Shown here in pieces: positions 1-64,000 of a stretch of DNA of 64,000 bases. The stretch comes from Streptomyces pseudovenezuelae (GTDB lineage: Bacteria > Actinomycetota > Actinomycetes > Streptomycetales > Streptomycetaceae). The notes beneath the pieces were generated by a model. That model worked only from the letters and a program-made list of their open reading frames with translations. It searched no databases and had not been told where the DNA came from. The stretch is from positions 506,532 through 570,531 of the forward strand of contig NZ_KQ948147.1 in assembly GCF_001513955.1 (NCBI RefSeq), written 5' to 3'. Both the position numbers and the translations under genes were made by a program. Position 1 is the stretch's first letter. Every line of letters begins with the position of its first letter.

Positions 1-2
1 AG

Positions 3-257
3 GTGCTGGACGTCCTGGCCGACGGCGGCTGCGCCTACCGTGTGCAGGAGATCTCCGAGCGGGTCCACCTCAGTCAGAGCGCGCTGTCGCGGCTGATCGC
101 CCGGCTGGAGAAGGACGGACTCGTCGAGCGCGGGATGTGCGCGGAGGACCGGCGCGGCGTACGCGTCTCGCTCACGGCCAAGGGGCGCGCGCTGCACCGT
201 GACGCCCTGCCGGTGCAACGCGCGGTTCTCACCCGGATGTTGGAACCCTCCGCCTAG
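3..257 (+). CDS. MarR-family transcriptional regulator, C-terminal part
   Basis: Only the end of this gene is in the window; the first readable codon is a GTG at position 3, but the reading frame is open to the window edge, so the true start lies outside. The visible 84 residues contain the end of a winged helix-turn-helix: an SQSALSRLIARLEKDGLVER recognition helix followed by the wing segment AEDRRGVRVSLTAKGR, which is the classic MarR signature. MarR proteins are dimeric repressors that release DNA on binding small phenolic or oxidising ligands. It converges on and slightly overlaps (4 bp) the gene on the opposite strand. Its target cannot be told from this fragment. Confidence 0.85.
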   Translation: MLDVLADGGCAYRVQEISERVHLSQSALSRLIARLEKDGLVERGMCAEDRRGVRVSLTAKGRALHRDALPVQRAVLTRMLEPSA

Positions 258-988
258 CTCACGGCGGACGTCTCCCGCCACAGCTCCGCGACCGACGCGT
301 CCCCGGTCACCCGCGGGAGCGGCAGCCGGTTCCACAGCGCCAGATACAGTCGCGCGGCCGGCCCGGACACCTCGCAGTCGGCGTCCCCCGCCTCGCAGCG
401 CTCGGTCGCGGGCGGCTCCTCGGTCAGGCGTACGGTCCACACGGCGTCGTCCGTGTCGCTCGCCCGCACTCGCAGCACCCGGGGCTCGGCACTGCGAACC
501 CGGCTCTTCTCGCGGGCGTGGAAGCCGCGCAACAGCTCGTCGATGCCGTCGGCCGCGAAGTCCCGCCCCGGTTCCTCGGGGGTACCGCCGCGCGCCGCCT
601 CCGCGTCGAAGCGGTGCACGGCCGTCTCGTGCGCCTGCCGCCGGGCCCAGAAGGCGAGCGGCGAGGGGGCGGGCAGGAAGTGCCAGCACCGCACGTCGGG
701 CGCGGCGGAGTCCAGCGTGTCGACCAGGAGGCGGTGGCCGGTGCGGAACCAGGCCAGCAACTCGTCGCCGTCGAGGGCGGGTTCGTCGTCGAAGGGGCGG
801 AAGCCGGTCAGCTCCTCGGCCACGAAGGCCCGCGCCCAGCGATGCACGGTGCCCGTGTGCCGCAGCAGGTCCCGCACCTGCCACTGCGGGCAGGTCGGCA
901 CCTTCGCGTCCGGGCCCGCCTGTTCGGCGGCCGCCGCGAGCAGCCGGCCTTCGCGGTCCAGGATCCGGATGAACTCGGGTGTCTCCAT
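254..988 (-). CDS. maleylpyruvate isomerase family mycothiol-dependent enzyme
   Basis: A 244-residue protein of the mycothiol-dependent maleylpyruvate isomerase (MDMPI/DinB-like) family. The N-terminal four-helix domain carries metal-binding-type histidines in RHTGTVHRW and in the AHETAVHRFDAEAA segment, the pattern expected for this family; a C-terminal domain of about 90 residues follows. Members use mycothiol, the actinobacterial thiol, as cofactor or substrate in detoxification or ring-fission chemistry; the substrate here is unknown. I chose the ATG at 988 because residues from there match the family start (METPEFIRIL); the 32 in-frame upstream codons are a GGRHRQ repeat. There is no obvious Shine-Dalgarno. 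It may be co-transcribed with the LysR gene upstream, 110 bp away. Confidence 0.8.
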   Translation of the reverse strand: METPEFIRILDREGRLLAAAAEQAGPDAKVPTCPQWQVRDLLRHTGTVHRWARAFVAEELTGFRPFDDEPALDGDELLAWFRTGHRLLVDTLDSAAPDVRCWHFLPAPSPLAFWARRQAHETAVHRFDAEAARGGTPEEPGRDFAADGIDELLRGFHAREKSRVRSAEPRVLRVRASDTDDAVWTVRLTEEPPATERCEAGDADCEVSGPAARLYLALWNRLPLPRVTGDASVAELWRETSAVS

Positions 989-1018
989 GGAAGAAGTGTG
1001 CCCGACGGGGCCGGCCGC

Positions 1019-1085
1019 CTGGCGGTGCCGACCTCCTGCGCTGCCGGTCCTCTGGCGGTGCCGACCCCCTGGCGGTGCCGGCACC
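1019..1085. repeat. three copies of a CTGGCGGTGCCG repeat upstream of the isomerase gene
   Basis: CTGGCGGTGCCG occurs at 1019, 1052 and 1069, the first two copies extending to CTGGCGGTGCCGACC. The copies lie in the 110-bp gap between the two leftward genes. Spacing is irregular (33 and 17 bp), so this is more likely replication slippage than a designed binding array, though a regulatory role cannot be excluded. Confidence 0.7.
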
Positions 1086-1098
1086 CTGCCCCCGCCGG

Positions 1099-2046
1099 CT
1101 ACCAGTCGCGGGCGGCCCGGAGCAGGTGGTCACGGACCAGCGCCACGTGCGGATTGCCGGAGGTGCCGGGGCGCTGCACCAGGAAGCCCGTGTTGATGGG
1201 CGGGTCGTCGGGGTCGTGCAGCAGGACCAGTGCCCCCGACGCCAGCTCCCCGGCGCACAGATAGCGGGGCAGCACGGTGATTCCGGCGCCCCCGGCCACC
1301 GCGGCCTTCACCCCGTTCAGGTCGGGCATGGTGAGCGCGGGCTGCCGTACCAGGCGTCGGCCGAAGACGTGCCGCCAGTAGCGGCGCACGATCGGCAGGT
1401 CCTCGGCGTAGGCCACGAGCGGGACGCCGTGCAGCGTGGCCGCGAGATGTTCCGGTGTGCCGATCCGCCGGGCCCAGGTGGGGGCGGCGACCAGGACGAA
1501 CTCCTCGTCGTTGAGCGCGAGGGCGGTGAGCGTGCGGCCGCGCGGCCGGAACGTGGCGATCACCAGGTCGTGGCGGCCCGCCCGCAGGTCGTCCAGGAGG
1601 GGATCGGTCAGGCCCGGCGTGACGCGCAGCCGTACGCCCTTGTCCACCAGGGGCGCGAGCCCGGGCAGGACGCACCGGGAGAGCAGCTCGGCCGGACCGG
1701 CGAGGTGCACCGGCTCGGCCGGGGCGTCCTCCGCGCTCCCGGCGGGCCCCGCCACCGCGGCGAGCGAGTCCAGGGGCTCCACGACCCGGGCGGCGAGCTC
1801 GTCCGCGTACGGTGCCGGGGTCACCCCCCGCGCCCGGCGCTCGAACAGCTCGCGGTCCAACTGTCTTTCCAGAGTGCGGATCTGGGTGGTGACGGTGGGC
1901 TGGGACAGGCCGAGGAGGCGAGCGGCCGCGGTGAAGGAGCCGGTGCGGTACACGCTCAGGAAGGTCCGCAGCAGGTTCAGGTCCAGCGGCGCGCCCACGG
2001 CCTGGCCCGCATCCTCCGGAGAGCCATTGGAGTTCCTATCCCTCAT
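1099..2046 (-). CDS. LysR-family transcriptional regulator
   Basis: A 315-residue LysR-type regulator. The N-terminal winged HTH is at about residues 22-80 (LLRTFLSVYRTGSFTAAARL, LGLSQPTVTTQIRTLERQL, LFERRARGVTP), followed by the type 2 periplasmic-binding-like effector domain. It is transcribed divergently from a DJ-1/PfpI-type gene with only 50 bp between start codons, the usual LysR arrangement in which the regulator controls both itself and the neighbour. Two related AT-GGA--TCC-AT-like half-palindromes lie in the shared region, one overlapping its own first codons. The ligand is unknown. Confidence 0.88.
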   Translation of the reverse strand: MRDRNSNGSPEDAGQAVGAPLDLNLLRTFLSVYRTGSFTAAARLLGLSQPTVTTQIRTLERQLDRELFERRARGVTPAPYADELAARVVEPLDSLAAVAGPAGSAEDAPAEPVHLAGPAELLSRCVLPGLAPLVDKGVRLRVTPGLTDPLLDDLRAGRHDLVIATFRPRGRTLTALALNDEEFVLVAAPTWARRIGTPEHLAATLHGVPLVAYAEDLPIVRRYWRHVFGRRLVRQPALTMPDLNGVKAAVAGGAGITVLPRYLCAGELASGALVLLHDPDDPPINTGFLVQRPGTSGNPHVALVRDHLLRAARDW

Positions 2047-2073
2047 ATGCGTGAGCCTATTGGATTTCTATGG
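2026..2073. promoter_or_regulatory. candidate LysR operator pair in the divergent promoter
   Basis: ATTGGAGTTCCTAT at 2026-2039 has dyad symmetry of the form AT-GGA--TCC-AT. A near copy, ATTGGATTTCTAT, starts 33 bp later at 2059, on about the same DNA face (three turns). Both lie between or at the divergent starts at 2046 and 2097. LysR regulators typically bind two such sites; this is an inference from position and symmetry. Confidence 0.5.
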
Positions 2074-2096
2074 CAGGGCAGAGCTACGGTCTCACC

Positions 2097-2792
2097 ATGT
2101 CGAAGATCCTCTTTGTGATGACCGGTGCCGACCGATGGACCCTGGCCGACGGCACCCAGCACCCGACCGGCTTCTGGGCCGAGGAGGCCGTCGCCCCGTA
2201 CGAGGCCTTCAAGGCCGCGGGCCACGAGATCGTCGTGGCCACCCCGGGCGGGGTCGTGCCGACCGTGGACAAGGGCAGCCTCGCGGCCGAGGCCAACGGC
2301 GGACAGGAGAACGCCGACCGCATCGCCGGCGTGCTCTCCTCGGCCACCGAACTCCAGCACCCGCTTCGGCTGGACGAGGTGAACCTCGACGACTACGCGG
2401 CCGTCTTCTACCCCGGCGGCCACGGACCCATGGAGGACCTCGCCGTCGACGCGGACTCCGGCCGACTGCTCACCCGTGCCCTGGAGAGCGGCAGGCCCCT
2501 CGGAGTGGTCTGCCACGCCCCGGCCGCACTGCTCGCCGCGACCAGGGCGGACGGCTCCAATGTGTTCGCGGGACGCCGCGTGGCCGCCTTCACCAACGCC
2601 GAGGAGACCCAGGCGGGCCTCGCCGACAAGGCGAAGTGGCTGCTCCAGGACCGGCTCACCGAGGCCGGCGTCCAGGTCGAGGTGGCCGAGCCGTGGGCTC
2701 CGCACGTGATCGTCGACGGCAACCTGGTGACCGGGCAGAACCCGGCGTCCTCCGCACCGCTCGCCGCGGAACTGCTGAAGAAGCTGGGCTGA
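2097..2792 (+). CDS. DJ-1/PfpI family protein (type 1 glutamine amidotransferase-like)
   Basis: A 231-residue DJ-1/PfpI-superfamily protein. The nucleophile elbow is visible as GVVCHAPAALLAA with the conserved Cys before His at about residue 140, and the sandwich begins with ILFVMTGADRW. Homologues of this subgroup (Hsp31-like, with the FWAEE and GGHGPMEDLA elements) act as glyoxalase III or protein/nucleotide deglycases, or chaperones; which applies here cannot be told. I use the ATG at 2097 because the sequence from SKILFVM matches the family start; an upstream in-frame ATG at 2070 adds nine non-homologous residues. It is divergent from the LysR regulator, which probably controls it. Confidence 0.85.
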   Translation: MSKILFVMTGADRWTLADGTQHPTGFWAEEAVAPYEAFKAAGHEIVVATPGGVVPTVDKGSLAAEANGGQENADRIAGVLSSATELQHPLRLDEVNLDDYAAVFYPGGHGPMEDLAVDADSGRLLTRALESGRPLGVVCHAPAALLAATRADGSNVFAGRRVAAFTNAEETQAGLADKAKWLLQDRLTEAGVQVEVAEPWAPHVIVDGNLVTGQNPASSAPLAAELLKKLG

Positions 2793-2877
2793 GCGAAGCG
2801 CGCGGTGCCTGACGGGGCGGGGCCGAGTCTCTGAGGCTCCTCAAGTCGCTTGTCGGCCACGGAACATCACCGACACG

Positions 2878-3222
2878 ATGGTCCGCATGTCGGTAATCGC
2901 GGGACTGAACAAGAAACACAACTTCGTGCTGGTCGTCCGGGACGCGGACGTCGTCGGAGCCGCCCTGCGCCAGGCGCTGGACGAGGCCCCGCCCGAGGAG
3001 CGTCCCGGGCTGGAACGCGCCATGGCGCTCGTCGAGTCCACCGCCGCGGCCGCCGAGACCGTGCTGCGCGCCCGCTGGGTCCGCTCCCGGCTGGCCGCCG
3101 TCGGCTTCACGGGTGACATCAGCTCCGTCGCGGCGGTGCGGGCCCTGCGCAAGGCGGAGCCGAAGCTGAGCCTGCTGGCGGCCGTGGAGCTGCAGAAGGA
3201 CGCGGTGGCTCACCCTGAGTGA
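2878..3222 (+). CDS. hypothetical protein, 114 residues
   Basis: I do not recognise this family. The protein is small, soluble and predicted mostly alpha-helical, rich in Ala, Arg and Glu, with an opening SVIAGLNKKHNFVLVVRDAD and a charged helical middle (EAPPEERPGLERAMALVEST). Codon bias is typical of the neighbours, which supports it being a real gene. The start may be ATG 2878 or ATG 2887; neither has a strong ribosome site. It follows the DJ-1 gene by 85 bp on the same strand, and its stop codon is embedded in a hairpin. Confidence 0.6.
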   Translation: MVRMSVIAGLNKKHNFVLVVRDADVVGAALRQALDEAPPEERPGLERAMALVESTAAAAETVLRARWVRSRLAAVGFTGDISSVAAVRALRKAEPKLSLLAAVELQKDAVAHPE

Positions 3223-3249
3223 GCGGTGGCTCATCCTGAGTGAAACGGG
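3205..3249. repeat. tandem 20-bp repeat with hairpin at the end of the 114-residue gene
   Basis: GGTGGCTCACCCTGAGTGA (from 3205) is followed directly by GGTGGCTCATCCTGAGTGA (from 3225), a near-perfect tandem duplication. Within the first copy GCTCAC and GTGAGC (3208-3224) form an inverted repeat with a 5-base loop that overlaps the TGA at 3220. It may act as a weak terminator. The rest of the 203-bp gap up to 3425 shows no gene. Confidence 0.6.
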
Positions 3250-3425
3250 GTGAGCCGGAGTGTTTCGGGTGGGTTCTGAACCGGCGGGCGCCGGAGTGCT
3301 CCGGAGGAGCCCGGCTGGGGTGGGATCCGGAGAGCGGGGCATCGGCCCGTTCCCCCGGGTGGCGGCGACGGCCTTCCGTGGCGCGGAGGGCGCCCGCCAT
3401 GAGCTCTCGGGCCCGTTGGCCGTGG

Positions 3426-4673
3426 TCAAGCCGCTGCCGCGCGCCGGGTCACCGCCGCGATGACCGCCGCGGTGGCGGCCAGCGCAGCGACGCTGGTGAG
3501 CGCGGCGGGCAGGGAGAACCAGTCGGCCATGAAGCCGATGGCGGGCGGGCCGAGCAGCATGCCGCCGTAGCCGAGGGTGGAGGCGACGGCGACGCCGTCG
3601 GGTCCGGCCAGCCGGCCCGCACGCTCGACGGCGACGGGGAAGAGGTTGGCCAGGCCGAGCCCGGTGATCATGAAGCCGAGCAGTGCCGCCCAGACGGAGG
3701 GGGCGAGGGCGCCGAGCAGCATGCCGAGCGCGGCCGTGGTGCCGCCGCCCACGAGCGTACGGGTCTGGCCGAGTCGTTCGAGCAGCCTGGTGCCGGTCAG
3801 CCTGCCGATGGTCATGGCGAGCGCGAAACACGAGTAACCGACCGCCGCGACGCCGGCCGTGGCGTCCAGGTCGTGCTCCAGGTGCAGGGCACTCCAGTCG
3901 GCCAGGGCCCCCTCGCCGTAGGCCGTGCACAGGGCGATCAGGCCGAAGGTGAAGACGAGGCCGCGGGTGCGGGTGTGGGTGCGGTCGCGGTCGCGGGAAG
4001 AGGCGGGGGCGGGGGCGGGGCTGCCCGGCGGGCGGGGCGCGGCCTTCTGCTCGGTCGTGTCCGGTGTGGGTGCCGGGGGCTGGATGCGCAGCAGGGTGCG
4101 GCCCGCGACGGCGGTGACGAGCAGGCCGATCACGGTGAGGCCGAGCAGATGCCGCGTGGGGGACAGGCCGCCGGCGACCAGCCCGCCGAGCCCGGCACCG
4201 AGCATGCCGCCCAGGCTGAAGGCCGCGTGGAAGCTGGGCATGATGGGCCGCCGCAGCGCGCCCACCAGATCGACCGCGGCGCTGTTGAAAGCGACGTTGA
4301 TGCTGCCGTACGCGGCCCCGAAGACCAGCAGTACGGCGCCGAGGGCCGGCGCGGAGTGGGTCAGCGGCGGCAGGGCGACGCTGAGGGACAGCAGCACGGC
4401 GCAGACGACGGTGACCCGGTGGGTGCCGTAACGGCGGCACAGCCGTCCCGTGAGCATCATGGTGATCACCGCACCGGCCGAGACGCCGAGCAGGGCGAGG
4501 CCGAGGGCGCTGGCGGAGGCGCCGGTCTGCTCCTTGATCGCGGGGATGCGGACGACCCACCCGGCGAACACGAAGCCGTCGAGGGCGAAGAAGACGGTCA
4601 GGGCGATACGGAGTCGGGTGAGGGAGTTGTCCGGCGCGGCTGTGCGGGTTCGCGTTTTGTTTATTGGCGGCAC
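3426..4673 (-). CDS. MFS transporter (YbjJ-like)
   Basis: A 12-helix major facilitator superfamily permease of about 415 residues from the GTG at 4673. The first helix FFALDGFVFAGWVVRIPAI and the motif TGRLCRRYGTHR between helices 2 and 3 are typical, as are the sequence GAAYGSINVAFNSAAVDL and a long basic/Pro-rich cytoplasmic loop in the middle (about residues 200-240). The subgroup resembles E. coli YbjJ, whose substrate is not known. The start is uncertain: the frame is open to an ATG at 4784, which would add 37 residues without membrane character. No operon partner; the upstream gene is an AraC regulator on the other strand, which could control it. Confidence 0.82.
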   Translation of the reverse strand: MPPINKTRTRTAAPDNSLTRLRIALTVFFALDGFVFAGWVVRIPAIKEQTGASASALGLALLGVSAGAVITMMLTGRLCRRYGTHRVTVVCAVLLSLSVALPPLTHSAPALGAVLLVFGAAYGSINVAFNSAAVDLVGALRRPIMPSFHAAFSLGGMLGAGLGGLVAGGLSPTRHLLGLTVIGLLVTAVAGRTLLRIQPPAPTPDTTEQKAAPRPPGSPAPAPASSRDRDRTHTRTRGLVFTFGLIALCTAYGEGALADWSALHLEHDLDATAGVAAVGYSCFALAMTIGRLTGTRLLERLGQTRTLVGGGTTAALGMLLGALAPSVWAALLGFMITGLGLANLFPVAVERAGRLAGPDGVAVASTLGYGGMLLGPPAIGFMADWFSLPAALTSVAALAATAAVIAAVTRRAAAA

Positions 4674-4946
4674 AAAGTCAGCGTAGGTGTGTGCTCGATT
4701 GTCGGCAAGGGTGTTCGGGTGAGCGGCGGTGCCGGCCCACTGGTGGTGCGACCGAGACGAACGCCCCCACATCCGGGCCCGCATCGGTGGCCACCGTCAC
4801 CGCCGTCATCGGATCTGCACCCGCCTGCATGCCAACTTCACGCCGTTACTCGTGAGTCGGGCGCGGTGGCGTTGGATGCTGGATGTCACGGAGCTGTCGG
4901 ATGGTCGGCTCACGGCGGTTGCTTGTGAGCGGGAGGAGCGCTCCAG

Positions 4947-5873
4947 GTGGTTCTTGGCGCACGTGGTGACATGGTGGGGACAGGCACGGGTGCGGTCGAG
5001 ATCGCGCGGCTCGGTGGGCTGTGGCGGGTGACCAGGCCCTGGCATCCGGGGCTGCGGCCGTACTTGCGCAGCTACGTCGGTTACTGGGAAGCGGTGGCCA
5101 CGCCGTACGAGGCCCGACTGGTGCCGACCGGGAGCGCGACCCTGTTGATCAGTCTCGCGGAGCCGTTCTCGCAGGTGCGGCGGCTCGGTGTGCGGGGCGG
5201 GGGCAGCGGGCGTATCGGGTCGCTCGTGGTGGGGCTGGAGGACCGGCCCGCGATCTGCACGCATCCCGGTGGCCAGGAGGCGATCCGGGTGGAATTCACA
5301 CCGCTGGGCGCGTATCGGCTGTTCGGCATGCCGATGAGCGAGTTGACGAACCTGGCCGTCGAGATACGGGACGTCCTGGGGCCCGAGGCCGGCGTGCTGG
5401 TGGAGCGGATGGCGGCCACACCGGACTGGGCCGCCAGGTTCGACCTGCTGGACATGGCGCTGCTCACCCGGCTCGAGTACGGTCCGTCGCCCACGCCCGA
5501 GGTGGCGCAGGCCTGGCACCTGCTCTCCGGGAGCGCGGGAGCGATCCCGATCGCCCGGATCGCCGCCGAAGTGGGCTGGAGCCAGGGGTACTTGATCCGC
5601 CGGTTCACCCAGCAGATCGGCCTCGCACCCAAGGCGTCCGCCCGGGTGCTGCGCTTCCGCCACGCCGTGGCGCTGCTCGGTCGCGGGGCCGCGAGTCTGA
5701 CCGAGGTCTCCACGGCCTGCGGCTTCTACGATCAGGCGCACCTGAACCGTGAGTTCCGGGCCATCGCGGGGACCACGCCGGGACGGATGGTGGCCGCGCG
5801 CCGGGTGGAGGGGGCGATGGCTCTGTCCGGGAGTGCAAATTCTTCCAAGACCGCGACGGGGACGGGCCGGTAG
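4947..5873 (+). CDS. AraC-family transcriptional regulator
   Basis: A 308-residue regulator. The N-terminal half (about residues 20-170) matches the DUF6597-type sensory domain found in many actinobacterial AraC proteins (WHPGLRPYLRSYVGYWE, PTGSATLLISL). The C-terminal half carries the double helix-turn-helix of AraC, first HTH in PIARIAAEVGWSQGYLIRRF and second in LTEVSTACGFYDQAHLNREF, ending with the family GTTPGRM motif. The GTG start at 4947 is favoured by GGGAGGAG at 4931-4938, eight bases upstream; an ATG at 4971 is the alternative. It is divergent from the MFS transporter gene, the most plausible target. Confidence 0.85.
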   Translation: MVLGARGDMVGTGTGAVEIARLGGLWRVTRPWHPGLRPYLRSYVGYWEAVATPYEARLVPTGSATLLISLAEPFSQVRRLGVRGGGSGRIGSLVVGLEDRPAICTHPGGQEAIRVEFTPLGAYRLFGMPMSELTNLAVEIRDVLGPEAGVLVERMAATPDWAARFDLLDMALLTRLEYGPSPTPEVAQAWHLLSGSAGAIPIARIAAEVGWSQGYLIRRFTQQIGLAPKASARVLRFRHAVALLGRGAASLTEVSTACGFYDQAHLNREFRAIAGTTPGRMVAARRVEGAMALSGSANSSKTATGTGR

Positions 5874-6160
5874 CGTCCCCGTTGGTACAACCGACGGCCG
5901 GTCGGATGGCGCGGGGGACCGTCCGACCGGCACGGGCATCCGCCGGGGCGTCTCTGTCGACGTGGGTCCGGATCGGCCTCAACGGCAGCCGGTCGCAGAT
6001 GAGTTGGGCCGCTCGGCGTCGGTCCGTCATGTCTCCGGAGCAACGGGTCGACGACGAGAGGACTGCCCGGGGCGCGTCGCGGGGGCACGGCGGACTCCGT
6101 GGGCCCCTCGGGTGCGGGACCGTATGGACGCATCGCCCGGCCGAGGGCGCCCCGACCGTC
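5874..6160. other. no recognisable gene
   Basis: About 290 bp with no ORF showing family resemblance on either strand. It adjoins the IclR pseudogene and probably belongs to the same decayed stretch. Confidence 0.5.
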
Positions 6161-6164
6161 GTCG

Positions 6165-6735
6165 CTCTCGGCCGTGAAGCAGCAGCGCCGATTCGATCTG
6201 CGAGCGCATCTGCCGCAGCACGGCCCCCTGTGAGCCTGGACTCTGGCACTGGCGCTGGGCAACTGATCGCGTCGACGGCAGGTGTCTCGGAGCGCGGGTC
6301 GAACCCGAACCCGGCGATCCCGGCCACCGCCTCCTCCCGGTTGACCGAGTGACCACGCGCCCGTACCTCCGCGAGATCGGTCGGCAGAGCGCCCCGGCTG
6401 GTGTGTGTGTTGGTCGTGTACGCCCGCAACGGCGTTTCGCTGAACGGGAGTTCGCCATCGGCGCGCTCCGCAAGCGGCGCATGCCCGTCGCCCCCGCGAC
6501 CGGCCCGGTGCCCGGCACGCCAGCGTGCCCGGTAACTCGCTGGCCCGCGCGGCTGAGCGTGCGCAGGTTCTCGTGCGCCTCGCGGGGCCAGGTGGGCAAG
6601 GTGCGAACGGTCCGATCGCGCGAGTTGACTGGTCTCGCCGAGTGGGTCCAACGCTGCGTCGAGATACGGCACTTGGAGCACCGCGACGGTGCGGACCACC
6701 GACTCGGCCTCGGGTGCGCCTGGAGGCCGCGAGAC
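6165..6735 (-). pseudogene. IclR-family regulator, degraded remnant
   Basis: Reading the minus strand gives most of an IclR effector domain split over two frames. One frame has YLDAALDPLGETSQLARSD and, further on, TPLRAYTTNTHTSRGALPTD, LAEVRARGHSVNREEAVAGI and PAVDAISCPAPVPESRLT. A second frame has ENLRTLSRAGQRVTGHAG between them. These are the characteristic blocks of IclR C-terminal domains (ENLRT-SR-GQR-P-HAT; LA-VR-RGYA-N-EE; PVAAISVS-P-SRL). At least two frameshifts separate them and no N-terminal winged HTH is present, so the gene is truncated and dead. Its upstream edge coincides with the left copy of a 69-bp repeat. Confidence 0.72.
6667..6735. repeat. left copy of a 69-bp imperfect direct repeat
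   Basis: 59 of 69 positions match 9825-9893 in the same orientation, with no gaps. On the minus strand both copies encode the short block PSRCSKCR, which in the right copy begins the zinc-ribbon protein. Similarity stops abruptly at both edges. Confidence 0.7.
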
Positions 6736-6878
6736 GTACTGGTGAGAGGCAGTGTCCCGACCCTGTGCTATTCGGTGTACTGGCGCAGAGCACTTGTGCC
6801 GTTGCTGTCGTACTTCCTGAGACCACGGTCATGGCCGGTCGGGGAGGGTTCGCTGAACGCCTCGGCAAAGCAAGCCAA

Positions 6879-6908
6879 TTGGGGCTGTGGGATCTTGGGG
6901 CATAGGTT
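6879..6908 (+). promoter_or_regulatory. candidate promoter for the murJ-like gene, possibly leaderless
   Basis: TTGGGG at 6879-6884 and TAGGTT at 6903-6908 are separated by 18 bp. The ATG begins at 6915, only six bases after the -10-like element, which would place transcription initiation at or next to the start codon. No Shine-Dalgarno is visible, consistent with a leaderless mRNA. Confidence 0.4.
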
Positions 6909-6914
6909 GACGGC

Positions 6915-8597
6915 ATGGTGCAGGGGGCGGACTCCGCGGCGCAGACCATGCCGCAGGGGCAACAGACGAGGGGGCGGCGTACCGCCCAGCAGAAGAAGGA
7001 CACGGGCGGGCTGGCTCGTTCCTCCTTGTTGATGGCTATCGGCACGGTGGTGTCCCGAGCGACGGGACTGATCCGTCAAATGCTACAAGCCGCAGCGCTC
7101 GGGACGGGCTTGCTGGCCAGTACCTACAACACGGCGAACACGGTGCCAACGAGCCTGTACACGCTGCTGATCGGCGGCGCGCTCAATGCCGTGCTGGTGC
7201 CGCAGCTGGTGCGGGCCAGGGCGACGCAACCTGATGGCGGACGTGCTTACGAGCAGCGTCTGGTCACGCTCGTGGTGTGCGTGTTGGGCGTGGGGACGGC
7301 CCTGGCAGTGTGGACGGCGCCGCAGATCGTGGGCCTGTACATGCGGGACACCCCGGACAGTCATGAGGCGTTCGAGCTGACGGTGACGTTCGCGCGGTTC
7401 CTGTTGCCGCAGATCTTCTTCTACGGGCTGTTCAGCATGTACGGGCAGGTGTTGAACGCCCGCGAGAAGTTCGGCGCGATGATGTGGACCCCGGTGCTGA
7501 ACAATGTCGTGCTGATCGGCATGTTCGCCGCCTATCTGGGGCTGATGGCGGTGCCCGACCGGGTGGAGGACATCACCTCCGACCAGGTGTGGTTGCTGGG
7601 AGTAGGGACGACGGCGGGCATCGCCGTGCAGGCTCTGGCGCTCATTCCGTTCGCGCGGGCGGCGGGTTTCCGATTCCGGCCGCGGTTCGACTGGCGGGGC
7701 ACCGGTTTGGCCAAGAGTGTTCACGCGGCGAAGTGGACCCTGTTGTTCGTCCTGGCCAACCAGGTCGCCCTGACGGTGGTGACGAACTACGCCAATGCGG
7801 CCGACCAGGAACTGCCGCAGGCTGGCGCGGGCTACTCGGCTTACACATACGCGCAAACCATTTGGATGCTGCCGCAGTCGATCGTGACGGTCTCCCTGGT
7901 GACGGCGCTGTTGCCGCGTATGAGCCGGGCCGTCGCTGAGGGGCGCATCCCGGATCTGCGCGCGGACCTGTCTCGAGTGCTGCGGATCAGCGGCGTGGTC
8001 ATCGTGCCGGCCGCCTTCCTCTTCCTCGCCTTGGGGCCGCAGATCGCGACGCTGCTGTTCGCCCACGGAGCGGCGGACGCCGACTCAGTCCGGCCGTTGG
8101 GGTACATGCTCCAGGCGTTCGGGCTCGGCCTCATCCCGTTCTCTGCCCAGTACCTGCTGTTGCGCGGCTTCTACGCGTTCGAGGACACCCGCACTCCCTT
8201 CTTGATTGCGGCCTGGATCGCGGGCATGAACATTGCCCTGGTCACCGCCTGCCACATGCTGCTGCCTGCCCGGTGGGCGGTGGTCGGCATGGCCGGCGCC
8301 TACACCCTCTCCTACGTGGCCGGGCTCGCCCTCACCGCGTATCTGCTGCGCAAGCGGCTCGGGGGGCGTATCGACGACGGTGGTCTGCGCCGCACCTACC
8401 CAAAACTGTTCTGCGCCGCGGGTCCGGCTGCAGGGCTGGGCTGGGTTGCGGCGCGTGCGTGCGCGGGCCTGGGAAGTGGAACGTGGCCTACTGCCGTCGC
8501 GCTGGCTGTCGGGGCGCTCGCGACAGCTCTGGTGTACCTCCTTCTCGCCAGGCTGATGAAGGTCAGCGAGTTGCGTCGCCTACCGGGGATGCACTGA
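6915..8597 (+). CDS. MurJ/MviN-type lipid II flippase paralogue
   Basis: A 560-residue polytopic membrane protein of the MurJ (MviN) branch of the MOP superfamily, which flips lipid-linked peptidoglycan precursor across the plasma membrane. A short basic cytoplasmic tail (about residues 1-35) precedes about 14 helices. Diagnostic stretches include SRATGLIRQMLQAAALGTG, VPTSLYTLLIGGALNAVLVP, QIFFYGLFSMYGQVLNAREK and RGFYAFEDTRTPF. It is not in the usual chromosomal mviN neighbourhood (parAB/trxA), so it is probably a secondary copy. It is bracketed by a 69-bp direct repeat, and its 3' end runs 18 bp into the decayed recombinase-like gene. Codon use is slightly looser than in neighbours (CTA, TTG), suggesting acquisition. 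Confidence 0.88.
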   Translation: MVQGADSAAQTMPQGQQTRGRRTAQQKKDTGGLARSSLLMAIGTVVSRATGLIRQMLQAAALGTGLLASTYNTANTVPTSLYTLLIGGALNAVLVPQLVRARATQPDGGRAYEQRLVTLVVCVLGVGTALAVWTAPQIVGLYMRDTPDSHEAFELTVTFARFLLPQIFFYGLFSMYGQVLNAREKFGAMMWTPVLNNVVLIGMFAAYLGLMAVPDRVEDITSDQVWLLGVGTTAGIAVQALALIPFARAAGFRFRPRFDWRGTGLAKSVHAAKWTLLFVLANQVALTVVTNYANAADQELPQAGAGYSAYTYAQTIWMLPQSIVTVSLVTALLPRMSRAVAEGRIPDLRADLSRVLRISGVVIVPAAFLFLALGPQIATLLFAHGAADADSVRPLGYMLQAFGLGLIPFSAQYLLLRGFYAFEDTRTPFLIAAWIAGMNIALVTACHMLLPARWAVVGMAGAYTLSYVAGLALTAYLLRKRLGGRIDDGGLRRTYPKLFCAAGPAAGLGWVAARACAGLGSGTWPTAVALAVGALATALVYLLLARLMKVSELRRLPGMH

Positions 8598-9952
8598 GTC
8601 GAGGGACCGGCCTGTGGTGGTCTGCTGTTCGATGAGACGAGCCAGCGTCGGCGGCAGGAGCACGGCGTTCTCGTCGAAGGTGAAGTAGGCGCCGCGCTCG
8701 TCCTGGTGGAAACGGCCGGTCGTCAGGTGGACGATGCGGATGAGGGGCAGGCCGTAGGGCCGGATCAAGGCGCCGACGATCCGAAGTTCCAGAGGCAGTG
8801 AGGCGTCCGTCAGGCCTCGACGGGAGCTGCTCCTGGTGGTCCTCGTCGTCAAGGAAGAGCACCGGCATGCTCATAGGGCGCCCGGGTTACTCCAGGTTCT
8901 GGGTCAGGCCGCAGGTCGGATCTCGTTGCCGTCGCCGGTGGCGGCGTTGAGCGAGCAACGTCCGCGGTCTGCGCGTCGGCGGGCGTCACGGATGACGAAC
9001 CACTCGGCGAAGGGCCGATTGATCTCTGTGTGCGGCGGGTGTGCACCGGAAGGTCGCGGACGTGGCCCGTGGCCGCGTCCTGGGGCAGGTCATCGAGGAG
9101 TGCGTGGGTGATTTCCCCGTGGCCGGCGGACAGCGTGGCCAGGAGGCGGGCGCTCGGGCTGCGGCGGAGCTACGCCAGAACATACCGGGGACTAGGGGCT
9201 GTGGCGGGGGCTTCGGCAAGCGGAGCGAGCGCGGGGGTGACCTGTCCGTCCTCGTCGGCGAGGAGATTGTGGACACGGTCGCTGGCCCCACATTCCAGGC
9301 AGCGTCCATCACCGAGGATGTCGCCCGGGGTGCCGCATCGGCGGCAGGAGAAAACGATGTCGGTGCCGCAGCCTGGGCCGCAGGTTTTGCCGCCGTCGTC
9401 GTTGAGGCCGCCCCGTACGCGGGTGACACCGCAGAGGGAGCAGGGCTCTGGGTTGCGTCGGCGCCTGGAGTAGCAGGGGGAGCAAAAGGGGCCGATCGCC
9501 AGGTGGTGACTGCGGCCTTCTTGCCGCGTCTGCAGCCGACGCATCGACGCATCGACGCATCGACCGGGGGCGCAGAGAGCGGCTCCTCCAACTCTCTTGC
9601 TGTGGGCGCCAGCACGGAAGCGTCCGCAGACGATGCATACCCCTTCGAAGGTGTAACAGCGATGGCAGACGCCGGGTTCACCGTCCTTCCCACGCTTGGC
9701 GAGCTGCGTCAGTTGACGGCGGACGCACTCACGCTCGGGGTAGCCGGCGCAGTTGCTGTCGCGCGGGCACGCCCAGCCCGTCGGAGGGTTCACGCAGGCT
9801 CGCAGGCAGTTCGCCTCGGGCTTCCGGCACTTCGAGCACCGCGAAGGTACGGACCGGTGACTCGCCCTGGGGCGCGCCTGGACGCCGCGAGACGGCCCGC
9901 GCGATCGACAGGCGATTCGCGCAGACCCATTGACCGCCGGTGATCCATCCAT
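8580..9952 (-). pseudogene. zinc-ribbon, recombinase-like protein, broken
   Basis: The minus strand encodes a Cys-rich protein. CSKCRKPEANC, VCHRCYTFEGVCIVCG, FCSPCYSRRRRNPEPCSLCG and FSCRRCGTPGDILGDGRCLEC are successive zinc-ribbon knuckles. The frame hits a TAG at 9170-9172, exactly where a Trp would be expected (YVLA then LRRSPSARLLATLSAG), then resumes with GEITHALLDDLPQDAATGHV. It later shifts frame to PFAEWFVIRDARRRADRGRC, and after a deletion continues as LFLDDEDHQEQL and LTDASLPLELRIVGALI, ending prematurely at 8580. The layout resembles a family I recall as common in Streptomyces, with N-terminal zinc ribbons and a C-terminal tyrosine-recombinase-like domain; that assignment is from memory. 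The gene is clearly inactivated. Confidence 0.65.
9825..9893. repeat. right copy of the 69-bp imperfect direct repeat
   Basis: 59/69 identical to 6667-6735, same orientation. Here it lies inside the 5' part of the zinc-ribbon pseudogene, encoding SHRSVPSRCSKCR on the minus strand. Confidence 0.7.
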
Positions 9953-9963
9953 CTAGCCTCCGT

Positions 9964-9994
9964 CCTCATATGTAGATGGTGTTTTTGTATGAGG
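9964..9994. promoter_or_regulatory. inverted repeat upstream of the GntP/glucarate operon
   Basis: CCTCATA (9964-9970) and TATGAGG (9988-9994) form a perfect 7-bp inverted repeat around a 17-bp spacer that includes a T-rich run. It sits about 80 bp before the transporter start and is the only clear dyad in the gap, so it is a candidate operator for the glucarate genes; no regulator gene is adjacent. Confidence 0.4.
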
Positions 9995-10075
9995 ATCGCG
10001 TTCAGTGGGGTGACTCCGTGGAGTGCTCCGGTGAACTCCTCTCACCGCCCTGCCAGTTCAAGGGAGAACTGACAC

Positions 10076-11413
10076 ATGCCGCTCGTCGTGGTCGGGATCA
10101 GCGTTCTCGTCCTGCTCTTTCTGATGACGAAGCTGAGACTGAACGGCTTCGCCGCCCTCCTCCTGGTCGCCGTGGGCGTCGCCCTCGTACAGGGCATCGG
10201 CCTGGAGGACATCCCCGACGTCCTCTCCGAGGGGATCGGGGACCAGATCGGCGACACGATGCTCACCATCGGGCTCGGCGCCATGGTCGGCCGTGTGATG
10301 GGGGACTCCGGCGCCGCCCAACGCATCGCCGGCAAGCTCCTCGACGTGTGCGGCCCGCGCTGGGTGCAGGTCGCCATGGTGCTGTCCGCGATGCTCATCG
10401 GCGTGACCATGTTCTACGAGGTCGCCTTCGTGATTATCGTGCCGGTCGCCTTCACCCTCGTCCGGGTCACCCGGGCCAACCTGCTCTGGGTGGGCCTCCC
10501 GATGTCGATCGCCCTGTCCACCATGCACAGCTTCCTGCCGCCGCACCCGGGCCCCACGGCCGTCGCGGCCACCTTCCACGCCTCCGTCGGACTCACCCTG
10601 TTCTACGGCCTGTTCATCGCGGTCCCGGTCGGCGCGTTCATCGCCCTCCTCTGGCCGCGCCTGCCGTTCATCCGCCGTATGAACCCCGAGATCCCCAAGG
10701 GCCTGGTCAGTGAGCGGGTCTTCGAGGAGGAGGAGATGCCCGGCATGGGCTGGTCGCTGGCGGTGGCCCTGCTGCCCGTCGTGCTGATCGCCGGTGCCGC
10801 GGTGACCGACCTGGCCACCTCGGGGGACAGCGCAGGACTGCACTTCGTCGCGTTCATCGGCTCCGCGCCCATCGCCCTGCTGCTCACCCTGCTCGTCGCC
10901 GTGTGGGTGTTCGGGCCGCGGATGGGGCGCAGCCTCGCGGAGGTCAGCACCTCGTGCAAGGAGGCCGCCCAGGCCATGGCGATGATCCTGCTGGTCATCG
11001 GAGCGGGCGGCGCCTTCAAGAACGTCCTGGTCGAGGGCGGCATATCCGACTACATCAAGGACGCGACCGACAGCTGGTCCGTCTCCCCGCTCATCCTGGG
11101 CTGGCTGATCGCGGCCATCCTCCGTATCGCCCTCGGCTCCGCGACCGTCGCCGTCGTCACCGCCTCCGGAGTGGCGCTGCCGCTGCTAGCGGGCGGCGGG
11201 GTCCACGCCGAAGTCATGGTGCTCGCGGTCTCCTGCGGGTCGATCGCCTTCTCGCACGTCAACGACCCGGGATTCTGGATGTTCAAGGAGTACTTCAACC
11301 TGTCCGTCATCGACGCGATCAAGGCACGCACCACCTATACGACGGTCCTCGCGATCCTGGGCCTCGGCGGTGTACTGATCCTGGAACAGGTGCTGGACAC
11401 CCTCAACGTCTGA
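10076..11413 (+). CDS. GntP-family permease (gluconate/glucarate type)
   Basis: A 445-residue proton-coupled sugar-acid symporter of the GntP family, with about 12-14 hydrophobic segments from VVVGISVLVLLFLMTKLRL to the C-terminal VLAILGLGGVLILEQVLD. Family signatures include GAMVGRVMGDSGAAQRIAG, MPLVV at the start, the LPPHPGPTAVAATF loop and SCGSIAFSHVNDPGFWMFKE near the end. AAGGGAG at 10061-10067 supports the ATG at 10076. It is followed after 41 bp by glucarate dehydratase, so the likely cargo is D-glucarate or a related aldarate/gluconate, imported for that enzyme. The family assignment is firm, the substrate inferred. Confidence 0.9.
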   Translation: MPLVVVGISVLVLLFLMTKLRLNGFAALLLVAVGVALVQGIGLEDIPDVLSEGIGDQIGDTMLTIGLGAMVGRVMGDSGAAQRIAGKLLDVCGPRWVQVAMVLSAMLIGVTMFYEVAFVIIVPVAFTLVRVTRANLLWVGLPMSIALSTMHSFLPPHPGPTAVAATFHASVGLTLFYGLFIAVPVGAFIALLWPRLPFIRRMNPEIPKGLVSERVFEEEEMPGMGWSLAVALLPVVLIAGAAVTDLATSGDSAGLHFVAFIGSAPIALLLTLLVAVWVFGPRMGRSLAEVSTSCKEAAQAMAMILLVIGAGGAFKNVLVEGGISDYIKDATDSWSVSPLILGWLIAAILRIALGSATVAVVTASGVALPLLAGGGVHAEVMVLAVSCGSIAFSHVNDPGFWMFKEYFNLSVIDAIKARTTYTTVLAILGLGGVLILEQVLDTLNV

Positions 11414-11454
11414 CCTCCTGACCCCCCGCCTCACAGGAAGGGCACCGCCCCGCA

Positions 11455-12783
11455 ATGAGCCAACCCGTCGTCACGAAGTTCTCCGTCCACCCGGTGGCCG
11501 GACACGACTCCATGCTTCTGAACCTCTCCGGCGCCCACGCCCCCTACTTCACCCGGAACGTCGTCGTCCTGGAGGACTCCGAGGGGCGTACCGGCCTCGG
11601 GGAGGTGCCGGGCGGCGACGGCATCACCCGGACCCTGCGCGACGCCGAGAGTCTGGTCGTCGGTGCCCGCGTCGGCGACTACAAACGTGTCCTGCGCGCG
11701 ATCCACGACACCTTCGCCGACCGCGACTCGGGCGGCCGCGGCGCCCAGACCTTCGATCTCCGTACGACCGTGCACGCCGTCACCGCCGTCGAGTCGGCGC
11801 TCCTCGACCTCCTCGGCCAGCACCTCGACGTCCCGGTCGCCGCCCTGCTCGGCGATGGCCAACAACGCGATGCGGTACGGATGTTGGGCTACCTCTTCTA
11901 CGTCGGTGACCCGGACCGCACCGACCTCGACTACGTCCGTGAACCCGGCGCGGACGTCGAGTGGTACCGCCTCCGGCGCGAGGAGGCGCTGACCCCCGAG
12001 GCGATCGTCCGCCAGGCCGAGGCCACCTACGACCGGTACGGCTTCCACGACTTCAAGCTCAAGGGCGGTGTCCTGCCCGGCAGTGAGGAGGTGAAGGCCG
12101 TGCACGCGCTCAAGGAGCGGTTCCCGGAGGCCCGCATCACCCTCGATCCGAACGGTGCCTGGTCCCTGCGCGAGGCGGTCGAGCTGTGCCGTCCGCTCGT
12201 CGGCACGCTCGCCTACGCCGAGGATCCCTGCGGTGCGGAAGGCGGTTACTCCGGCCGGGAGATTCTCGCGGAGTTCCGCCGGGCCACCGGGCTGCCCACG
12301 GCGACCAACATGATCGCCACGGACTGGCGGCAGCTGACCCACGCCCTCGCCCTGCAGTCGGTGTCCATCCCGCTCGCGGACCCGCACTTCTGGACCATGC
12401 AGGGCTCGGTCCGGGTCGCCCAGCTGTGCCACGAGATGGGCCTGACCTGGGGCTGTCACTCCAACAACCACTTCGACATCTCGCTGGCGATGATGACGCA
12501 CTGCGGTGCCGCCGCCCCGGGTGAGTACAACGCCCTCGACACCCACTGGATCTGGCAGGAGGGCATGGAGCGGCTCACCGTCGAGCCACCGCGGATCACC
12601 GGCGGCGAAGTCGCCGTCCCGGACGCGCCGGGCCTCGGGGTCCGGCTGGACCGCGACCGGCTCCGGGCCGCCGAGGAACTGCACAAGGAGGTGGCCTCGG
12701 CGGGCCGTGACGATGCCGCGGGAATGCAGTACCTGATCAAGGACTGGACCTTCGACGCCAAGCGTCCCTGCCTCGTCCGCTGA
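11455..12783 (+). CDS. gudD: glucarate dehydratase
   Basis: A 442-residue enolase-superfamily enzyme, close to the usual length of GudD (about 446). It dehydrates D-glucarate to 5-keto-4-deoxy-D-glucarate, the first step of aldarate breakdown. The catalytic lysine motif KLKGG is at about residues 201-205, metal ligands are in LDPNGAW and YAEDPCG, the ATNMIATDW loop supplies the third acidic/amide region, and the catalytic His is in [15 protein letters not shown]. The preference for glucarate over other acid sugars is inferred from the overall GudD resemblance. It follows the GntP permease by 41 bp and is probably in one operon; downstream aldolase genes are not present here, so later steps must be encoded elsewhere. 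Confidence 0.9.
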
Positions 12784-12810
12784 CGCGTCCGTGGCCAGTG
12801 CGCGGACGCG
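12784..12810 (+). terminator. hairpin after gudD
   Basis: CGCGTCCG (12784-12791) and CGGACGCG (12803-12810) pair perfectly across an 11-base loop immediately after the gudD stop codon. No T-tract follows, as is common in Streptomyces. Confidence 0.55.
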
Positions 12811-12962
12811 AGTGTTGAAGCGACCGGTCCCATCCCGTCCCATGCGCGGAAGCTTCCTGCCCCGCCCTGTCCCGTGCGCTGAGCCGGCCGGCGATGCTCC
12901 GTCGCCCGGGTGCCGGAATCGTTGACATGGCCAAGACACCTCATTAGCATCCGGGGCACTCC

Positions 12963-12976
12963 GGAAAGCGCTTTCC
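12963..12976. promoter_or_regulatory. LacI-type palindromic operator
   Basis: GGAAAGCGCTTTCC is a perfect 14-bp palindrome with a central CG, the form bound by LacI/GalR-family repressors. It lies 60 bp before the start of a secreted protein gene. No LacI gene is adjacent, so the cognate repressor is elsewhere (three candidates lie further along this window). Confidence 0.6.
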
Positions 12977-13036
12977 AGTTCATGCCTCGACTTTCCCCCC
13001 ACGGGATCCACCCCCCCCCCACAAGAGGACCCCCAC

Positions 13037-13639
13037 ATGAACCCACGAAAGGCCGCGGGCGCCGTCGCGCTCGCCGCCGCGCTCCTGGCCGGTCCCGGTA
13101 TCGCCCAGGCCGCCCCGGCCGCCGCGCCCGCACCCCACGGACAGGTCGCGGCGGCCACCATCACCTGGACCCTGGAGCGGGCGGGCAACCCCACCGCGGA
13201 CCAGCAGTCGGCGTACACCCAGATCACCTCGGCCATGAACGCCGCGGTGGCCCGCTACAACAACCTCAGCGATCTGGGGAAGTCCCTCACCGTCCGCTAC
13301 GACCCGAGCGTGCCCACCGCGGACGGCAACATCAACGGGACCATCCGCTTCGGCAGCAACCGCAGTTACATGACCGAGCGGACCGCTCTGCACGAGATCG
13401 CCCACACGATCGGCGTGGGCACGAGCTCGGGCTGGTCCTCGCACGGCGGCAACAGCGGCACCTGGACGGGCGCTCAGGCGACCGCCCTCGTGCGGCAGTA
13501 CGACGGTTCCTCGGCCAAGTTGTCCACCGGCGGCGGCCACTTCTGGCCGTACGGCCTCAACTACGAGAACGAGTTCTCCGGTACGGCGGCCGACCGCCAC
13601 GTGCGGATCGTCGAGGCGATGGTGCGTGACGGCCTGTGA
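13037..13639 (+). CDS. secreted HExxH metalloprotease-like protein
   Basis: A 200-residue exported protein. A Sec signal peptide spans about residues 1-26 (basic start, VALAAALLAGPGIA core, AQA-A cleavage). The mature part has a zinc-metallopeptidase helix HEIAHTIGVGTS at about residue 118, matching HExxHxxG. In metzincins the third zinc ligand would be His or Asp three residues on, but Thr is seen, so either another residue completes the site or activity differs. The fold otherwise recalls small secreted actinomycete proteins that are often fused to carbohydrate-binding domains; none is present here. AAGAGGA at 13023-13029 supports the ATG. A run of ten C precedes the ribosome site, and a LacI-type palindrome lies 60 bp upstream. 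Confidence 0.65.
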   Translation: MNPRKAAGAVALAAALLAGPGIAQAAPAAAPAPHGQVAAATITWTLERAGNPTADQQSAYTQITSAMNAAVARYNNLSDLGKSLTVRYDPSVPTADGNINGTIRFGSNRSYMTERTALHEIAHTIGVGTSSGWSSHGGNSGTWTGAQATALVRQYDGSSAKLSTGGGHFWPYGLNYENEFSGTAADRHVRIVEAMVRDGL

Positions 13640-13652
13640 GCTGAGGGGTTGA

Positions 13653-13682
13653 TGTCCGGGGGCGAAAAACCGCTCCCGGACA
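13653..13682 (+). terminator. hairpin after the HExxH protein gene
   Basis: TGTCCGGGGGCG and CGCTCCCGGACA pair over 12 bp with one mismatch around an AAAAAC loop, 14 bp after the stop codon. Confidence 0.6.
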
Positions 13683-13760
13683 CGGTGTTCGGGCGCAGGG
13701 CAGGCCCCTGAGGGGAAGGGCCCATGTCGTCCGGCACCCCACCGCGCACTGGAGACTCCC

Positions 13761-16700
13761 TTGGACGTCCACGGCACACCCGACACTTCCCGGCCCGGCC
13801 CGCTCTCCCGCCGCAGATTCCTCCAGGCCGCCGGCGTCACCGCCACCGCCGTCGCGGCACCCGGTTCACCCGCCTCGGCCGCCCCCTCCCACCCGGTCAC
13901 CCTCACCCTGACCGCCGCCACCGGTGGTTCCGCCACGCTCTCCCCGGCCGGCGACCGGCTCGTCGCCGAAGTGCAGAACGTGCTCTGGTCGATCCCGCGC
14001 ACCGGCGGCACCGCCGTCGCGCTCACCCCGCCCGGCCTCGAACCCACCCGCCCGCAGTTCTCGCCCGACGGCAGCCGCCTCGTCGTGTGCGCCTACCGCG
14101 GCGGCGGCTTCCACCTGTGGACGCTGCGGCCCGACGGCGGTGAGGTACGGCAGCTGACCGACGGCCCCTGGGACGACCGCGGCCCCGCCTGGTCACCGGA
14201 CGGCACCCGGATCGCCTTCGCCTCCGAGCGCGGCGGCGACACCGTGACCGGCAGTCCGTACCGCGTCTGGGTCGTCGACGTCCGTTCCGGAGCGCTCAAC
14301 CGGCTCACCGGACACCCCGGACAGCAGGGCCCGGCGCAGGGCGGTGCCTGGGAGGACTTCGACCCCACCTGGTCGGCGGACGGCAAGCGCGTGCTGTTCG
14401 TGCGCGCGGCCGTCACCGCCACGGGCACCCTGCGCGCCGACACGGTGGCCTCGGTCGCGGCCGACGGCTCGGGGCCGGTCACCGTCGAGCACACCGACGA
14501 CTCCGGCGCCCAGCTGATGACCCCGGCCGTCTCACCGCGCGGCCGCCTCGCGTATCTGCGCACGACGCCCGCACCCACCGCCTCCTGCGCCCTCGTCGTG
14601 GACGGCGCGCCCGTCGCCGTCGACGGTGACGTCCTGCCCGCCCCACCCCGCTGGACCGACGGCGAACGGCTCCTGCTCGCGGTGGACGGCCACTTCCGCC
14701 TCCTCGACCCCACGGCACCCGCGGCGGGGGAGGAGATCCCGTTCACGGCCGCGATGCCCGTGGAACGGCCCCGCTACCGCGGCAAGGCGTACGACTTCGA
14801 GGGCACCGGCATCCGGCGCGTGCGCTCCCTGCATCTGCCCGCGCTCTCGCCCGACGGCCGCAGCGTCGCGTTCGCCGCGCTCAACTCCCTCTGGACAGCC
14901 GGGACGTCGGGCGGGCGCCCGCCCCGCAAGGTTCTTCAGGTCCCGCACACCCGCTATGTGCTGGGACCGACCTGGACACCCGACGGCACGGGTCTTCTCT
15001 ACGCGGACGACCGGGACGGACTGTTCGCCGTGCGCCGCCGCGACCTCGACTCCGGCGAGGAGACCGTGCTCGCCGACGGCGGCCGGGTCTTCCCCGCGCT
15101 CTCGCCCGACGGGACCCGGCTGGCCTGCCTGGACATGTCCGGCAACCTGGTCGTGCGCGACCTGCCCGACGGCGGCGAGCACACCCTCGCCGCCCCGCTC
15201 GGCGCGGGCGGGCTGCCCGGCCGCCCCAGCTGGTCTCCCGACGGCCGGTACGTCGCCCTGTGCGATCGCAACCGGCTCAACCAGCGCTTCCGCGAGGGCT
15301 ACAACCTCATCCGGGTCGTCGACACCACCACCGGCACGGCCGCCCTGCATGCCCTCGCCCCGCACACCTCGCTGTCCGACCGCTACGACTCGGGGCCGGT
15401 CTGGTCGCCGGACGGCCGCTGGATGGCCGTCGTCGCCGAGTCCGCCCTGTGGCTGCTCCCGGTCCGCGCGGACGGCACCCCCGACGGGGAGCCGCGCCGC
15501 CTCACCACCGAGCCCGCCGACCACCCCTCCTGGTCGGCCGACGCCCGCACCCTGCTCTACCTCTCCGCGGGCACCCTGCGCCTGATCGACGTCCGCAGCG
15601 GCAAGGCCCGTACGGTCAAGGTGCCGTTGGACTACCGGCGTCCCCGTCCCGCCGACACCCTCGTGCACGCCGGCCAGTTCTGGGACGGCACCGGACCGGA
15701 CGTCCGCGAGGACGTCGACGTCCTGATCCGAGACGGCCGTATCGCGGAGGTCTCCCCGCACCGCGCCGGGCGGCCGTCCGCACACCGCGTCGACGCGAGC
15801 GGGCGCACCGTGCTGCCGGGACTGTGGGACGCGCACACCCACCCCTGGCAGAGCACCTACGGCGGCCGGCAGACCGCGCTCCAACTCGCCTACGGCATCA
15901 CGACCGCCGTCTCCCTGGGCGGCTTCGCCTACGAGCAGGCCCGCGTCCGCGAGGCCGTCGCCGCGGGCGCCCTCGCCGGGCCGCGGCTGCTGGCCACCGG
16001 CGAACTGCTCGACGGGGCCCGGGTCGCCTACAGCATGGGCCGCGCGCACCGCACCCCCGAGGGGCTGCGGCGCTCACTGGCGCGCGGGGCGGCGCTGGAC
16101 TGGGACTTCGTGAAGACGTACGTCCGTGCCCCGGGCTGGGTGATGAAGGAGGCCGCCGACTTCGCGCACGAACGGCTCGGGGTGCGCAGCGGCAGCCACC
16201 TCCTGACGCCGGGTGTGCAGCTGGGCCAGGATCTGACGACCCATCTGCAGGCCACCCAGCGACTGGAGTTCGGGCACGCGACCACCGCCACGGGCCGTGC
16301 CTGGCAGGACGTCCAGGAGATCTACACCGAGGCGGGCTTCCATCTGATCGCCACTCCGTTCACCGCGCTCGCCCTGCTGGGCGCCGATCCCGCGCTCGCC
16401 GCGGACCGGGTCACCACGCTGATGCCGCCGTGGGACACCGCGCTGGTCCGGCAGCAGGCGGGACAGCCGCCCACCGCCGCCCAACTCGCCACGCTCGACC
16501 GGGAACTGGCCGTCTACCGGCGCCTCCTGGCCGACGGCGGGCTCGTCGCGCTCGGCACCGACCAGCCGCTCGTGCCGGTCGGCCTGCATCTGCACCTCGG
16601 CCTGCGGGCGCTGCACCGCGGCGGGCTCTCACCGGCCGAGACCCTGCGCACCGCCACCGTGCTGCCCGCCCGGGTGTTCGGCGCGGACGCCGACCTGGGC

Positions 16701-16952
16701 ACGCTGGAGGAGGGCAAGCTCGCCGATCTCACGGTCGTGGACGGTGATCCCTTCACCGACTTCGACACCCTGGTCCGCACGGTCGCCGTGCTGCGCGGGG
16801 GTGTGCCCTTCGAGCAGGCGGATCTCGTGGACACCTTCGACTCCGTGCGGCGCTCGGGCACGCCCTCCCCTGTCCCGTCCGATGCGGAATGGCTCGAAGT
16901 GAGTCGCCGACTGCGGCGGGAGGGATGCTGCGATCCGGGGACCGCGCTGTGA
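13761..16952 (+). CDS. Tat-exported propeller/amidohydrolase fusion protein
   Basis: A 1063-residue protein. Residues 17-25 read SRRRFLQAA, a twin-arginine export signal with a hydrophobic stretch and a probable cleavage near ASAAP. Residues about 45-615 hold repeated PD40/TolB-type propeller blades, each with a variant of LSPDG-R-A or WSPDG. From about residue 630 (LVHAGQFWDGTG) a metal-dependent amidohydrolase begins; GLWDAHTHPW supplies the HxH metal ligands and the closing TLEEGKLADLTVVDGDPF is the family C-terminal motif. Such fusions are thought to hydrolyse imides, peptides or cyclic amides; the substrate is unknown. The start is TTG at 13761 with GGAGA at 13751-13755; no better start is present. 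It is followed after 124 bp by the SpoIIE gene. Confidence 0.85.
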   Translation: MDVHGTPDTSRPGPLSRRRFLQAAGVTATAVAAPGSPASAAPSHPVTLTLTAATGGSATLSPAGDRLVAEVQNVLWSIPRTGGTAVALTPPGLEPTRPQFSPDGSRLVVCAYRGGGFHLWTLRPDGGEVRQLTDGPWDDRGPAWSPDGTRIAFASERGGDTVTGSPYRVWVVDVRSGALNRLTGHPGQQGPAQGGAWEDFDPTWSADGKRVLFVRAAVTATGTLRADTVASVAADGSGPVTVEHTDDSGAQLMTPAVSPRGRLAYLRTTPAPTASCALVVDGAPVAVDGDVLPAPPRWTDGERLLLAVDGHFRLLDPTAPAAGEEIPFTAAMPVERPRYRGKAYDFEGTGIRRVRSLHLPALSPDGRSVAFAALNSLWTAGTSGGRPPRKVLQVPHTRYVLGPTWTPDGTGLLYADDRDGLFAVRRRDLDSGEETVLADGGRVFPALSPDGTRLACLDMSGNLVVRDLPDGGEHTLAAPLGAGGLPGRPSWSPDGRYVALCDRNRLNQRFREGYNLIRVVDTTTGTAALHALAPHTSLSDRYDSGPVWSPDGRWMAVVAESALWLLPVRADGTPDGEPRRLTTEPADHPSWSADARTLLYLSAGTLRLIDVRSGKARTVKVPLDYRRPRPADTLVHAGQFWDGTGPDVREDVDVLIRDGRIAEVSPHRAGRPSAHRVDASGRTVLPGLWDAHTHPWQSTYGGRQTALQLAYGITTAVSLGGFAYEQARVREAVAAGALAGPRLLATGELLDGARVAYSMGRAHRTPEGLRRSLARGAALDWDFVKTYVRAPGWVMKEAADFAHERLGVRSGSHLLTPGVQLGQDLTTHLQATQRLEFGHATTATGRAWQDVQEIYTEAGFHLIATPFTALALLGADPALAADRVTTLMPPWDTALVRQQAGQPPTAAQLATLDRELAVYRRLLADGGLVALGTDQPLVPVGLHLHLGLRALHRGGLSPAETLRTATVLPARVFGADADLGTLEEGKLADLTVVDGDPFTDFDTLVRTVAVLRGGVPFEQADLVDTFDSVRRSGTPSPVPSDAEWLEVSRRLRREGCCDPGTAL

Positions 16953-17076
16953 GGGACAGTCGTCGACACGGGTCTGACGTGCGGGCGCCCAGGGGACGCC
17001 GGATCTGACTTGTCCGATTCCGGTGCGGCGCGCACCCTGGGTCTGTGAGGCACCTCACCGCGCGAATAGAGCAAGA

Positions 17077-19515
17077 ATGGCCACATTTGATCAAGGGAAC
17101 GGTCACAGCGGGTGGTCATCCGAGGTCGCGACGGTCACCCTCGGTCTGGACGGCGTGGTCACCGGGTGGAGCGAGGGCGCTCGACGCCTCCTGGGCCATG
17201 GCGCCCCGGAGGTCGTAGGGCGCCCCGCGACCGACCTGCTCCTCGGTGGAGGAGCTCCCGACGCCACCGGGTTCTCCCTCACCGGCTCCCGGGAATGGCG
17301 GGGCACGGCGGCACTGCGGCATCGGGACGGCCACCGCGTCACCACGACCCTGCACGCCCAGCCCTCGCTGGACGTCGACGGCAGGCCCCGGTCCTTCGTC
17401 GTGGCCCTCTCCCCGGACCCCGGCCCGCCCCTGGTGCAGTGGGCCTTCGACCAGTCCTCGATCGCGCTCTCGACGCACGCCACGGCATCCGGCGCATGGC
17501 AGCGGAACGCGGTCGCGCAGGGCGGAGGAGGGCGCGCTGCCCTGACGGGCGGCGAGCGGCGGGCGCCGGCCTACGCCGACGAAGGCCTGCTGCGGTCTGT
17601 GCGCCGGGTCGCCGAAGAAGGTGTCCCGCTGCGCTACGAGTGTCTGGCCCCGGAGCCGACCTGCGGCCCCGGAGCCACGCCCGCCGTCCTCCTCAGCTCC
17701 GCCCGGCACCGCGCCTGGGTCATCGAGCTGTGGCCCGTCCGCGACCCCGGCACCGGTGAGGTCGTCGGGGTCGGCACCGCCGCGTTCGACAGCAGTGACC
17801 AGCACGCGGCCCGCCGGCGCCTCGCCCTGCTGCAGGAGGCCGGCACCCTCATCGGCACCACCCTGAACGTGGCCCGCACCGCCCAGGAGCTCGCCGACCT
17901 CGCCGTGCCCCGCCTCGCCGACTTCGTCAGCGTGGACCTGCTCGACTCCGTGCTGCGCGGTGAGGAGCCGGTGCCGGGACCGGTCGACGCGGCCGTGGTG
18001 CTGCGCCGGGTCGCCCATCAGTCCACCGCCGAAGGGGAGGACGTGCCCGAGGCCGCCATCGATCTCGGTGACATGGACACCTACCCGCCGTTCTCACCGC
18101 CCGCGCGTTGCCTGGCCGACGGCAAACCGGTGCTCAGCGGGGTGGCCGACCCCGACTTCACCGCCTGGATCGCCGGGCACGAGAGGCGCAACGCCCGTGT
18201 GGCGGAGTTCGGGTTCCATTCCGTCATGGCCACCCCGCTGCGCGCCCGCGGCATCACCCTCGGCGTCGCGGTCTTCACCCGTGGCGAGGGCTCCCCGCCC
18301 TTCGAACCGGACGACCTGATCCTCGCCGAGGAACTCGCGGGCCGGGCGGCGGTGGGCGTCGACAACGCCCGCCGCTACACCCGCGAACGCACCAACGCCC
18401 TCACGCTCCAGCGCAGCCTGCTGCCCCGGGACCTGCCCAAACAGGCGGCCGTCGAGGTGGCGTACCGCTATCTGCCCGCCGGGACCGGCGCCGGCGTCGG
18501 CGGCGACTGGTTCGACGTCGTGCCGCTGTCCGGCACCCGCGTGGCCCTGGTCGTCGGGGACGTCGTCGGTCACGGCATCCACGCCTCCGCCACCATGGGC
18601 CGGCTGCGCACCGCCGTCCGCACCCTCGCCGACGTCGACCTGCCCCCGGACGAACTCCTCACCCACCTCGACGACCTGGTCGTGCATCTCGCCACGGACC
18701 GCGAGGACCTTCACCCGGACGAGCCCTACCTCGTCAGCGGAGAGATCGGCGCCACGTGTCTGTACGCCGTCTACGACCCGGTGTCCCGCGTGTGCACCTT
18801 CGCCAGCGCCGGTCACGTCCCGCCCGTGGTGCTGCTCCCCGACGGCACGGCCCGCGTGGTCGAGCTGACCCCCGGACCGCTGCTCGGGGTCGGCGGGCTG
18901 CCCTTCGAGTGCACCGAGGTGGAGCTGCCCGAGGGCAGTCTGCTGGCCTTCTGCACCGACGGTCTGGTCGAGGCGCGGGAGCGTGACGTCGGCCTCGGGC
19001 TCGACCGGCTCTGCGAGGTGCTGTCCGGTCCCGTCACCTCGCTGGAAGCCACCTGCGACACCATCCTGAGGGCCCTGCTGCCCGCGAGCCCCTACGACGA
19101 CGTGGCCCTGCTCCTCGCCCGCACCCGCGCGCTGCACGCCGACCAGGTCGCCGCCTGGTCGCTGCCCTCCGACCCGGCGGTCGTGGCCGACGCCCGGGCC
19201 CAGGTCACCCGGCAGCTCACCGCGTGGGGCCTGGAAGAGGTGGCCTTCGTCACCGAGCTGGTGGTGAGCGAGCTGGTCACCAACGCCATCCGCTACGGCG
19301 CAGTACCGATCGGCCTGCGGCTCATCCGGGACCGCACGCTGATCTGCGAGGTCTCCGACGCCAGCAACACCGCCCCGCATCTGCGCCGTGCCCGCACCTA
19401 CGACGAGGGCGGTCGAGGGCTGCACATGGTCGCCCAGCTCACCCAGGGCTGGGGCACCCGCCAGAGCCCCACGGGCAAGACCATCTGGGCCGAACAGTCC
19501 CTGCCGGGGGGCTGA
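17077..19515 (+). CDS. SpoIIE-type PP2C phosphatase with PAS, GAF and HATPase domains
   Basis: An 812-residue soluble regulator. Order: PAS-like domain (about 10-105, LGLDGVVTGWSEGARRLLGH), a second PAS-like segment (about 110-240), GAF (about 250-400), PP2C/SpoIIE phosphatase (about 420-640; GVGGDWFDVV and GDVVGHGIHASATMGRLR carry the metal-binding Asp residues) and an RsbW-like HATPase (about 680-805; N-box ELVTNAIRYG, G-box DEGGRGLHMVAQL). Such proteins dephosphorylate anti-sigma-factor antagonists and can also phosphorylate them, so they tune sigma-factor partner switching in response to ligands. ATG 17077 is chosen because MATFDQGNG is the first Met before the PAS domain; a GTG at 17023 is possible. 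Three bases after its stop the HTH-less LacI-like gene begins, so the two are almost certainly co-translated. Confidence 0.9.
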   Translation: MATFDQGNGHSGWSSEVATVTLGLDGVVTGWSEGARRLLGHGAPEVVGRPATDLLLGGGAPDATGFSLTGSREWRGTAALRHRDGHRVTTTLHAQPSLDVDGRPRSFVVALSPDPGPPLVQWAFDQSSIALSTHATASGAWQRNAVAQGGGGRAALTGGERRAPAYADEGLLRSVRRVAEEGVPLRYECLAPEPTCGPGATPAVLLSSARHRAWVIELWPVRDPGTGEVVGVGTAAFDSSDQHAARRRLALLQEAGTLIGTTLNVARTAQELADLAVPRLADFVSVDLLDSVLRGEEPVPGPVDAAVVLRRVAHQSTAEGEDVPEAAIDLGDMDTYPPFSPPARCLADGKPVLSGVADPDFTAWIAGHERRNARVAEFGFHSVMATPLRARGITLGVAVFTRGEGSPPFEPDDLILAEELAGRAAVGVDNARRYTRERTNALTLQRSLLPRDLPKQAAVEVAYRYLPAGTGAGVGGDWFDVVPLSGTRVALVVGDVVGHGIHASATMGRLRTAVRTLADVDLPPDELLTHLDDLVVHLATDREDLHPDEPYLVSGEIGATCLYAVYDPVSRVCTFASAGHVPPVVLLPDGTARVVELTPGPLLGVGGLPFECTEVELPEGSLLAFCTDGLVEARERDVGLGLDRLCEVLSGPVTSLEATCDTILRALLPASPYDDVALLLARTRALHADQVAAWSLPSDPAVVADARAQVTRQLTAWGLEEVAFVTELVVSELVTNAIRYGAVPIGLRLIRDRTLICEVSDASNTAPHLRRARTYDEGGRGLHMVAQLTQGWGTRQSPTGKTIWAEQSLPGG

Positions 19516-19518
19516 CCG

Positions 19519-20460
19519 ATGGCAGCGCGACCCGGAACGGACGCCGGCCGTGGCACCCACACGCTCGGGCTCCTCTACCCGCCTGCCGGCCGCCTCGGCG
19601 AGTACACCACCATGCAGCTCGCCTTCGTCGGCGGGGTGGCCGAGTCCGCCGCCGAGCAGGGCTACGACCTGCTGCTCGCGCCCGCCGGAAGCCACGAGGA
19701 CCCCTCTTTCCCGCGCATGGTCGACGACCGGCGGGTGGACGGCGTCATCGTCATGGAGATCCGCCGGGAGGACGACCGCGTCGCCCACCTGGCCGACGCG
19801 GGCTTCCCCTTCGTGGCCATCGGCCGCAACCACCGGGCCGATGTGGCCGGCTGGGTCGACCTGGACTTCGCCGGTCTGGCCGGCGGCTGCGTCCAGCACC
19901 TCGCCGACCTCGGCCACCGCAGGATCGCCTTCGTCAACCGGTCCGAGCAACTCTTCGACAGCGGCTACGGCTTCGCCCGCCTCGGGGACGAGGGCTACAC
20001 CGAGACGATGAAGAAACTGCTGCTCACCCCGCATGCCTACCTGTGCGGCGACGACCTCGCCTCGGGGGAGGCGGTCGTGGAACGCATCCTGAGCGAGGAC
20101 CCGGACACGACCTCGCTGGTCACCATGAACGAAGCCGCCCTGGAGGGGGTCTACCGCGGACTCACCCGCAACGGCCGCACCGTGCCGCGCGACTTCTCCG
20201 TCGTGGGCGTGGCGGCGAGCCCCTGGGCCGAACAGGTGAACCCGCCCCTGACCGCAGCCGAGATACCCGCCAAGGAGATGAGCCGGGTCGCCGTCGACCT
20301 GATGATGAGGCGGCTGCGCGCACCGGACTCGCCTCCCCGGCACGTCCTGCTGAAACCGCTGATCACCCTGCGCGGGAGCACGGGACGCTGCCGCCAGGCA
20401 CCGGGCTCGGAACCCGAGTCCGAGCTTCCTGATTTCCCCGATATCGACCTGGATTTCTGA
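19519..20460 (+). CDS. LacI-like sugar-sensing protein lacking the DNA-binding domain
   Basis: A 313-residue protein consisting only of the periplasmic-binding-like effector domain of LacI regulators. It opens with THTLGLLYPPAGRLGEYTT, which normally follows the HTH and hinge; the region upstream is the end of the phosphatase gene, so no HTH can be encoded. Recognisable LacI blocks are RRVDGVIVMEIR, FPFVAIGRN, HLADLGHRRIAFVNRS, VTMNEAALEGVYRGL and FSVVGVAASPWAEQV. There is no signal peptide, so it should be cytoplasmic and bind a sugar. The C-terminus has an unusual acidic tail (residues about 300-313). It lies between a SpoIIE phosphatase (3-bp gap) and a sugar ABC importer (45-bp gap). I infer a ligand-sensing partner role, unproven. 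Confidence 0.8.
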   Translation: MAARPGTDAGRGTHTLGLLYPPAGRLGEYTTMQLAFVGGVAESAAEQGYDLLLAPAGSHEDPSFPRMVDDRRVDGVIVMEIRREDDRVAHLADAGFPFVAIGRNHRADVAGWVDLDFAGLAGGCVQHLADLGHRRIAFVNRSEQLFDSGYGFARLGDEGYTETMKKLLLTPHAYLCGDDLASGEAVVERILSEDPDTTSLVTMNEAALEGVYRGLTRNGRTVPRDFSVVGVAASPWAEQVNPPLTAAEIPAKEMSRVAVDLMMRRLRAPDSPPRHVLLKPLITLRGSTGRCRQAPGSEPESELPDFPDIDLDF

Positions 20461-20505
20461 TACGTCGGTTTCTGTGCCCGATCATCGAACCTCTGGGAGC
20501 AGACG

Positions 20506-21738
20506 ATGTCGTACCCCGTCGACCGCCGTGGTTTCCTGCGCGTCTCCGGCGCGGCGGCGGCCACCGCCGCCCTCGGTCTGACCTCCTGCACCTCGGACAC
20601 CTCGGGGCCGGTGACCCTCAGCTGGTGGGACTACTTCACCCTGGACAACTTCCAGCCCGGAATGAACCGCCTGATCAAGGACATCGAGGCCGGTGTCCCG
20701 GACGTGCGGATCGAGCGGCGGAGCTTCCCCTTCGCCGAGCTGGAACGGCAGATCACCCTGGGTGCGATCTCCGGCGACCTGCCCGACCTCGCCATCGTCG
20801 ACAACGTCTCCATGAACACCCTCGGCGGCAGCCGGCTGCTGGCCGACCTCACCGCCAGAGTCGAGAAATGGGGTCAGGCCGACGAGTACTACCAGGGCCC
20901 GTGGTCCGGCTGCCAGGTCGGCGGAAAGACCCTCGGCATCCCCAACAACAGCAACTGCCTGGCCCTGTACTGCAACACCCGCATGCTCAAGTCCGCCGGC
21001 GTCGAACCTCCCACCACCTGGGACGAGTTGGCCTCCGCCGCGCAGAAACTGACCAGCGGCGACCGCTACGGACTGGCACTGAGCGCGATCAGGACCGAGG
21101 AGGGCGTCTTCCAGTTCCTGCCGTTCCTCTGGCAGGCGGGCGGCGACCTGGACACCTTCCGCACCTACGGCCCCACCGCGCTCGCCTTCCTCGACGAACT
21201 CATCGCCAAGGGCTCCCTGTCCGAACAGTGCGTGGGCTGGACCCAGCAGGACGTCAACACCCGCTTCCTCAACCAGCGCGCCGCGATGCAGATCAACGGC
21301 CCCTGGCAGATCCCCACCCTCAAGAAGGCCGCCTTCGACTGGAACGTCGTCGCCCTGCCCCGCGACAAGGAGGCCGCCACCTGCCTGGGCGGGGAGAACT
21401 GGGTCGCGATGGCGAGCGGCAAGCACGTGGACAAGGTGTGGGAGGTCCTGGAGTACACCCAGCGCCCCTCGGTCCTGGTGCCGTACCTGGTGTCCTTCGG
21501 CGAACTCCCGGCCCGCAAGGACCTCGCCGACCGGGGCAGCTGGGCCTCCGACCCGGCCCTGCGGCTCTTCCTCAGCCAACTGCCCCTCGCCCGGCCGCGC
21601 CAGTACGGCGCCCACTACGCCGAGGCCTCGCAGGCCGTCGCGGACGCGGAACAGGCCGTGCTCACCGGATCCGCGTCCCCGTCCGCGGCGGCCGGGACCG
21701 CGGCCGGAAAGATCGACAAAGCTCTGGGCGAGCAATGA
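20506..21738 (+). CDS. sugar ABC transporter substrate-binding lipoprotein
   Basis: A 410-residue family-1 extracellular solute-binding protein. The N-terminus RRGFLRVSGAAAATAALGLT followed by SC gives a twin-arginine-type signal and a lipobox Cys at about residue 27. The mature protein begins VTLSWWDYFT and has the usual family elements (LPDLAIVDN, LALYCNTRMLKSAGVEPPTTW, AAMQINGPWQIPTL). It captures an oligosaccharide for the two permeases directly downstream. GGGAG before the ATG supports the start. Its stop overlaps the next start (ATGA). The ATPase subunit is not in the operon; Streptomyces sugar importers usually share the MsiK ATPase encoded elsewhere. Confidence 0.92.
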   Translation: MSYPVDRRGFLRVSGAAAATAALGLTSCTSDTSGPVTLSWWDYFTLDNFQPGMNRLIKDIEAGVPDVRIERRSFPFAELERQITLGAISGDLPDLAIVDNVSMNTLGGSRLLADLTARVEKWGQADEYYQGPWSGCQVGGKTLGIPNNSNCLALYCNTRMLKSAGVEPPTTWDELASAAQKLTSGDRYGLALSAIRTEEGVFQFLPFLWQAGGDLDTFRTYGPTALAFLDELIAKGSLSEQCVGWTQQDVNTRFLNQRAAMQINGPWQIPTLKKAAFDWNVVALPRDKEAATCLGGENWVAMASGKHVDKVWEVLEYTQRPSVLVPYLVSFGELPARKDLADRGSWASDPALRLFLSQLPLARPRQYGAHYAEASQAVADAEQAVLTGSASPSAAAGTAAGKIDKALGEQ

Positions 21739-22655
21739 GGCAGCCCCTGTCACTCTCCGCGCGCCGCAGCCGCACCGGCTACCTGTTCTGCCTGCCGGGC
21801 CTGGCCTTCCTCGCCCTCTTCCTGGCCTATCCGCTCCTCTACAACGTGTGGACCTCCGTCCACGACGTCGACCTGGGCCAACTCCTCGGCGGTGCCGAGC
21901 GGTTCAACGGACTGGACAACTACCGGGCGGTGGCCGGCGACCCGGCCTTCTGGCACTCCGTACGCCTCTCCCTGGTCTTCACGCTGGCCTCGCTGGTGCT
22001 GCAGTTCACGATCGGTTTCGCGCTGGCCCTGCTCTTCGCCCGCCCGTTCCCCCTGGGCGGCCTGCTGCGTTCCCTGCTGCTGGTCGCATGGCTGCTGCCC
22101 CCCGTGGTCAGCGGCACCCTGTTCCGCTGGATGCTGGACGGGGAGTCCGGCGCCTACAACGCCCTGTTCCAGGCCGTCGGTCTGAGCGCGCTCTCCCATG
22201 ACTGGCTGACCGACCCGTCCACCTCGATGGCGGGGGTGGTCTTCGCCAACGTATGGGTCGGCGTGCCCTTCAACATGCTGCTGCTCCTGGTGGGACTGCA
22301 CACCATCGACCCCGAACTCCACGAGGCCGCCGCCATCGACGGAGCGAACGCCTGGCAGCGCTTCCGCCACCTCACCCTCCCGCTGATGCGACCCGTCTCG
22401 GTGACCGTCCTCCTGCTCGGCCTCCTCTACACCTTCAAGGTCTTCGACCTCGTCTTCGTGATGACCGGCGGCGGCCCCGTCGACGCCACCCGCGTGCTCT
22501 CCCTCTACGTCTACGAGGTCTTCTTCACGTTCTTCCGCTTCGGCCAGGGCGCGGCGGCGGGCCTGCTGCTGCTCGTCGTGCCCCTGCTGGCAGGTGCCTG
22601 GTACGTACGGCGGCTGCGGCACGAGGAAGAGGCGCCGGCGGGAGGTGCCCGATGA
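21735..22655 (+). CDS. sugar ABC transporter permease (MalF/UgpA type)
   Basis: A 306-residue integral membrane subunit with six predicted helices, beginning with GYLFCLPGLAFLALFLAYPL. The cytoplasmic EAA loop that docks the ATPase is visible as EAAAIDGANAWQRFRHLTLP at about residues 197-216. It pairs with the next permease to form the channel for the sugar delivered by the lipoprotein. The start ATG overlaps the preceding stop codon (ATGA at 21735), and the same coupling is repeated at the next gene, implying tight translational linkage. Confidence 0.92.
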   Translation: MRQPLSLSARRSRTGYLFCLPGLAFLALFLAYPLLYNVWTSVHDVDLGQLLGGAERFNGLDNYRAVAGDPAFWHSVRLSLVFTLASLVLQFTIGFALALLFARPFPLGGLLRSLLLVAWLLPPVVSGTLFRWMLDGESGAYNALFQAVGLSALSHDWLTDPSTSMAGVVFANVWVGVPFNMLLLLVGLHTIDPELHEAAAIDGANAWQRFRHLTLPLMRPVSVTVLLLGLLYTFKVFDLVFVMTGGGPVDATRVLSLYVYEVFFTFFRFGQGAAAGLLLLVVPLLAGAWYVRRLRHEEEAPAGGAR

Positions 22656-23479
22656 GACCACCGCGCCGCCCCTGGCTGTGGACCGCCCTCGCCACGCTCA
22701 TCACCGCGGCCTTCCTGCTCCCGGTGTACTGGATGGTGAAGACCGGCCTCACCCGGCCCGACCGCATCCAGACCCCCGACCCGCAGTGGGCGCCCACTCC
22801 TCTCACCGGCGAGAACTACTCGACCGCGCTGGGCTACGAGGGCCTGACCCGCGCCCTGTTCAACAGCCTCGTCATCTCCTGCGGGGTGGTCGCGCTCACC
22901 CTGCTGCTCGGCGTTCCGCTCGCCTACGCCCTCGCCCGGATCCGGATGCGCGGCTCGGGCACGATGGTGCTCGCGCTGCTCGTCGCCCAGCTCCCGCCCG
23001 CCATCGTGCTGGCGGCCCCGCTGTTCATCCTCGAACGCCGGGCCGGCCTCACCGACACCTATGTGGGCCTGATCGCCGCCGACACCACGCTCACCCTGCC
23101 CTTCGCGGTGATCGTGCTGCGTCCCGTGCTGCGCGGCGTCGCCCCGGAACTGGAGGAGGCGGCCCTGGTCGACGGCTGCGGACTGCCCGGTGTGCTGCTG
23201 CGGGTCGTCCTGCCGCTCGTGGTGCCCGGCGTGGTCGCGACGGCCGGACTGTCCTTCCTGATCGGCTGGGGCGAGTTCCTGTTCGGGCTCACGCTCGCCG
23301 AGGGGCCCGAGGTCCAGCCCGTCACCGTCCTGCTGAACTCCTTCGTCGGGCAGCACGGGACGTCCTGGGGCGCCCTGATGGCCACCGCCACCCTCGTCAG
23401 CATCCCGGTGGTCTGCGTCTTCGCCGTCTTCCAGCGCTTCATCGTCGGCGGGCTCACCGCGGGCAGCGTGAGGGGCTGA
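22652..23479 (+). CDS. sugar ABC transporter permease (MalG/UgpE type)
   Basis: A 275-residue second permease with six predicted helices (first: WTALATLITAAFLLPVYWMV) and an EAA loop EEAALVDGCGLPGVLLRVVL at about residues 168-187. WMVKTGLTRPDRI after the first helix and GWGEFLFGLTLA near the end are typical of the MalG/AraQ group. It overlaps the previous gene by four bases (ATGA at 22652). It is followed by the GH31 gene five bases after its stop, so import and cleavage are encoded together. Confidence 0.92.
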   Translation: MRPPRRPWLWTALATLITAAFLLPVYWMVKTGLTRPDRIQTPDPQWAPTPLTGENYSTALGYEGLTRALFNSLVISCGVVALTLLLGVPLAYALARIRMRGSGTMVLALLVAQLPPAIVLAAPLFILERRAGLTDTYVGLIAADTTLTLPFAVIVLRPVLRGVAPELEEAALVDGCGLPGVLLRVVLPLVVPGVVATAGLSFLIGWGEFLFGLTLAEGPEVQPVTVLLNSFVGQHGTSWGALMATATLVSIPVVCVFAVFQRFIVGGLTAGSVRG

Positions 23480-23484
23480 CCAGC

Positions 23485-25500
23485 ATGCATCCCCGTGACA
23501 GTGCGCCCTGGGTGGCACCGCCTCCGCCCCTCGTCCCGGCCCTGCTGGATCCGCTGGCCGGTGCCCGAGTCACGTCCGCCGACGAGGCCGGCGTGACCCT
23601 CGACGTCCGCACGGCGTCCGGACGCACCGGCACGCTCCGTCTGCGCCCGGCGACGGACAACTCCCTGCGGATCACCCTGCGGCTGGACGGGGTGCCGACG
23701 GCACCCCGGGTCTCCCTGGTGACGCCGCCGGCGGACACCGGCTGTCTGGTCGAACGATCGGCGGACAGGCTCACCCTCCGACTCGGCTCCCTTGCCGTGG
23801 ACGTCCATCTCTCGCCCCTGACACTGGAACTGACCGAGTGTCACCTGCTGCAGGCGACCGACGTGAGCGACCCCGGCGACCGTACGACCGTCCTGCCCCT
23901 CGGCGTCACCGAACTCGCCGACGGGCAACTCGTCCACCACGACAGCTGGTTCACCGAGCCCGACGAGCACTTCTACGGCCTCGGCGAACGCTTCACCGGC
24001 CCCGACCTGCGCGGACAGCGCGTGGACTGCTGGGTCGAGGACGCCCAGGGCTCGACCGGCACCCGCTCCTACAAGGCGGTCCCCTTCCTCCTCTCCAGCC
24101 GGGGCTACGCCGTCCTCGTGGACACCACCACCGCGGCCTCCTTCGACCTCGCCCACAGCAACACCGGCGCCTGGTCGCTGACCGTCCCCGACGAGGAACT
24201 CGACTACTACCTGATCGCCGGCACCCCCACCGAGTGCCTGCGCACCTACCGCGACCTGACCGGGCCCGCCCTTCTGCCCCCGGCGTGGGCCTTCGGCCCC
24301 TGGATCTCCGGCGGGTTCCGTCCCGACAGCGCGGCCGACGTGCGCGAGCGGGGCCGCCGGATCCGTGAACTCGGCTTCCCCTGCGACGTGTTGCACATCG
24401 ACACCTACTGGCAACGGCCCGGCTGCTGGTCCGACATGGAGTGGGACGGCGAGGCGTTCCCGGACCCCCGCGGGCTGCTCATCGACCTGGCCGGACAGGG
24501 CTTCCACGTCTCGCTCTGGACGAACCCGTACCTCAGCGTCGACAGCCCGCACTTCGCCGAGGCCGACCGCAACGGCTGGTTCCTGCGCACCCCTTCGGGC
24601 GCCTCCTGGACCGGCCAGGTCTGGGGCGGCGCGCACCCGGACTCGGCCGTCCTCGACCTGACCCATCCCGGCGCCGCCGACTGGCTGCGCGGCCGGGTCC
24701 GCCGGGTACTCGCCGCCGGGGTGTCGGTCCTGAAGACCGACTTCGGTGAGGCGGTCCCCGTGGACGCGGTGGCGTACAACGGCATGACCGGCGACCGACT
24801 GCACAACCTCTACCCGCTCCTGTTCAACGACCTGGTCGCCGAGGTCACCCGAGAGGTCGCGGGCCACGGCCTGACCTGGGGCCGCTCCACCTGGACCGGC
24901 GGCCAGCGGCACGGCGCCAAGTGGACCGGCGACTCCAACGCGAGCTGGCAGGACCTGGCCTCGACCCTGCGCGCGGGCCTCTCGCTCTCCTTCTCCGGGC
25001 ACCCCTTCTGGAGCCACGACATCGGCGGTTTCCACGGCACCCCGGAACCCGAACTCTTCGTCCGCTGGGCGCAGTTCGGACTGCTGTCACCCCTGACCCG
25101 GTTCCACGGCATGACGTCCCGGCTGCCCTGGGACTTCGGTGAGGAGGCGTACGCGGCCGTCCTGCACGCGGCCCGGCTGCGCACCGGCCTGCTGCCGTAC
25201 GTCCGCCGCTCCGCCGCCGACGCGGTCCGCACCGGCGAGCCGCTCGCCCGCCCCATGGCCCTGGACCACCCGGGCCGCCCGGACGCCCACGCGGCCGACC
25301 TCCAGTACCTGCTGGGCCCGGATCTGCTGGTCGCCCCGCTGTACGCGCCCGGCGGACGCCGGCAGGTGTGGTTCCCGCCGGGGGAGTGGCTGCCGTACGC
25401 GGGCTCCGGAGGGCCGATCGACGGCCCCGCCTGGCGTCGGGTCCGCATCCCGCTCGCCGCCGCCCCGCTCTGGCTGCGGGCCGGGGCGCACGTTCTGTGA
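23485..25500 (+). CDS. GH31 glycoside hydrolase, alpha-xylosidase (YicI/XylS) type
   Basis: A 671-residue family 31 enzyme without signal peptide, so it works on imported sugar. The catalytic nucleophile is the Asp in VLKTDFGE at about residue 419 and the acid/base Asp lies in WTGDSNASW at about 481; FCDVLHIDTYWQ-like sequence (PCDVLHIDTYWQRPGCW) and WSHDIGGFHG complete the family pattern. KTDFGE, rather than the DMNE-type motif of alpha-glucosidases, points to alpha-xylosidase specificity as in E. coli YicI, suggesting xyloglucan-derived isoprimeverose-type oligosaccharides. It starts five bases after the permease stop and ends the operon. Specificity is inference from the motif. Confidence 0.88.
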   Translation: MHPRDSAPWVAPPPPLVPALLDPLAGARVTSADEAGVTLDVRTASGRTGTLRLRPATDNSLRITLRLDGVPTAPRVSLVTPPADTGCLVERSADRLTLRLGSLAVDVHLSPLTLELTECHLLQATDVSDPGDRTTVLPLGVTELADGQLVHHDSWFTEPDEHFYGLGERFTGPDLRGQRVDCWVEDAQGSTGTRSYKAVPFLLSSRGYAVLVDTTTAASFDLAHSNTGAWSLTVPDEELDYYLIAGTPTECLRTYRDLTGPALLPPAWAFGPWISGGFRPDSAADVRERGRRIRELGFPCDVLHIDTYWQRPGCWSDMEWDGEAFPDPRGLLIDLAGQGFHVSLWTNPYLSVDSPHFAEADRNGWFLRTPSGASWTGQVWGGAHPDSAVLDLTHPGAADWLRGRVRRVLAAGVSVLKTDFGEAVPVDAVAYNGMTGDRLHNLYPLLFNDLVAEVTREVAGHGLTWGRSTWTGGQRHGAKWTGDSNASWQDLASTLRAGLSLSFSGHPFWSHDIGGFHGTPEPELFVRWAQFGLLSPLTRFHGMTSRLPWDFGEEAYAAVLHAARLRTGLLPYVRRSAADAVRTGEPLARPMALDHPGRPDAHAADLQYLLGPDLLVAPLYAPGGRRQVWFPPGEWLPYAGSGGPIDGPAWRRVRIPLAAAPLWLRAGAHVL

Positions 25501-25609
25501 GCAGGGCGTCGCACACCGCCCCGGTGCTGTGCGCCGACTGTCCGGAGGGCTCCGGAGGTGGGACGCTGGGACGGGAGAGGTATCCGCCGAGGGCACTCGG
25601 GAGGGCCCG

Positions 25610-27085
<1,476 letters not shown>

Positions 27086-28183
27086 TCAGCGCCACTTCTC
27101 CGCAGGCGTCAGCGGTACCGGATCGGGCCGCTCGACCGACGTCGACAGCTCGATCCGCCGCCCCTCGGCCGAGGAACGCAGCAGGGCGGTCATCGTCTCC
27201 AGCACGTGCAGGGCGAGTTCACCGCTCGCGCGCGGTGCCCGCCGTCCGTCGGCGGAGACGAAGTCGAGCAGCCCGACGCCCCGGGCCGCGCCGACGTATC
27301 CGGCCGAGGGCGGGAGGGTGCGCCACTGATCCGCACCGAGTTCGAGCAGCCGTACCTCGCCGTCGAAGTGGTTCGGGTCCGGGACCGTGAGGGTGCCCGT
27401 CTCGCCGTGGACCTCGATCGGCGCGGCCGTGGTGGTGACGCCGTCGAAGCTCGTGGTGATCGTCGTCAGGGCGCCGCCCTCGTGTTCGAGGATCCCGGAG
27501 ACATGGCTGTCCACCTCGACCGGGATCCGCTCGCCCGCGCGTGGACCGGACCCGATGACCCGCTCGGTCCTGAGCCGGCTGGAGGCCCCGGTCACGGCAC
27601 GCACCGGACCCAGCAGATGCACCAGGGAGGACAGGTAGTACGGGCCCATGTCCAGCAGGGGGCCGCCGCCGGCCGTGTAGTAGAAGTCCGGGTGGGGGTG
27701 CCACCGTTCGTGGCCGGGAGTGACCATGGCGGCCGAGGCGAACAGCGGGCGGCCCACGGCCCCGGCGTCCACCGCCGCCCGTGCCGTCTGGACGCCGGTG
27801 CCGAGGACCGTGTCCGGCGCGCACCCGACACCGACCGCCGCCTTCTCCGCCGCCTCCAGGACGGCACGGGCGGCGGTGAGTTCGGCGGTCAGCGGTTTCT
27901 CGCCGTAGACGTTCTTGCCGTGGCCGATGGCGCCGAGGGCGATCTCGGCGTGGGCCGCGGGGACGGTGAGGTTCAGCACCGTGTCGACGTCCGGGGAGGC
28001 CAGCAGCCCCACGACCGACAGGGCCTGTACGCCGGGTAGTTCGGCGGCGACGGCGGCCGAGCGGGAGGCGTCCAGGTCGGCGACCGCGGTGATGCGCACG
28101 GCGGAACGGCCGACCAGGGTGTCCAGGTAGGCGCGGGAGATGACGCCGAGACCTATGACGCCTATGCGGTGCGCGTCGCCCAC
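27086..28183 (-). CDS. Gfo/Idh/MocA-family oxidoreductase
   Basis: A 365-residue NAD(P)-dependent sugar or inositol dehydrogenase-like protein. The Rossmann motif is IGVIGLGVISRAYLDTL at residues about 7-23, and the catalytic Lys lies in YGEKPLT at about 94-100, the EKP signature of the family. The C-terminal half is the substrate-binding sheet with GGGPLLDMGPYYL. It overlaps the upstream ThuA gene by 22 bp and is in the same operon; Gfo/Idh with ThuA is a recurrent pair linked to sugar or cyclitol catabolism. The GTG start at 28183 has GAGAGGGG seven bases upstream. Confidence 0.88.
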   Translation of the reverse strand: MGDAHRIGVIGLGVISRAYLDTLVGRSAVRITAVADLDASRSAAVAAELPGVQALSVVGLLASPDVDTVLNLTVPAAHAEIALGAIGHGKNVYGEKPLTAELTAARAVLEAAEKAAVGVGCAPDTVLGTGVQTARAAVDAGAVGRPLFASAAMVTPGHERWHPHPDFYYTAGGGPLLDMGPYYLSSLVHLLGPVRAVTGASSRLRTERVIGSGPRAGERIPVEVDSHVSGILEHEGGALTTITTSFDGVTTTAAPIEVHGETGTLTVPDPNHFDGEVRLLELGADQWRTLPPSAGYVGAARGVGLLDFVSADGRRAPRASGELALHVLETMTALLRSSAEGRRIELSTSVERPDPVPLTPAEKWR

Positions 28184-28863
28184 AGCATGCCCCTCTCGAT
28201 GACGGTACGGACGGCGGGGTGCTCAAGGACGTCGAGGCTGTGCCCGGGAGTCGTCACCACGACCCGTCCGGCGCCCCACTGACGGGCCCAGACCGCCGGT
28301 GAGGTGACCGGACGGTGCCAGGGCTGCCACGGGCGGGCGGGATGGGTGGTGGTGGCGAGGACGTCGATCAGGTCGTCGTGGAGCACCCAGTACTGCTCGG
28401 TGAGCAGCTCGAAGTCCTCGACGCCCGCGGTCACGGGGTGCTCACGGCCGAGATCGGTGAAGGTGACGGTGTGGGGCAGGAAGTTGTCCTCCTCGCCGCC
28501 CTGCCGCTCGCACGGTTCCTTGCCCGGATGGGTCGCGAACTGGCCGCCCACCAGGTGGAGATAGTCGGCGCAGGCACGGAACGAGTCGGCGATCCCCCCG
28601 TGCCAGCCGGTCAGGCCGGTACCGGCCGCGACGGCCGCGCTCAGTCCCGCCGCCTGCTCGCCGGTGATCTCGGACATGGTCACGCACTGCACGACGAGGT
28701 CGGTGGCGGTCATCTCGGCGGTGTCGGCGTAGACGTCGGTGGACTCCTCGATCCGGATGTCGTAGCCGTTGCCCTCCAGGAAGGGCAGGAACAACTCCGT
28801 GGCCTTGACCGGCTGGTGGCCTTCCCAGCCGCCTCGGACCACCAGGGCTTTCTTCCGTGTCAT
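28162..28863 (-). CDS. ThuA-domain protein
   Basis: A 233-residue member of the ThuA family (trehalose-utilisation-like, glutamine-amidotransferase fold without the full catalytic triad). It opens KKALVVRGGWEGHQP and has TGWHGGIADSF and VLHDDLIDVLATT blocks typical of the group. In rhizobia ThuAB degrades trehalose or related disaccharides through 3-keto intermediates, with ThuB a Gfo/Idh dehydrogenase, so the overlapping oxidoreductase gene makes a matching pair; the actual sugar is unknown. AAGGAAC precedes the ATG. It is divergent from a streptogrisin-like protease gene, with a strong palindrome between them. Confidence 0.85.
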   Translation of the reverse strand: MTRKKALVVRGGWEGHQPVKATELFLPFLEGNGYDIRIEESTDVYADTAEMTATDLVVQCVTMSEITGEQAAGLSAAVAAGTGLTGWHGGIADSFRACADYLHLVGGQFATHPGKEPCERQGGEEDNFLPHTVTFTDLGREHPVTAGVEDFELLTEQYWVLHDDLIDVLATTTHPARPWQPWHRPVTSPAVWARQWGAGRVVVTTPGHSLDVLEHPAVRTVIERGMLWATRTA

Positions 28864-29011
28864 CTTGTTCCTTTGCGGGGCAGGACAGGGTTCCTGGGGG
28901 GAGATCCCCCGAGTGAGCCGGAGGAAATCTTCGGGCCGGGGCGGGATTGCGACAACCTCGGCGTTGGTATGGACCTGTCAATTGTCGCGGACTAAGCTCT
29001 GCCGGGCCAGC

Positions 29012-29027
29012 CTGAGAGCGCTCTCAG
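29012..29027. promoter_or_regulatory. LacI-type palindromic operator between thuA-like and protease genes
   Basis: CTGAGAGCGCTCTCAG is a perfect 16-bp palindrome with the GAGCGCTC core of LacI-family operators (compare CebR sites). It lies 41 bp before the protease start and about 150 bp before the divergent ThuA start, so it could control either; the sugar-linked ThuA/Gfo operon is the more natural target, the protease the nearer one. Confidence 0.65.
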
Positions 29028-29067
29028 AGAACACTGTCATCCCGTTGAACGACGAAGGGCAATCTCC

Positions 29068-30210
29068 ATGAGACGCACCCGAATCATGCGCGCGGGCCTT
29101 GCCGTGCTGCTCCTGCTCGGTGCCGGCGCGGCCGCGGGCACGGTGCCCGCCACCGCCGACGAGAAGGCGCCCGCCTCCGCCGGTCTCCTCACCGCGATGC
29201 AGCGCGACCTCGGCCTCTCGCCCGAGCAGGCCGTGACGAGGCTCGCCGCCGAGCGGAAGGCCACGGCTCTCCAGCCCGAGGTCCGCCGGGCCGCGGGCGC
29301 GTCCTTCGGCGGCTCCTGGTTCGACGCCGCCAAGGGTACGCTGACCGTCGCCGTCACCCCCGGCGCCTCCGCCACCGCCCTGCGCGAGATACGCGCCACC
29401 GGCGCCACGGTCCGCACCGTCGCCCACAGCGCCCGCGAACTCTCCGCCACCCAGGCCCGGCTCGACCGACTCCCCGCACCGGACGCCGTCAGCAGCTGGC
29501 ACGTCGACCAGAAGGCCGGCACCGTGGTGGTGAACGTCGTCAGCGGCCGACAGCGTGACAACGATGTCCGGGCGTTCGTCGCCCGCGCCCGCAAGGCAGG
29601 TCCCGTCACCGTGCGGGAGGTGGCCGCCGCGCCGACCACCTTCGCCGCCGGCACCGTCGGCGGCGACCCCTACTACACCGGCAACGTCCGCTGCTCCATC
29701 GGATTCTCGGTCTACGGCGGCTTCGTCACCGCCGGCCACTGCGACCAGCACACCGGCAGCGTCTACGGCTGGGACCGCAGCTACGTCGGCAACTTCCAGG
29801 GCTCGTCGTTCCCCGACAACGACTACGCCTGGGTCAACGTGGGCAGCGGCTGGTGGACCGTCCCGGTCGTGCTCGGCTGGGGCACCGTCTCCGACCAGCT
29901 CGTGCGCGGCTCGAACGTGGCGCCCGTCGGCGCCTCCATCTGCCGCTCGGGATCGACCACCCATTGGCACTGCGGCACCGTCCTCGCCATGAACGAGACC
30001 GTCAACTACAGCCAGGGCGCGGTGCACCAGATGACCAAGACCAGCGTCTGCGCCGAACCGGGCGACTCCGGCGGCTCGTTCATCAGCGGCGACCAGGCCC
30101 AGGGTGTCACCTCCGGCGGCTGGGGCAACTGCTCCAGCGGCGGTGAGACCTGGTTCCAGCCCGTCAACGAGATCCTCAACCGGTACGGGCTGACCCTGCA
30201 CACGGCCTGA
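29068..30210 (+). CDS. streptogrisin-like S1 serine protease precursor
   Basis: A 380-residue secreted prepro-protease. A Sec signal covers about residues 1-31 (GLAVLLLLGAGAAAGTVPATA). A pro-region of about 165 residues resembles the alpha-lytic protease prodomain (QRDLGLSPEQAVTRLAAE). The mature domain begins near residue 195 and has the catalytic triad His in FVTAGHC (about 222), Asp in DNDYAWV (about 253) and Ser in GDSGGS (about 332), with paired Cys residues at NVRCSIGF/AGHC, SICRSG/WHCGT and VCAEPG/NCSSG. These match streptogrisins and alpha-lytic protease. GAAGGGC supports the ATG. It ends at a strong bidirectional hairpin. Confidence 0.92.
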   Translation: MRRTRIMRAGLAVLLLLGAGAAAGTVPATADEKAPASAGLLTAMQRDLGLSPEQAVTRLAAERKATALQPEVRRAAGASFGGSWFDAAKGTLTVAVTPGASATALREIRATGATVRTVAHSARELSATQARLDRLPAPDAVSSWHVDQKAGTVVVNVVSGRQRDNDVRAFVARARKAGPVTVREVAAAPTTFAAGTVGGDPYYTGNVRCSIGFSVYGGFVTAGHCDQHTGSVYGWDRSYVGNFQGSSFPDNDYAWVNVGSGWWTVPVVLGWGTVSDQLVRGSNVAPVGASICRSGSTTHWHCGTVLAMNETVNYSQGAVHQMTKTSVCAEPGDSGGSFISGDQAQGVTSGGWGNCSSGGETWFQPVNEILNRYGLTLHTA

Positions 30211-30218
30211 GCCCGGGT

Positions 30219-30245
30219 GGGCCCGGCCCCTGCTGGGCCGGGCCC
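30219..30245. terminator. bidirectional hairpin between convergent genes
   Basis: GGGCCCGGCCC (30219-30229) and GGGCCGGGCCC (30235-30245) form a perfect 11-bp G/C stem with a 5-base loop, nine bases after the protease stop and one base before the kinase stop on the other strand. It can serve both. Confidence 0.8.
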
Positions 30246-30246
30246 C

Positions 30247-32409
30247 TCAGGAGACGTCCGCCACCGAGAAGATCCCCGGGCCGCTCACCCCGTACAGCAC
30301 CTTCCCCACCAGCAGCGGCGGCACCGAACTCGGCGACAGTTCCTCGAAGGAGCGGCCGCCCGTGTCGAAGGACGGCTCGGTACGGCCGATCTCCTTGCCG
30401 GTCCCCGGGTCGAGGGCCAGGATGCTGGTGTCCGGCATCGTGACGTACAACCGGCCCGCATGGTAGGCCGGTTCGCTGAACACGCGCAGGTCGCGCGAGC
30501 TGGACCACAGCGGCTTGCCGTGCTTCACGTCGAGAGCGAGCAGGGTCTCGTTGCCGTAGTCGAAGATGTACATGGTGTCGCCCTGCACCAGCGGCGGCGC
30601 CTCGGGCTCCACGCTCCAGGGGAAGTCGATCCGGCGGGTCTTCCCGCTGCCGAGGTCCTGGACGAAGAAGGCGGCGGACACTCCGGAGCCGTCCTCCCAG
30701 CGCGCCCAGTAGGCGGTGCCGTCATGGACCGTCGCCAGCCACAGGTCGCCCTTCGGCGCGTCGACGCTGCCCAGGGTCCTGCCGGTCCGTGCGTCGAGGC
30801 GGGCGACGCCGCCCTCGCCGCCGCGCAGATCGGCGTAGAGCGTGTCCTCGGAACCTTCGTAGAACGGGCTGGGTGAGGTGGAGGTCAGCTCGCGCCGCCA
30901 CAACTCCTTGCCCGTGCGCGGCGCGTAGGCCGCGTAGCGTGCCGTGTCGGAGGGGCCGAGCTGATCCAGCCGGACGAGCAGCACTCCGCCCAGGTACTCG
31001 AACTCGCCGAGCGGGCCTTTCAGTCGCCACAGCCGCTCGCCGGTCTTCGCGTCGTACGCGTCGACGCCCTGTGAGCGGTCCGCGCTGTACACGAACACCA
31101 CGCCGCCATGGACGAGGGGCTCGCGCACGGAGAAGGAGCTGACCTGCTTGCGGCTCATGGACTTCGTCCACTCCACGGTGCCCGTCGCCGGGTTCAGCCG
31201 CGTCAGGGCGACCTGCTCGGAGGCGCAGAACACGCCCAGCGCGTCCGGGGTGCACGAGGGGCCGATACTCATCGGCTGGTCCTTGCCGTCCGACCCGAGA
31301 GCGTTGTGCCAGGGCCGCCAGCCCGCCGGTGCCGTCCCGCCGGGCGTCGTCCGCGGAGCGAGGGCGTCGAACTCGTCCACCGAGCTCGCCGGTCGGTCGC
31401 CCACCACGGCGGCCGCGACCGCCCCGGCCCCGCCGAGGAGTGCCAGGGCGGCGACGGCGGCCCACAGTCTCCGCCCGCGGCGCCCGCGCCGGACCGGCCC
31501 GCTGTCGCCGAGCCGCGAGGTCACGCCGTCCGCCCGCGGGAACCGCTGCTCCGGGGAGGGTCCGTCGGCCGGTCGCCCCTCGGGCAGGTCACCCGGGAGC
31601 CCCGCCAGCTCCTCCAGCACCTCGCTCGCCGTCGGCCGGTCCGCGGGTTCCTTCGCCAGACAGCGCGAGACCAACGGGCGCAACCGCTCGGGCAGTTCCC
31701 CGAGCCGGGGCTCGCCGTGCACGGTGTTGTACGCGGCCAGGTAGGCGTTCTCCGCCTCGAAGGGGCTGTGCCCGGTGGCCGCGTACACCAGGACCGCGCC
31801 CAGCGAGAACACGTCCACCGCGGAGCCGACCTCGTGCGGGCGGCTGAACTGCTCCGGTGCCATGAAGGGCGGCGAGCCCATCACCATGCCGGTCTGGGTG
31901 CGGACATCGCTGTCGGCCGCCCGCGAGATGCCGAAGTCGATGACGCGTACGGCCCCGTCGTCGCCCTCGCTCTCCAGCAGCAGCACATTGCTCGGCTTGA
32001 GGTCCCGGTGCACGACCTCGGCGCGATGGATCTCCCGCAGCGCCTCGGCGAGTTCGGTGCCGAGGCGGCGCAGCGCGGGCCGGTCGAGCGGTCCCGACTC
32101 GTCGACCAGCTGGGCGAGGGTACGGCCCGGGACGAACGCGGTGGCCATCCACGGCCTCGCCGCCTCCGGGTCCGCGTCCACGACCGGCGCCGTGAACGCG
32201 CCGCTGACCCTGCGCGCGGCGGCGATCTCCTGCCGGAACCTGGCCCGGAACTCGGGGTTGTCGGCATACCGGGAGTGGACGACCTTGACCGCGACGGCCC
32301 GTCCCGAGGCCGATCGGCCGAGATAGACGACACCCATGCCGCCGGTCCCGATCCGCGATTCGATCCGGTAGCCGCCGACGGACTCCGGATCGTTCTCGCG
32401 CAGGGTCAC
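30247..32409 (-). CDS. Ser/Thr protein kinase with extracellular PQQ-like propeller
   Basis: A 720-residue transmembrane kinase. The Hanks-type kinase spans about residues 13-270: P-loop IGTGGMGVVYLG, Lys in VAVKVVHSRY, catalytic loop VVHRDLKPSNVLLLE, DFG in VIDFGISRA, and the GSPPFMAPEQF activation segment. A single transmembrane helix follows at about 308-332 (LWAAVAALALLGGAGAVAAA). The outside part is a PQQ/WD-type beta-propeller with repeated blades such as ALDPGTGKEIGR, AYDAKTGERLWRL and YAPRTGKELWRRE. It probably senses an extracellular ligand and phosphorylates cytoplasmic targets. GTG start with GGAG just upstream. It is divergent from the PknG-like kinase. Confidence 0.92.
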   Translation of the reverse strand: MTLRENDPESVGGYRIESRIGTGGMGVVYLGRSASGRAVAVKVVHSRYADNPEFRARFRQEIAAARRVSGAFTAPVVDADPEAARPWMATAFVPGRTLAQLVDESGPLDRPALRRLGTELAEALREIHRAEVVHRDLKPSNVLLLESEGDDGAVRVIDFGISRAADSDVRTQTGMVMGSPPFMAPEQFSRPHEVGSAVDVFSLGAVLVYAATGHSPFEAENAYLAAYNTVHGEPRLGELPERLRPLVSRCLAKEPADRPTASEVLEELAGLPGDLPEGRPADGPSPEQRFPRADGVTSRLGDSGPVRRGRRGRRLWAAVAALALLGGAGAVAAAVVGDRPASSVDEFDALAPRTTPGGTAPAGWRPWHNALGSDGKDQPMSIGPSCTPDALGVFCASEQVALTRLNPATGTVEWTKSMSRKQVSSFSVREPLVHGGVVFVYSADRSQGVDAYDAKTGERLWRLKGPLGEFEYLGGVLLVRLDQLGPSDTARYAAYAPRTGKELWRRELTSTSPSPFYEGSEDTLYADLRGGEGGVARLDARTGRTLGSVDAPKGDLWLATVHDGTAYWARWEDGSGVSAAFFVQDLGSGKTRRIDFPWSVEPEAPPLVQGDTMYIFDYGNETLLALDVKHGKPLWSSSRDLRVFSEPAYHAGRLYVTMPDTSILALDPGTGKEIGRTEPSFDTGGRSFEELSPSSVPPLLVGKVLYGVSGPGIFSVADVS

Positions 32410-32489
32410 CGTGTCTCCTTCACCGCTTCTGGCCAGGACGGCTGCGGTCCGGACGCTTTTGACAGGAACCCCTCACTCTAGAGGGGTGC

Positions 32490-32506
32490 CCGTCCCTGAG
32501 GGACGG
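32490..32506. other. dyad in the divergent kinase promoter region
   Basis: CCGTCCC and GGGACGG flank a TGA triplet (7-bp perfect arms). A TTGACA at 32459-32464 lies just before it. The 196-bp gap between the two divergent kinase genes therefore has a possible promoter and a hairpin or operator, function unknown. Confidence 0.35.
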
Positions 32507-32605
32507 CGATCCCGGCCTTCTCGTCCGGCCGGACCCCGCGGGATCACGCTTCCCGGGAGGAACGGAAGGGGTCGATCCCGGCACCTGGCCCTATTCTGAG
32601 GAGGC

Positions 32606-35600
32606 ATGAAGGGGGCTCGGGGCGGGAGTGCGTTCGGTGAAGTACCGGAATCCGAGGGGTCGTTCGGTCCGCTTGTCGTCACCGGACAGCCGATGTATCT
32701 GAGGGCCGCGCATGTCGACCTCCCCGCGGAGAACCCCGACCCGACCGTGCTGCCCACGATCACGCTGCTCGGACGCGGCTGGGGTCCCGGCAGCGACCCC
32801 GGTGAACTGCCGTTGCCGCCGGGGCAGTTGCTCGCGGGCCAGTACCGCCTCATCCGGCCGCTCGGCTACGGCGGCATGGGCGAGGTCTACCTCGCGCTCG
32901 ACACCAAGGTCGACCATCGCGAGGTCGCCATCAAGATGCTGCACCCGGATCAGGCGGCGGCCGCGGCGGGCGCCCTGGCCCGGGAGCGGCGGGCCCTCGT
33001 CGACCTCGGCCACGACGACATCATCCGCGTCTTCAACTACGGCCATCACCCCGAGGTCGGCGACTTCCTCGTCCTCCAGTACGTGGACGGGCTCACGCTG
33101 GAGGAGGTGCGGGCGCGGGCCCAGCTGAACCCGGGGGAGTTCGGCGACCAGCGCTTCCACGAGTTCGTGCTCGCCTACGGTGTGCGGATCCTGTCCGCCC
33201 TCGCGTATCTGCACGCGGACCGGCCCGGCAAGGTCTACGGCGACCTGAAGCCGGACAACGTCATGCACGACGGCACCACGACGAAGATCATCGATGTGGG
33301 CAGCGTGCGTCCCGCGGGGGCGCCGGGGATGACCACCACGGGCTTCAGCGCCCCCACCGTCGGGCCCTACGGCGAGTCCAGACCGCAGGACGACCTCTTC
33401 AGCCTGGGCGAAACACTGCGCCGCCTGAGCGGACTGGGCACGTCGGCGCAGGACCTGGCCCGGCTCGGGGAGGTGGGGACGCTGCGGGAGGAGCCCGGCG
33501 GGCCCATTGGGGCGGATGCGGATGCGGATGCGGCAAGGGCAGCGGGGGTGGCTGCCGGGACGGCGCCGACCACCGGTGAGGCACGGCTCGCCGCGGACGC
33601 CGTGGCCGCCGGCGAGACTCCGGCGACCCGGAACGCTCGGGTGGCCGAGGAGGCCTTCGGCGGTGGGGCGCGGTCGGGAGTCCCTCGGGGAACGGCCGCT
33701 GAGGGGGCCCTGAGCGGCGGCGAGGCATCTGCTGTGCCGGCGCAGGGTGCGGCCGCCCGGCGTGGGGGTGGCGAAGCAACACCAGGCGCCGGTGCGGCTG
33801 CGGGTGCGGACCAGCGGCCAGGGGCCGGGGAGGCCCCGGGCGTCGAAGCCGATTCGAGCGGCGGGAAGACGGGCGTCGTACAGAGGCCGAGTGGCGTGGG
33901 GCCCTCGGGTGCGGGCTTAGGACGGAGTGGCCGAGAGCAGCTGAGCGCCGCTGAGAGCTCGGACGTGGCTCGCGGGTCAGGGGGTGAGGGGGCTTCGGGT
34001 GGCGAGGGGGTAGTGAGCGCGGGGGAGCCCGGTGCCGCTGAGGGGTCGGGGGGCGCGGTGGTGCCGGGTGGGGGCCTGGGAGTGGGCGGCGCGGAATTCC
34101 CGGGGGTGGGTCAGGGGGCGGGTGGTCGAGGGGCGTTGAGCGGCGCTTCGGGTGGCGAGGGGGTCGTGAGCGCCGGGGAGTCCGGTGCCGCTCACGGGTC
34201 GGGTGGCGGGGTGGTCCCGGGGCCTGAAGGCAAGAAGGCGTCGGCCGACGTCGTCCCGGGGCCGGCCGGAGGGAAGGCGCCGCGTGCCCAAGCCGCAAGG
34301 CATGTCGGGAAGTCGGCGGGGGTGGCTCACGCGGCAGTTCCCGGGGGGCCGGGGACGCACGGCGAGCCGCGGCCTTCCGGTGCCGCGGAGGCGGGGGGAG
34401 CCGGCCACGGGCCGGATGCCGGTGAGGTGTCGAGGGGTGGCCGGGCGGTGGCCGTCGAGGGTGTGCCGGAGGTGAGGGAAGGGGCCGGGTCCGGTTCTGG
34501 AGGTCCGGTGGCCGGCGGGGAGGTGATGGCCAAGGAACCGTGGGGGCCCGGCGACGCCACCGCACCCGTTCCCCGCGGTCTCGGTCTCCTCTCGCTCGCC
34601 CGTGTCCTGCATCGGGCCACGCTGAGCGACCCCGCGGGACGGTTCGCCGACGCACGGGAGATGGAGCAGCAACTGCGAGGTGTGTTCCGCGAGTTGCGGT
34701 CACTGCGTACCGGCGCCGAGACCTTCGAGCCCTCGCCGCTCTTCCACCAGTCGGCCTACGCCCTCGACGGTGCCCTCGGCTCCGCGCCACCCCTCGCCCA
34801 CTGGACCGCCCCCGACGCCCCGTCCCCGTTCGTCCCGCCGTCGCCCGCCGAAGTCGCCCGGCGGCTGCCCGTCCCGCGCCCCGACCCCCACGACGAGCAT
34901 CACGCCGAGCTCAGCAGACTCGCCGACGCCGCCCCGGAGGCCCTGCTCCAGCACATCGGCGACTGGCAGGACTCCACGGAGGTTCATCTCCTGCGCTGCC
35001 GGCTGCGGTTGCGGAACCCGGCCGACGAACCCGACGCCGCCGAACGGGAACTGCGGGCGGCCGAGGCACGGATCGGCCCGGCCCGTGCCCCGTACGACTG
35101 GCGGCTGGACTGGCACCGCGGGCTCCTGGCCCTCGCCCGCGACCAAGTCCCCTCCGCCTGGCGGCACTTCGACCGGGTGTACGCGGCGATCCCCGGCGAG
35201 TACGCGCCCAAGCTGGCCCTCGGTCACTGCGCGGAACGCCTCGGGCGCCCGCACGAGGCCCTGACCTTCTACGAGGCCGTCCGGCTGCGCAACCCTTCCC
35301 TGGGCAGCGCGGCCTTCGGCGCCGCACGAGCCCGGCTCGCGCTGGATGGCGAGAGGGCGCGCGAGGAGGCCGTACGCGAACTGGACGCCGTACCCCAGCA
35401 CTCGCGGCACCGGACCGCCGCGCGGACCGCGGCCGTGCGGATCGGCATCGAATACGTGCGCAGGGCGGGTCATGACGACGAGCTGCCGCAGCGGTTGCGC
35501 GAGGTGCTGGGACGTCTCGCGCTGCTCTTCCACGCGCACGGCCTCACCGACGAGGAGGCCAGGGTCCGGATGACCGTCGAGGTCTGGGAGGCCGTCCAGG

Positions 35601-35941
35601 GCGCCCTCACCCGGGGCGCCCTCGACGCGGCGGACCTCGCGGCGCTGTCCGCCGGCGCGGATCCCCGACTCGGCCTCCCGCCCGACGAACACGGACTGCG
35701 GGAGGACCTGTCCCGCCGCTATGTCACCCTCGCCCACCAGGCCGCCCGCTCCGCCGCCCCCGAGGACGCGGCCGTGGCCGAGATCCTCCTGGACCGCGCC
35801 TACGAGGTACGCCCGCTCGCCTTCCGACACCACAGGGACAGCCCATGGCTCGGCAAGAGAGTCGCCGACTGGCTCCGGACGGTCGCTCGCGCGCCGTCGC
35901 ACAGGACACACTCCGCCTCACGCGGGCCGTCGCCGCCGTAA
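32606..35941 (+). CDS. PknG-like Ser/Thr protein kinase with TPR domain and large disordered insert
   Basis: A 1111-residue soluble kinase. N-terminal tail (1-75) lacks the rubredoxin CxxC pairs of mycobacterial PknG. Kinase lobe from about 78: LGYGGMGEVYLALD, Lys in VAIKML, and the catalytic loop KVYGDLKPDNVMH, where Y-G replaces the usual H-R exactly as in PknG (YNDLKPEN); the metal site reads IIDVGSV rather than DFG. A Gly/Ala/Glu-rich low-complexity stretch interrupts the C-lobe at about 292-646. The lobe resumes at GLLSLARVLHRATLSDPAGR. The C-terminal part (about 740-1090) is helical TPR-like repeats. In Corynebacterium and Mycobacterium PknG phosphorylates OdhI/GarA to control 2-oxoglutarate metabolism. 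The following membrane gene overlaps it by 97 bp. ATG 32606 has AGGAGG only one base away, so the start is not certain. Confidence 0.85.
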   Translation: MKGARGGSAFGEVPESEGSFGPLVVTGQPMYLRAAHVDLPAENPDPTVLPTITLLGRGWGPGSDPGELPLPPGQLLAGQYRLIRPLGYGGMGEVYLALDTKVDHREVAIKMLHPDQAAAAAGALARERRALVDLGHDDIIRVFNYGHHPEVGDFLVLQYVDGLTLEEVRARAQLNPGEFGDQRFHEFVLAYGVRILSALAYLHADRPGKVYGDLKPDNVMHDGTTTKIIDVGSVRPAGAPGMTTTGFSAPTVGPYGESRPQDDLFSLGETLRRLSGLGTSAQDLARLGEVGTLREEPGGPIGADADADAARAAGVAAGTAPTTGEARLAADAVAAGETPATRNARVAEEAFGGGARSGVPRGTAAEGALSGGEASAVPAQGAAARRGGGEATPGAGAAAGADQRPGAGEAPGVEADSSGGKTGVVQRPSGVGPSGAGLGRSGREQLSAAESSDVARGSGGEGASGGEGVVSAGEPGAAEGSGGAVVPGGGLGVGGAEFPGVGQGAGGRGALSGASGGEGVVSAGESGAAHGSGGGVVPGPEGKKASADVVPGPAGGKAPRAQAARHVGKSAGVAHAAVPGGPGTHGEPRPSGAAEAGGAGHGPDAGEVSRGGRAVAVEGVPEVREGAGSGSGGPVAGGEVMAKEPWGPGDATAPVPRGLGLLSLARVLHRATLSDPAGRFADAREMEQQLRGVFRELRSLRTGAETFEPSPLFHQSAYALDGALGSAPPLAHWTAPDAPSPFVPPSPAEVARRLPVPRPDPHDEHHAELSRLADAAPEALLQHIGDWQDSTEVHLLRCRLRLRNPADEPDAAERELRAAEARIGPARAPYDWRLDWHRGLLALARDQVPSAWRHFDRVYAAIPGEYAPKLALGHCAERLGRPHEALTFYEAVRLRNPSLGSAAFGAARARLALDGERAREEAVRELDAVPQHSRHRTAARTAAVRIGIEYVRRAGHDDELPQRLREVLGRLALLFHAHGLTDEEARVRMTVEVWEAVQGALTRGALDAADLAALSAGADPRLGLPPDEHGLREDLSRRYVTLAHQAARSAAPEDAAVAEILLDRAYEVRPLAFRHHRDSPWLGKRVADWLRTVARAPSHRTHSASRGPSPP
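33992..34220. repeat. internal duplication in the kinase insert
   Basis: A segment of about 75 bp starting GCTTCGGGTGGCGAGGGGGT at 33992 recurs at 34145, 153 bp (51 codons) later, with scattered changes. It encodes ASGGEGVVSAGE-GAA-GSGG twice in the low-complexity insert, indicating growth of the insert by in-frame duplication. Confidence 0.7.
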
Positions 35942-37062
35942 CCGCCGAACTCGTCCGCCGGGTCCACCGCTACGCCTGGCCCTCCGCCGTCGGCCACCGC
36001 AACCGCGCCTACCTGCGGGACCGGCTCGTCGCGCTGCCGCTGCTCGCCGTGGTGGCCTTCGGGGCGCTCGGCTGGGCCTACGCGGGCGTGCGGGGCGACT
36101 CCGCGTACATCCGGGAGCGCGCGGCGCCCGCGCTGGTCGACCTCGCGGACGCCCGGGCCTCGCTGCTCATCGCGCAGGGCGAGGCCGAGCGGAATCTCGC
36201 CGAGGGCCGGGCGGCCGAGCTCAGCGGGCTCAGCGAGCGGTACCGGACCCGGATCGCCCGCGCCACGCAGAGCCTGAACCAGGTCACCCGCAGCGGTGCC
36301 CTCACCGTCGCCGAGGAACAGGAACTACGGGTCGTGTCCGCGCTGGTCGTCGACTACACCGGCTGGATCGGCCGGGCCCAGGGCCACGCCACCGACCCGG
36401 TCCTGCGGGACGCCGAACTCACCTACGCGCGCAGCATGCTGTGCTCGCAGCCCGTCGCGGCGACCGGCAGGAACCCGTATCCGGCCTGCCCGGCCGCGAC
36501 CGGCTCCGCCGCCACCTCGATCGTCGACCGGGTGACCGGCCTGGAGGGGCGGCTGCGCGCCCGGCTCGCGAGCCGGGCCGCCTGGGGAGCTGGCACCATC
36601 ACCGCGGCGGTGATCGCCGTCCTCGCCCTCGCCCTGCTCGCCGCCGGGCTGTGGCGGACGGTGTCCTTCCTGCGCCGCCGCTTCCGGATCCGGCTGAGCA
36701 TCCCCCTCGCGGCCGCCGCCCTGCCGTTGCTCGCCGTACCGTTCCTGACGGTCGACGCCCTGCTCACCCTGGACGCCCAGCACGGGACCGTCCCCGTCGC
36801 GGACGCGCTGGCCGAGAAGACCTCGCCCCGCACGGAGACGGCCGCCGAGGAAAGCCCCTTCGCCGGACCGGAACCGCAGGCCATCGAGACGCTTCGGGCC
36901 CGGATCGACGAGGGCCTGGCGGACGGGCGGCTCGCCTTCCTCGACGGCATCGCCCCGTTCGTGTTCCCCGCGGGCCTCGGCGTCGCTGCCGTGATCGCCG
37001 GCACACTGCACGCCTACCGCCGCGAGTACCTCGTCGTCGCCCGCCCGGGAGCCGTCGCATGA
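35845..37062 (+). CDS. membrane sensor-like protein in the PknG operon
   Basis: A 405-residue membrane protein that I do not assign to a named family. Predicted topology: cytoplasmic basic N-terminus, helix at about 53-75 (LVALPLLAVVAFGALGWAYA), an external helical domain of about 170 residues rich in Ala/Glu/Arg with two Cys, a second helix near 252-275, a third near 288-312 and a last near 370-392 (FVFPAGLGVAAVIAGTLHAY), then a short tail. The external coil between helices resembles four-helix sensor domains. Its start lies 97 bp inside the kinase gene and its stop overlaps the lipoprotein start (ATGA), so the three are one unit. The position matches GlnX in the corynebacterial glnX-glnH-pknG operon, where it relays ligand status to PknG; that role is inferred. 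Confidence 0.75.
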   Translation: MARQESRRLAPDGRSRAVAQDTLRLTRAVAAVTAELVRRVHRYAWPSAVGHRNRAYLRDRLVALPLLAVVAFGALGWAYAGVRGDSAYIRERAAPALVDLADARASLLIAQGEAERNLAEGRAAELSGLSERYRTRIARATQSLNQVTRSGALTVAEEQELRVVSALVVDYTGWIGRAQGHATDPVLRDAELTYARSMLCSQPVAATGRNPYPACPAATGSAATSIVDRVTGLEGRLRARLASRAAWGAGTITAAVIAVLALALLAAGLWRTVSFLRRRFRIRLSIPLAAAALPLLAVPFLTVDALLTLDAQHGTVPVADALAEKTSPRTETAAEESPFAGPEPQAIETLRARIDEGLADGRLAFLDGIAPFVFPAGLGVAAVIAGTLHAYRREYLVVARPGAVA

Positions 37063-38324
37063 GCCGTGTCCTGCGCGTCCTCCTCGCGGTGTGTCTGCTC
37101 GCCCTCGTCCCCGGCTGCGGGTCGGACACCCGCGACCCGCTGGTCGTCCTCGGCCCCTGGACCGGCGAGGAGGGCAAGGCCTTCGAAGCCGCCCTCGACA
37201 AACTGGACGACGGCACCGGACGGACGTACACCTACGAAGGCACCCGCTCGCTGCGCGAGACGCTCGTCTCACAGCTGGAGGCCGACGATCCGCCGGACGT
37301 GGCGGTCCTCAACAGCATCGGCGAACTCACCGAGTACGCCCGCCGCGACGAGCTGAAGCCGCTCGCCGAGGCGAGTGCCGAGCGCGCCTATCCGCCCTGG
37401 GCGCCGACCTTGCTGGTGGACAGCAGGCGGCGCACCTACTGGGTGCCACTGAAGGTCGACCTCAAGAGCCTCGTGTGGAGCAGGCGCGGCACGTCGAGCG
37501 AACGGCCCACCTGGTGCGTCGGCCTCGCCTCGCAGGCCACCTCCGGCTGGCCCGGCACCGACTGGATCGAGGACCTTCTGCTCCACCAGGCGGGCCCCGC
37601 CCTCTACACCGAGTGGGCCACCGGCCGTCTCGACTGGCGGGACCCGGCTGTCGAACGCGCCTGGACCACCTGGGCGAAGCTGCTCGGCAAGCGCTCCCCG
37701 GAGTCCGTGGAACGCTCCCTGACCACGTCCTTCGAGGGCTCGACCGGCCCGGGCGGACAGCCGCGCGGCCTGCTCGGCTCGCCCGGTTTCCCCTGCACGC
37801 ACGAACACCAGAGCGCCTTCATCCGGTACGTCTACGCGGGCGAGGACGTGACGGTGGAGCCGTCGGCCCGCTATCTGGACGGACAGTCCGCGTACCGGGA
37901 CGCCTTCGAGGTCGCGGGGGACATGGCCGCCGTCTTCAGCGACGACCCGGACGCCCAGCAGCTCGTGGAGCGGCTGTCAAGCCCGGCCGGGCGGGAGCTG
38001 TGGTGGGCCGAGGCCGATCCGGCGGTACGGCCGCTGTTCCCGGACACGGCCGGGTTGTCGCCGCCGGCCTCCGCGACGCCGGTCGAGCGGGAGATCGACT
38101 CCCTGCTCACCTCCCGCGCCCGCACCCTCTGCTTCGACGCCTCCGACGTGATGCCGCCCGAACTCCGGGACGCCTTCCACCGGGCCGTCCTGGAGTTCTT
38201 CCGCGACCCCACTCAGCGTGAACTGGACTCGCTGCTCCAGCAGTTGGAGACCGTACGCGTCCAGGTGAACACGGACGCCGGTGTCGACCGCACCTTCCGG
38301 CCCCCGCAGGACATCTGCGCGTGA
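37059..38324 (+). CDS. solute-binding lipoprotein in the PknG operon
   Basis: A 421-residue lipoprotein. Signal VLLAVCLLALVPGCGSD has a lipobox with Cys at about residue 20. The mature part resembles family-1 (sugar-type) solute-binding proteins: DPLVVLGPWTGEEGKAFEAA, DPPDVAVLNSIGELTEYAR, YWVPLKVDLKSLVWSR and GTDWIEDLLLHQAG. In Corynebacterium the equivalent position is held by GlnH, a small family-3 amino-acid binder; here the protein is larger and of the sugar-type fold, so the sensed ligand may differ. No transporter permease or ATPase is adjacent, which fits a sensing rather than import role together with the membrane protein and kinase upstream. It starts by ATGA overlap at 37059. Confidence 0.85.
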   Translation: MSRVLRVLLAVCLLALVPGCGSDTRDPLVVLGPWTGEEGKAFEAALDKLDDGTGRTYTYEGTRSLRETLVSQLEADDPPDVAVLNSIGELTEYARRDELKPLAEASAERAYPPWAPTLLVDSRRRTYWVPLKVDLKSLVWSRRGTSSERPTWCVGLASQATSGWPGTDWIEDLLLHQAGPALYTEWATGRLDWRDPAVERAWTTWAKLLGKRSPESVERSLTTSFEGSTGPGGQPRGLLGSPGFPCTHEHQSAFIRYVYAGEDVTVEPSARYLDGQSAYRDAFEVAGDMAAVFSDDPDAQQLVERLSSPAGRELWWAEADPAVRPLFPDTAGLSPPASATPVEREIDSLLTSRARTLCFDASDVMPPELRDAFHRAVLEFFRDPTQRELDSLLQQLETVRVQVNTDAGVDRTFRPPQDICA

Positions 38325-38424
38325 GCGGTCCGCGCCCCTCCGTCCGCGCCGCTCCGTTCTCGCCGGTCCGCTCGCACTCGTGGCGGAGCGCACGGCCGTC
38401 GGTCCGGCCTGACATGGTGGTGTC

Positions 38425-39072
38425 ATGTGCTGGAGTGCGACAGCGGACCTGGTGGCGGGTGCGGCCATCACCTCCGTCGGGGCGGCCTGCCTGATCCGGA
38501 CCCACCGCGCCGCAGACCTGCCCCTCGCCGCGCTGCCCCTGCTGCTCGGCACCCACCAACTGATCGAGGCCAAGGTCTGGCACACCGGCGGAGGGACCGG
38601 CGCCGCCACCATGGCCTGGGCCGTCATCGCCCTGCCCCTGCTGGCGGTGTGGGTGCCGGCGGGGGTGTGGTGCGCCGCCGCACGCCCGGCCCGACGCCGG
38701 GTGGCGGCGTTCGTGGCGGTGGGCGCGCTGACCGCCGCCTTCCTCGCCCACGGTCTGGCCACCCGCCCGGTCCGGGCCGAGATCCGCGGGCACACCATGG
38801 CCTACGTCATCGGGCTGCCCCGGGCGGAACTGCTCGTGGCGGGCTACCTGATCGCCACGGTCGGCGCGCTGCTGCTCTGCGGCGACCGCCACCTCACCGC
38901 GCTCGGCGCCCTGGCCGGGGTAGGTGCCGTGGTGTGCTGGCTGCTGTGGCGGCTGGAATTCGTGTCGACCTGGTGCGCGCTGGCGGCGGTCTGCTCGGTG
39001 GTCCTGCACGGGTGGGCGCGCGGGCGCCCCGCCCCGAGGCGGGCTCTCCCGGCGATCACCCACCGTCCGTAG
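38425..39072 (+). CDS. DUF6629-like integral membrane protein
   Basis: A 215-residue protein with about seven predicted transmembrane helices and almost no loops. It opens MCWSATADLVAGAAITSVGA; the MCWSATAD start with early Cys-Trp and the GTHQLIEAKVWH block are features I associate with the DUF6629 family of actinobacteria, whose function is unknown. The ATG at 38425 follows a TGGTGTC stretch without a strong ribosome site. It converges on the LacI-family gene with a 17-bp overlap. No operon partner. Confidence 0.7.
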   Translation: MCWSATADLVAGAAITSVGAACLIRTHRAADLPLAALPLLLGTHQLIEAKVWHTGGGTGAATMAWAVIALPLLAVWVPAGVWCAAARPARRRVAAFVAVGALTAAFLAHGLATRPVRAEIRGHTMAYVIGLPRAELLVAGYLIATVGALLLCGDRHLTALGALAGVGAVVCWLLWRLEFVSTWCALAAVCSVVLHGWARGRPAPRRALPAITHRP

Positions 39073-40099
39073 GACCTGGCCGCCCCGAGGTCTCCCGGAC
39101 CACCAGTTCCGGTGCGGAGACCGGATGCGGGGTGATCGGCGCGGACTCCTCCAGTGCTCCGTGCAGCAGGGCGAACGCGGCTCGCCCGAGGCCCGTGAAG
39201 TCGAGGCGCACGGTCGTCAGGGACGGCGTCAGATAGGCGGAGTGCGGGGCGTCGTCGAACCCGGCCACGCTGACCTCGCCGGGCACCGGGCGGCCGGCCT
39301 CGTGCAGAGCGCGCAGCACACCGAGCGCGAGGTCGTCGTTGCCGCACAGGATCGCCGTGACGGACGGGTCCCCGGCGAGCTTCAGGCCCGCCGCATACCC
39401 TCCGGCGGGGCCCCAACCGCCCTGCACGGGAGGGGGTTGCGGAGCGTCGGCCTCCGTCAGGGCCTGCCGCCGGCCTGCGATCCGGGCGCTTGCGGGTCGG
39501 GTGTCGGAGGGGATGGCGACGTAGTGGACGGTCTCGTGGCCCAGGGACAGCAGGTGCCGGGTCGCCCGGTAGGCGGCCTCGCGGTCGTCGGTCCACACCC
39601 AGGGCCGGTCGTCGGCGGGCGGGCTCGCCGGGGTCTCGACCACGCCGACGACCGGCAGTCCGGCCGGGACCGCCTCCAGGGCCCGGACGCCGGCCGGATC
39701 GTAGGCGATCACGACCAGTCCGCCGCCCACGTCGGCGGCGCGCCGCACCTCCGCGGCGACGGTGGCCTCGTCGGCCGATTCGAGGACGCCCACGCCCACC
39801 GAGTAGGCGGCCGCGCGGGCCGCCTCCTCGACGCCCCGCAGGATCGAGGCGTAGCCGTAGTGGGTGGTGTCGGCGGTGAGCACGGTCACGGTCCTGCTGC
39901 GGCCCCTGGCCAGGGCGAGCGCGGTGGCGCTGCGCCGGAAGCCCAGTTCCTCGACGGCGGCGAGAACCCGTTCCCGCGTCGCCGGTCTGACACTCGGGTG
40001 AGCGTTGATCACCCGGGAGACGGTCTGGTACGAGACCCCGGCTGCCGCGGCGACATCCCGGATGCTCGCCGGACCGCGGGTGTGACCGGTCACCTCCAT
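39056..40099 (-). CDS. LacI-family transcriptional regulator
   Basis: A 347-residue LacI/GalR repressor. The HTH is at about residues 12-58 (IRDVAAAAGVSYQTVSRVIN, HPSVRPATRERVLAAVEELG), then the hinge and the two-lobe effector domain with GLVVIAYDPAGV, AILCGNDDLALGVLRALHEA and PGEVSVAGFDDAPHSAYLTP. It normally binds a sugar and a palindromic operator. No sugar gene is directly adjacent: neighbours are a membrane protein and a phosphodiesterase, so its target may be remote, and orphan palindromes at 12963 and 29012 are candidates to test. ATG start at 40099. Confidence 0.92.
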   Translation of the reverse strand: MEVTGHTRGPASIRDVAAAAGVSYQTVSRVINAHPSVRPATRERVLAAVEELGFRRSATALALARGRSRTVTVLTADTTHYGYASILRGVEEAARAAAYSVGVGVLESADEATVAAEVRRAADVGGGLVVIAYDPAGVRALEAVPAGLPVVGVVETPASPPADDRPWVWTDDREAAYRATRHLLSLGHETVHYVAIPSDTRPASARIAGRRQALTEADAPQPPPVQGGWGPAGGYAAGLKLAGDPSVTAILCGNDDLALGVLRALHEAGRPVPGEVSVAGFDDAPHSAYLTPSLTTVRLDFTGLGRAAFALLHGALEESAPITPHPVSAPELVVRETSGRPGPTDGG

Positions 40100-40223
40100 G
40101 CGGGGAGTGTGTCGGGCACCGAATGCGGGGTCAAGCCCGGTTGGAGGAGCCCGTCGACGCCGTGCCGTGTCGGCGGGCTCGCGGCGGCGCGACCACGTCG
40201 GCCGGGGCCGTTCCGCCCTCGCG

Positions 40224-41291
40224 TCAGCGGGGCCGGTACGCCCTCGGCAGGGGCATGCCGCGCTCGGCCATGATCTGGCGCACGCGGTTCGGATAGTCGG
40301 TGATGACGCCGTCGACGCCGCTGTCCATGAGCGCCTCCAGGGTGGCCGGGTCGTCGCAGGTCCACGGGATGACCTTCAGCCCCCGGGCGTGGGCCTCCTC
40401 GACCATCGTCCGGTCGGCGTAGAAGCGGAAGCCGGGGTCGCCGACCTTGCCGCTCTGCGGGAAGCCGTAGTTCGGGGAGAGGGCCTTGACGCCGGGGATC
40501 GTGGCGGCCGCCCTGACGAAGTCGCCACCGTAGTCGTCGGCGTCGATCCCGCCGAGCCACGGCGACGCGCCCGGCTTGCCGACCTGGAGGAAGTCGTAGT
40601 TGGTGAGGGCGACGAGCGGCCACTTCGGGGCCAGCTCGTGCATCTCCTTGAGCGCGCCCCAGTCGAAGGACTGGATGGTGACCTGCCTCTCGATGCCCGA
40701 GCGGTGGATCTCCTCGTGGACGCGCCGGACGAACAGCGCACGCGGCGCGGTCTGTTCGGGTGCGCCGGCCTCGACCTTCGTCTCGATGTTCAGCTTCACC
40801 TGCCGCGCCCGGTAGCGCTTGACGAGGTTCAGCACGTCCTTCAGCTCCACCATCCGGAAGCCCTTGACCACCTCCTGCTCGGGGAAGCCGGGCAGCTGCT
40901 GGTAACCGCAGTCCATGGTCCTGATCTGAGCCAGCGTCAGATCCTTGATGTACTTGCCGACGTACGGGTACATCGGGTCGCCGGCCGTCACCGGCCCCGT
41001 GTCACGGCACTTGACCGCGCTGATCTGCCGGTCGTGGTTGACGACGACCTTCAGGTCCTTGGTGACGTGGGTGTCCAGTTCCAGCGTGGACACCCCGAGG
41101 CGCAGCGCCTTCCCGAAGCCCTCCAGGGACTCCTCGGTCGTCATGCCGAGGCCGCCGCGGTGGGCCTGGAGGTCGAAGCGCGGCTTCGGCGCGTGCGGTC
41201 GGTGGCCGTCGTACGCCGTCGCGGGCGGGGCGGCCGAGAGCGCGAGCACCGGCACCAGCGCCAGGCCGGCGAGGACATGTCTTGAGGACAT
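40224..41291 (-). CDS. secreted glycerophosphodiester phosphodiesterase
   Basis: A 355-residue exported GDPD-family enzyme that hydrolyses glycerophosphodiesters to glycerol-3-phosphate and an alcohol. Signal peptide at about 1-27 (VLAGLALVPVLALSAAPPATA). Catalytic elements: FDLQAHRGGLG with the general-acid His, ELDTHVTKD with metal-binding Glu and Asp, and NHDRQI with the second His, in the order expected for the TIM barrel. The usual PENT is replaced by TTEES. The C-terminus has VIPWTCDDPATLEALMDSG and DGVITDYPNRVR, also typical. I chose ATG 41291, with GAGGTG four bases upstream, over the in-frame 41354 start because the signal peptide begins here. Confidence 0.9.
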   Translation of the reverse strand: MSSRHVLAGLALVPVLALSAAPPATAYDGHRPHAPKPRFDLQAHRGGLGMTTEESLEGFGKALRLGVSTLELDTHVTKDLKVVVNHDRQISAVKCRDTGPVTAGDPMYPYVGKYIKDLTLAQIRTMDCGYQQLPGFPEQEVVKGFRMVELKDVLNLVKRYRARQVKLNIETKVEAGAPEQTAPRALFVRRVHEEIHRSGIERQVTIQSFDWGALKEMHELAPKWPLVALTNYDFLQVGKPGASPWLGGIDADDYGGDFVRAAATIPGVKALSPNYGFPQSGKVGDPGFRFYADRTMVEEAHARGLKVIPWTCDDPATLEALMDSGVDGVITDYPNRVRQIMAERGMPLPRAYRPR

Positions 41292-41407
41292 CGACACCTC
41301 ACTCGTGTGGGTCGGGACGCCCACAGACGCTAGTGCGGTCGCGGACCGGTTCAACCCCCCGGACGTGATCCCGCCGTGAATGTCCGGGGAACGCGGTCCC
41401 GCCGCCG

Positions 41408-42178
41408 TCAGGGCGTGGGGATGCCTGCGGGACGGGCCGGGCGGCCCAGGCGGACCGGCACGCCGGGGGAGTACAGGACGCTGACCGGGGCGTCGGCCGG
41501 GGCGGGCAGCCCGGCCGCGGTGACGAGGTCCTGCTCGCAGGTGAGCAGCTCGGCGCGGTACAGGGGCCAGCGCGGATGGTGGTTGGGCAGGTAGGCCAGC
41601 GGTTCGGGGCCGCCGAAGAAGGCGTTGTGCATGCCCCAGCGGGCGGTGAGGAAGTGCTCCAGGCCGGTCGGCTCCCCGATGCGTTCACCGGTCCGCACCG
41701 TGAGGAGGCTGCGGGCGCCGCGGGGGCCGGGCCAGCGACGTGAGCTGGTGTAGGTGACGGTGTCACCGGCCCTGCGGACGCTCATCCGCGACCACAGATA
41801 CGGCAGCCGGAAGCCGAGCCGTCCCATCACCACCGGGATCAGCCGGGAGGCGTCCATCGAGCGGAACACCACGCCCCGCCGTCCGTGCGCGTCCACCGAG
41901 TACAGGCGCACGTTGGTCTCCGGGAAGGTCCCGAGGTACGGCACCCCCGGCAGCCCCAGCCAGCCGACCCGGTGCATCCGGAAGGCGACCAGCCCGACGT
42001 AGGTGAGCCCGTCGTGCGTGTCGGGGACCGTGCCGCGCGGCAACAGCCCTGCCACGACCTCCGGTTCGACGGCCCAGTGGATGAAGGCGAGGTCGAGCCA
42101 CTGCTGGGTGAGCAGCGGGACCCCTGTGAGGGCGGGGGCGTCCGGGGTGACGGGAGTGGGGTTCGGCACGGGGTCCAC
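41408..42178 (-). CDS. DUF2071 (YqjF-like) protein
   Basis: A protein of about 256 residues of the DUF2071/YqjF family, which has an acetoacetate-decarboxylase-like fold and unknown function. Family blocks: LLTQQWLDLAFIHWAVEPEV, LTYVGLVAFRMHRVGWLGLP, FPETNVRLYSVDAHGRRGVV and FFGGPEPLAYLPNHHPRWPL. The frame is open to an ATG at 42241, but that codon sits in the loop of a perfect 18-bp terminator hairpin, so a start within the terminator is unlikely; the GTG at 42178 is my choice, though without a clear ribosome site. It lies 97 bp beyond the MMPL gene on the same strand. Confidence 0.78.
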   Translation of the reverse strand: MDPVPNPTPVTPDAPALTGVPLLTQQWLDLAFIHWAVEPEVVAGLLPRGTVPDTHDGLTYVGLVAFRMHRVGWLGLPGVPYLGTFPETNVRLYSVDAHGRRGVVFRSMDASRLIPVVMGRLGFRLPYLWSRMSVRRAGDTVTYTSSRRWPGPRGARSLLTVRTGERIGEPTGLEHFLTARWGMHNAFFGGPEPLAYLPNHHPRWPLYRAELLTCEQDLVTAAGLPAPADAPVSVLYSPGVPVRLGRPARPAGIPTP

Positions 42179-42220
42179 GGTGTCAGAGGCCGGAAGCGCC
42201 CCGCCGGGCGGGGACGGGGA

Positions 42221-42259
42221 ACGGCGTCCGCCGGGCCGCATCGGCCCGGCGGACGCCGT
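42221..42259 (-). terminator. strong terminator after the MMPL gene
   Basis: Perfect 18-bp inverted repeat (42221-42238 with 42242-42259) around a three-base CAT loop, all G/C-rich, 16 bp past the MMPL stop. It should separate the MMPL transcript from the DUF2071 gene. Confidence 0.8.
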
Positions 42260-42274
42260 CGTGTCGTCGCGGTG

Positions 42275-44446
42275 TCAGGAGCGGCGTCCGGCCGGATCGT
42301 GCACCGCGGTGTCCCGGTCACCGCCGGAGACCGGCACGGGGGCGGCCGGTGTCTCCTTCGCCCGGTCCGCGTGCCCCGGCCACCAGGCGGCGTGGCCGAT
42401 CAGGGCGGTGAGGCTGGGCGTGAAGAACATCGCCATGACGAAAGCGGCGACGGCGATGCCGAAGGAGACCGCGAAGCCCATCTCGGTGAGCAGGGCGTTG
42501 CCGGCCAGCATCATCGTGGCGAAGGTCGCCGCCAGGATGAAGCCCGCCGCGGCCACCGTGGGACCGGCGTGACGCAGCGCCATACCGGCCGCCTCGCGGG
42601 GTTCTCGGCCCTCGCGGGCCTCCTCCCGCAGCCGGGCGATCATCAGGATGTTGTAGTCGGTGCCGATGGCGACCACGAAGAGATACATGATCACCGGGAG
42701 CATGAACATCAGCCCCGAGTGCCCCTGGCCCTCCTGGAAGATCCACACCGTGGCACCGAGCGTCGCACCGAAGCCCAGGCCCACCGACGCCATCAGGTAC
42801 AGGGGGGCGACCACACTGCGCAGCAGCAGCCCCAGGATGAGCATGATCAGCGCGGCGGCGACGGGGAACACCGTCCGGTAGTCGTGGTTGACCGCCGTGT
42901 CGATGTCCTTGAAGATCGAGGACATGCCGCCGACCAGGGCCTCGGTGCCGTCCGGGGCGTCGGCGTGCGCCACGTCGCGGACCCGGCCCACCGTCTCGAT
43001 GGCCTTGTCCGTCGACGCCTCGTACTTGAGGGTGACGGTGAAGTCCGCGGTGGTGCCGTCCTTGCTCGCCTGCGACAGACGGGCGTTCGCCACACCGTCC
43101 ACGGCCCCGAGCTTCTTCGCGTACGCGTCGAAGACCGTGGTGTCGATCGGCTTGCCGTCGGTGCTGGACAGGTAGACGTCGGTCGGTGCGGCGGCACCGG
43201 CCGAGTACGCCTTCTGCATCTCGTCCTGGACGACCATCGACTCCTTGGTCTTGGGCATGGAGCCGGACGCCAGGTCGAACGTGGCGTTGTAGCCGAACGT
43301 CCCGAGCGACAGCGCGACCAGGATCAGACCCGAGAGCCCGGCGGTGAGCGCCGGACGGTTCCGCACCCCGCGGCCCAGCGCGGCGAACCGGGCGTTCTCC
43401 GGCTCGCGCTGCCAGGACTTGGACGGCCAGAACACCTTCGGGCCGATGAGCGAGACGACGGCCGGGATCAGTGTCAGACCCGCGATCAGAGTGACGGTCA
43501 CCGCGATCGCCAGTGCCGGACCCATCTGCTTGAGGAAGCCCAGCGTCGACAGGACCAGCGCGAGGAAGGCGATGATGACCGCGCCGGCGGCGGAGGCGAT
43601 GGCCTCACCGACCCGGTCGACCGCGTTGATCATGGCCTGCTTCGGCTCGTCGCCGAGGCGCAGACGTTCGCGGTAGCGGAACATCAGGAACAGGAAGTAG
43701 TCGGTGCCCACGCCGAACAGCACGACGATCAGGATCGACGAGATCGAGCTGTTGGCCTGGAGGCCGAAGAGCTTGGTGGCGTAGGCGATCAGCCCGTTGG
43801 CGATCGCGGACACCAACCCGATGGTGATCAGGGGCAGGAAGGCCAGGATCGGGGCCCGGAAGATGATCAGCAGGGTCACCAGGATGATGAGGAAGGTGCC
43901 GATGCCGATCAGTGCCTCGCCGCGCTTGGACGAGTCCTGCTGGTCGAGCGCCTGGGCGGCGGAACCGCCGAGCTTCACATCGAGGTTCGTGCCCTTGGCG
44001 AGCTGTTTGACGTCGTCGCGCAACACCTTCGCCGCGTCGGCCTGCTTGGGCTGGCCGGCGTTCTTGCTGTCCATCTGGACCAGGGTCAGGGCGTACCTGC
44101 CGTCCGAGGACGGCTGGCCGGGGACGACCTTCTGCACCTCGTCGATCTTCTTCTTGCCCAGCTCGGAGGTGATCCGGGCGACGTCCTTCCGGTCGGCGGC
44201 GGTCAGCTTGCCGCCGTCGGTGCGCTGGTACAGCGCGATAGCGGAGGGGGTGAAGGCGCTGGGGAACGCCCTCTCCTGGACCTGCGCCGCTTTGATGGAC
44301 TCGTAACTCTTGGGGAGAAAGCTGCTCTCGTCACTGTTCGAGGGCAGGCTCGGAGCGGTGGCCACGATCGCCACGGCTGCGATCAACCACGCAACGATCG
44401 TCCAGACGGGATGTCGGACGACAGCGTTGCCAATACTTCGGAACAT
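42275..44446 (-). CDS. MMPL-family RND transporter
   Basis: A 723-residue membrane transporter of the MMPL/RND group that exports lipids, siderophores or drugs in actinobacteria. Helix 1 is VWTIVAWLIAAVAIVATAP, followed by an external domain (about 40-170), then helices 2-6 with GVGTDYFLFLMFRYRERL, carrying the conserved GxxxDY motif, a second external domain (about 400-530) and helices 8-12 with a second VAIGTDYNILMIARLREE. The two Asp-Tyr pairs are the proton-relay residues. ATG 44446 has GGAGGA nine bases upstream; in-frame upstream codons run into an unrelated duplicated fragment. No TetR regulator or accessory gene is adjacent. Confidence 0.92.
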   Translation of the reverse strand: MFRSIGNAVVRHPVWTIVAWLIAAVAIVATAPSLPSNSDESSFLPKSYESIKAAQVQERAFPSAFTPSAIALYQRTDGGKLTAADRKDVARITSELGKKKIDEVQKVVPGQPSSDGRYALTLVQMDSKNAGQPKQADAAKVLRDDVKQLAKGTNLDVKLGGSAAQALDQQDSSKRGEALIGIGTFLIILVTLLIIFRAPILAFLPLITIGLVSAIANGLIAYATKLFGLQANSSISSILIVVLFGVGTDYFLFLMFRYRERLRLGDEPKQAMINAVDRVGEAIASAAGAVIIAFLALVLSTLGFLKQMGPALAIAVTVTLIAGLTLIPAVVSLIGPKVFWPSKSWQREPENARFAALGRGVRNRPALTAGLSGLILVALSLGTFGYNATFDLASGSMPKTKESMVVQDEMQKAYSAGAAAPTDVYLSSTDGKPIDTTVFDAYAKKLGAVDGVANARLSQASKDGTTADFTVTLKYEASTDKAIETVGRVRDVAHADAPDGTEALVGGMSSIFKDIDTAVNHDYRTVFPVAAALIMLILGLLLRSVVAPLYLMASVGLGFGATLGATVWIFQEGQGHSGLMFMLPVIMYLFVVAIGTDYNILMIARLREEAREGREPREAAGMALRHAGPTVAAAGFILAATFATMMLAGNALLTEMGFAVSFGIAVAAFVMAMFFTPSLTALIGHAAWWPGHADRAKETPAAPVPVSGGDRDTAVHDPAGRRS

Positions 44447-44575
44447 GCGGAAGGTCCTCCTGGGAAGGAAGATCACCGCAGCCCGGGGAGCGGTCCCTGG
44501 CATCGGCGACCCCCGGCGGTCCCCCAGGATCCCCCCGTGGGACCGGCCGGATAGTTGACTTGAGCTCTCATCGTA

Positions 44576-44583
44576 GTGATCAC
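44576..44583. promoter_or_regulatory. small GTGATCAC palindrome in the MMPL upstream region
   Basis: GTGATCAC is a perfect 8-bp palindrome about 130 bp upstream of the MMPL start, in an AT-richer patch (TAGTTGACTTGAGCTCTCAT). It could be part of an operator or promoter; no regulator is adjacent, so confidence is low. Confidence 0.25.
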
Positions 44584-44649
44584 GGGTGAAGATCGCTTGA
44601 CCGGGAGTCAGCCGGACCCTGGCTGATGCCGGGCGAGGGCGATGTGGAG

Positions 44650-44817
44650 GGTCGGAGGCGGTGTGTGCGGTGTCGCGGGCTTGCTGTTCGGGGCCGTCGG
44701 GGAGGTGGTTGATGTCCCGGCGGGTGCGGCTGAGGTGCTGGAGTCGGGTGGTGCGGGCGAGGCGCGCGGACTCGTAGCGGCGCAGGGCGGCTCGGGGGTC
44801 GTCGGGGGAGTCGGTCG
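44650..44817 (-). pseudogene. duplicated 3' fragment of an FAD monooxygenase gene
   Basis: This 168-bp stretch is about 95 percent identical to 44961-45128, 311 bp to the right, inside the 3' part of the adjacent monooxygenase gene. On the minus strand it encodes PDDPRAALRRYESARLARTT and SRTRRDINHLPDGPEQQA, the same C-terminal segment as the intact gene, then a different end. It has no start or cofactor domain. It is either a partial tandem duplication or the relic of a second monooxygenase. The remaining parts of the 44447-44895 gap contain no other gene that I can support. Confidence 0.75.
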
Positions 44818-44895
44818 GACCCTGCCCGGCGCCAGGCTGGGGAGGGCGATCCCCGCTCCCGGAGCCGCCTGGTCGTGCCAGATACCCGGTCGGGG

Positions 44896-46098
44896 TCAGG
44901 GGGCCTCGGTGAGGGCCTGTTCGGCGTCGTAGCCGTAGATCCAGCCGTTGGCCGCCAAGGGGTCGGAGGTGGTGAGGGCGGCGTCGCGGGCTTGCTGTTC
45001 GCGGCCGTCGGGGAGGTGGTTGATGTCCCGGCGGGTGCGGCTGAGGTGCTGGAGTCGGGTGGTGCGGGCGAGGCGCGCGGACTCGTACCGGCGCAGAGCG
45101 GCGCGGGGGTCGTCGGGGGAGTCGGCGAGGCAGCGGGCCAGCACCGCCGCGTCCTCGACGGCCTGGGCCGCCCCCTGTGCGAAGAAGGGAAACATCGGGT
45201 GGGCGGCGTCGCCGAGCAGCGTGATCCCGCCCCGGCTCCACCGGCGCAGCGGCGCCCGGTCCAGCAGGGCCCAGCGGCCAGGGGTGCCACCGGCCGCGAT
45301 CAGGGCCCGTACCCGTGGGTCCCAGTCGGCGAACTGGGCCCCGAACTCCTCGGGGGAGGCCGTCGCGCTCCAGGACTCGTGGGTGTGGTCACCGGCCGGG
45401 GCGACGGCGACGACGTTGATGGCTTCGCCACCGGCGATCGGATAGTGCACGAAGTGCCGTCCGGGCCCCAGCCAGACGGTGTGGGTCGGCCGCCGCGCGA
45501 ACTCCGGAGCTGTCGCGGCGGGCACCAGGGTGCGGAAGGCGCACAGCCCGGAGTGCTCCGGCGGGGCGGGCTCGGTGACCGCGCCTCGGACGACCGAGTG
45601 CACCCCGTCGGCGCCGATCACGACATCCGCCCGCGCCAGGCTGCCGTCGGCGAAGCGGAGCACCACACCGTCCCCGGCGGTCTCGTCGACCGACGTGCAC
45701 CGGGCGCCCAGCCGGATCCACTCGCCCGGCACGGCGGACCTGAGGGCGCTGAGCAGATCGGCCCGGTGCAGGCCGTAGGTCCGCTCGCCGTAGAGCCGCT
45801 CGCAGACGCCGGTGAGCTGCTCCACCGAGAGCACCGAACCGTCCGTCCAGCGCCGGAACTCCCAGGCGCGTTCCAGTGCCACGGCCCGCCGCAGGAACGG
45901 CCCCAGCACGCCGAGGCGACGCAGCAGCCGTACGACATTGGGGGCCGCCACCAGACCGGCGCCGACCTCGGCGAGCACGGACGCCTGCTCGTGGACCGTG
46001 GCCGTCAGACCCGCGCGCCGCAGGAAGCCGGCGGCGGCGAGACCGCCGATGCCACCGCCGACGACGGCGATCCGCGGACCGTGAGGGAGGGCGGGCAT
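44896..46098 (-). CDS. FAD-dependent monooxygenase (aromatic-ring hydroxylase type)
   Basis: A 400-residue class A flavoprotein monooxygenase. The N-terminal dinucleotide motif is IAVVGGGIGGLAAAGFLRRA; the middle has DVVIGADGVHSVVRGAV, the DG motif that binds FAD and NADPH; the later GDAAHPMFPFFAQGAAQAVE is the flavin-ribityl-binding GD motif. The domain order and length match the salicylate/6-hydroxynicotinate hydroxylase group; substrate unknown. The C-terminal segment PDDPRAALRRYESARLARTT is partly duplicated downstream. ATG start at 46098. The gene stands alone, divergent from icmF with 285 bp between. Confidence 0.88.
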   Translation of the reverse strand: MPALPHGPRIAVVGGGIGGLAAAGFLRRAGLTATVHEQASVLAEVGAGLVAAPNVVRLLRRLGVLGPFLRRAVALERAWEFRRWTDGSVLSVEQLTGVCERLYGERTYGLHRADLLSALRSAVPGEWIRLGARCTSVDETAGDGVVLRFADGSLARADVVIGADGVHSVVRGAVTEPAPPEHSGLCAFRTLVPAATAPEFARRPTHTVWLGPGRHFVHYPIAGGEAINVVAVAPAGDHTHESWSATASPEEFGAQFADWDPRVRALIAAGGTPGRWALLDRAPLRRWSRGGITLLGDAAHPMFPFFAQGAAQAVEDAAVLARCLADSPDDPRAALRRYESARLARTTRLQHLSRTRRDINHLPDGREQQARDAALTTSDPLAANGWIYGYDAEQALTEAP

Positions 46099-46323
46099 CC
46101 GTCCACTCTATGCGGCACCCGGCAGGTCCGCAGCAGGTGAACACCGTGCCAACGTCCGTCGGGTGGAGGGGATTTGCCGAGATGAGGCTGTATGCGGACA
46201 GGACGGCGAGGGGCGGGCGCCTGCGGATGCGGCCGTCGCCGCAGAGGACGAGCGGGCCCCCTGAGCACAGGGCCGTTCGGGTGTTCTGCTGTGCTTCTCC
46301 TCACCCGGCTCCCACAAATTTAC

Positions 46324-46339
46324 TAGGACGTCCTACTAT
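46324..46339. promoter_or_regulatory. palindrome and possible -10 element upstream of icmF
   Basis: TAGGACGTCCTA (46324-46335) is a perfect 12-bp palindrome inside ACTAGGACGTCCTACTAT. The right end overlaps TACTAT (46334-46339), which fits a -10 element about 45 bp before the icmF start. A repressor bound here would block the promoter. Nothing else recognisable lies in the 285-bp gap to the monooxygenase start. Confidence 0.5.
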
Positions 46340-46383
46340 TTTCTCAGCTCGCGTTCTTCGACGTGTCCTGGGAAGGCTCCGCC

Positions 46384-49300
46384 ATGAGCGATCTGCATCG
46401 CCCCGTCCACCCCGTCCGCCTGGTCACCGCCTCGGCGCTGTTCGACGGGCACGACGCCTCGATCAACATCATGCGACGGATCTTCCAGTCGCAGGGCGCC
46501 GAAGTCATTCACCTCGGCCACAACCGATCCGTGCGGGAGGTCGTGGACGCGGCCCTGGAGGAGGACGCGCACGGCGTGGCCGTCTCCTCCTACCAGGGCG
46601 GACATGTCGAGTACTTCGAGTACCTGGTGGCCTCGCTGCGGAAGCAGGGCGCGGAGCACATCCGGGTGGTGGGCGGCGGCGGCGGAGTGATCGTGCCGGA
46701 GGAGATCGCCCGGCTCCGGGAGAGCGGGGTGACGATCTTCTCCCCCGAGGACGGTCAGCGACTGGGTCTCGCGGGCATGGTGAACTCGGTCGTCAAGGAC
46801 TGCGACTTCGACCTCTGGGACGGCAGGCCGGCCGACCTCACCGCGGTGCTGACCGGTGACCGGTTCGCGATCGCCCGCGCCCTGACCGGCGCCGAACTCG
46901 GCAAGCTGCCCGAGGAGTTCCGGCGCCAGCTGCGGGCCACGGCGGCCGCGCGGAACGTTCCGGTGCTCGGCATCACCGGCACCGGCGGTTCCGGGAAGTC
47001 GTCCCTGACCGACGAACTGGTACGACGGTTCCGCGTCGACCAGCGGGACGGCCTGCGCATCGCCGTGATCGCGGTCGACCCGACCCGTAGGCGGGGCGGT
47101 GGGGCGCTGCTCGGTGACCGGATCCGGATGAACTCCCTGGACGGCGAGCGGGTGTTCTTCCGCAGCCTCGCCACTCGCGGCAGCCGCGAGCTGCCCGAAC
47201 ACCTCTCCGACGTGATCGACGTCGTGAAGGCCGCCGGATTCGACCTGGTGATCGTGGAGACCCCGGGCATCGGCCAGGGCGACGCGGCGATCGTGCCGTT
47301 CGTCGACGCCTCCCTGTACGTGATGACTCCGGAGTTCGGCGCGGCCTCGCAGCTGGAGAAGATCGACATGCTCGACTTCGCCGACGTCGTGGCGATCAAC
47401 AAGTTCGAGCGGCGCGGCGCCAAGGACGCCCTGCGGGACGTGGGCCGCCAACTCGTCCGCAACCGAGAGGCGTTCGGGAAGCGGCCCGAGGACATGCCCG
47501 TGTACGGCACCTCCGCGGCCACCTTCAACGACGACGGGGTCACCGCGCTCTATCAGCACCTCAAGGACACTCTGGCGGAGAAGGGCCTGCCGCTGTCCGA
47601 GGGGGCGCTGGAGCGGGCGGACGTACGCCACTCCTCCGGCATCCGCCAGGTGGTTCCCGCCGACCGGGTGCGCTACCTCGCCGAGATCACCGACGCCGTC
47701 CGCGGCTACCACGCCGAGACACTGCGACTGGCCGAGCAGGCGCGGCGGGTCCAGCGGCTGCAGATGGTCGAGGGCGAGCTCGCCGACGCCGGCCTGGACT
47801 CCGAGGACGTGCGGTCCCTGCTGACCGAGGCGCGCCGGCAGCTGCCGTACGAGATCACGGAGCAGATCACGAACTGGCCCTCGGTGATCGCTTCTTACTC
47901 GGGTGACGAGCAGGTCGTGAAGGTCCGCGACCGGGAGATCCGCACCAAGCTGACCCGTGAGTCGCTGTCGGGCAACAAGATCCCCCGCGTCGCCCTGCCC
48001 CGCTTCACCGACCACGGCGAACTGGTCCGGTTCTGGCGGGCGGAGAACCTGCCCGGTCACTTCCCCTTCACCGCCGGGGTGTTCCCCTTCAAGCGCGACG
48101 GCGAGGACCCGGCCCGCATGTTCGCCGGGGAGGGTGATCCCTTCCGTACCAACCGCCGATTCAAGCTCCTGTCGGAGGGCCAGCCGGCCACCCGCCTGTC
48201 CACCGCCTTCGACTCCGTCACCCTCTACGGCCGCGACCCCGACGAGCGCCCCGACATCTACGGCAAGGTCGGCACCTCCGGCGTCTCGGTGGCCACCCTG
48301 GAGGACATGAAGGCGCTCTACGACGGCTTCGACCTGGTGGCGCCCACGACCTCCGTGTCCATGACGATCAACGGACCCGCGCCGGCGATCCTGGCGTTCT
48401 TCCTCAACACCGCGATCGACCAGCAGACCGAGCGGTTCCGTGCCGAGGAGGGCCGCGACCCCTCGCCCGAGGAGACGGCCGAACTGCGCGCGCACGCGCT
48501 GGCGAACGTGCGCGGCACCGTGCAGGCCGACATCCTCAAGGAGGACCAGGGCCAGAACACCTGCCTGTTCTCCACCGAGTTCTCCCTGCGGATGATGGCC
48601 GACATCCAGGAGTGGTTCATCGCCCACCAGGTCCGCAACTTCTACTCGGTGTCCATCTCCGGCTACCACATCGCCGAAGCCGGCGCGAACCCCATCAGCC
48701 AGCTCGCCTTCACCCTGGCCAACGGCTTCACCTACGTCGAGGCCTATCTCGCCCGCGGCATGCGCGTCGACGACTTCGCCCCCAACCTGTCGTTCTTCTT
48801 CTCCAACGGCATGGACCCCGAATACTCCGTGCTCGGCCGGGTCGCCCGCCGTATCTGGGCGGTCGCGATGAAGGAGAAGTACGGCGCCGGCGAGCGCAGC
48901 CAGAAGCTGAAGTACCACGTCCAGACCTCCGGACGCTCCCTGCACGCGCAGGAGATGGACTTCAACGACATCCGCACCACGCTCCAGGCGCTCATCGCCA
49001 TCTACGACAACTGCAACAGCCTGCACACCAACGCCTACGACGAGGCCGTGACCACCCCCACCGAGGAGTCCGTCCGCCGGGCCCTGGCCATCCAGCTGAT
49101 CATCAACCGGGAATGGGGCCTCGCGATGAACGAGAACCCGCTCCAGGGGTCGTTCATCATCGACGAACTCACCGACCTGGTCGAGGAAGCCGTGCTTCAG
49201 GAGTTCGAGCGGATCAGCGAACGCGGCGGTGTGCTCGGGGCCATGGAGACCGGCTATCAGCGCGGCCGTATCCAGGACGAGTCGATGCTCTACGAGCAGC

Positions 49301-49614
49301 GCAAGCACGACGGTTCCCTGCCCCTGATCGGCGTCAACACCTTCCGCAACCCCCACGCCGACACCGCCGAGCCCGGCGTCGTCGAACTCGCCCGCGCCAC
49401 CGAGGAGGAGAAGCAGTCCCAGCTGGAGCGGGTACGGGACTTCCACGCCCGCCACCACGACGAGGCCCAGGCCGCCCTCGCCGCCCTCAAGGACGCGGCG
49501 GTACGGGGCGAGAACGTGTTCGCGGTGCTCATGGACGCCACCCGGGTCTGCTCCCTCCAGCAGATCACCGAGGCCTTCTTCGAGGTCGGCGGCCAGTACC
49601 GGCGCAACGTCTGA
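46384..49614 (+). CDS. icmF: fused isobutyryl-CoA mutase IcmF
   Basis: A 1076-residue fusion of three domains. B12-binding domain at about 10-145 with the cobalamin ligand His in DGHDASINIM (His 23). A MeaI-type GTPase chaperone at about 165-415, P-loop GTGGSGKSS, with NKFERRGAKDAL where most G proteins have NKxD; NKFE-type sequences are, as I recall, usual in IcmF. A radical mutase TIM barrel from about 560 to the end (VSMTINGPAPAILAFF, VSISGYHIAEAGANPISQLA). It interconverts isobutyryl- and n-butyryl-CoA with adenosylcobalamin; the GTPase loads and protects the cofactor. It links valine catabolism and butyryl-CoA supply. ATG 46384 has GGGAAGG seven bases upstream. Monocistronic, ending at a strong terminator. 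Confidence 0.95.
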   Translation: MSDLHRPVHPVRLVTASALFDGHDASINIMRRIFQSQGAEVIHLGHNRSVREVVDAALEEDAHGVAVSSYQGGHVEYFEYLVASLRKQGAEHIRVVGGGGGVIVPEEIARLRESGVTIFSPEDGQRLGLAGMVNSVVKDCDFDLWDGRPADLTAVLTGDRFAIARALTGAELGKLPEEFRRQLRATAAARNVPVLGITGTGGSGKSSLTDELVRRFRVDQRDGLRIAVIAVDPTRRRGGGALLGDRIRMNSLDGERVFFRSLATRGSRELPEHLSDVIDVVKAAGFDLVIVETPGIGQGDAAIVPFVDASLYVMTPEFGAASQLEKIDMLDFADVVAINKFERRGAKDALRDVGRQLVRNREAFGKRPEDMPVYGTSAATFNDDGVTALYQHLKDTLAEKGLPLSEGALERADVRHSSGIRQVVPADRVRYLAEITDAVRGYHAETLRLAEQARRVQRLQMVEGELADAGLDSEDVRSLLTEARRQLPYEITEQITNWPSVIASYSGDEQVVKVRDREIRTKLTRESLSGNKIPRVALPRFTDHGELVRFWRAENLPGHFPFTAGVFPFKRDGEDPARMFAGEGDPFRTNRRFKLLSEGQPATRLSTAFDSVTLYGRDPDERPDIYGKVGTSGVSVATLEDMKALYDGFDLVAPTTSVSMTINGPAPAILAFFLNTAIDQQTERFRAEEGRDPSPEETAELRAHALANVRGTVQADILKEDQGQNTCLFSTEFSLRMMADIQEWFIAHQVRNFYSVSISGYHIAEAGANPISQLAFTLANGFTYVEAYLARGMRVDDFAPNLSFFFSNGMDPEYSVLGRVARRIWAVAMKEKYGAGERSQKLKYHVQTSGRSLHAQEMDFNDIRTTLQALIAIYDNCNSLHTNAYDEAVTTPTEESVRRALAIQLIINREWGLAMNENPLQGSFIIDELTDLVEEAVLQEFERISERGGVLGAMETGYQRGRIQDESMLYEQRKHDGSLPLIGVNTFRNPHADTAEPGVVELARATEEEKQSQLERVRDFHARHHDEAQAALAALKDAAVRGENVFAVLMDATRVCSLQQITEAFFEVGGQYRRNV

Positions 49615-49623
49615 TCCACGCCG

Positions 49624-50744
49624 TTACGACAGTCGCCGTGAGCCGGGAGGCAGCACCCCCGGCTTCACGGCGACTGTCCCGATGCCGTGCCGGCTCCGCC
49701 GCCCACCGGTGAGGAGGACCAGCGCCGCTACGACGACCGTCAGGACACCGCCGCCCGTCACGGTCCACGGGACCCCGAGGGCGGCGCCTGCCGTACCGTG
49801 CAGGAGGTCGCCCAGGCGTGTCCCTCCGGCCGCCACCACCGTGTCGATCCTCTGGAGCCGGCCGCGCACGCCGTCAGGACGGCCGTCTGCAGCACCGTCT
49901 TCCGGAAGACCCCGAGCGCGAGGAGCGCACCGCCGGCCAGGAGCAGCCATACCACGGCTGCGGGCAGTGAGCGTGCCGTCCCGAACCCCGCGACCGCCAG
50001 GCCCCACGTCCCGGCGGACACCGCCACCGCGACACCGTGGCGGTGGACGCGGGTGAAGGCCCCGGAGACCAGCGCGGCCAGGACACCACCGGCCGGCCGA
50101 GGGACAGGGCGGCGAAGTCGCAGAGATAGATCCTCAGCAAGACCTGACGTGACATCACCATCCGTATGCCGTAAGCAATCTGACGCAGCACCGGCTCGTG
50201 CCGTCGCTCACCGCCGCGCTCCGCGGGGCAGCGCGGGCAGCCGCCACACCGCCCACACCGTGGCGCAGACGGCGACCGAGTCCGCCAGATACAGCGTCCC
50301 GCTCCCGATGGCCGGCAGCAGACCACCGGCCAGCAGCGGTCCGGCGACCCCGGCCGACAGCAGGACCATCGACTGCAGGGCGTTGGCGGCGGGAAGCAGC
50401 TCGGGGCGCACCAGACGCGGTGTCACGGCCCTGCTCACCGTGGAGTTGGCGCCGAACAGCGCCTGCGGCGCCCCCACCAGCACGAGCAGTGCACCGACCG
50501 ACCGGAGATCCGCCCGCGCCTGCGCCCACAGCAGCAGAGACGTCACCCCGATGCCGGCCGCGGTCGTCAGCAGCACCCGCCGCCGGTCCCGTACATCGGC
50601 GAGCGCCCCGGCCCACAGCGCCGCCGCGGCCATCGGGGCGAGGCCCACCCAGGCCGACGAACCGGAGAACGGGTAGATCTGCAACGGGACGACGAACGCG
50701 GTCAGTTGAGCCCCGAGGGCGGTCACGATCTCCGCGGCCCACAC
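49624..50744 (-). pseudogene. MFS transporter, frameshifted and truncated
   Basis: On the minus strand a 12-helix MFS permease of the EntS/MFS_3 type is spread over three frames. From 50744: ALGAQLTAFVVPLQIYPFSG, LADVRDRRRVLLTTAAGIG, TVSRAVTPRLVRPELLPAAN and LADSVAVCATVWAVWRLPAL. Then another frame: LRQIAYGIRMVMSRQVLLRI and YLCDFAALSLGRP. Then SAGTWGLAVAGFGTARSLPA and GVFRKTVLQTAV, and finally GRLQRIDTVVAAGGTRLGDL with VPWTVTGGGVLTVVVAALVL. The pieces join in the order expected of the family. At least three frameshifts and a missing N-terminal helix make it non-functional. Confidence 0.78.
49628..49678. terminator. long hairpin after icmF
   Basis: GACAGTCGCCGTGA pairs perfectly with TCACGGCGACTGTC, and the stem continues with GCCGGG/CCCGGC past a one-base bulge. 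It starts 14 bp after the icmF stop and also covers the end of the opposing MFS pseudogene. Confidence 0.8.
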
Positions 50745-50826
50745 CCAAGGTCAACCGACGAGGGCGCGCACCCGGGCGAGCAGAGGCCGCGCAACGGCAG
50801 TCCAGGACGCCGGCGGTTGCCCGGCG

Positions 50827-51873
50827 TCAGCCCCGCGGTGCCGCCGTGCTGCCCCTCACCACCAGCCGCGTCGGGACGAGATCGGTGCCGGGCCGGCCGC
50901 CCTCACCCGCGCGGATCTGCTGCAGCACCTTCTGGACACAGCGGTGCCCCACCTCCGCGAAGTCCTGGTGCACGGTGGTGAGCGGCGGTACGAAGTACGC
51001 CGCGTCGGGAATGTCGTCGAAACCGACCACGCTGACGTCGTACGGCACGGACAGCCCCCGCTCGTGGAACGCGCGCAGCAGCCCCAGCGCCATCTGGTCG
51101 TTGGCGGCGAACACGGCGGTGCAGTCCGGTGGTTCGGCGAGCACGAGCCCGGCCGCGTATCCGGACTCGGCCGACCAGTCCCCGTAGAGCGCGGGCGGCA
51201 CCGGCCGCCCGGCCTCCCGGAGCACCGCGCGCCAGGCCTGGGCCCGCCGCTGCCCCGCGAAGGACGCCTGCGGTCCGGTGACATGCCATACGGTCCGGTG
51301 GCCCAGGTCGAGCAGATGCTGCACGGCCTGCCGGGCGCCGTCCGCCTGATCGGTGTCGACCACGCTGTGACGGTCGCCGGCGTCGGAGTCCACCACGACG
51401 ACATGCACGCCGGGCGGCAGCTGCACCGTCCCGGTGTCGAGGAGATGGATCTCCATGATGACGATGACCGCGTCCACGGCCAGCTCGCCCATGCGCGTGA
51501 AGGCGCCCAGCACGTTGTCCTGCGTCGGGACGTCGATGGGGATCAGGGTGATCGCGTACCCCTCGGCCGCCGCATGGGTGGCGATCGCCTCCACCGTGCG
51601 GCTGTTGCCCGTGGAGGACAGGCTGAACAGGATCACGCCGATGGTGTTGAACTGGCCGTACCGCAGCGCCCGCGCGGCACTGTTGGGGCGGTAGCCCAGT
51701 TCCCGCATCGCCGCCAGGACCTGCTCGCGCGTCGAACTGATCACGCCCGGGTGACCGTTGGAGACCCGTGAGACGGTCTGCGAGGAGACACCCGCGAGCT
51801 TGGCCACGTCGGCCATGGACACGCGCTGCTTGCGTCTGCCTCCGGGGACACCGGATCCTCCCCGCTCCACCAC
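50827..51873 (-). CDS. LacI-family repressor next to the GH5 gene
   Basis: A 348-residue LacI/GalR regulator. HTH at about residues 16-64: VSMADVAKLAGVSSQTVSRV and STREQVLAAMRELGYRPNSA; effector domain with IGVILFSLSSTGNSRTVEAI, AVFAANDQMALGLLRAFHER and YDVSVVGFDDIPDAAYFVPP. I place the start at the GTG 51873 because GGAGGA lies at 51881-51886, seven bases away; the frame is open further upstream to 51981 but that extension would overlap the palindromic operator. It is divergent from the secreted GH5 glycosidase; the perfect palindrome between them makes it the likely local repressor of both. Confidence 0.92.
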   Translation of the reverse strand: MVERGGSGVPGGRRKQRVSMADVAKLAGVSSQTVSRVSNGHPGVISSTREQVLAAMRELGYRPNSAARALRYGQFNTIGVILFSLSSTGNSRTVEAIATHAAAEGYAITLIPIDVPTQDNVLGAFTRMGELAVDAVIVIMEIHLLDTGTVQLPPGVHVVVVDSDAGDRHSVVDTDQADGARQAVQHLLDLGHRTVWHVTGPQASFAGQRRAQAWRAVLREAGRPVPPALYGDWSAESGYAAGLVLAEPPDCTAVFAANDQMALGLLRAFHERGLSVPYDVSVVGFDDIPDAAYFVPPLTTVHQDFAEVGHRCVQKVLQQIRAGEGGRPGTDLVPTRLVVRGSTAAPRG

Positions 51874-51938
51874 TGCTGCCTCCTCCGTCCGCACACGAAC
51901 CTGTTGCGTGTCGTATCGGATGTTACGTGTGGGAAACC

Positions 51939-51967
51939 TTGACGGTCGCCGAGGCGGATGCCACGAT
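51939..51967 (+). promoter_or_regulatory. candidate promoter of the GH5 gene
   Basis: TTGACG at 51939-51944 and CACGAT at 51962-51967 with 17 bp between them resemble a housekeeping-sigma promoter. Transcription would start at about 51975, just before the palindromic operator at 51979. Confidence 0.5.
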
Positions 51968-51978
51968 TCCGGCGCCGT

Positions 51979-51996
51979 CATGTTTACGTAAACATG
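51979..51996. promoter_or_regulatory. 18-bp perfect LacI-type operator
   Basis: CATGTTTACGTAAACATG is a perfect palindrome with central CG, in the short gap between a LacI regulator and the GH5 gene, immediately downstream of the putative promoter and 26 bp before the GH5 start. Occupancy would block transcription. It is strikingly AT-rich for this DNA. Confidence 0.78.
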
Positions 51997-52021
51997 CTGT
52001 CATTCCGAAAGGGTTTGGTCG

Positions 52022-53080
52022 ATGCGCAAGACCCCCGTCAGCACCCGTCGCGCCCCGAGGCTGCGTGCCTCGCTCGTCGCCGTCGCGATCGCCGCGATCA
52101 GCGGCGCCACCCTCACCGGCAGCCCCGCCTCCGCCGCCGCGCCGACCACCGACACGACCCAGTTCAAGGGCGTCAACTGGGCCGACCCGCGCGACAACTT
52201 CGCCGACGACGAGCTCCAGCTGTCGGGCCTGTCGACCTCCGACACCTACGCCCAGACCTACATCAAGGCGAGCCGCATCATCTCGGCGTTCCGCGCCAAC
52301 CTCGGCGCCAACACCGTCCGGCTGCCGATCAACCCGTACACCGTCAACGGCTCCTACTGGAAGTCGTACAAGGGCGTCATCGACGCCGCGACGGCCCACG
52401 GCTTCAAGGTCATCGTGTCCTACTGGGAGGGCACCGGTGACCGCAAGGACGGCTACATCGACGACGAGGCCACCTACTGGCCGATGTGGAACACCGTCGT
52501 CAAGGCCTACAAGGGCAACTCCCGGGTCTACTTCGAGCCGATGAACGAGCCGCACGGCTACACCGACGCCCAGTGGGCCGACATCGCCGCGAAGTGGCTG
52601 GACACCTACAAGTCGGTGCCGCGCAACCGCGTCTTCGTCAGCGGCGCCGGCTACAACGACCACGTCACCACGGTGTGCGCCGACCCCCGCCTGAAGGGCA
52701 CCTACCTGTCGCTGCACCACTACGGCTTCTGGAAGTCGTACGCCACCTACGACGAGTGGGTCGCCGACCTGAAGGTGCGCATCGGCGACTGTGCGAACCG
52801 GACCGTGGCGGACGAGTTCGGCGCGCCGATGACGACCGGCCTGAACTACAACGTGAAGACCCCGGACGACAACTTCGTCAACTACGTGCAGGCCGTCACC
52901 GACACCTTCCGTGAGCTGAAGATGGGCTCGGTGTACTGGCCGGGCCTGCGCACCGACGACATCTACTCGGTGCAGAAGCTCGTCGGTCCGTCGGCCCGCC
53001 CGTGGCTGGAGACCACCAACCGGACCGGCGCCGACCGCCTCGCCTGGGCCTGGGGCCGCGGCAAGCCCGTCCAGGGCTGA
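52022..53080 (+). CDS. secreted GH5 glycoside hydrolase (cellulase/mannanase family)
   Basis: A 352-residue exported family 5 enzyme. Signal peptide at about 1-38 (ASLVAVAIAAISGATLTGSP, cleavage after ASA). The TIM barrel has FKGVNWADPRDNF near the start, NLGANTVRLPINPY, the acid/base Glu in VYFEPMNEPHG (about 176), the LHHYGFW segment, and the nucleophile Glu in TVADEFGAPM (about 264). The MNEP motif is diagnostic of clan A enzymes. It has no carbohydrate-binding module. Substrate could be cellulose, mannan or another beta-glycan; the subfamily cannot be assigned by eye. It is controlled by the palindrome just upstream, and ends at a hairpin terminator. Confidence 0.88.
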   Translation: MRKTPVSTRRAPRLRASLVAVAIAAISGATLTGSPASAAAPTTDTTQFKGVNWADPRDNFADDELQLSGLSTSDTYAQTYIKASRIISAFRANLGANTVRLPINPYTVNGSYWKSYKGVIDAATAHGFKVIVSYWEGTGDRKDGYIDDEATYWPMWNTVVKAYKGNSRVYFEPMNEPHGYTDAQWADIAAKWLDTYKSVPRNRVFVSGAGYNDHVTTVCADPRLKGTYLSLHHYGFWKSYATYDEWVADLKVRIGDCANRTVADEFGAPMTTGLNYNVKTPDDNFVNYVQAVTDTFRELKMGSVYWPGLRTDDIYSVQKLVGPSARPWLETTNRTGADRLAWAWGRGKPVQG

Positions 53081-53096
53081 TCCCGCACGCCCCGTC

Positions 53097-53126
53097 CGGC
53101 CGCGGTGCCTTCCGGTACCGCGGCCG
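53097..53126 (+). terminator. hairpin after the GH5 gene
   Basis: CGGCCGCGGT (53097-53106) and ACCGCGGCCG (53117-53126) form a perfect 10-bp stem with a 10-base loop, 16 bp after the stop codon. Confidence 0.75.
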
Positions 53127-53229
53127 ACCGGCGTCCGGGGCGGCCGATCGGACATGGCCGACTCGCGCCCTACCCACGCCCTCCTGAACTGCCCAGACTG
53201 CTGGACAGGGACACCGGGGGGAGGCCGCC

Positions 53230-53931
53230 GTGGCCAGGCGCCGAAGGGGTACGGCCGCGCGCAGAAGGCGGGCGCGGAGGATCAGGTCGGGCGCGGGAGG
53301 CGGCGCGGTGGCGCTGCTCCTCCTGGTGGTGTTCTGGACGCGCGTGTGGCCGTATCTGTTGGGTTTCCTGCTGGTCGGTGCGGCGGGGACGATCGGATGG
53401 TGGCTGTGGCGCACGGACCGGCTGCTGCGCGCCGGGGACCGTCGTCGGCGCGAGGAGGACGCGTTGCGGGCCGGCCGGCGGACCCTCGCCGAGGTGGACG
53501 TCATGACGGGCACCGAGTTCGAGGAACTGGTCGCGGGACTGTGCCGCCGCGACGGGTGCACGCAGGTCCGCCGGGTGGGCGGGGCGGGCGACAACGGCGC
53601 CGACGTCCTCGGGCGGCTGCCGGACGGGCGGACCATGGTCGTCCAGTGCAAACGGTACGCGCCGAGCCGGGCGATCCCGAACCGCGAGCTGCGCGATCTG
53701 GTGGGCGCCCGGGTGCACTTCGGCGCCGACGTGGCCGTCTTCGTGACGACCTCGCGCTTCACCGGACCCTCCGAGAAGTTCGCCGTGCAGCACGACATCC
53801 TCGCCGTGCACCGCGACCTCCTCGGCCTGTGGAACAACGGGGCCTGTCTCCTGGCGGTGGCCGGGGTGAACGGCCGCGGCCAGGGCGACGCCCGGCACCG
53901 GGCCCGCTGGAAGCAGGCGTACGGCGGCTGA
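53230..53931 (+). CDS. membrane-anchored Mrr-like restriction endonuclease
   Basis: A 233-residue protein. A very basic tail (1-24, nearly all Arg) precedes two hydrophobic segments at about 25-60 (GGAVALLLLVVFWTRVWPYL, LLGFLLVGAAGTIGWWLW). The rest is a PD-(D/E)xK nuclease of the Mrr_cat type: MTGTEFEELVAGLCRRDG, then GGAGDNGADVLGRL with the catalytic Asp and VVQCKRYA with Gln-x-Lys, and AVFVTTSRFTGPS. Mrr enzymes cut methylated or modified DNA, but membrane-anchored actinobacterial versions are common and their role is uncertain. GTG start with GGGGGGAGG upstream. No methylase or other defence gene is adjacent. Confidence 0.82.
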   Translation: MARRRRGTAARRRRARRIRSGAGGGAVALLLLVVFWTRVWPYLLGFLLVGAAGTIGWWLWRTDRLLRAGDRRRREEDALRAGRRTLAEVDVMTGTEFEELVAGLCRRDGCTQVRRVGGAGDNGADVLGRLPDGRTMVVQCKRYAPSRAIPNRELRDLVGARVHFGADVAVFVTTSRFTGPSEKFAVQHDILAVHRDLLGLWNNGACLLAVAGVNGRGQGDARHRARWKQAYGG

Positions 53932-54029
53932 AGTACGGGGAGACGCAGGTCACATCTGGACGTGTCACAATCCGGCGGCCCATTCAGTCATAGGTGTGTA
54001 GCCATCAACAACGGCCGAAGGAGCACACC

Positions 54030-54500
54030 ATGGAAGCCCGACTCGACGTCTTCGCCAGCCCGCTGACCGGCAAGCTGCTGAAGCACTTCGCCGCCGCGGG
54101 CAAGGTGGTCACGGACTCGGGACTGCCGGTGACGACCCAGGAACTGGTGAAGATCCGCGCGAGCCAGATCAACGGCTGCGGGTTCTGCCTCGACATGCAC
54201 ACCAAGGAGGCCGCCGCCGCGGGCGAGACCGCGCAGCGCCTCCACATGGTCGCGGCCTGGCGTGAGGCCAAGGTCTTCACCGAGGCCGAGCGGGCCGCGC
54301 TGGAGCTGGCGGAGCAGGGCACCCGCCTCGCCGACGGGACCGGCGTGCCGGACGAGGTCTGGGAGAACGCGGCCAAGCACTACGACGAGGAGCAGCTCTT
54401 CGCGCTGGTCTCCCTGATCGCCGTCATCAACGCCTTCAACCGGCTGAACGTCATGACCCAGCAGCCGGCCGGAGACTACGTGGTCGGTCAGTTCGGCTGA
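54030..54500 (+). CDS. carboxymuconolactone decarboxylase / AhpD-like protein
   Basis: A 156-residue protein of the CMD/AhpD family with a redox-active motif INGCGFCLDMHTKEA (CxxCxxxH), the pattern of alkylhydroperoxidase-type members rather than true decarboxylases. Helical throughout, and likely to form a multimer. It may reduce peroxides or act as a thiol-dependent detoxification protein. I chose ATG 54030, with GAAGGAG at 54017-54023, over the in-frame 53994 start. It stands alone between the nuclease gene and the convergent sugar isomerase gene. Confidence 0.88.
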   Translation: MEARLDVFASPLTGKLLKHFAAAGKVVTDSGLPVTTQELVKIRASQINGCGFCLDMHTKEAAAAGETAQRLHMVAAWREAKVFTEAERAALELAEQGTRLADGTGVPDEVWENAAKHYDEEQLFALVSLIAVINAFNRLNVMTQQPAGDYVVGQFG

Positions 54501-54596
54501 GCCTGACGGGCCGGATGGCCGGACCGGGGGCTGCAGACCCCGGGCCCGACCTCGGCCCCTGGACCGGCGCGCGGCGGCCTCTCCCGTGGACGCCGG

Positions 54597-56069
54597 TCAC
54601 ACCTGCCGGTGCTCGATCCCCAGCAGACTCGCCGCGGCCCCGAAGTCGGCGCCGTGGTGCCCCACCGCCAGCGACCAGTGATGCCCGACCCCCGTCGCGC
54701 TCCACGCGTCCACCCACTCGCCGGGATCCCGGCCGAAGTCGACCCGGCTGGTGGTGTTCCCGATCTCCAGCAGCGGCCCGGGGACGACCGTACCCTGCGA
54801 GGTGATGAACGACAGGCTGCCGTCGGCGTCCTGGCCCAGCCCGAGCAGGGTCACGGGCCCGTGCCGCACGTCGAACTCGACGCTGACACCCCAGCCGCGC
54901 TTGCCGTGGTAGACACCGAGGCCGCGCAGCAGCGGATCGCGGGCACTGAGCGCGAGGTGGGCGGGACCGTCGTGGCCCATCTCCACCACCCCGTCCTCGA
55001 AGTTCAGCGCCTGGATCTCCGTGAAGGAACCCCCGGCGCCGACGCTCTGCGAGGCCAACTGGGCGAGGCTGGTGCGCAGTTCGAACTCGCCGGCCGCGGG
55101 CACTCCCCGGGCGGTGAGCAGGGAGGCGCCCAGGATCATGCCGGCGCCGAGCCGTTCGTGCTGCTCGCCGTCCAGTCCCCGGTGGTAGTACGCGAGGGTG
55201 TCGAGGCCGAAGTCCTCCACCAGCCGGTCCAGCGCCACCGACACGGTCGCGCCCCACGCGAAGTCCTCGTCGACCACACTGTCGTCGACGGTGAAGATCC
55301 GCCGGGCGAGCTCCACCCGCTCCCGGGTCTCCGCCTCCGTCACCTGCTCCACCCGGTGCCGCAGATCGTCGAACTCCAGCACCTCGACATGCGACCCGAA
55401 CGTCGCCGACAGCAGCGTCGGATCGGTCTGCACGTCGAGCATCCCGGGATACACGTGCCCCATGAGCCCGTGCCGGGCGTGCCGGAGCGCGGCCCGGACG
55501 TGCGCGGCCCGCACCCACCGCTCGATGCGCCGCCACGCCGACTCCTGGCGCAGCCAGCCCGACACCGACCGGAAGGGGATACCGGCCCGGCGGAAGACGT
55601 TGCCGACCTCAGGCACGGAGCACTGCGAGCAGTACGCCAGCCAGTCGCCCGTGTCGAAGGAGGCGTGGTCCATCCGCTCGGACGGCTGGAGGTCGACCAC
55701 CAGGACCGGGGTGTTGGTGCGCTGTGCGATCGGCAGCACCATCGACGAGGTCAGATAGGTCGTCAGGAACAGCACGATCAGATCGCAGTCCACGCGTCGG
55801 AGCCGCTCGGCGGCCGCCGCGCCCTCCTGCGCGTCGGAGACGAACCCGGCGTCCGTCACCTCCGCGTCCAACCGGCCCAGTCGCTCGGCGACATAGGCCG
55901 CCGACTCCTTCAACTGGGGCAGCAGTCCCGGGAACTGCGGCCAGTAGGTGCCGAGGCCGCCGGAGACGAGGCCGATCCGCGGGCGGCGCCGGGTCACGGG
56001 CGGGAGCAACTCGCCCAGGCCGGTTTCCCGTTCACCGGCGTACGTCGTGGTGGATTCGGTCGTCGCCAT
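54597..56069 (-). CDS. L-fucose/L-arabinose isomerase-family protein
   Basis: A 490-residue protein of the L-arabinose/L-fucose isomerase fold family. The N-terminus has RIGLVSGGLGTYWPQFPGLL and CDLIVLFLTTYLTSSMVLPI, with TPVLVVDLQPSERMDH, the sheet-and-helix pattern of the first two domains; the C-terminal half has SFTEIQALNFEDGVVEMGHD and GPAHLALSARDP, where metal-ligand Glu and His residues are expected. It probably interconverts an aldose and a ketose released by the hydrolase in this cluster. It is 25 bp downstream of an MFS transporter gene on the same strand (GAAGGAG before ATG), so the two form an operon under the same LacI-type operator. The exact sugar is not determinable by eye. 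Confidence 0.8.
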   Translation of the reverse strand: MATTESTTTYAGERETGLGELLPPVTRRRPRIGLVSGGLGTYWPQFPGLLPQLKESAAYVAERLGRLDAEVTDAGFVSDAQEGAAAAERLRRVDCDLIVLFLTTYLTSSMVLPIAQRTNTPVLVVDLQPSERMDHASFDTGDWLAYCSQCSVPEVGNVFRRAGIPFRSVSGWLRQESAWRRIERWVRAAHVRAALRHARHGLMGHVYPGMLDVQTDPTLLSATFGSHVEVLEFDDLRHRVEQVTEAETRERVELARRIFTVDDSVVDEDFAWGATVSVALDRLVEDFGLDTLAYYHRGLDGEQHERLGAGMILGASLLTARGVPAAGEFELRTSLAQLASQSVGAGGSFTEIQALNFEDGVVEMGHDGPAHLALSARDPLLRGLGVYHGKRGWGVSVEFDVRHGPVTLLGLGQDADGSLSFITSQGTVVPGPLLEIGNTTSRVDFGRDPGEWVDAWSATGVGHHWSLAVGHHGADFGAAASLLGIEHRQV

Positions 56070-56094
56070 GGTCGGCGCTCCTTCGGGATGCGGT

Positions 56095-57393
56095 TCAGGC
56101 CTGCGCGACCTTCAGATCCGCCGGTGCGGTGGCGGCCGGGGACGCGCGGGGGACGAGGACACGGACGATGTACAGACCCGCGAAGGCCGACAGCGCCATG
56201 CAGCCGGTGATGACCCAGAGCAACAGGCTGGGGCTGCGGTCGAGCAGGGCGGGCGTGACGAACGCGACGCCCGCGAAGACCCCGCGCGAGACGGCATAGG
56301 TGATCCCCTGTGTGGTGCCCCGGGTCTCCGCGGGCAGGGTCAGCTGCGACCACACCTTGTAGTTGGCCTCGCCCGCGAAGGGATAGGACAGCTGGTAGAG
56401 GACGTAGAAGACGAGGAAGCCGACGATGGCGCCCAGGGTGAGCGTGCCGATCGCGAAGGCCGCGATCTGCACGACCGTGGCGATGTAGAACATGCGGTCG
56501 CGCCGCGGGCCGTCGGCGATCCGGACGAAGGCGAGCGTCAGCAGCAGGCCGATCGGCAGACAGGCGAGGTTGATGCCGGTGGCCACGCTCTGCGAGGCAC
56601 CGCTGACGGTGACCAGCAGATACGTCGTGAACTGGCCCATGGTGTTGGCGCCCAGGCCCCAGGTGACGTAGAAGGCGAAGGTCGCGAGCATGGGCACCAG
56701 GGCGGCACGGGTCCAGACGTTCTTGAGCGCGACCCCCTGTTCGGCGGCCGGCTTGTCGACCGGGACCTCGTCCTGGGCCGGATCCGGGCCGGTGGCCAGC
56801 TCCAGCCGGGAGCGCAGATGCCAGGTGACCAGTGCGGCGACCGCCAGATGGGCGGTGATGAGCCGCGCCCCGATCATGCCGGTGTCCGACAGGGCGAACC
56901 CGGCGAAGACCACGACGATGATGCCCAGCATCCACATGACCTGCGTGAACGCGATGAGCCGACCCCGGGCGTGGTCGGGGGAGGCGTCCGAGACCACGGC
57001 CAGGGACGTCGGCAGGTCGGCGCCGGCCGCGAGACCGGCGAGCAGCACACCCACCAGAAGGGTGATGTCGTCGGGCGCGAGCGTGATGATGACCGCCCCG
57101 ACGGCGTAGCAGAGGATGTCGAGGTTGTAGAGCCGGCGGCGGCCGAACACGTCGGCGAGCCGTCCGCCGACGAGGGAGCCGACGGCGATGCAGATGGTGA
57201 CGATCGCGCTGATGGCGCCGGCCATCCAGACGCCCATGTCGTAGGCGTCCCGGTAGATGGCCAGGTTGACGCCGATGCTCACGATGAGAGCGGCGTCGAG
57301 GTAGGACGCCATGCCGGAGAGGGTCGCGACCTTCCACAGGCGCTTCTCGATGGGCGGTTCCGGCTGGCTGGGGGCAGGCGAGGTTCGGGCCAT
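56095..57393 (-). CDS. MFS sugar transporter
   Basis: A 432-residue 12-helix major facilitator. The motif VGGRLADVFGRRRLYNLDI between helices 2 and 3 and ASPDHARGRLIAFTQVMW between helices 4 and 5 are typical of sugar porters. The middle loop (about 200-225) is acidic. It is the first gene of the leftward operon with the isomerase, divergent from the GH106-like hydrolase, so it likely imports the glycoside that the hydrolase, which lacks a signal peptide, cleaves inside the cell. ATG 57393 has CGGAG about seven bases upstream. Confidence 0.88.
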   Translation of the reverse strand: MARTSPAPSQPEPPIEKRLWKVATLSGMASYLDAALIVSIGVNLAIYRDAYDMGVWMAGAISAIVTICIAVGSLVGGRLADVFGRRRLYNLDILCYAVGAVIITLAPDDITLLVGVLLAGLAAGADLPTSLAVVSDASPDHARGRLIAFTQVMWMLGIIVVVFAGFALSDTGMIGARLITAHLAVAALVTWHLRSRLELATGPDPAQDEVPVDKPAAEQGVALKNVWTRAALVPMLATFAFYVTWGLGANTMGQFTTYLLVTVSGASQSVATGINLACLPIGLLLTLAFVRIADGPRRDRMFYIATVVQIAAFAIGTLTLGAIVGFLVFYVLYQLSYPFAGEANYKVWSQLTLPAETRGTTQGITYAVSRGVFAGVAFVTPALLDRSPSLLLWVITGCMALSAFAGLYIVRVLVPRASPAATAPADLKVAQA

Positions 57394-57476
57394 GATGCGG
57401 CTCCGTCTGGGGAGAGGGGGTCCGAGCGGAGGGGGACGTCGCTGTTCTCGGCCGATGTCCAGCGACTATAGGAGGG

Positions 57477-57488
57477 TAAAAACGTTCC
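57477..57488. promoter_or_regulatory. LacI-type operator, leftward unit
   Basis: TAAAAACGTTCC carries the AAAACGTT core shared with sites at 57581 and 62656. It lies 84 bp upstream of the MFS/isomerase operon start. Confidence 0.6.
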
Positions 57489-57580
57489 AACAAGACGTCA
57501 TGCGGCCATCCGTGGAAACGACCTGACGGCCCCGCAGCTCTGGTGGGCACCGTGGGGGTGTCCTACGGTGAGGCTGACGT

Positions 57581-57590
57581 AAAACGTTTT
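57581..57590. promoter_or_regulatory. LacI-type operator, hydrolase unit
   Basis: AAAACGTTTT, a perfect 10-bp palindrome in TAAAACGTTTTTGATCC, 44 bp upstream of the hydrolase start. It shares its core with the other two sites of this cluster. Confidence 0.68.
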
Positions 57591-57633
57591 TGATCCGTGA
57601 GAGTGTCCGGGCCGTAGTCGGAAGGACCCATCC

Positions 57634-60600
57634 GTGATCTCTCCAGCCCTGCGACAGCTGTTCGACAACCCGCCCCGGGACTTCGGCCCCACCCCGCTGT
57701 GGTGGTGGTCCGGCGCGAAGGTGACCCGCGACCGTCTGGCCTGGCAGCTGCGCCGGTTCGCGGACGGCGGCGTCCACAACCTCGTGGTGATCAACCTGGC
57801 ACCGGCCGGCCCCACCTTCGGCGCCCGCACCGACGACCCGGTGTGGTTCGGCGAGGAGTGGTGGGCCCGCTTCACGGACGCCTGCGAGCTCGCCGGGGAC
57901 CTGGGCACCCGCCTGTGGTTCTACGACCAGATCGGCTTCTCCGGCGCCAACGTCCAGGGGAGCATCACCCGAAAGCACCCCGAGGCGGCGGGCCGCGCCC
58001 TGCGCTCGCGTCGGACGGTCGTCTCCGGCGGCACCGTCGCACTGCGGGGCACGGAGACGCTGGTGGGTGCCTACGACAGCGCGGGCGGCCGCCTGCCGGT
58101 CGCCGGCCCGGCGCGGGTCGAGGCCCCCGACGGAACCGAGGTGCGCCTGGTCCTCGCCGTCCCCACGGCCTTCGACTATCTGGACCCGCAATCCGTCGGT
58201 CGCCTGTTCGACGCCATCCATCACGAGTACGACCGCCGCGTACCCGGGTACCTGGGCAACGTCATCGCCGGCAGCTTCCAGGACGAGCTGCCCGCCACCA
58301 ACTCCTGGACCGCCCGGTTCCCCGAGGAGTTCCGCACCCGACGCGGCTACGACCTCCTCGAACACCTCCCCGCCCTGTTCGCGGGGGACGACTCCGACCG
58401 GGCCCAGAGGATCCGCGCCGACTACTACGCCGTCCGCGCCGAACTCACCGAGGAGGCCCTGTTCCGTCCCCTCGCCGCCTGGCACGAGGAGCGCGGCCTG
58501 CTCCTGGGGTGCGACCAGAGCCACCCCGCCCGCTCCGGCTTCCCGGCCCAGTCGACGCAGCTCTACACGGACTACTTCCGCACCCACCGCTGGTACAGTG
58601 CCGCCGGCAGTGACCACCACGGCGACGCCAAGGTCCACTCCTCCATGGCCCACCTCTACGGCCACGAGCGCGTCTGGATCGAGTCGTTCCACTCCTCCGG
58701 CTGGGGCGGCACCCTGGAGGAGACCTACGACTGGCTGCTGCCGTTCCTGCGCAGCGGCGCCAACCTCTACAACCCGCACGCCAGTTACTTCGGCACCGCG
58801 GGCGGCTGGTTCGAGTGGGCGCCGCCGTCCACCGACTGGCGCCAGCCATACTGGCGGCAGTACCCCGCCTTCTCCCGTGCCGTCGCCCGGATCTGCTCCA
58901 TCCTGTCCTGGGGCGCCTACAGCGCCGACGTCGCCGTCCTGCACCCCACCGCCACCATGCAGGCCCTCCTTCCCCTGGACGCTCCCGTCCAGCACTTCGG
59001 CGACGGCCGCCTCGGTGAGGACCACGCCGACGTCGACGAGACCCAGCGCGACTACCTGGAGCTGTGCGGCACCAACAACTGGCTGGGGCCCTCCGTCGGA
59101 GCACTCGACCGCCACCGCGTCTCCTTCGACGTCATCGACGACGCCTCCGTCCAGGGCGCCAAGGCCGGCGACGGGGCCCTGCGCGTCAGGGACCTGACCT
59201 ACACCGCGGTCCTGCTGCCCTCGGCGAGCGTCCTGGAGCACGAGACGGCCCGCCGCCTGGCCGAACTCCTCGACGCCGGAGGACGGGTCGTGGTCGTCGG
59301 CAGGCCGCCCGCACAGGCGGCCGGGCTCACCGGCGACGACTCGGTCGTGACCGCGCTGCTGGACCATCCCCGGCTGGAGCGGGTGACCGACGCCGAGGCC
59401 GCCGCGGCGGCGGTGGCCGACGCCGCCGGATACGCCACGGGCGAGGTGCCGCTCCTCGTCAGGAGGAAGGGCGACGAGGCCGTCGCGCTGGTCACGGGGG
59501 CGTTCCCCGACGCCCGTACGGATCCGGCCGGGGGGCGCCACGAGATCGACCCCGCGCGCTACGCCCGGACCTCCTCCGTCACCGTGCGGGCCCCGGTCGC
59601 CGAGGCCGAGATCTGGAACCCGGCGACCGGCACCCGCCGCCCGGGACGGGTCACCGTCACCGACGGAGTCTCGACCGTCGAGGTGCCGCTGGACGGAGCC
59701 CCCGCCGTCCTCGTCGTATGGCGCGAAGGGCCGCCGGTGGACGCCGGGCCCCCGTCGGCCACGGCGTCGACGCAGTGGATCGACCTGTCGACCGGCTGGG
59801 AGGGCCGGCTCGCGCCCACCCTGGACAACACCTGGGGCGACCTGGCCCTGCCCGCCGGAGCCTCTCTCGCCGAACCGCAGATCTGGACCATGCGGTGGAC
59901 CGAGACCGAGGACTCCTGGGAACCCGTCCGGGCCACCTACGGCAACCGCGTCCGTGTCCTGCCGCCCGTCCCCTCCGGTCAGGCCCCGGCACCTCTGGAC
60001 CCCGCGGCCGTCGCACAAGTCCTCGCCGGGACACTGGACTTGGCTCCCGCGGACTGGGGTGTCTCGCTGTACTCGTCGAGTCGCGGCATCCCGGACCCGG
60101 ACGGTCTGCTCGGCAACAAGGGCCTGGTGCCGGAGGAGTTCGTCCGCGTCCCGGTGCCCGTGAACGGGACGGTCGCCCGGGTCAGGACCGTCGTGGAGAC
60201 CGACCACCGCGGGCCCGCCGACCTGCACATCGGCGCGGCGGCGGTCAAACGCGTGTGGTGGAACGGCAGTCGACTGGACACCGGCGACGGCTATCTGGCG
60301 TCGGCCCGGGTCGAGGTCGAACAGGCCCGCAATGTGCTGGAGTACGAGCTGGCCGACGCCCAGGACCGACCGCAGACCATCTCGGGCGCCGCCGACACCC
60401 CCTTGGGCAGCTACTTCTGTCTGTCCCGCCCCGACGGGTTCGCGCCGCGCCCCCTGTTCATGCGCCTGCCCGACGGTGTGCGGCCGGACGGCAGCGTGAC
60501 CTACCGCGGCCGGATCAGCGCCCCGGGCCGGGGAGCGGCGGCGGTCCTCGTCGTGGGCGCCGCGGTGGGCGTGACCGTCCTGCTCGACGGAGCCGTCGTG

Positions 60601-61557
60601 GCACGCCAGGAGAAGGTGGAGTACTACGAGTCCGACTGGGGCGCGGTTCCGATGTTCTTCCGGCACGAACTGACGCTGAGCGGCGGCGATCACGTGCTCG
60701 ATGTCGTGGCCGACAGCGTCGACGCGCGCGACGGGATCTATGTCGACCTCGTGGCGGACGCGACCGCCTTGGTCAGCGGCCCGGGTTGGGAGGCCCGGAC
60801 GGGACAGTGGCACGGGCCGACCGTCGAACACGTGGGCCGTTGGGGGGAGTTGCAGCACTGCGGCGCCGCGGTACGGCCGCACCCGCTGCCCGGGGCCGAG
60901 TGGTTGGCCGGCGCCCCGGTGCTCGGCTCGTCCGTACTGCCGCTGCGGTCCACCGACGATCTTCGGGAGGCCGGGCAGCGCTTCCGGTTCACCGTGCCGG
61001 CGGGGACCGTGTCACTCGACCTGCCACTGGAACTCCCCGCCCGGGTGAGCGTCGACGGCGGCCCCGAACTGCCTCTGGAGGGACCCGAACTGACGTGGGA
61101 CCGACCGCTCGGCAAGGCCGCCGAGTGTGAAGTGGTCACCGCGCCCACGGCCGTTCTGCGCGGGGGCTCCGCCTGGAGCGGCCCGGTACGGGTCCGCACA
61201 GTGCCGGCGCCCTTGCCGCTGGGGGAGTGGAGTGAGCTGGGCCTGGGCGGTTGGAGCGGGGGTGTGACCTATGCGCGGACCCTGGAGGTGCCGGCCGGGC
61301 CGGACCCGGTGCTGGATCTGGGGCGGGTGCGCGGCAGCGTGGAGGTGCGCGTCGACGGTGAACTCGTCGGCGAGGCGTTCTGCGCGCCGTACCGCTTCGG
61401 GCTGCGGGGCACCGCCGGGCGTACCGTCCGCCTCGACGTGACCGTCCACAACACGCTGGCCCCGTATCTCGCCGAGGCCACGCCGACCGCCTGGGCCTTC
61501 CCCTCCCAGCTTCCGTCGGGGCTGCTGGGGCCGGTGCGGCTAGAACGGCGCGTCTGA
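57634..61557 (+). CDS. giant GH106-like glycosyl hydrolase (alpha-L-rhamnosidase type)
   Basis: A 1307-residue protein with no signal peptide. The N-terminal barrel begins PPRDFGPTPLWWWSGAKVTR and RLAWQLRRFADGGVHNLVVI, the opening typical of GH106-like alpha-L-rhamnosidases, and continues with LWFYDQIGFSGANVQGSITR, GSFQDELPATNSW, LLGCDQSHPARSG and GHERVWIESFHSSGWGGTLE. Later parts are beta-rich accessory domains with YASSR-like sheets and a jelly-roll end (about 1080-1300). It probably removes terminal rhamnose or a related sugar from an imported plant glycoside. GTG 57634 has GGAAGGA seven bases upstream. The 3' end overlaps the convergent LacI gene by 18 bp. Family call is by pattern; GH2-like or an unclassified family remains possible. 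Confidence 0.75.
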   Translation: MISPALRQLFDNPPRDFGPTPLWWWSGAKVTRDRLAWQLRRFADGGVHNLVVINLAPAGPTFGARTDDPVWFGEEWWARFTDACELAGDLGTRLWFYDQIGFSGANVQGSITRKHPEAAGRALRSRRTVVSGGTVALRGTETLVGAYDSAGGRLPVAGPARVEAPDGTEVRLVLAVPTAFDYLDPQSVGRLFDAIHHEYDRRVPGYLGNVIAGSFQDELPATNSWTARFPEEFRTRRGYDLLEHLPALFAGDDSDRAQRIRADYYAVRAELTEEALFRPLAAWHEERGLLLGCDQSHPARSGFPAQSTQLYTDYFRTHRWYSAAGSDHHGDAKVHSSMAHLYGHERVWIESFHSSGWGGTLEETYDWLLPFLRSGANLYNPHASYFGTAGGWFEWAPPSTDWRQPYWRQYPAFSRAVARICSILSWGAYSADVAVLHPTATMQALLPLDAPVQHFGDGRLGEDHADVDETQRDYLELCGTNNWLGPSVGALDRHRVSFDVIDDASVQGAKAGDGALRVRDLTYTAVLLPSASVLEHETARRLAELLDAGGRVVVVGRPPAQAAGLTGDDSVVTALLDHPRLERVTDAEAAAAAVADAAGYATGEVPLLVRRKGDEAVALVTGAFPDARTDPAGGRHEIDPARYARTSSVTVRAPVAEAEIWNPATGTRRPGRVTVTDGVSTVEVPLDGAPAVLVVWREGPPVDAGPPSATASTQWIDLSTGWEGRLAPTLDNTWGDLALPAGASLAEPQIWTMRWTETEDSWEPVRATYGNRVRVLPPVPSGQAPAPLDPAAVAQVLAGTLDLAPADWGVSLYSSSRGIPDPDGLLGNKGLVPEEFVRVPVPVNGTVARVRTVVETDHRGPADLHIGAAAVKRVWWNGSRLDTGDGYLASARVEVEQARNVLEYELADAQDRPQTISGAADTPLGSYFCLSRPDGFAPRPLFMRLPDGVRPDGSVTYRGRISAPGRGAAAVLVVGAAVGVTVLLDGAVVARQEKVEYYESDWGAVPMFFRHELTLSGGDHVLDVVADSVDARDGIYVDLVADATALVSGPGWEARTGQWHGPTVEHVGRWGELQHCGAAVRPHPLPGAEWLAGAPVLGSSVLPLRSTDDLREAGQRFRFTVPAGTVSLDLPLELPARVSVDGGPELPLEGPELTWDRPLGKAAECEVVTAPTAVLRGGSAWSGPVRVRTVPAPLPLGEWSELGLGGWSGGVTYARTLEVPAGPDPVLDLGRVRGSVEVRVDGELVGEAFCAPYRFGLRGTAGRTVRLDVTVHNTLAPYLAEATPTAWAFPSQLPSGLLGPVRLERRV

Positions 61558-62625
61558 GGAAGCGCGCGTGGAGTCCCGCAGGACCAGCGCCGGAGCGAAC
61601 ACCCGTGCCTCGTGCGCGTGTTCCGTGCGGGCCTCCACCTCGTCCAGGAGCATCTCGACGGCCGCCCGGCCGAGCTCCTCGACCGGCTGGCGGACCGTCG
61701 TCAGGGTGGTGCCGACGAAGCTCGCGATGTCCAGGTCGCCGTAACCGACCACCTGCACGTCCTCGGGGATCTTGACTCCGCGCTCGCCGAGCGCCCGGCA
61801 CAGCCCGGCCGCGAGGAAGTCGTTGGTGCAGAACACCCCGTCGGGCAACTCGTCCAGGCCGTGGGCGATGTCGCTGCCGTAGGCCACCGTCATCTCCTCG
61901 GCGACCACCTGGCCGAGCCGGGCCTCGCGCCGGGTGCGCACGGCCTGGCGGGCGCCCTGGTAGCGGTCGGCGCACTGACGGATCGTGCGCTCACCGTTGA
62001 CCACCAGGATGTCGCGCGCGCCTCGGTCGAGGAGGTGCTGCACGGCGACGCGGCCGCCCGCGATGTCGTCGACGGAGACCGAACAGCCCTCCTGGGCGGG
62101 CATCGCGCGGTCCGCCAGCACGAGCGGGATACCGCGCTCGCGCATGCGTGACAGCCGGGTGGGGTCGGCGCTGAGCGGGACCACCACCGCGCCGACCGCC
62201 CGCTGTTCTATGAGCATGGTGAAGTAGCCCTGCTCCCGCTCCGGCGCGTCCCCGCTGTCGCACAGCACGAGGGAATAGCCGTGTTCGTAGGCCGCGTCCG
62301 CGGCGCCGCGCGCGATGCGCGAGTAGAAGGAGTTGGCCACGTCCGGCAGCACCAGGCCGATCGACGACGAGTGCCCGGTGCGCAGACCGGCGGCTCCCGG
62401 ATGGGGGACGTAGTCGAGAGCGGCGACGGCGTCGCGGACGCGCTCCGCGGTGCGGGCGTTGACCCGCTCGGGCCGGTTCAGGACGTTCGACACCGTGGAG
62501 ACCGAGACCCCGGCGGCGGCCGCGACGTCCTGGATACGGGCGGGGCGAACCGAAATGGCGTCCACCCCCTCGCTGTTGCAGCCGTACGACCAGGCAGGAC
62601 GTAGTCCTCGGACGCTCTCTCCCAT
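61540..62625 (-). CDS. LacI-family repressor of the glycoside cluster
   Basis: A 361-residue LacI/GalR regulator. After a short tail the HTH is ARIQDVAAAAGVSVSTVSNV and LNRPERVNARTAERVRDAVA (about residues 28-75); the effector domain has IGLVLPDVANSFYSRIARGA, VGAVVVPLSADPTRLSRMRE and GVFCTNDFLAAGLCRALGER. I chose ATG 62625; a GTG about 60 bp further in is an alternative because it lies nearer the HTH. A perfect AAAACGTTTT palindrome sits 31 bp upstream of the start, and the same core occurs before the other two transcripts of the cluster, so autoregulation and cluster control are likely. The inducer is presumably the glycoside or its released sugar. Confidence 0.9.
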   Translation of the reverse strand: MGESVRGLRPAWSYGCNSEGVDAISVRPARIQDVAAAAGVSVSTVSNVLNRPERVNARTAERVRDAVAALDYVPHPGAAGLRTGHSSSIGLVLPDVANSFYSRIARGAADAAYEHGYSLVLCDSGDAPEREQGYFTMLIEQRAVGAVVVPLSADPTRLSRMRERGIPLVLADRAMPAQEGCSVSVDDIAGGRVAVQHLLDRGARDILVVNGERTIRQCADRYQGARQAVRTRREARLGQVVAEEMTVAYGSDIAHGLDELPDGVFCTNDFLAAGLCRALGERGVKIPEDVQVVGYGDLDIASFVGTTLTTVRQPVEELGRAAVEMLLDEVEARTEHAHEARVFAPALVLRDSTRASSDAPF

Positions 62626-62655
62626 GGGCGACGCAAGTCTACCCCGGGCACGGAT

Positions 62656-62665
62656 AAAACGTTTT
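62656..62665. promoter_or_regulatory. LacI-type operator, autoregulatory site
   Basis: AAAACGTTTT in CGGATAAAACGTTTTCCG, 31 bp upstream of the LacI gene. Same core as the sites at 57479 and 57581. Confidence 0.68.
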
Positions 62666-62880
62666 CCGTGCCGGTGCAACTCCCTGGACGCGGTGGGCGC
62701 CCGGAAGACGCCGGCCGTCGCCGACGACCACATGGACCGGACGTACTTCCTGTGCGGCGACGTGGACTTCGGCTGAGCCGCATCGAAAATCCGGCGAACC
62801 CGCACACCGTTCACCGGCCGGTCACGCGGAAACTGAACCGTAGTCATGACCGCACGGTCGCAGGGCGTTTTGGTGGTGGA

Positions 62881-62922
62881 GTGTCCGGCTTGGGAACCGC
62901 ACGGCGATGAAGGGCCGGACAC
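62881..62922 (+). other. hairpin in the gap before the small peptide gene
   Basis: GTGTCCGGC (62881-62889) and GCCGGACAC (62914-62922) pair perfectly over 9 bp, with further pairing outside. It lies 160 bp upstream of the peptide gene and could be an attenuator, a terminator from the left, or part of a long leader. The rest of the 459-bp gap (62626-63084) shows no other gene. Confidence 0.45.
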
Positions 62923-63084
62923 CACCGCGGCAAATCCTGTGAAGAACCCGGTGGATTGCGTGACCGTGTTGCGACGCCGGTGAAGCCGGGAACCGAACCG
63001 CCCGGTGAACCGGGGTCGGCCGACTGGCCGTGTCCATGCCCGGCGTGCTTCCATCCGGTGTCCCCACCTCCTCGAGGATTGCTC

Positions 63085-63303
63085 ATGCGAAAGGAACCGC
63101 GCGCCATGAACGTCGCCCCCCACATCGAGGCCGCCGAGCTCACCGACGCCGACCTGGACCAGGTCTCCGGCGGTGTCGCCGCCGCGACCGCCGCCGGTCT
63201 CCACCTCCAGGTGGCGCACCTCGAGGTCTGCGCCGACGCCGGTGCCTTCGTCTCCGCCGAGGGTGTCGCGCTCGGCGTCAACGCCCACGTCGGCGTGAAC
63301 TGA
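63085..63303 (+). CDS. small double-glycine-leader peptide, putative RiPP or bacteriocin precursor
   Basis: A 72-residue peptide. ATG 63085 is preceded by GAGGA at 63074-63078 with six bases spacing; a second in-frame ATG lies seven codons on. The first 30 residues form an acidic leader ending ELTDADLDQVSGG, which matches the LxxxDLxxVxGG signature of double-glycine leaders cleaved by C39-type peptidases. The 42-residue core is Ala/Val/Gly-rich with three His, one Cys, one Thr and one Ser, so it is not a typical lanthipeptide. It is followed by a strong terminator, and a cyclase-family gene comes next. No processing enzyme or transporter is in view, as the window ends soon after. Function unknown. 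Confidence 0.68.
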   Translation: MRKEPRAMNVAPHIEAAELTDADLDQVSGGVAAATAAGLHLQVAHLEVCADAGAFVSAEGVALGVNAHVGVN

Positions 63304-63316
63304 CCGAACACCCGCC

Positions 63317-63348
63317 ACGGGCCCCGGATCCTGTGATCCGGGGCCCGT
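63317..63348 (+). terminator. strong terminator after the small peptide gene
   Basis: ACGGGCCCCGGATC (63317-63330) and GATCCGGGGCCCGT (63335-63348) form a perfect 14-bp stem with a four-base loop, 13 bp after the stop codon. It isolates the peptide transcript from the cyclase gene. Confidence 0.85.
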
Positions 63349-63452
63349 CGTGGTTCCCGGGGGCACCCGCCGCGCCGCCTGCGGGAACGACGGTGACGCC
63401 GACGGCCGAGGCGGTGCCATGCTGGCAGTCCGGAGCGTTTCAGGAGGCCCTC

Positions 63453-64000
63453 ATGCACGAGCAGCCGTCCCTTCTCGCCGCGCTGGTGTCCGCCCTGCGG
63501 GCCGGCTCGATCGAGGTCGTCGATCTCACCTCGCCGTTGTCCTCCTCCACACCGGTGATCCAGCTTCCGCCGCAGTTCGGCCAGACGGCGGTCTTCGAGC
63601 TGGAGCAGATCAGCCGGTACGACGACCGTGGACCGGCCTGGTACTGGAACAATTTCCGCAGCGGAGAGCACACCGGCACCCACTTCGACGCCCCGAACCA
63701 CTGGGTGACCGGAAAGGACCTCGCCGACGTGGCGTCCGTGCCGGCGCAGCGGCTGATCGCCCCCGCCGCCGTCCTGGACTTCACCGCCGAGGCGGCCAAG
63801 GACCCCGACTTCCTCGTGGAGGTGGACCACGTCAGGATCTGGGAGGAACACAACGGGCCGCTGCCGGACGGGGGCTGGCTGTTCCTGCGCACCGGCTGGG
63901 ACGCCCGCTCGCACTCCCAGGAGGCCTTTCTCAACGCCGACGAGAACGGCCCGCACACACCCGGCCTGTCCCCGGAGTGCGCCCGCTGGGTCGCCGAGGA
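63453..64000 (+). CDS. cyclase-family protein, 5' part (kynurenine formamidase-like)
   Basis: The window ends inside this gene, so only about 182 residues are visible. It starts at ATG 63453 with CAGGAGG at 63441-63447. The metal-binding signature is GEHTGTHFDAPNHWV, the HxGTHxDxPxH motif of the cyclase/kynurenine formamidase superfamily, at about residues 72-86. Early residues EVVDLTSPLSSSTPVIQLPP also fit. Members hydrolyse N-formylkynurenine or isatin, or cyclise polyketide-type products; the role here is not known. It is separated from the peptide gene by a strong terminator, so co-function is only a positional guess. Confidence 0.85.
   Translation, partial: MHEQPSLLAALVSALRAGSIEVVDLTSPLSSSTPVIQLPPQFGQTAVFELEQISRYDDRGPAWYWNNFRSGEHTGTHFDAPNHWVTGKDLADVASVPAQRLIAPAAVLDFTAEAAKDPDFLVEVDHVRIWEEHNGPLPDGGWLFLRTGWDARSHSQEAFLNADENGPHTPGLSPECARWVAE

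What the first reader, a model, noticed from the sequence alone, without database searches (positions are those of the whole stretch)
63085..63303. Orphan double-glycine-leader peptide with a His/Val/Ala-rich core
A clear ribosome site, an acidic leader ending in ELTDADLDQVSGG and a perfect 14-bp terminator mark a genuine small gene. The 42-residue core (one Cys, three His, very few Ser/Thr) does not fit lanthipeptides, lasso peptides or thiopeptides that I know. It could be a bacteriocin-like or metal-binding peptide, or a precursor of an undescribed RiPP class; the following cyclase-family gene is a possible modifier.
Basis: partly seen in the sequence, partly recalled or inferred. Interest (0 to 1): 0.62.

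Follow-up and report, generated by a model that had tools for sequence, protein, structure and literature searches.

The report
Unlinked peptide served by shared exporter
A small Streptomyces gene that looked like an orphan makes a short peptide that probably shares its on-switch and its cut-and-export machine with a sister peptide elsewhere in the genome, which points to a scattered peptide regulon in this genus.

Summary
The small gene is real, but its start is very likely 63106, not 63085: a 65-aa precursor with a 23-aa double-glycine leader and a 42-aa hydrophobic core. It is orphan only in position. The genome has one C39 peptidase, in an NHLM-type exporter operon on another contig that starts with a second peptide bearing the same leader and a different core. 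Both genes share a two-part upstream element, GTGAAG, about 107 bp, then TGG-N15/16-CGTGCTTTGATCC. A pattern of this architecture, relaxed at the two bases where the window departs, hits only these two genes in 9.64 Mb. In the genus, leader peptides occur in 195 of 214 exporter-positive and 4 of 77 exporter-negative genomes. In a class sample of 296 genomes all 20 matches fell in this genus. Nothing supports the downstream 'cyclase' gene as a modifier. The exporter-linked peptide resembles S. coelicolor SCO0753 by description; in ten text searches I saw no report of unlinked copies or the shared element. Best reading: a peptide cleaved and secreted in trans, probably unmodified, bacteriocin-like or surface-active. 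Cleavage, export and activity are untested.

The parts
62939..62944 (+). upstream element GTGAAG, 107 bp before TGC of the promoter-like motif
   Evidence: GTG[AG]AG lies at 104-109 bp in 33 of 37 motif-bearing family genes
62980..62985 (+). second GTGAAG copy, 66 bp before TGC of the motif; a copy at 64-66 bp occurs in 17 of 30 unlinked and 0 of 7 exporter-linked genes
63025..63056 (+). promoter-like element TGG-N16-CGTGCTTCCATCC (family consensus CGTGCTTTGATCC; 2 mismatches here)
   Evidence: 13-mer with at most 2 mismatches in 36 of 39 family genes, 0.1 expected in resampled sequence; TGG at 15 or 16 nt in 36 of 37
63088..63096 (+). Shine-Dalgarno CGAAAGGAA for the start at 63106
   Evidence: GAAGGG or GAAAGG at this place in 37 of 39 family genes
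63106..63303 (+). precursor peptide gene, 65 aa plus stop (likely true start; 63085 is an upstream in-frame ATG)
63106..63174 (+). double-glycine leader MNVAPHIEAAELTDADLDQVSGG
   Evidence: 57-65% identical to five exporter-linked leaders, the cores 26-36%; predicted helix 14-29 in a low-confidence model
63175..63300 (+). 42-residue core, GRAVY 0.99, pI 5.2; holds the S-x-E-G stretch common among unlinked cores
63317..63348 (+). 14-bp perfect inverted repeat, terminator-like
63453..63998 (+). downstream PF04199 cyclase-family gene (runs off the window); not considered part of the system
   Evidence: pairs with a TPP-enzyme gene; cluster confined to the window's syntenic group

Best explanation
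The gene encodes an unlinked substrate of the genome's single NHLM-type peptide exporter. It is transcribed from a two-part promoter shared with the exporter operon. The 65-aa precursor keeps the leader of the exporter-linked paralog, so the C39 domain of the exporter (G000:C3:214994) should cut after Gly-Gly and the ABC/HlyD machine should secrete the 42-aa hydrophobic core, probably unmodified, as a bacteriocin-like or hyphal-surface peptide. Shown: gene, leader, single C39, shared upstream element, co-occurrence. Inferred: cleavage, export, that the element is a promoter, lack of modification, activity.
For: One C39 peptidase in G000, inside TIGR03796 (1019.6 bits, cut-off 853.3), beside TIGR03797 (895.4, cut-off 709.4) and a HlyD-like protein (TIGR03794, 147.1, under its cut-off of 156.2), directly after a peptide with the same leader. 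A profile search of G000 finds just these two members below E=0.2. Unlinked versus linked: leaders 70%, cores 30% identical on average (70 pairs). Peptides in 195 of 214 exporter-positive and 4 of 77 negative genomes; two or more in 92 of 214 versus 1 of 77. Element: 36 of 39 genes within 2 mismatches, 0.1 expected; present in 57 of 71 exporter-positive and 0 of 30 negative genomes; GTGAAG-N90..118-TGCTTNNATC hits only the two peptide genes in G000, control 0. Frame and sequence kept, dN/dS 0.56-0.65.
Against: No expression, cleavage or export data for this peptide. No immunity gene was recognised next to it, and no family model reaches its cut-off. The window's 13-mer departs at two positions, as in its close orthologs, and the pattern was relaxed there with knowledge of the window. 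19 of 214 exporter-positive genomes show no peptide at E<=1e-4, and 4 of 77 negative ones do (one 79% complete, three with sub-cut-off exporter matches and a C39 domain); with the window peptide as query G082 has a marginal match (E 0.0085) and no C39. Part of the co-occurrence is trivial, as one peptide sits in the exporter operon. 23 of 225 C39-bearing genomes have more than one C39 (counted by eye), one of them G201 with a window ortholog. The upstream element could be inherited with a duplicated gene, although conservation is confined to the elements.
Confidence: 0.8

Rival explanations
1. Precursor of a modified RiPP: an unlinked or adjacent enzyme modifies the core before export.
For: Double-glycine leaders also occur in modified RiPPs; weak below-cut-off hits of 4 of 29 members to an ATP-grasp target family; a Ser in an S-x-E/Q-G-like stretch is kept in 22 of 25 unlinked rows and 0 of 4 linked rows of the alignment; Cys42 is invariant in six close orthologs.
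Against: No enzyme family recurs beside members of different groups; those that recur (acyltransferase in four loci, radical-SAM MqnC-like in four) stay within related loci. The exporter-linked core has neither that Ser nor a Cys. Cyclase gene behind a strong hairpin and paired with a TPP enzyme.
Confidence: 0.13
2. Hydrophobic surface or morphogenic peptide acting on the producer's own hyphae rather than a toxin for rivals.
For: The S. coelicolor peptide of the same layout, SCO0753, is the most induced gene in a dispersed-growth sco5282 mutant and its authors compare it with hyphal coat proteins (PMC6629963, passages); core GRAVY 0.99; no immunity gene recognised.
Against: Patchy sets of unlinked cores that differ between species resemble bacteriocin repertoires; no phenotype known.
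Confidence: 0.35
3. A peptide signal (pheromone) exported to regulate the producer or its kin.
For: Double-glycine export is also used by peptide pheromones (recalled); one of 29 members has a weak below-cut-off match to pheromone VP1; shared upstream element.
Against: Cores of about 40-56 residues are long for a pheromone (lengths of pheromones recalled); receptors were not searched for.
Confidence: 0.15
4. Decaying relic of a duplicated bacteriocin gene without function.
For: Two substitutions in the 13-mer; no neighbours in common with the exporter operon in the clustering.
Against: Full-length frame, Shine-Dalgarno and upstream elements kept in the nine syntenic copies; dN/dS 0.56-0.65 with a core no more variable than the leader by pN.
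Confidence: 0.05

Closest known systems
SCO0753-SCO0756 of Streptomyces coelicolor (predicted bacteriocin operon; PMC6629963, passages seen)
   Same: Hydrophobic 77-aa peptide followed by a HlyD homolog and two ABC transporter genes; the exporter operon here has the same layout, with an exopolyphosphatase-like gene (TIGR03706, below cut-off) a few kb on, as SCO0757 is annotated there.
   Different: The passages seen describe only the linked peptide; the window gene lies on another contig with its own core. Likeness rests on layout and description; the SCO sequences were not compared.
NHLP/N11P precursors with the TIGR03794/03796/03797 exporter (Haft et al. 2010, PMC2887384, passages seen)
   Same: Same exporter families; paralogous precursors with shared leaders and variable cores, some encoded far from export genes.
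   Different: 23-aa leader instead of Gly-Gly at about position 70-83, and no match to the nitrile-hydratase-type leader model at cut-off; no modification genes recognised in the stretches examined; defined shared upstream element; all class-sample matches in one genus.
Class II double-glycine bacteriocins (cerein 7B/lactobin A, TIGR03949)
   Same: Short acidic GG leader, hydrophobic Ala/Val/Gly-rich core, C39 exporter.
   Different: Scores below cut-off (17.2 of 21.5 bits); no recognised immunity gene; exporter not linked.

Membership tests
Double-glycine (C39-processed) peptides | acidic leader ending in Gly-Gly | tested here: met
   D14, L17, G22 and G23 invariant in 29 of 29 aligned members
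Double-glycine (C39-processed) peptides | C39 peptidase/ABC exporter in the genome | tested here: met
   one C39 in G000, in TIGR03796
Double-glycine (C39-processed) peptides | cleavage after Gly-Gly and export | not testable with these tools
   needs biochemistry or secretome
Class IIb bacteriocin TIGR03949 | score over the curated cut-off | tested here: not met
   17.2 versus 21.5 bits
Class II bacteriocins | cognate immunity gene next to the peptide | tested here: inconclusive
   nearest neighbours are a LacI regulator and a cyclase-TPP pair; no search aimed at immunity proteins was made
Class II bacteriocins | antibacterial activity | not testable with these tools
   needs an assay
NHLP precursors (TIGR03793) | nitrile-hydratase-related long leader | tested here: not met
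   12.8 versus 50.9 bits, 23-aa leader
NHLM exporter substrates | leader shared with a peptide encoded in the exporter operon | tested here: met
   61% leader identity to the linked peptide of the same genome, 57-65% to five linked peptides
Modified RiPPs (lanthipeptide, graspetide, other) | modifying enzyme linked to the precursor | tested here: not met
   no enzyme family shared by different groups among the neighbours clustered; unlinked enzymes were not searched for
Modified RiPPs (lanthipeptide, graspetide, other) | conserved modifiable core residues | tested here: inconclusive
   one Ser in 22 of 25 unlinked rows, 0 of 4 linked rows; no core column reaches 90%

The most novel reading that the evidence does not exclude
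Streptomyces carry a genus-specific peptide regulon: one household NHLM exporter serves species-specific sets of scattered peptide genes, tied together only by a common leader and a dedicated two-part promoter. The upstream element sits mainly at 105-109 bp, with a few genuine cases near 95 and 117-119, about one helical turn away, which would fit a looping or multi-site activator not yet described. The unlinked cores, with their S-x-E-G stretch, may form a peptide class of their own.
Probability: 0.45. Interest if true: 0.72.

Novelty: new variant of a known kind. Interest (0 to 1): 0.58.

Why it matters
The SCO0753-type cluster is treated in the papers seen as a single-peptide bacteriocin locus. 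If the reading holds, many Streptomyces secrete further, species-specific peptides from genes that cluster-based mining would tend to miss because no exporter or enzyme is nearby. The leader and the upstream element give a simple way to find them and to hunt for the regulator that controls them.

Tried and rejected
Pfam, NCBIfam, PDB-sequence and Rfam searches gave no match to the peptide or its upstream region at a curated cut-off. AlphaFold2 on six close orthologs gave a leader helix (14-29) and a core of low confidence (mean pLDDT 60.6), so no fold search was run. The cyclase gene as modifier was rejected on synteny. L042 (a Thermomicrobiales hit, 46% over residues 18-72) was set aside without further study. 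L079 and L080 were missed by the leader script and are not in the 39-gene set.

Motif details. Three of 39 genes fail at 2 mismatches (L077 with 3; the two L076 genes with 4-5). I first took the TGG spacing as fixed at 16 nt; it is 16 in 18, 15 in 18 and absent in 1 of 37 genes, so the N16 searches undercount genes of the 15-nt kind. At 3 mismatches the own-genome search equals its control (27 versus 25); of the four hits with at most 2 mismatches, two precede the peptide genes and two precede no leader peptide. One search gave 72 hits in 57 of 101 genomes against 3 for the reversed control; 30 of the 72 were looked at: 25 precede a leader peptide by script, L116 and L137 by reading, L119 by the coordinates; L111 and L130 do not. 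The script found 0 through a faulty expression and was redone.

Spacing details. Of 139 hits (control 3), 126 lie at 105-109 bp, ten at 116-119, three at 90-95, none between. By coordinates, five of the ten are second GTGAAG copies where another lies at 108 (G052, G053, G072, G103, G168), two lie away from peptides (G024, G141), three look genuine (G030, G049, G157); of the three short ones only G131 precedes a peptide; one hit at 109 (G141) also lies away from peptides. In the 39-gene set L051, L052 and L056 have 95 and L063 has 117. On finding the shared Ser I raised the modified-RiPP rival from 0.10 to 0.13.

The literature search for the motif letters gave only unrelated-looking papers (listing). 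The sigma factor or activator was not identified; a likeness of some regions to direct repeats bound by OmpR-type regulators is recalled, not tested.

Full report
What is there. The window lies in a 9.64-Mb genome. Genomes labelled 'same genus' coincide with named Streptomyces contigs (for example G201:C523 and NZ_LJBR01000057.1, both 54,436 bp), so the genus is taken as Streptomyces. The reported frame exists, but its start is most likely 63106. The Shine-Dalgarno CGAAAGGAA ends 9 nt before that ATG; GAAGGG or GAAAGG stands in this place in 37 of 39 family genes collected by script, the window's included, and two syntenic copies lack the ATG at 63085. The precursor is 65 aa: leader MNVAPHIEAAELTDADLDQVSGG and a 42-aa core. 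A perfect 14-bp hairpin follows. The frame is intact in nine syntenic copies, with dN/dS 0.56 in the seven closest and 0.65 in all nine; the core is no more variable than the leader by pN.

Where its machinery is. G000 has one C39 peptidase. It is the N-terminal domain of an NHLM-type exporter protein (TIGR03796, over cut-off), next to TIGR03797 (over cut-off) and a HlyD-like protein whose best match, TIGR03794, is just under its cut-off. Immediately upstream is a 71-aa peptide with leader MNSTPQVETVEISDADLDNVSGG and a different hydrophobic core. A profile of 29 members finds two family members in G000, this one and the window gene, the next matches being at E 0.2 and 0.3. Exporter and window gene lie on different contigs; in G141 both lie on one 10.5-Mb contig at 0.94 and 9.58 Mb, in G140 at 9.30 and 1.34 Mb of one contig. 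Leaders of unlinked and linked peptides are 70% identical on average, cores 30% (14 unlinked by 5 linked).

Genus-wide pattern. Of 291 genus genomes, 214 have TIGR03796 over cut-off. The peptide profile (E<=1e-4) matches 195 of these and 4 of the 77 others. Of the four, G001 is 79% complete, and G119, G180 and G279 have exporter matches above the background yet below cut-off and a C39 domain. Two or more members occur in 92 of 214 versus 1 of 77; some of these may be tandem rather than scattered, as in G233. With the window peptide as query (E<=0.01) the figures are 165 of 214 and 3 of 77. C39 domains occur in 225 of 291 genomes, in 202 of them in one copy by my count. In a class-wide sample, 20 of 296 genomes match, all in this genus, 1 of 114 genera. 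One linked peptide in the exporter operon makes part of this association trivial.

Shared control. Upstream of the peptide genes, linked and unlinked, lies CGTGCTTTGATCC: at most 2 mismatches in 36 of 39 against a mean of 0.1 in resampled sequence. TGG precedes it by 15 nt in 18, 16 nt in 18 and is absent in 1 of 37 genes. In 22 representatives the columns above 0.6 bits are the TGG region and the first 12 bases of the motif. With the 16-nt form and at most one mismatch, 72 hits fall in 57 of 101 genus genomes, against 3 for the reversed control; these are 57 of 71 exporter-positive and 0 of 30 exporter-negative genomes. Of 30 hits looked at, 28 precede a leader peptide. A second element, GTG[AG]AG, lies 104-109 bp before TGC in 33 of 37 motif-bearing genes. 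In 199 genomes the exact two-part pattern gave 139 hits (control 3), 126 of them at 105-109 bp and 96 at exactly 108; hits fall in 107 genomes, of which one lacks an exporter over cut-off (G119). The genuine departures known to me (95 bp in L051, L052, L056 and G131; 117-119 bp in L063, which is G049, and in G157 and G030) are about one helical turn off. Contact between proteins across a loop is a suggestion from few cases. In G000 a pattern relaxed at the window's two divergent bases hits two places, the exporter operon and the window gene, with no control hit.

The unlinked genes as a group. Of the 25 unlinked rows of the alignment, 22 share a Ser in a stretch mostly of the form S-x-E/Q-G; the four linked rows lack it. 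A second GTG[AG]AG at 64-66 bp is found in 17 of 30 unlinked and 0 of 7 linked genes. This hints at a common origin and role of the unlinked peptides.

What it is not, as far as tested. The PF04199 gene is behind the hairpin, overlaps a TPP-enzyme gene downstream, and its cluster is confined to the window's syntenic group. Among six neighbours on each side of 40 loci I saw no enzyme family that spans different groups, though not all recurring clusters were identified; a DUF5753/HTH regulator family is near seven loci, an acyltransferase near four related loci, a radical-SAM (CofH/MqnC-like) protein near four. So an unmodified product is likeliest, not shown. No Pfam or NCBIfam match found for the 29 members was reported over its cut-off for the window peptide, and the others are weak (best E 0.00012).

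Prior knowledge. PMC6629963 (passages) describes SCO0753, a hydrophobic 77-aa peptide before a HlyD homolog and two ABC genes, conserved in many Streptomyces; it was the most overexpressed gene in the sco5282-D125G strain and nearly silent in the null mutant. PMC5733086 (passages) calls it a gene of a bacteriocin cluster. PMC2887384 (passages) defined the exporter families and noted precursors distant from modification and export genes. PMC5882110, PMC9739842 and PMC12323332 were seen in passages without bearing on the peptide. In ten text searches I saw no title or abstract describing unlinked copies or the shared element; other papers were seen as listings only, and most subscription journals are not held.

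Conclusion. A real, unlinked peptide gene, tied by leader and upstream element to the resident NHLM exporter: a new variant of a known kind. Export in trans is strongly suggested; the biological activity stays open.

Noticed in passing
L076 (G233:C4) 9726-9953 and 10359-10592, minus: Two tandem leader peptides with slightly shorter leaders, without the CGTGCTTTGATCC element and without the usual Shine-Dalgarno.
   Followed up: no
L044 7534-8883, minus (same cluster near L073 and L077): Alpha-lytic-type serine protease with prodomain (PF02983, PF00089) on the opposite strand before the exporter operon; its cluster recurs at two other exporter loci.
   Followed up: partly
L059, L066, L069, L071, L079, L080 (and L078, L081 in part): Unlinked peptide genes in a conserved neighbourhood that includes a Tad (Flp pilus assembly-like) protein and, near some, a type IV leader peptidase; several neighbours have no Pfam match.
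   Followed up: partly
unlinked cores, window residues 50-53 of the 65-aa precursor (SAEG): S-x-E/Q-G-like stretch with Ser in 22 of 25 unlinked rows and in none of 4 linked rows of the alignment.
   Followed up: partly
L116 and L137: Variant leaders beginning MRND..ETRE behind the same upstream element with one mismatch (TTTCATC).
   Followed up: no
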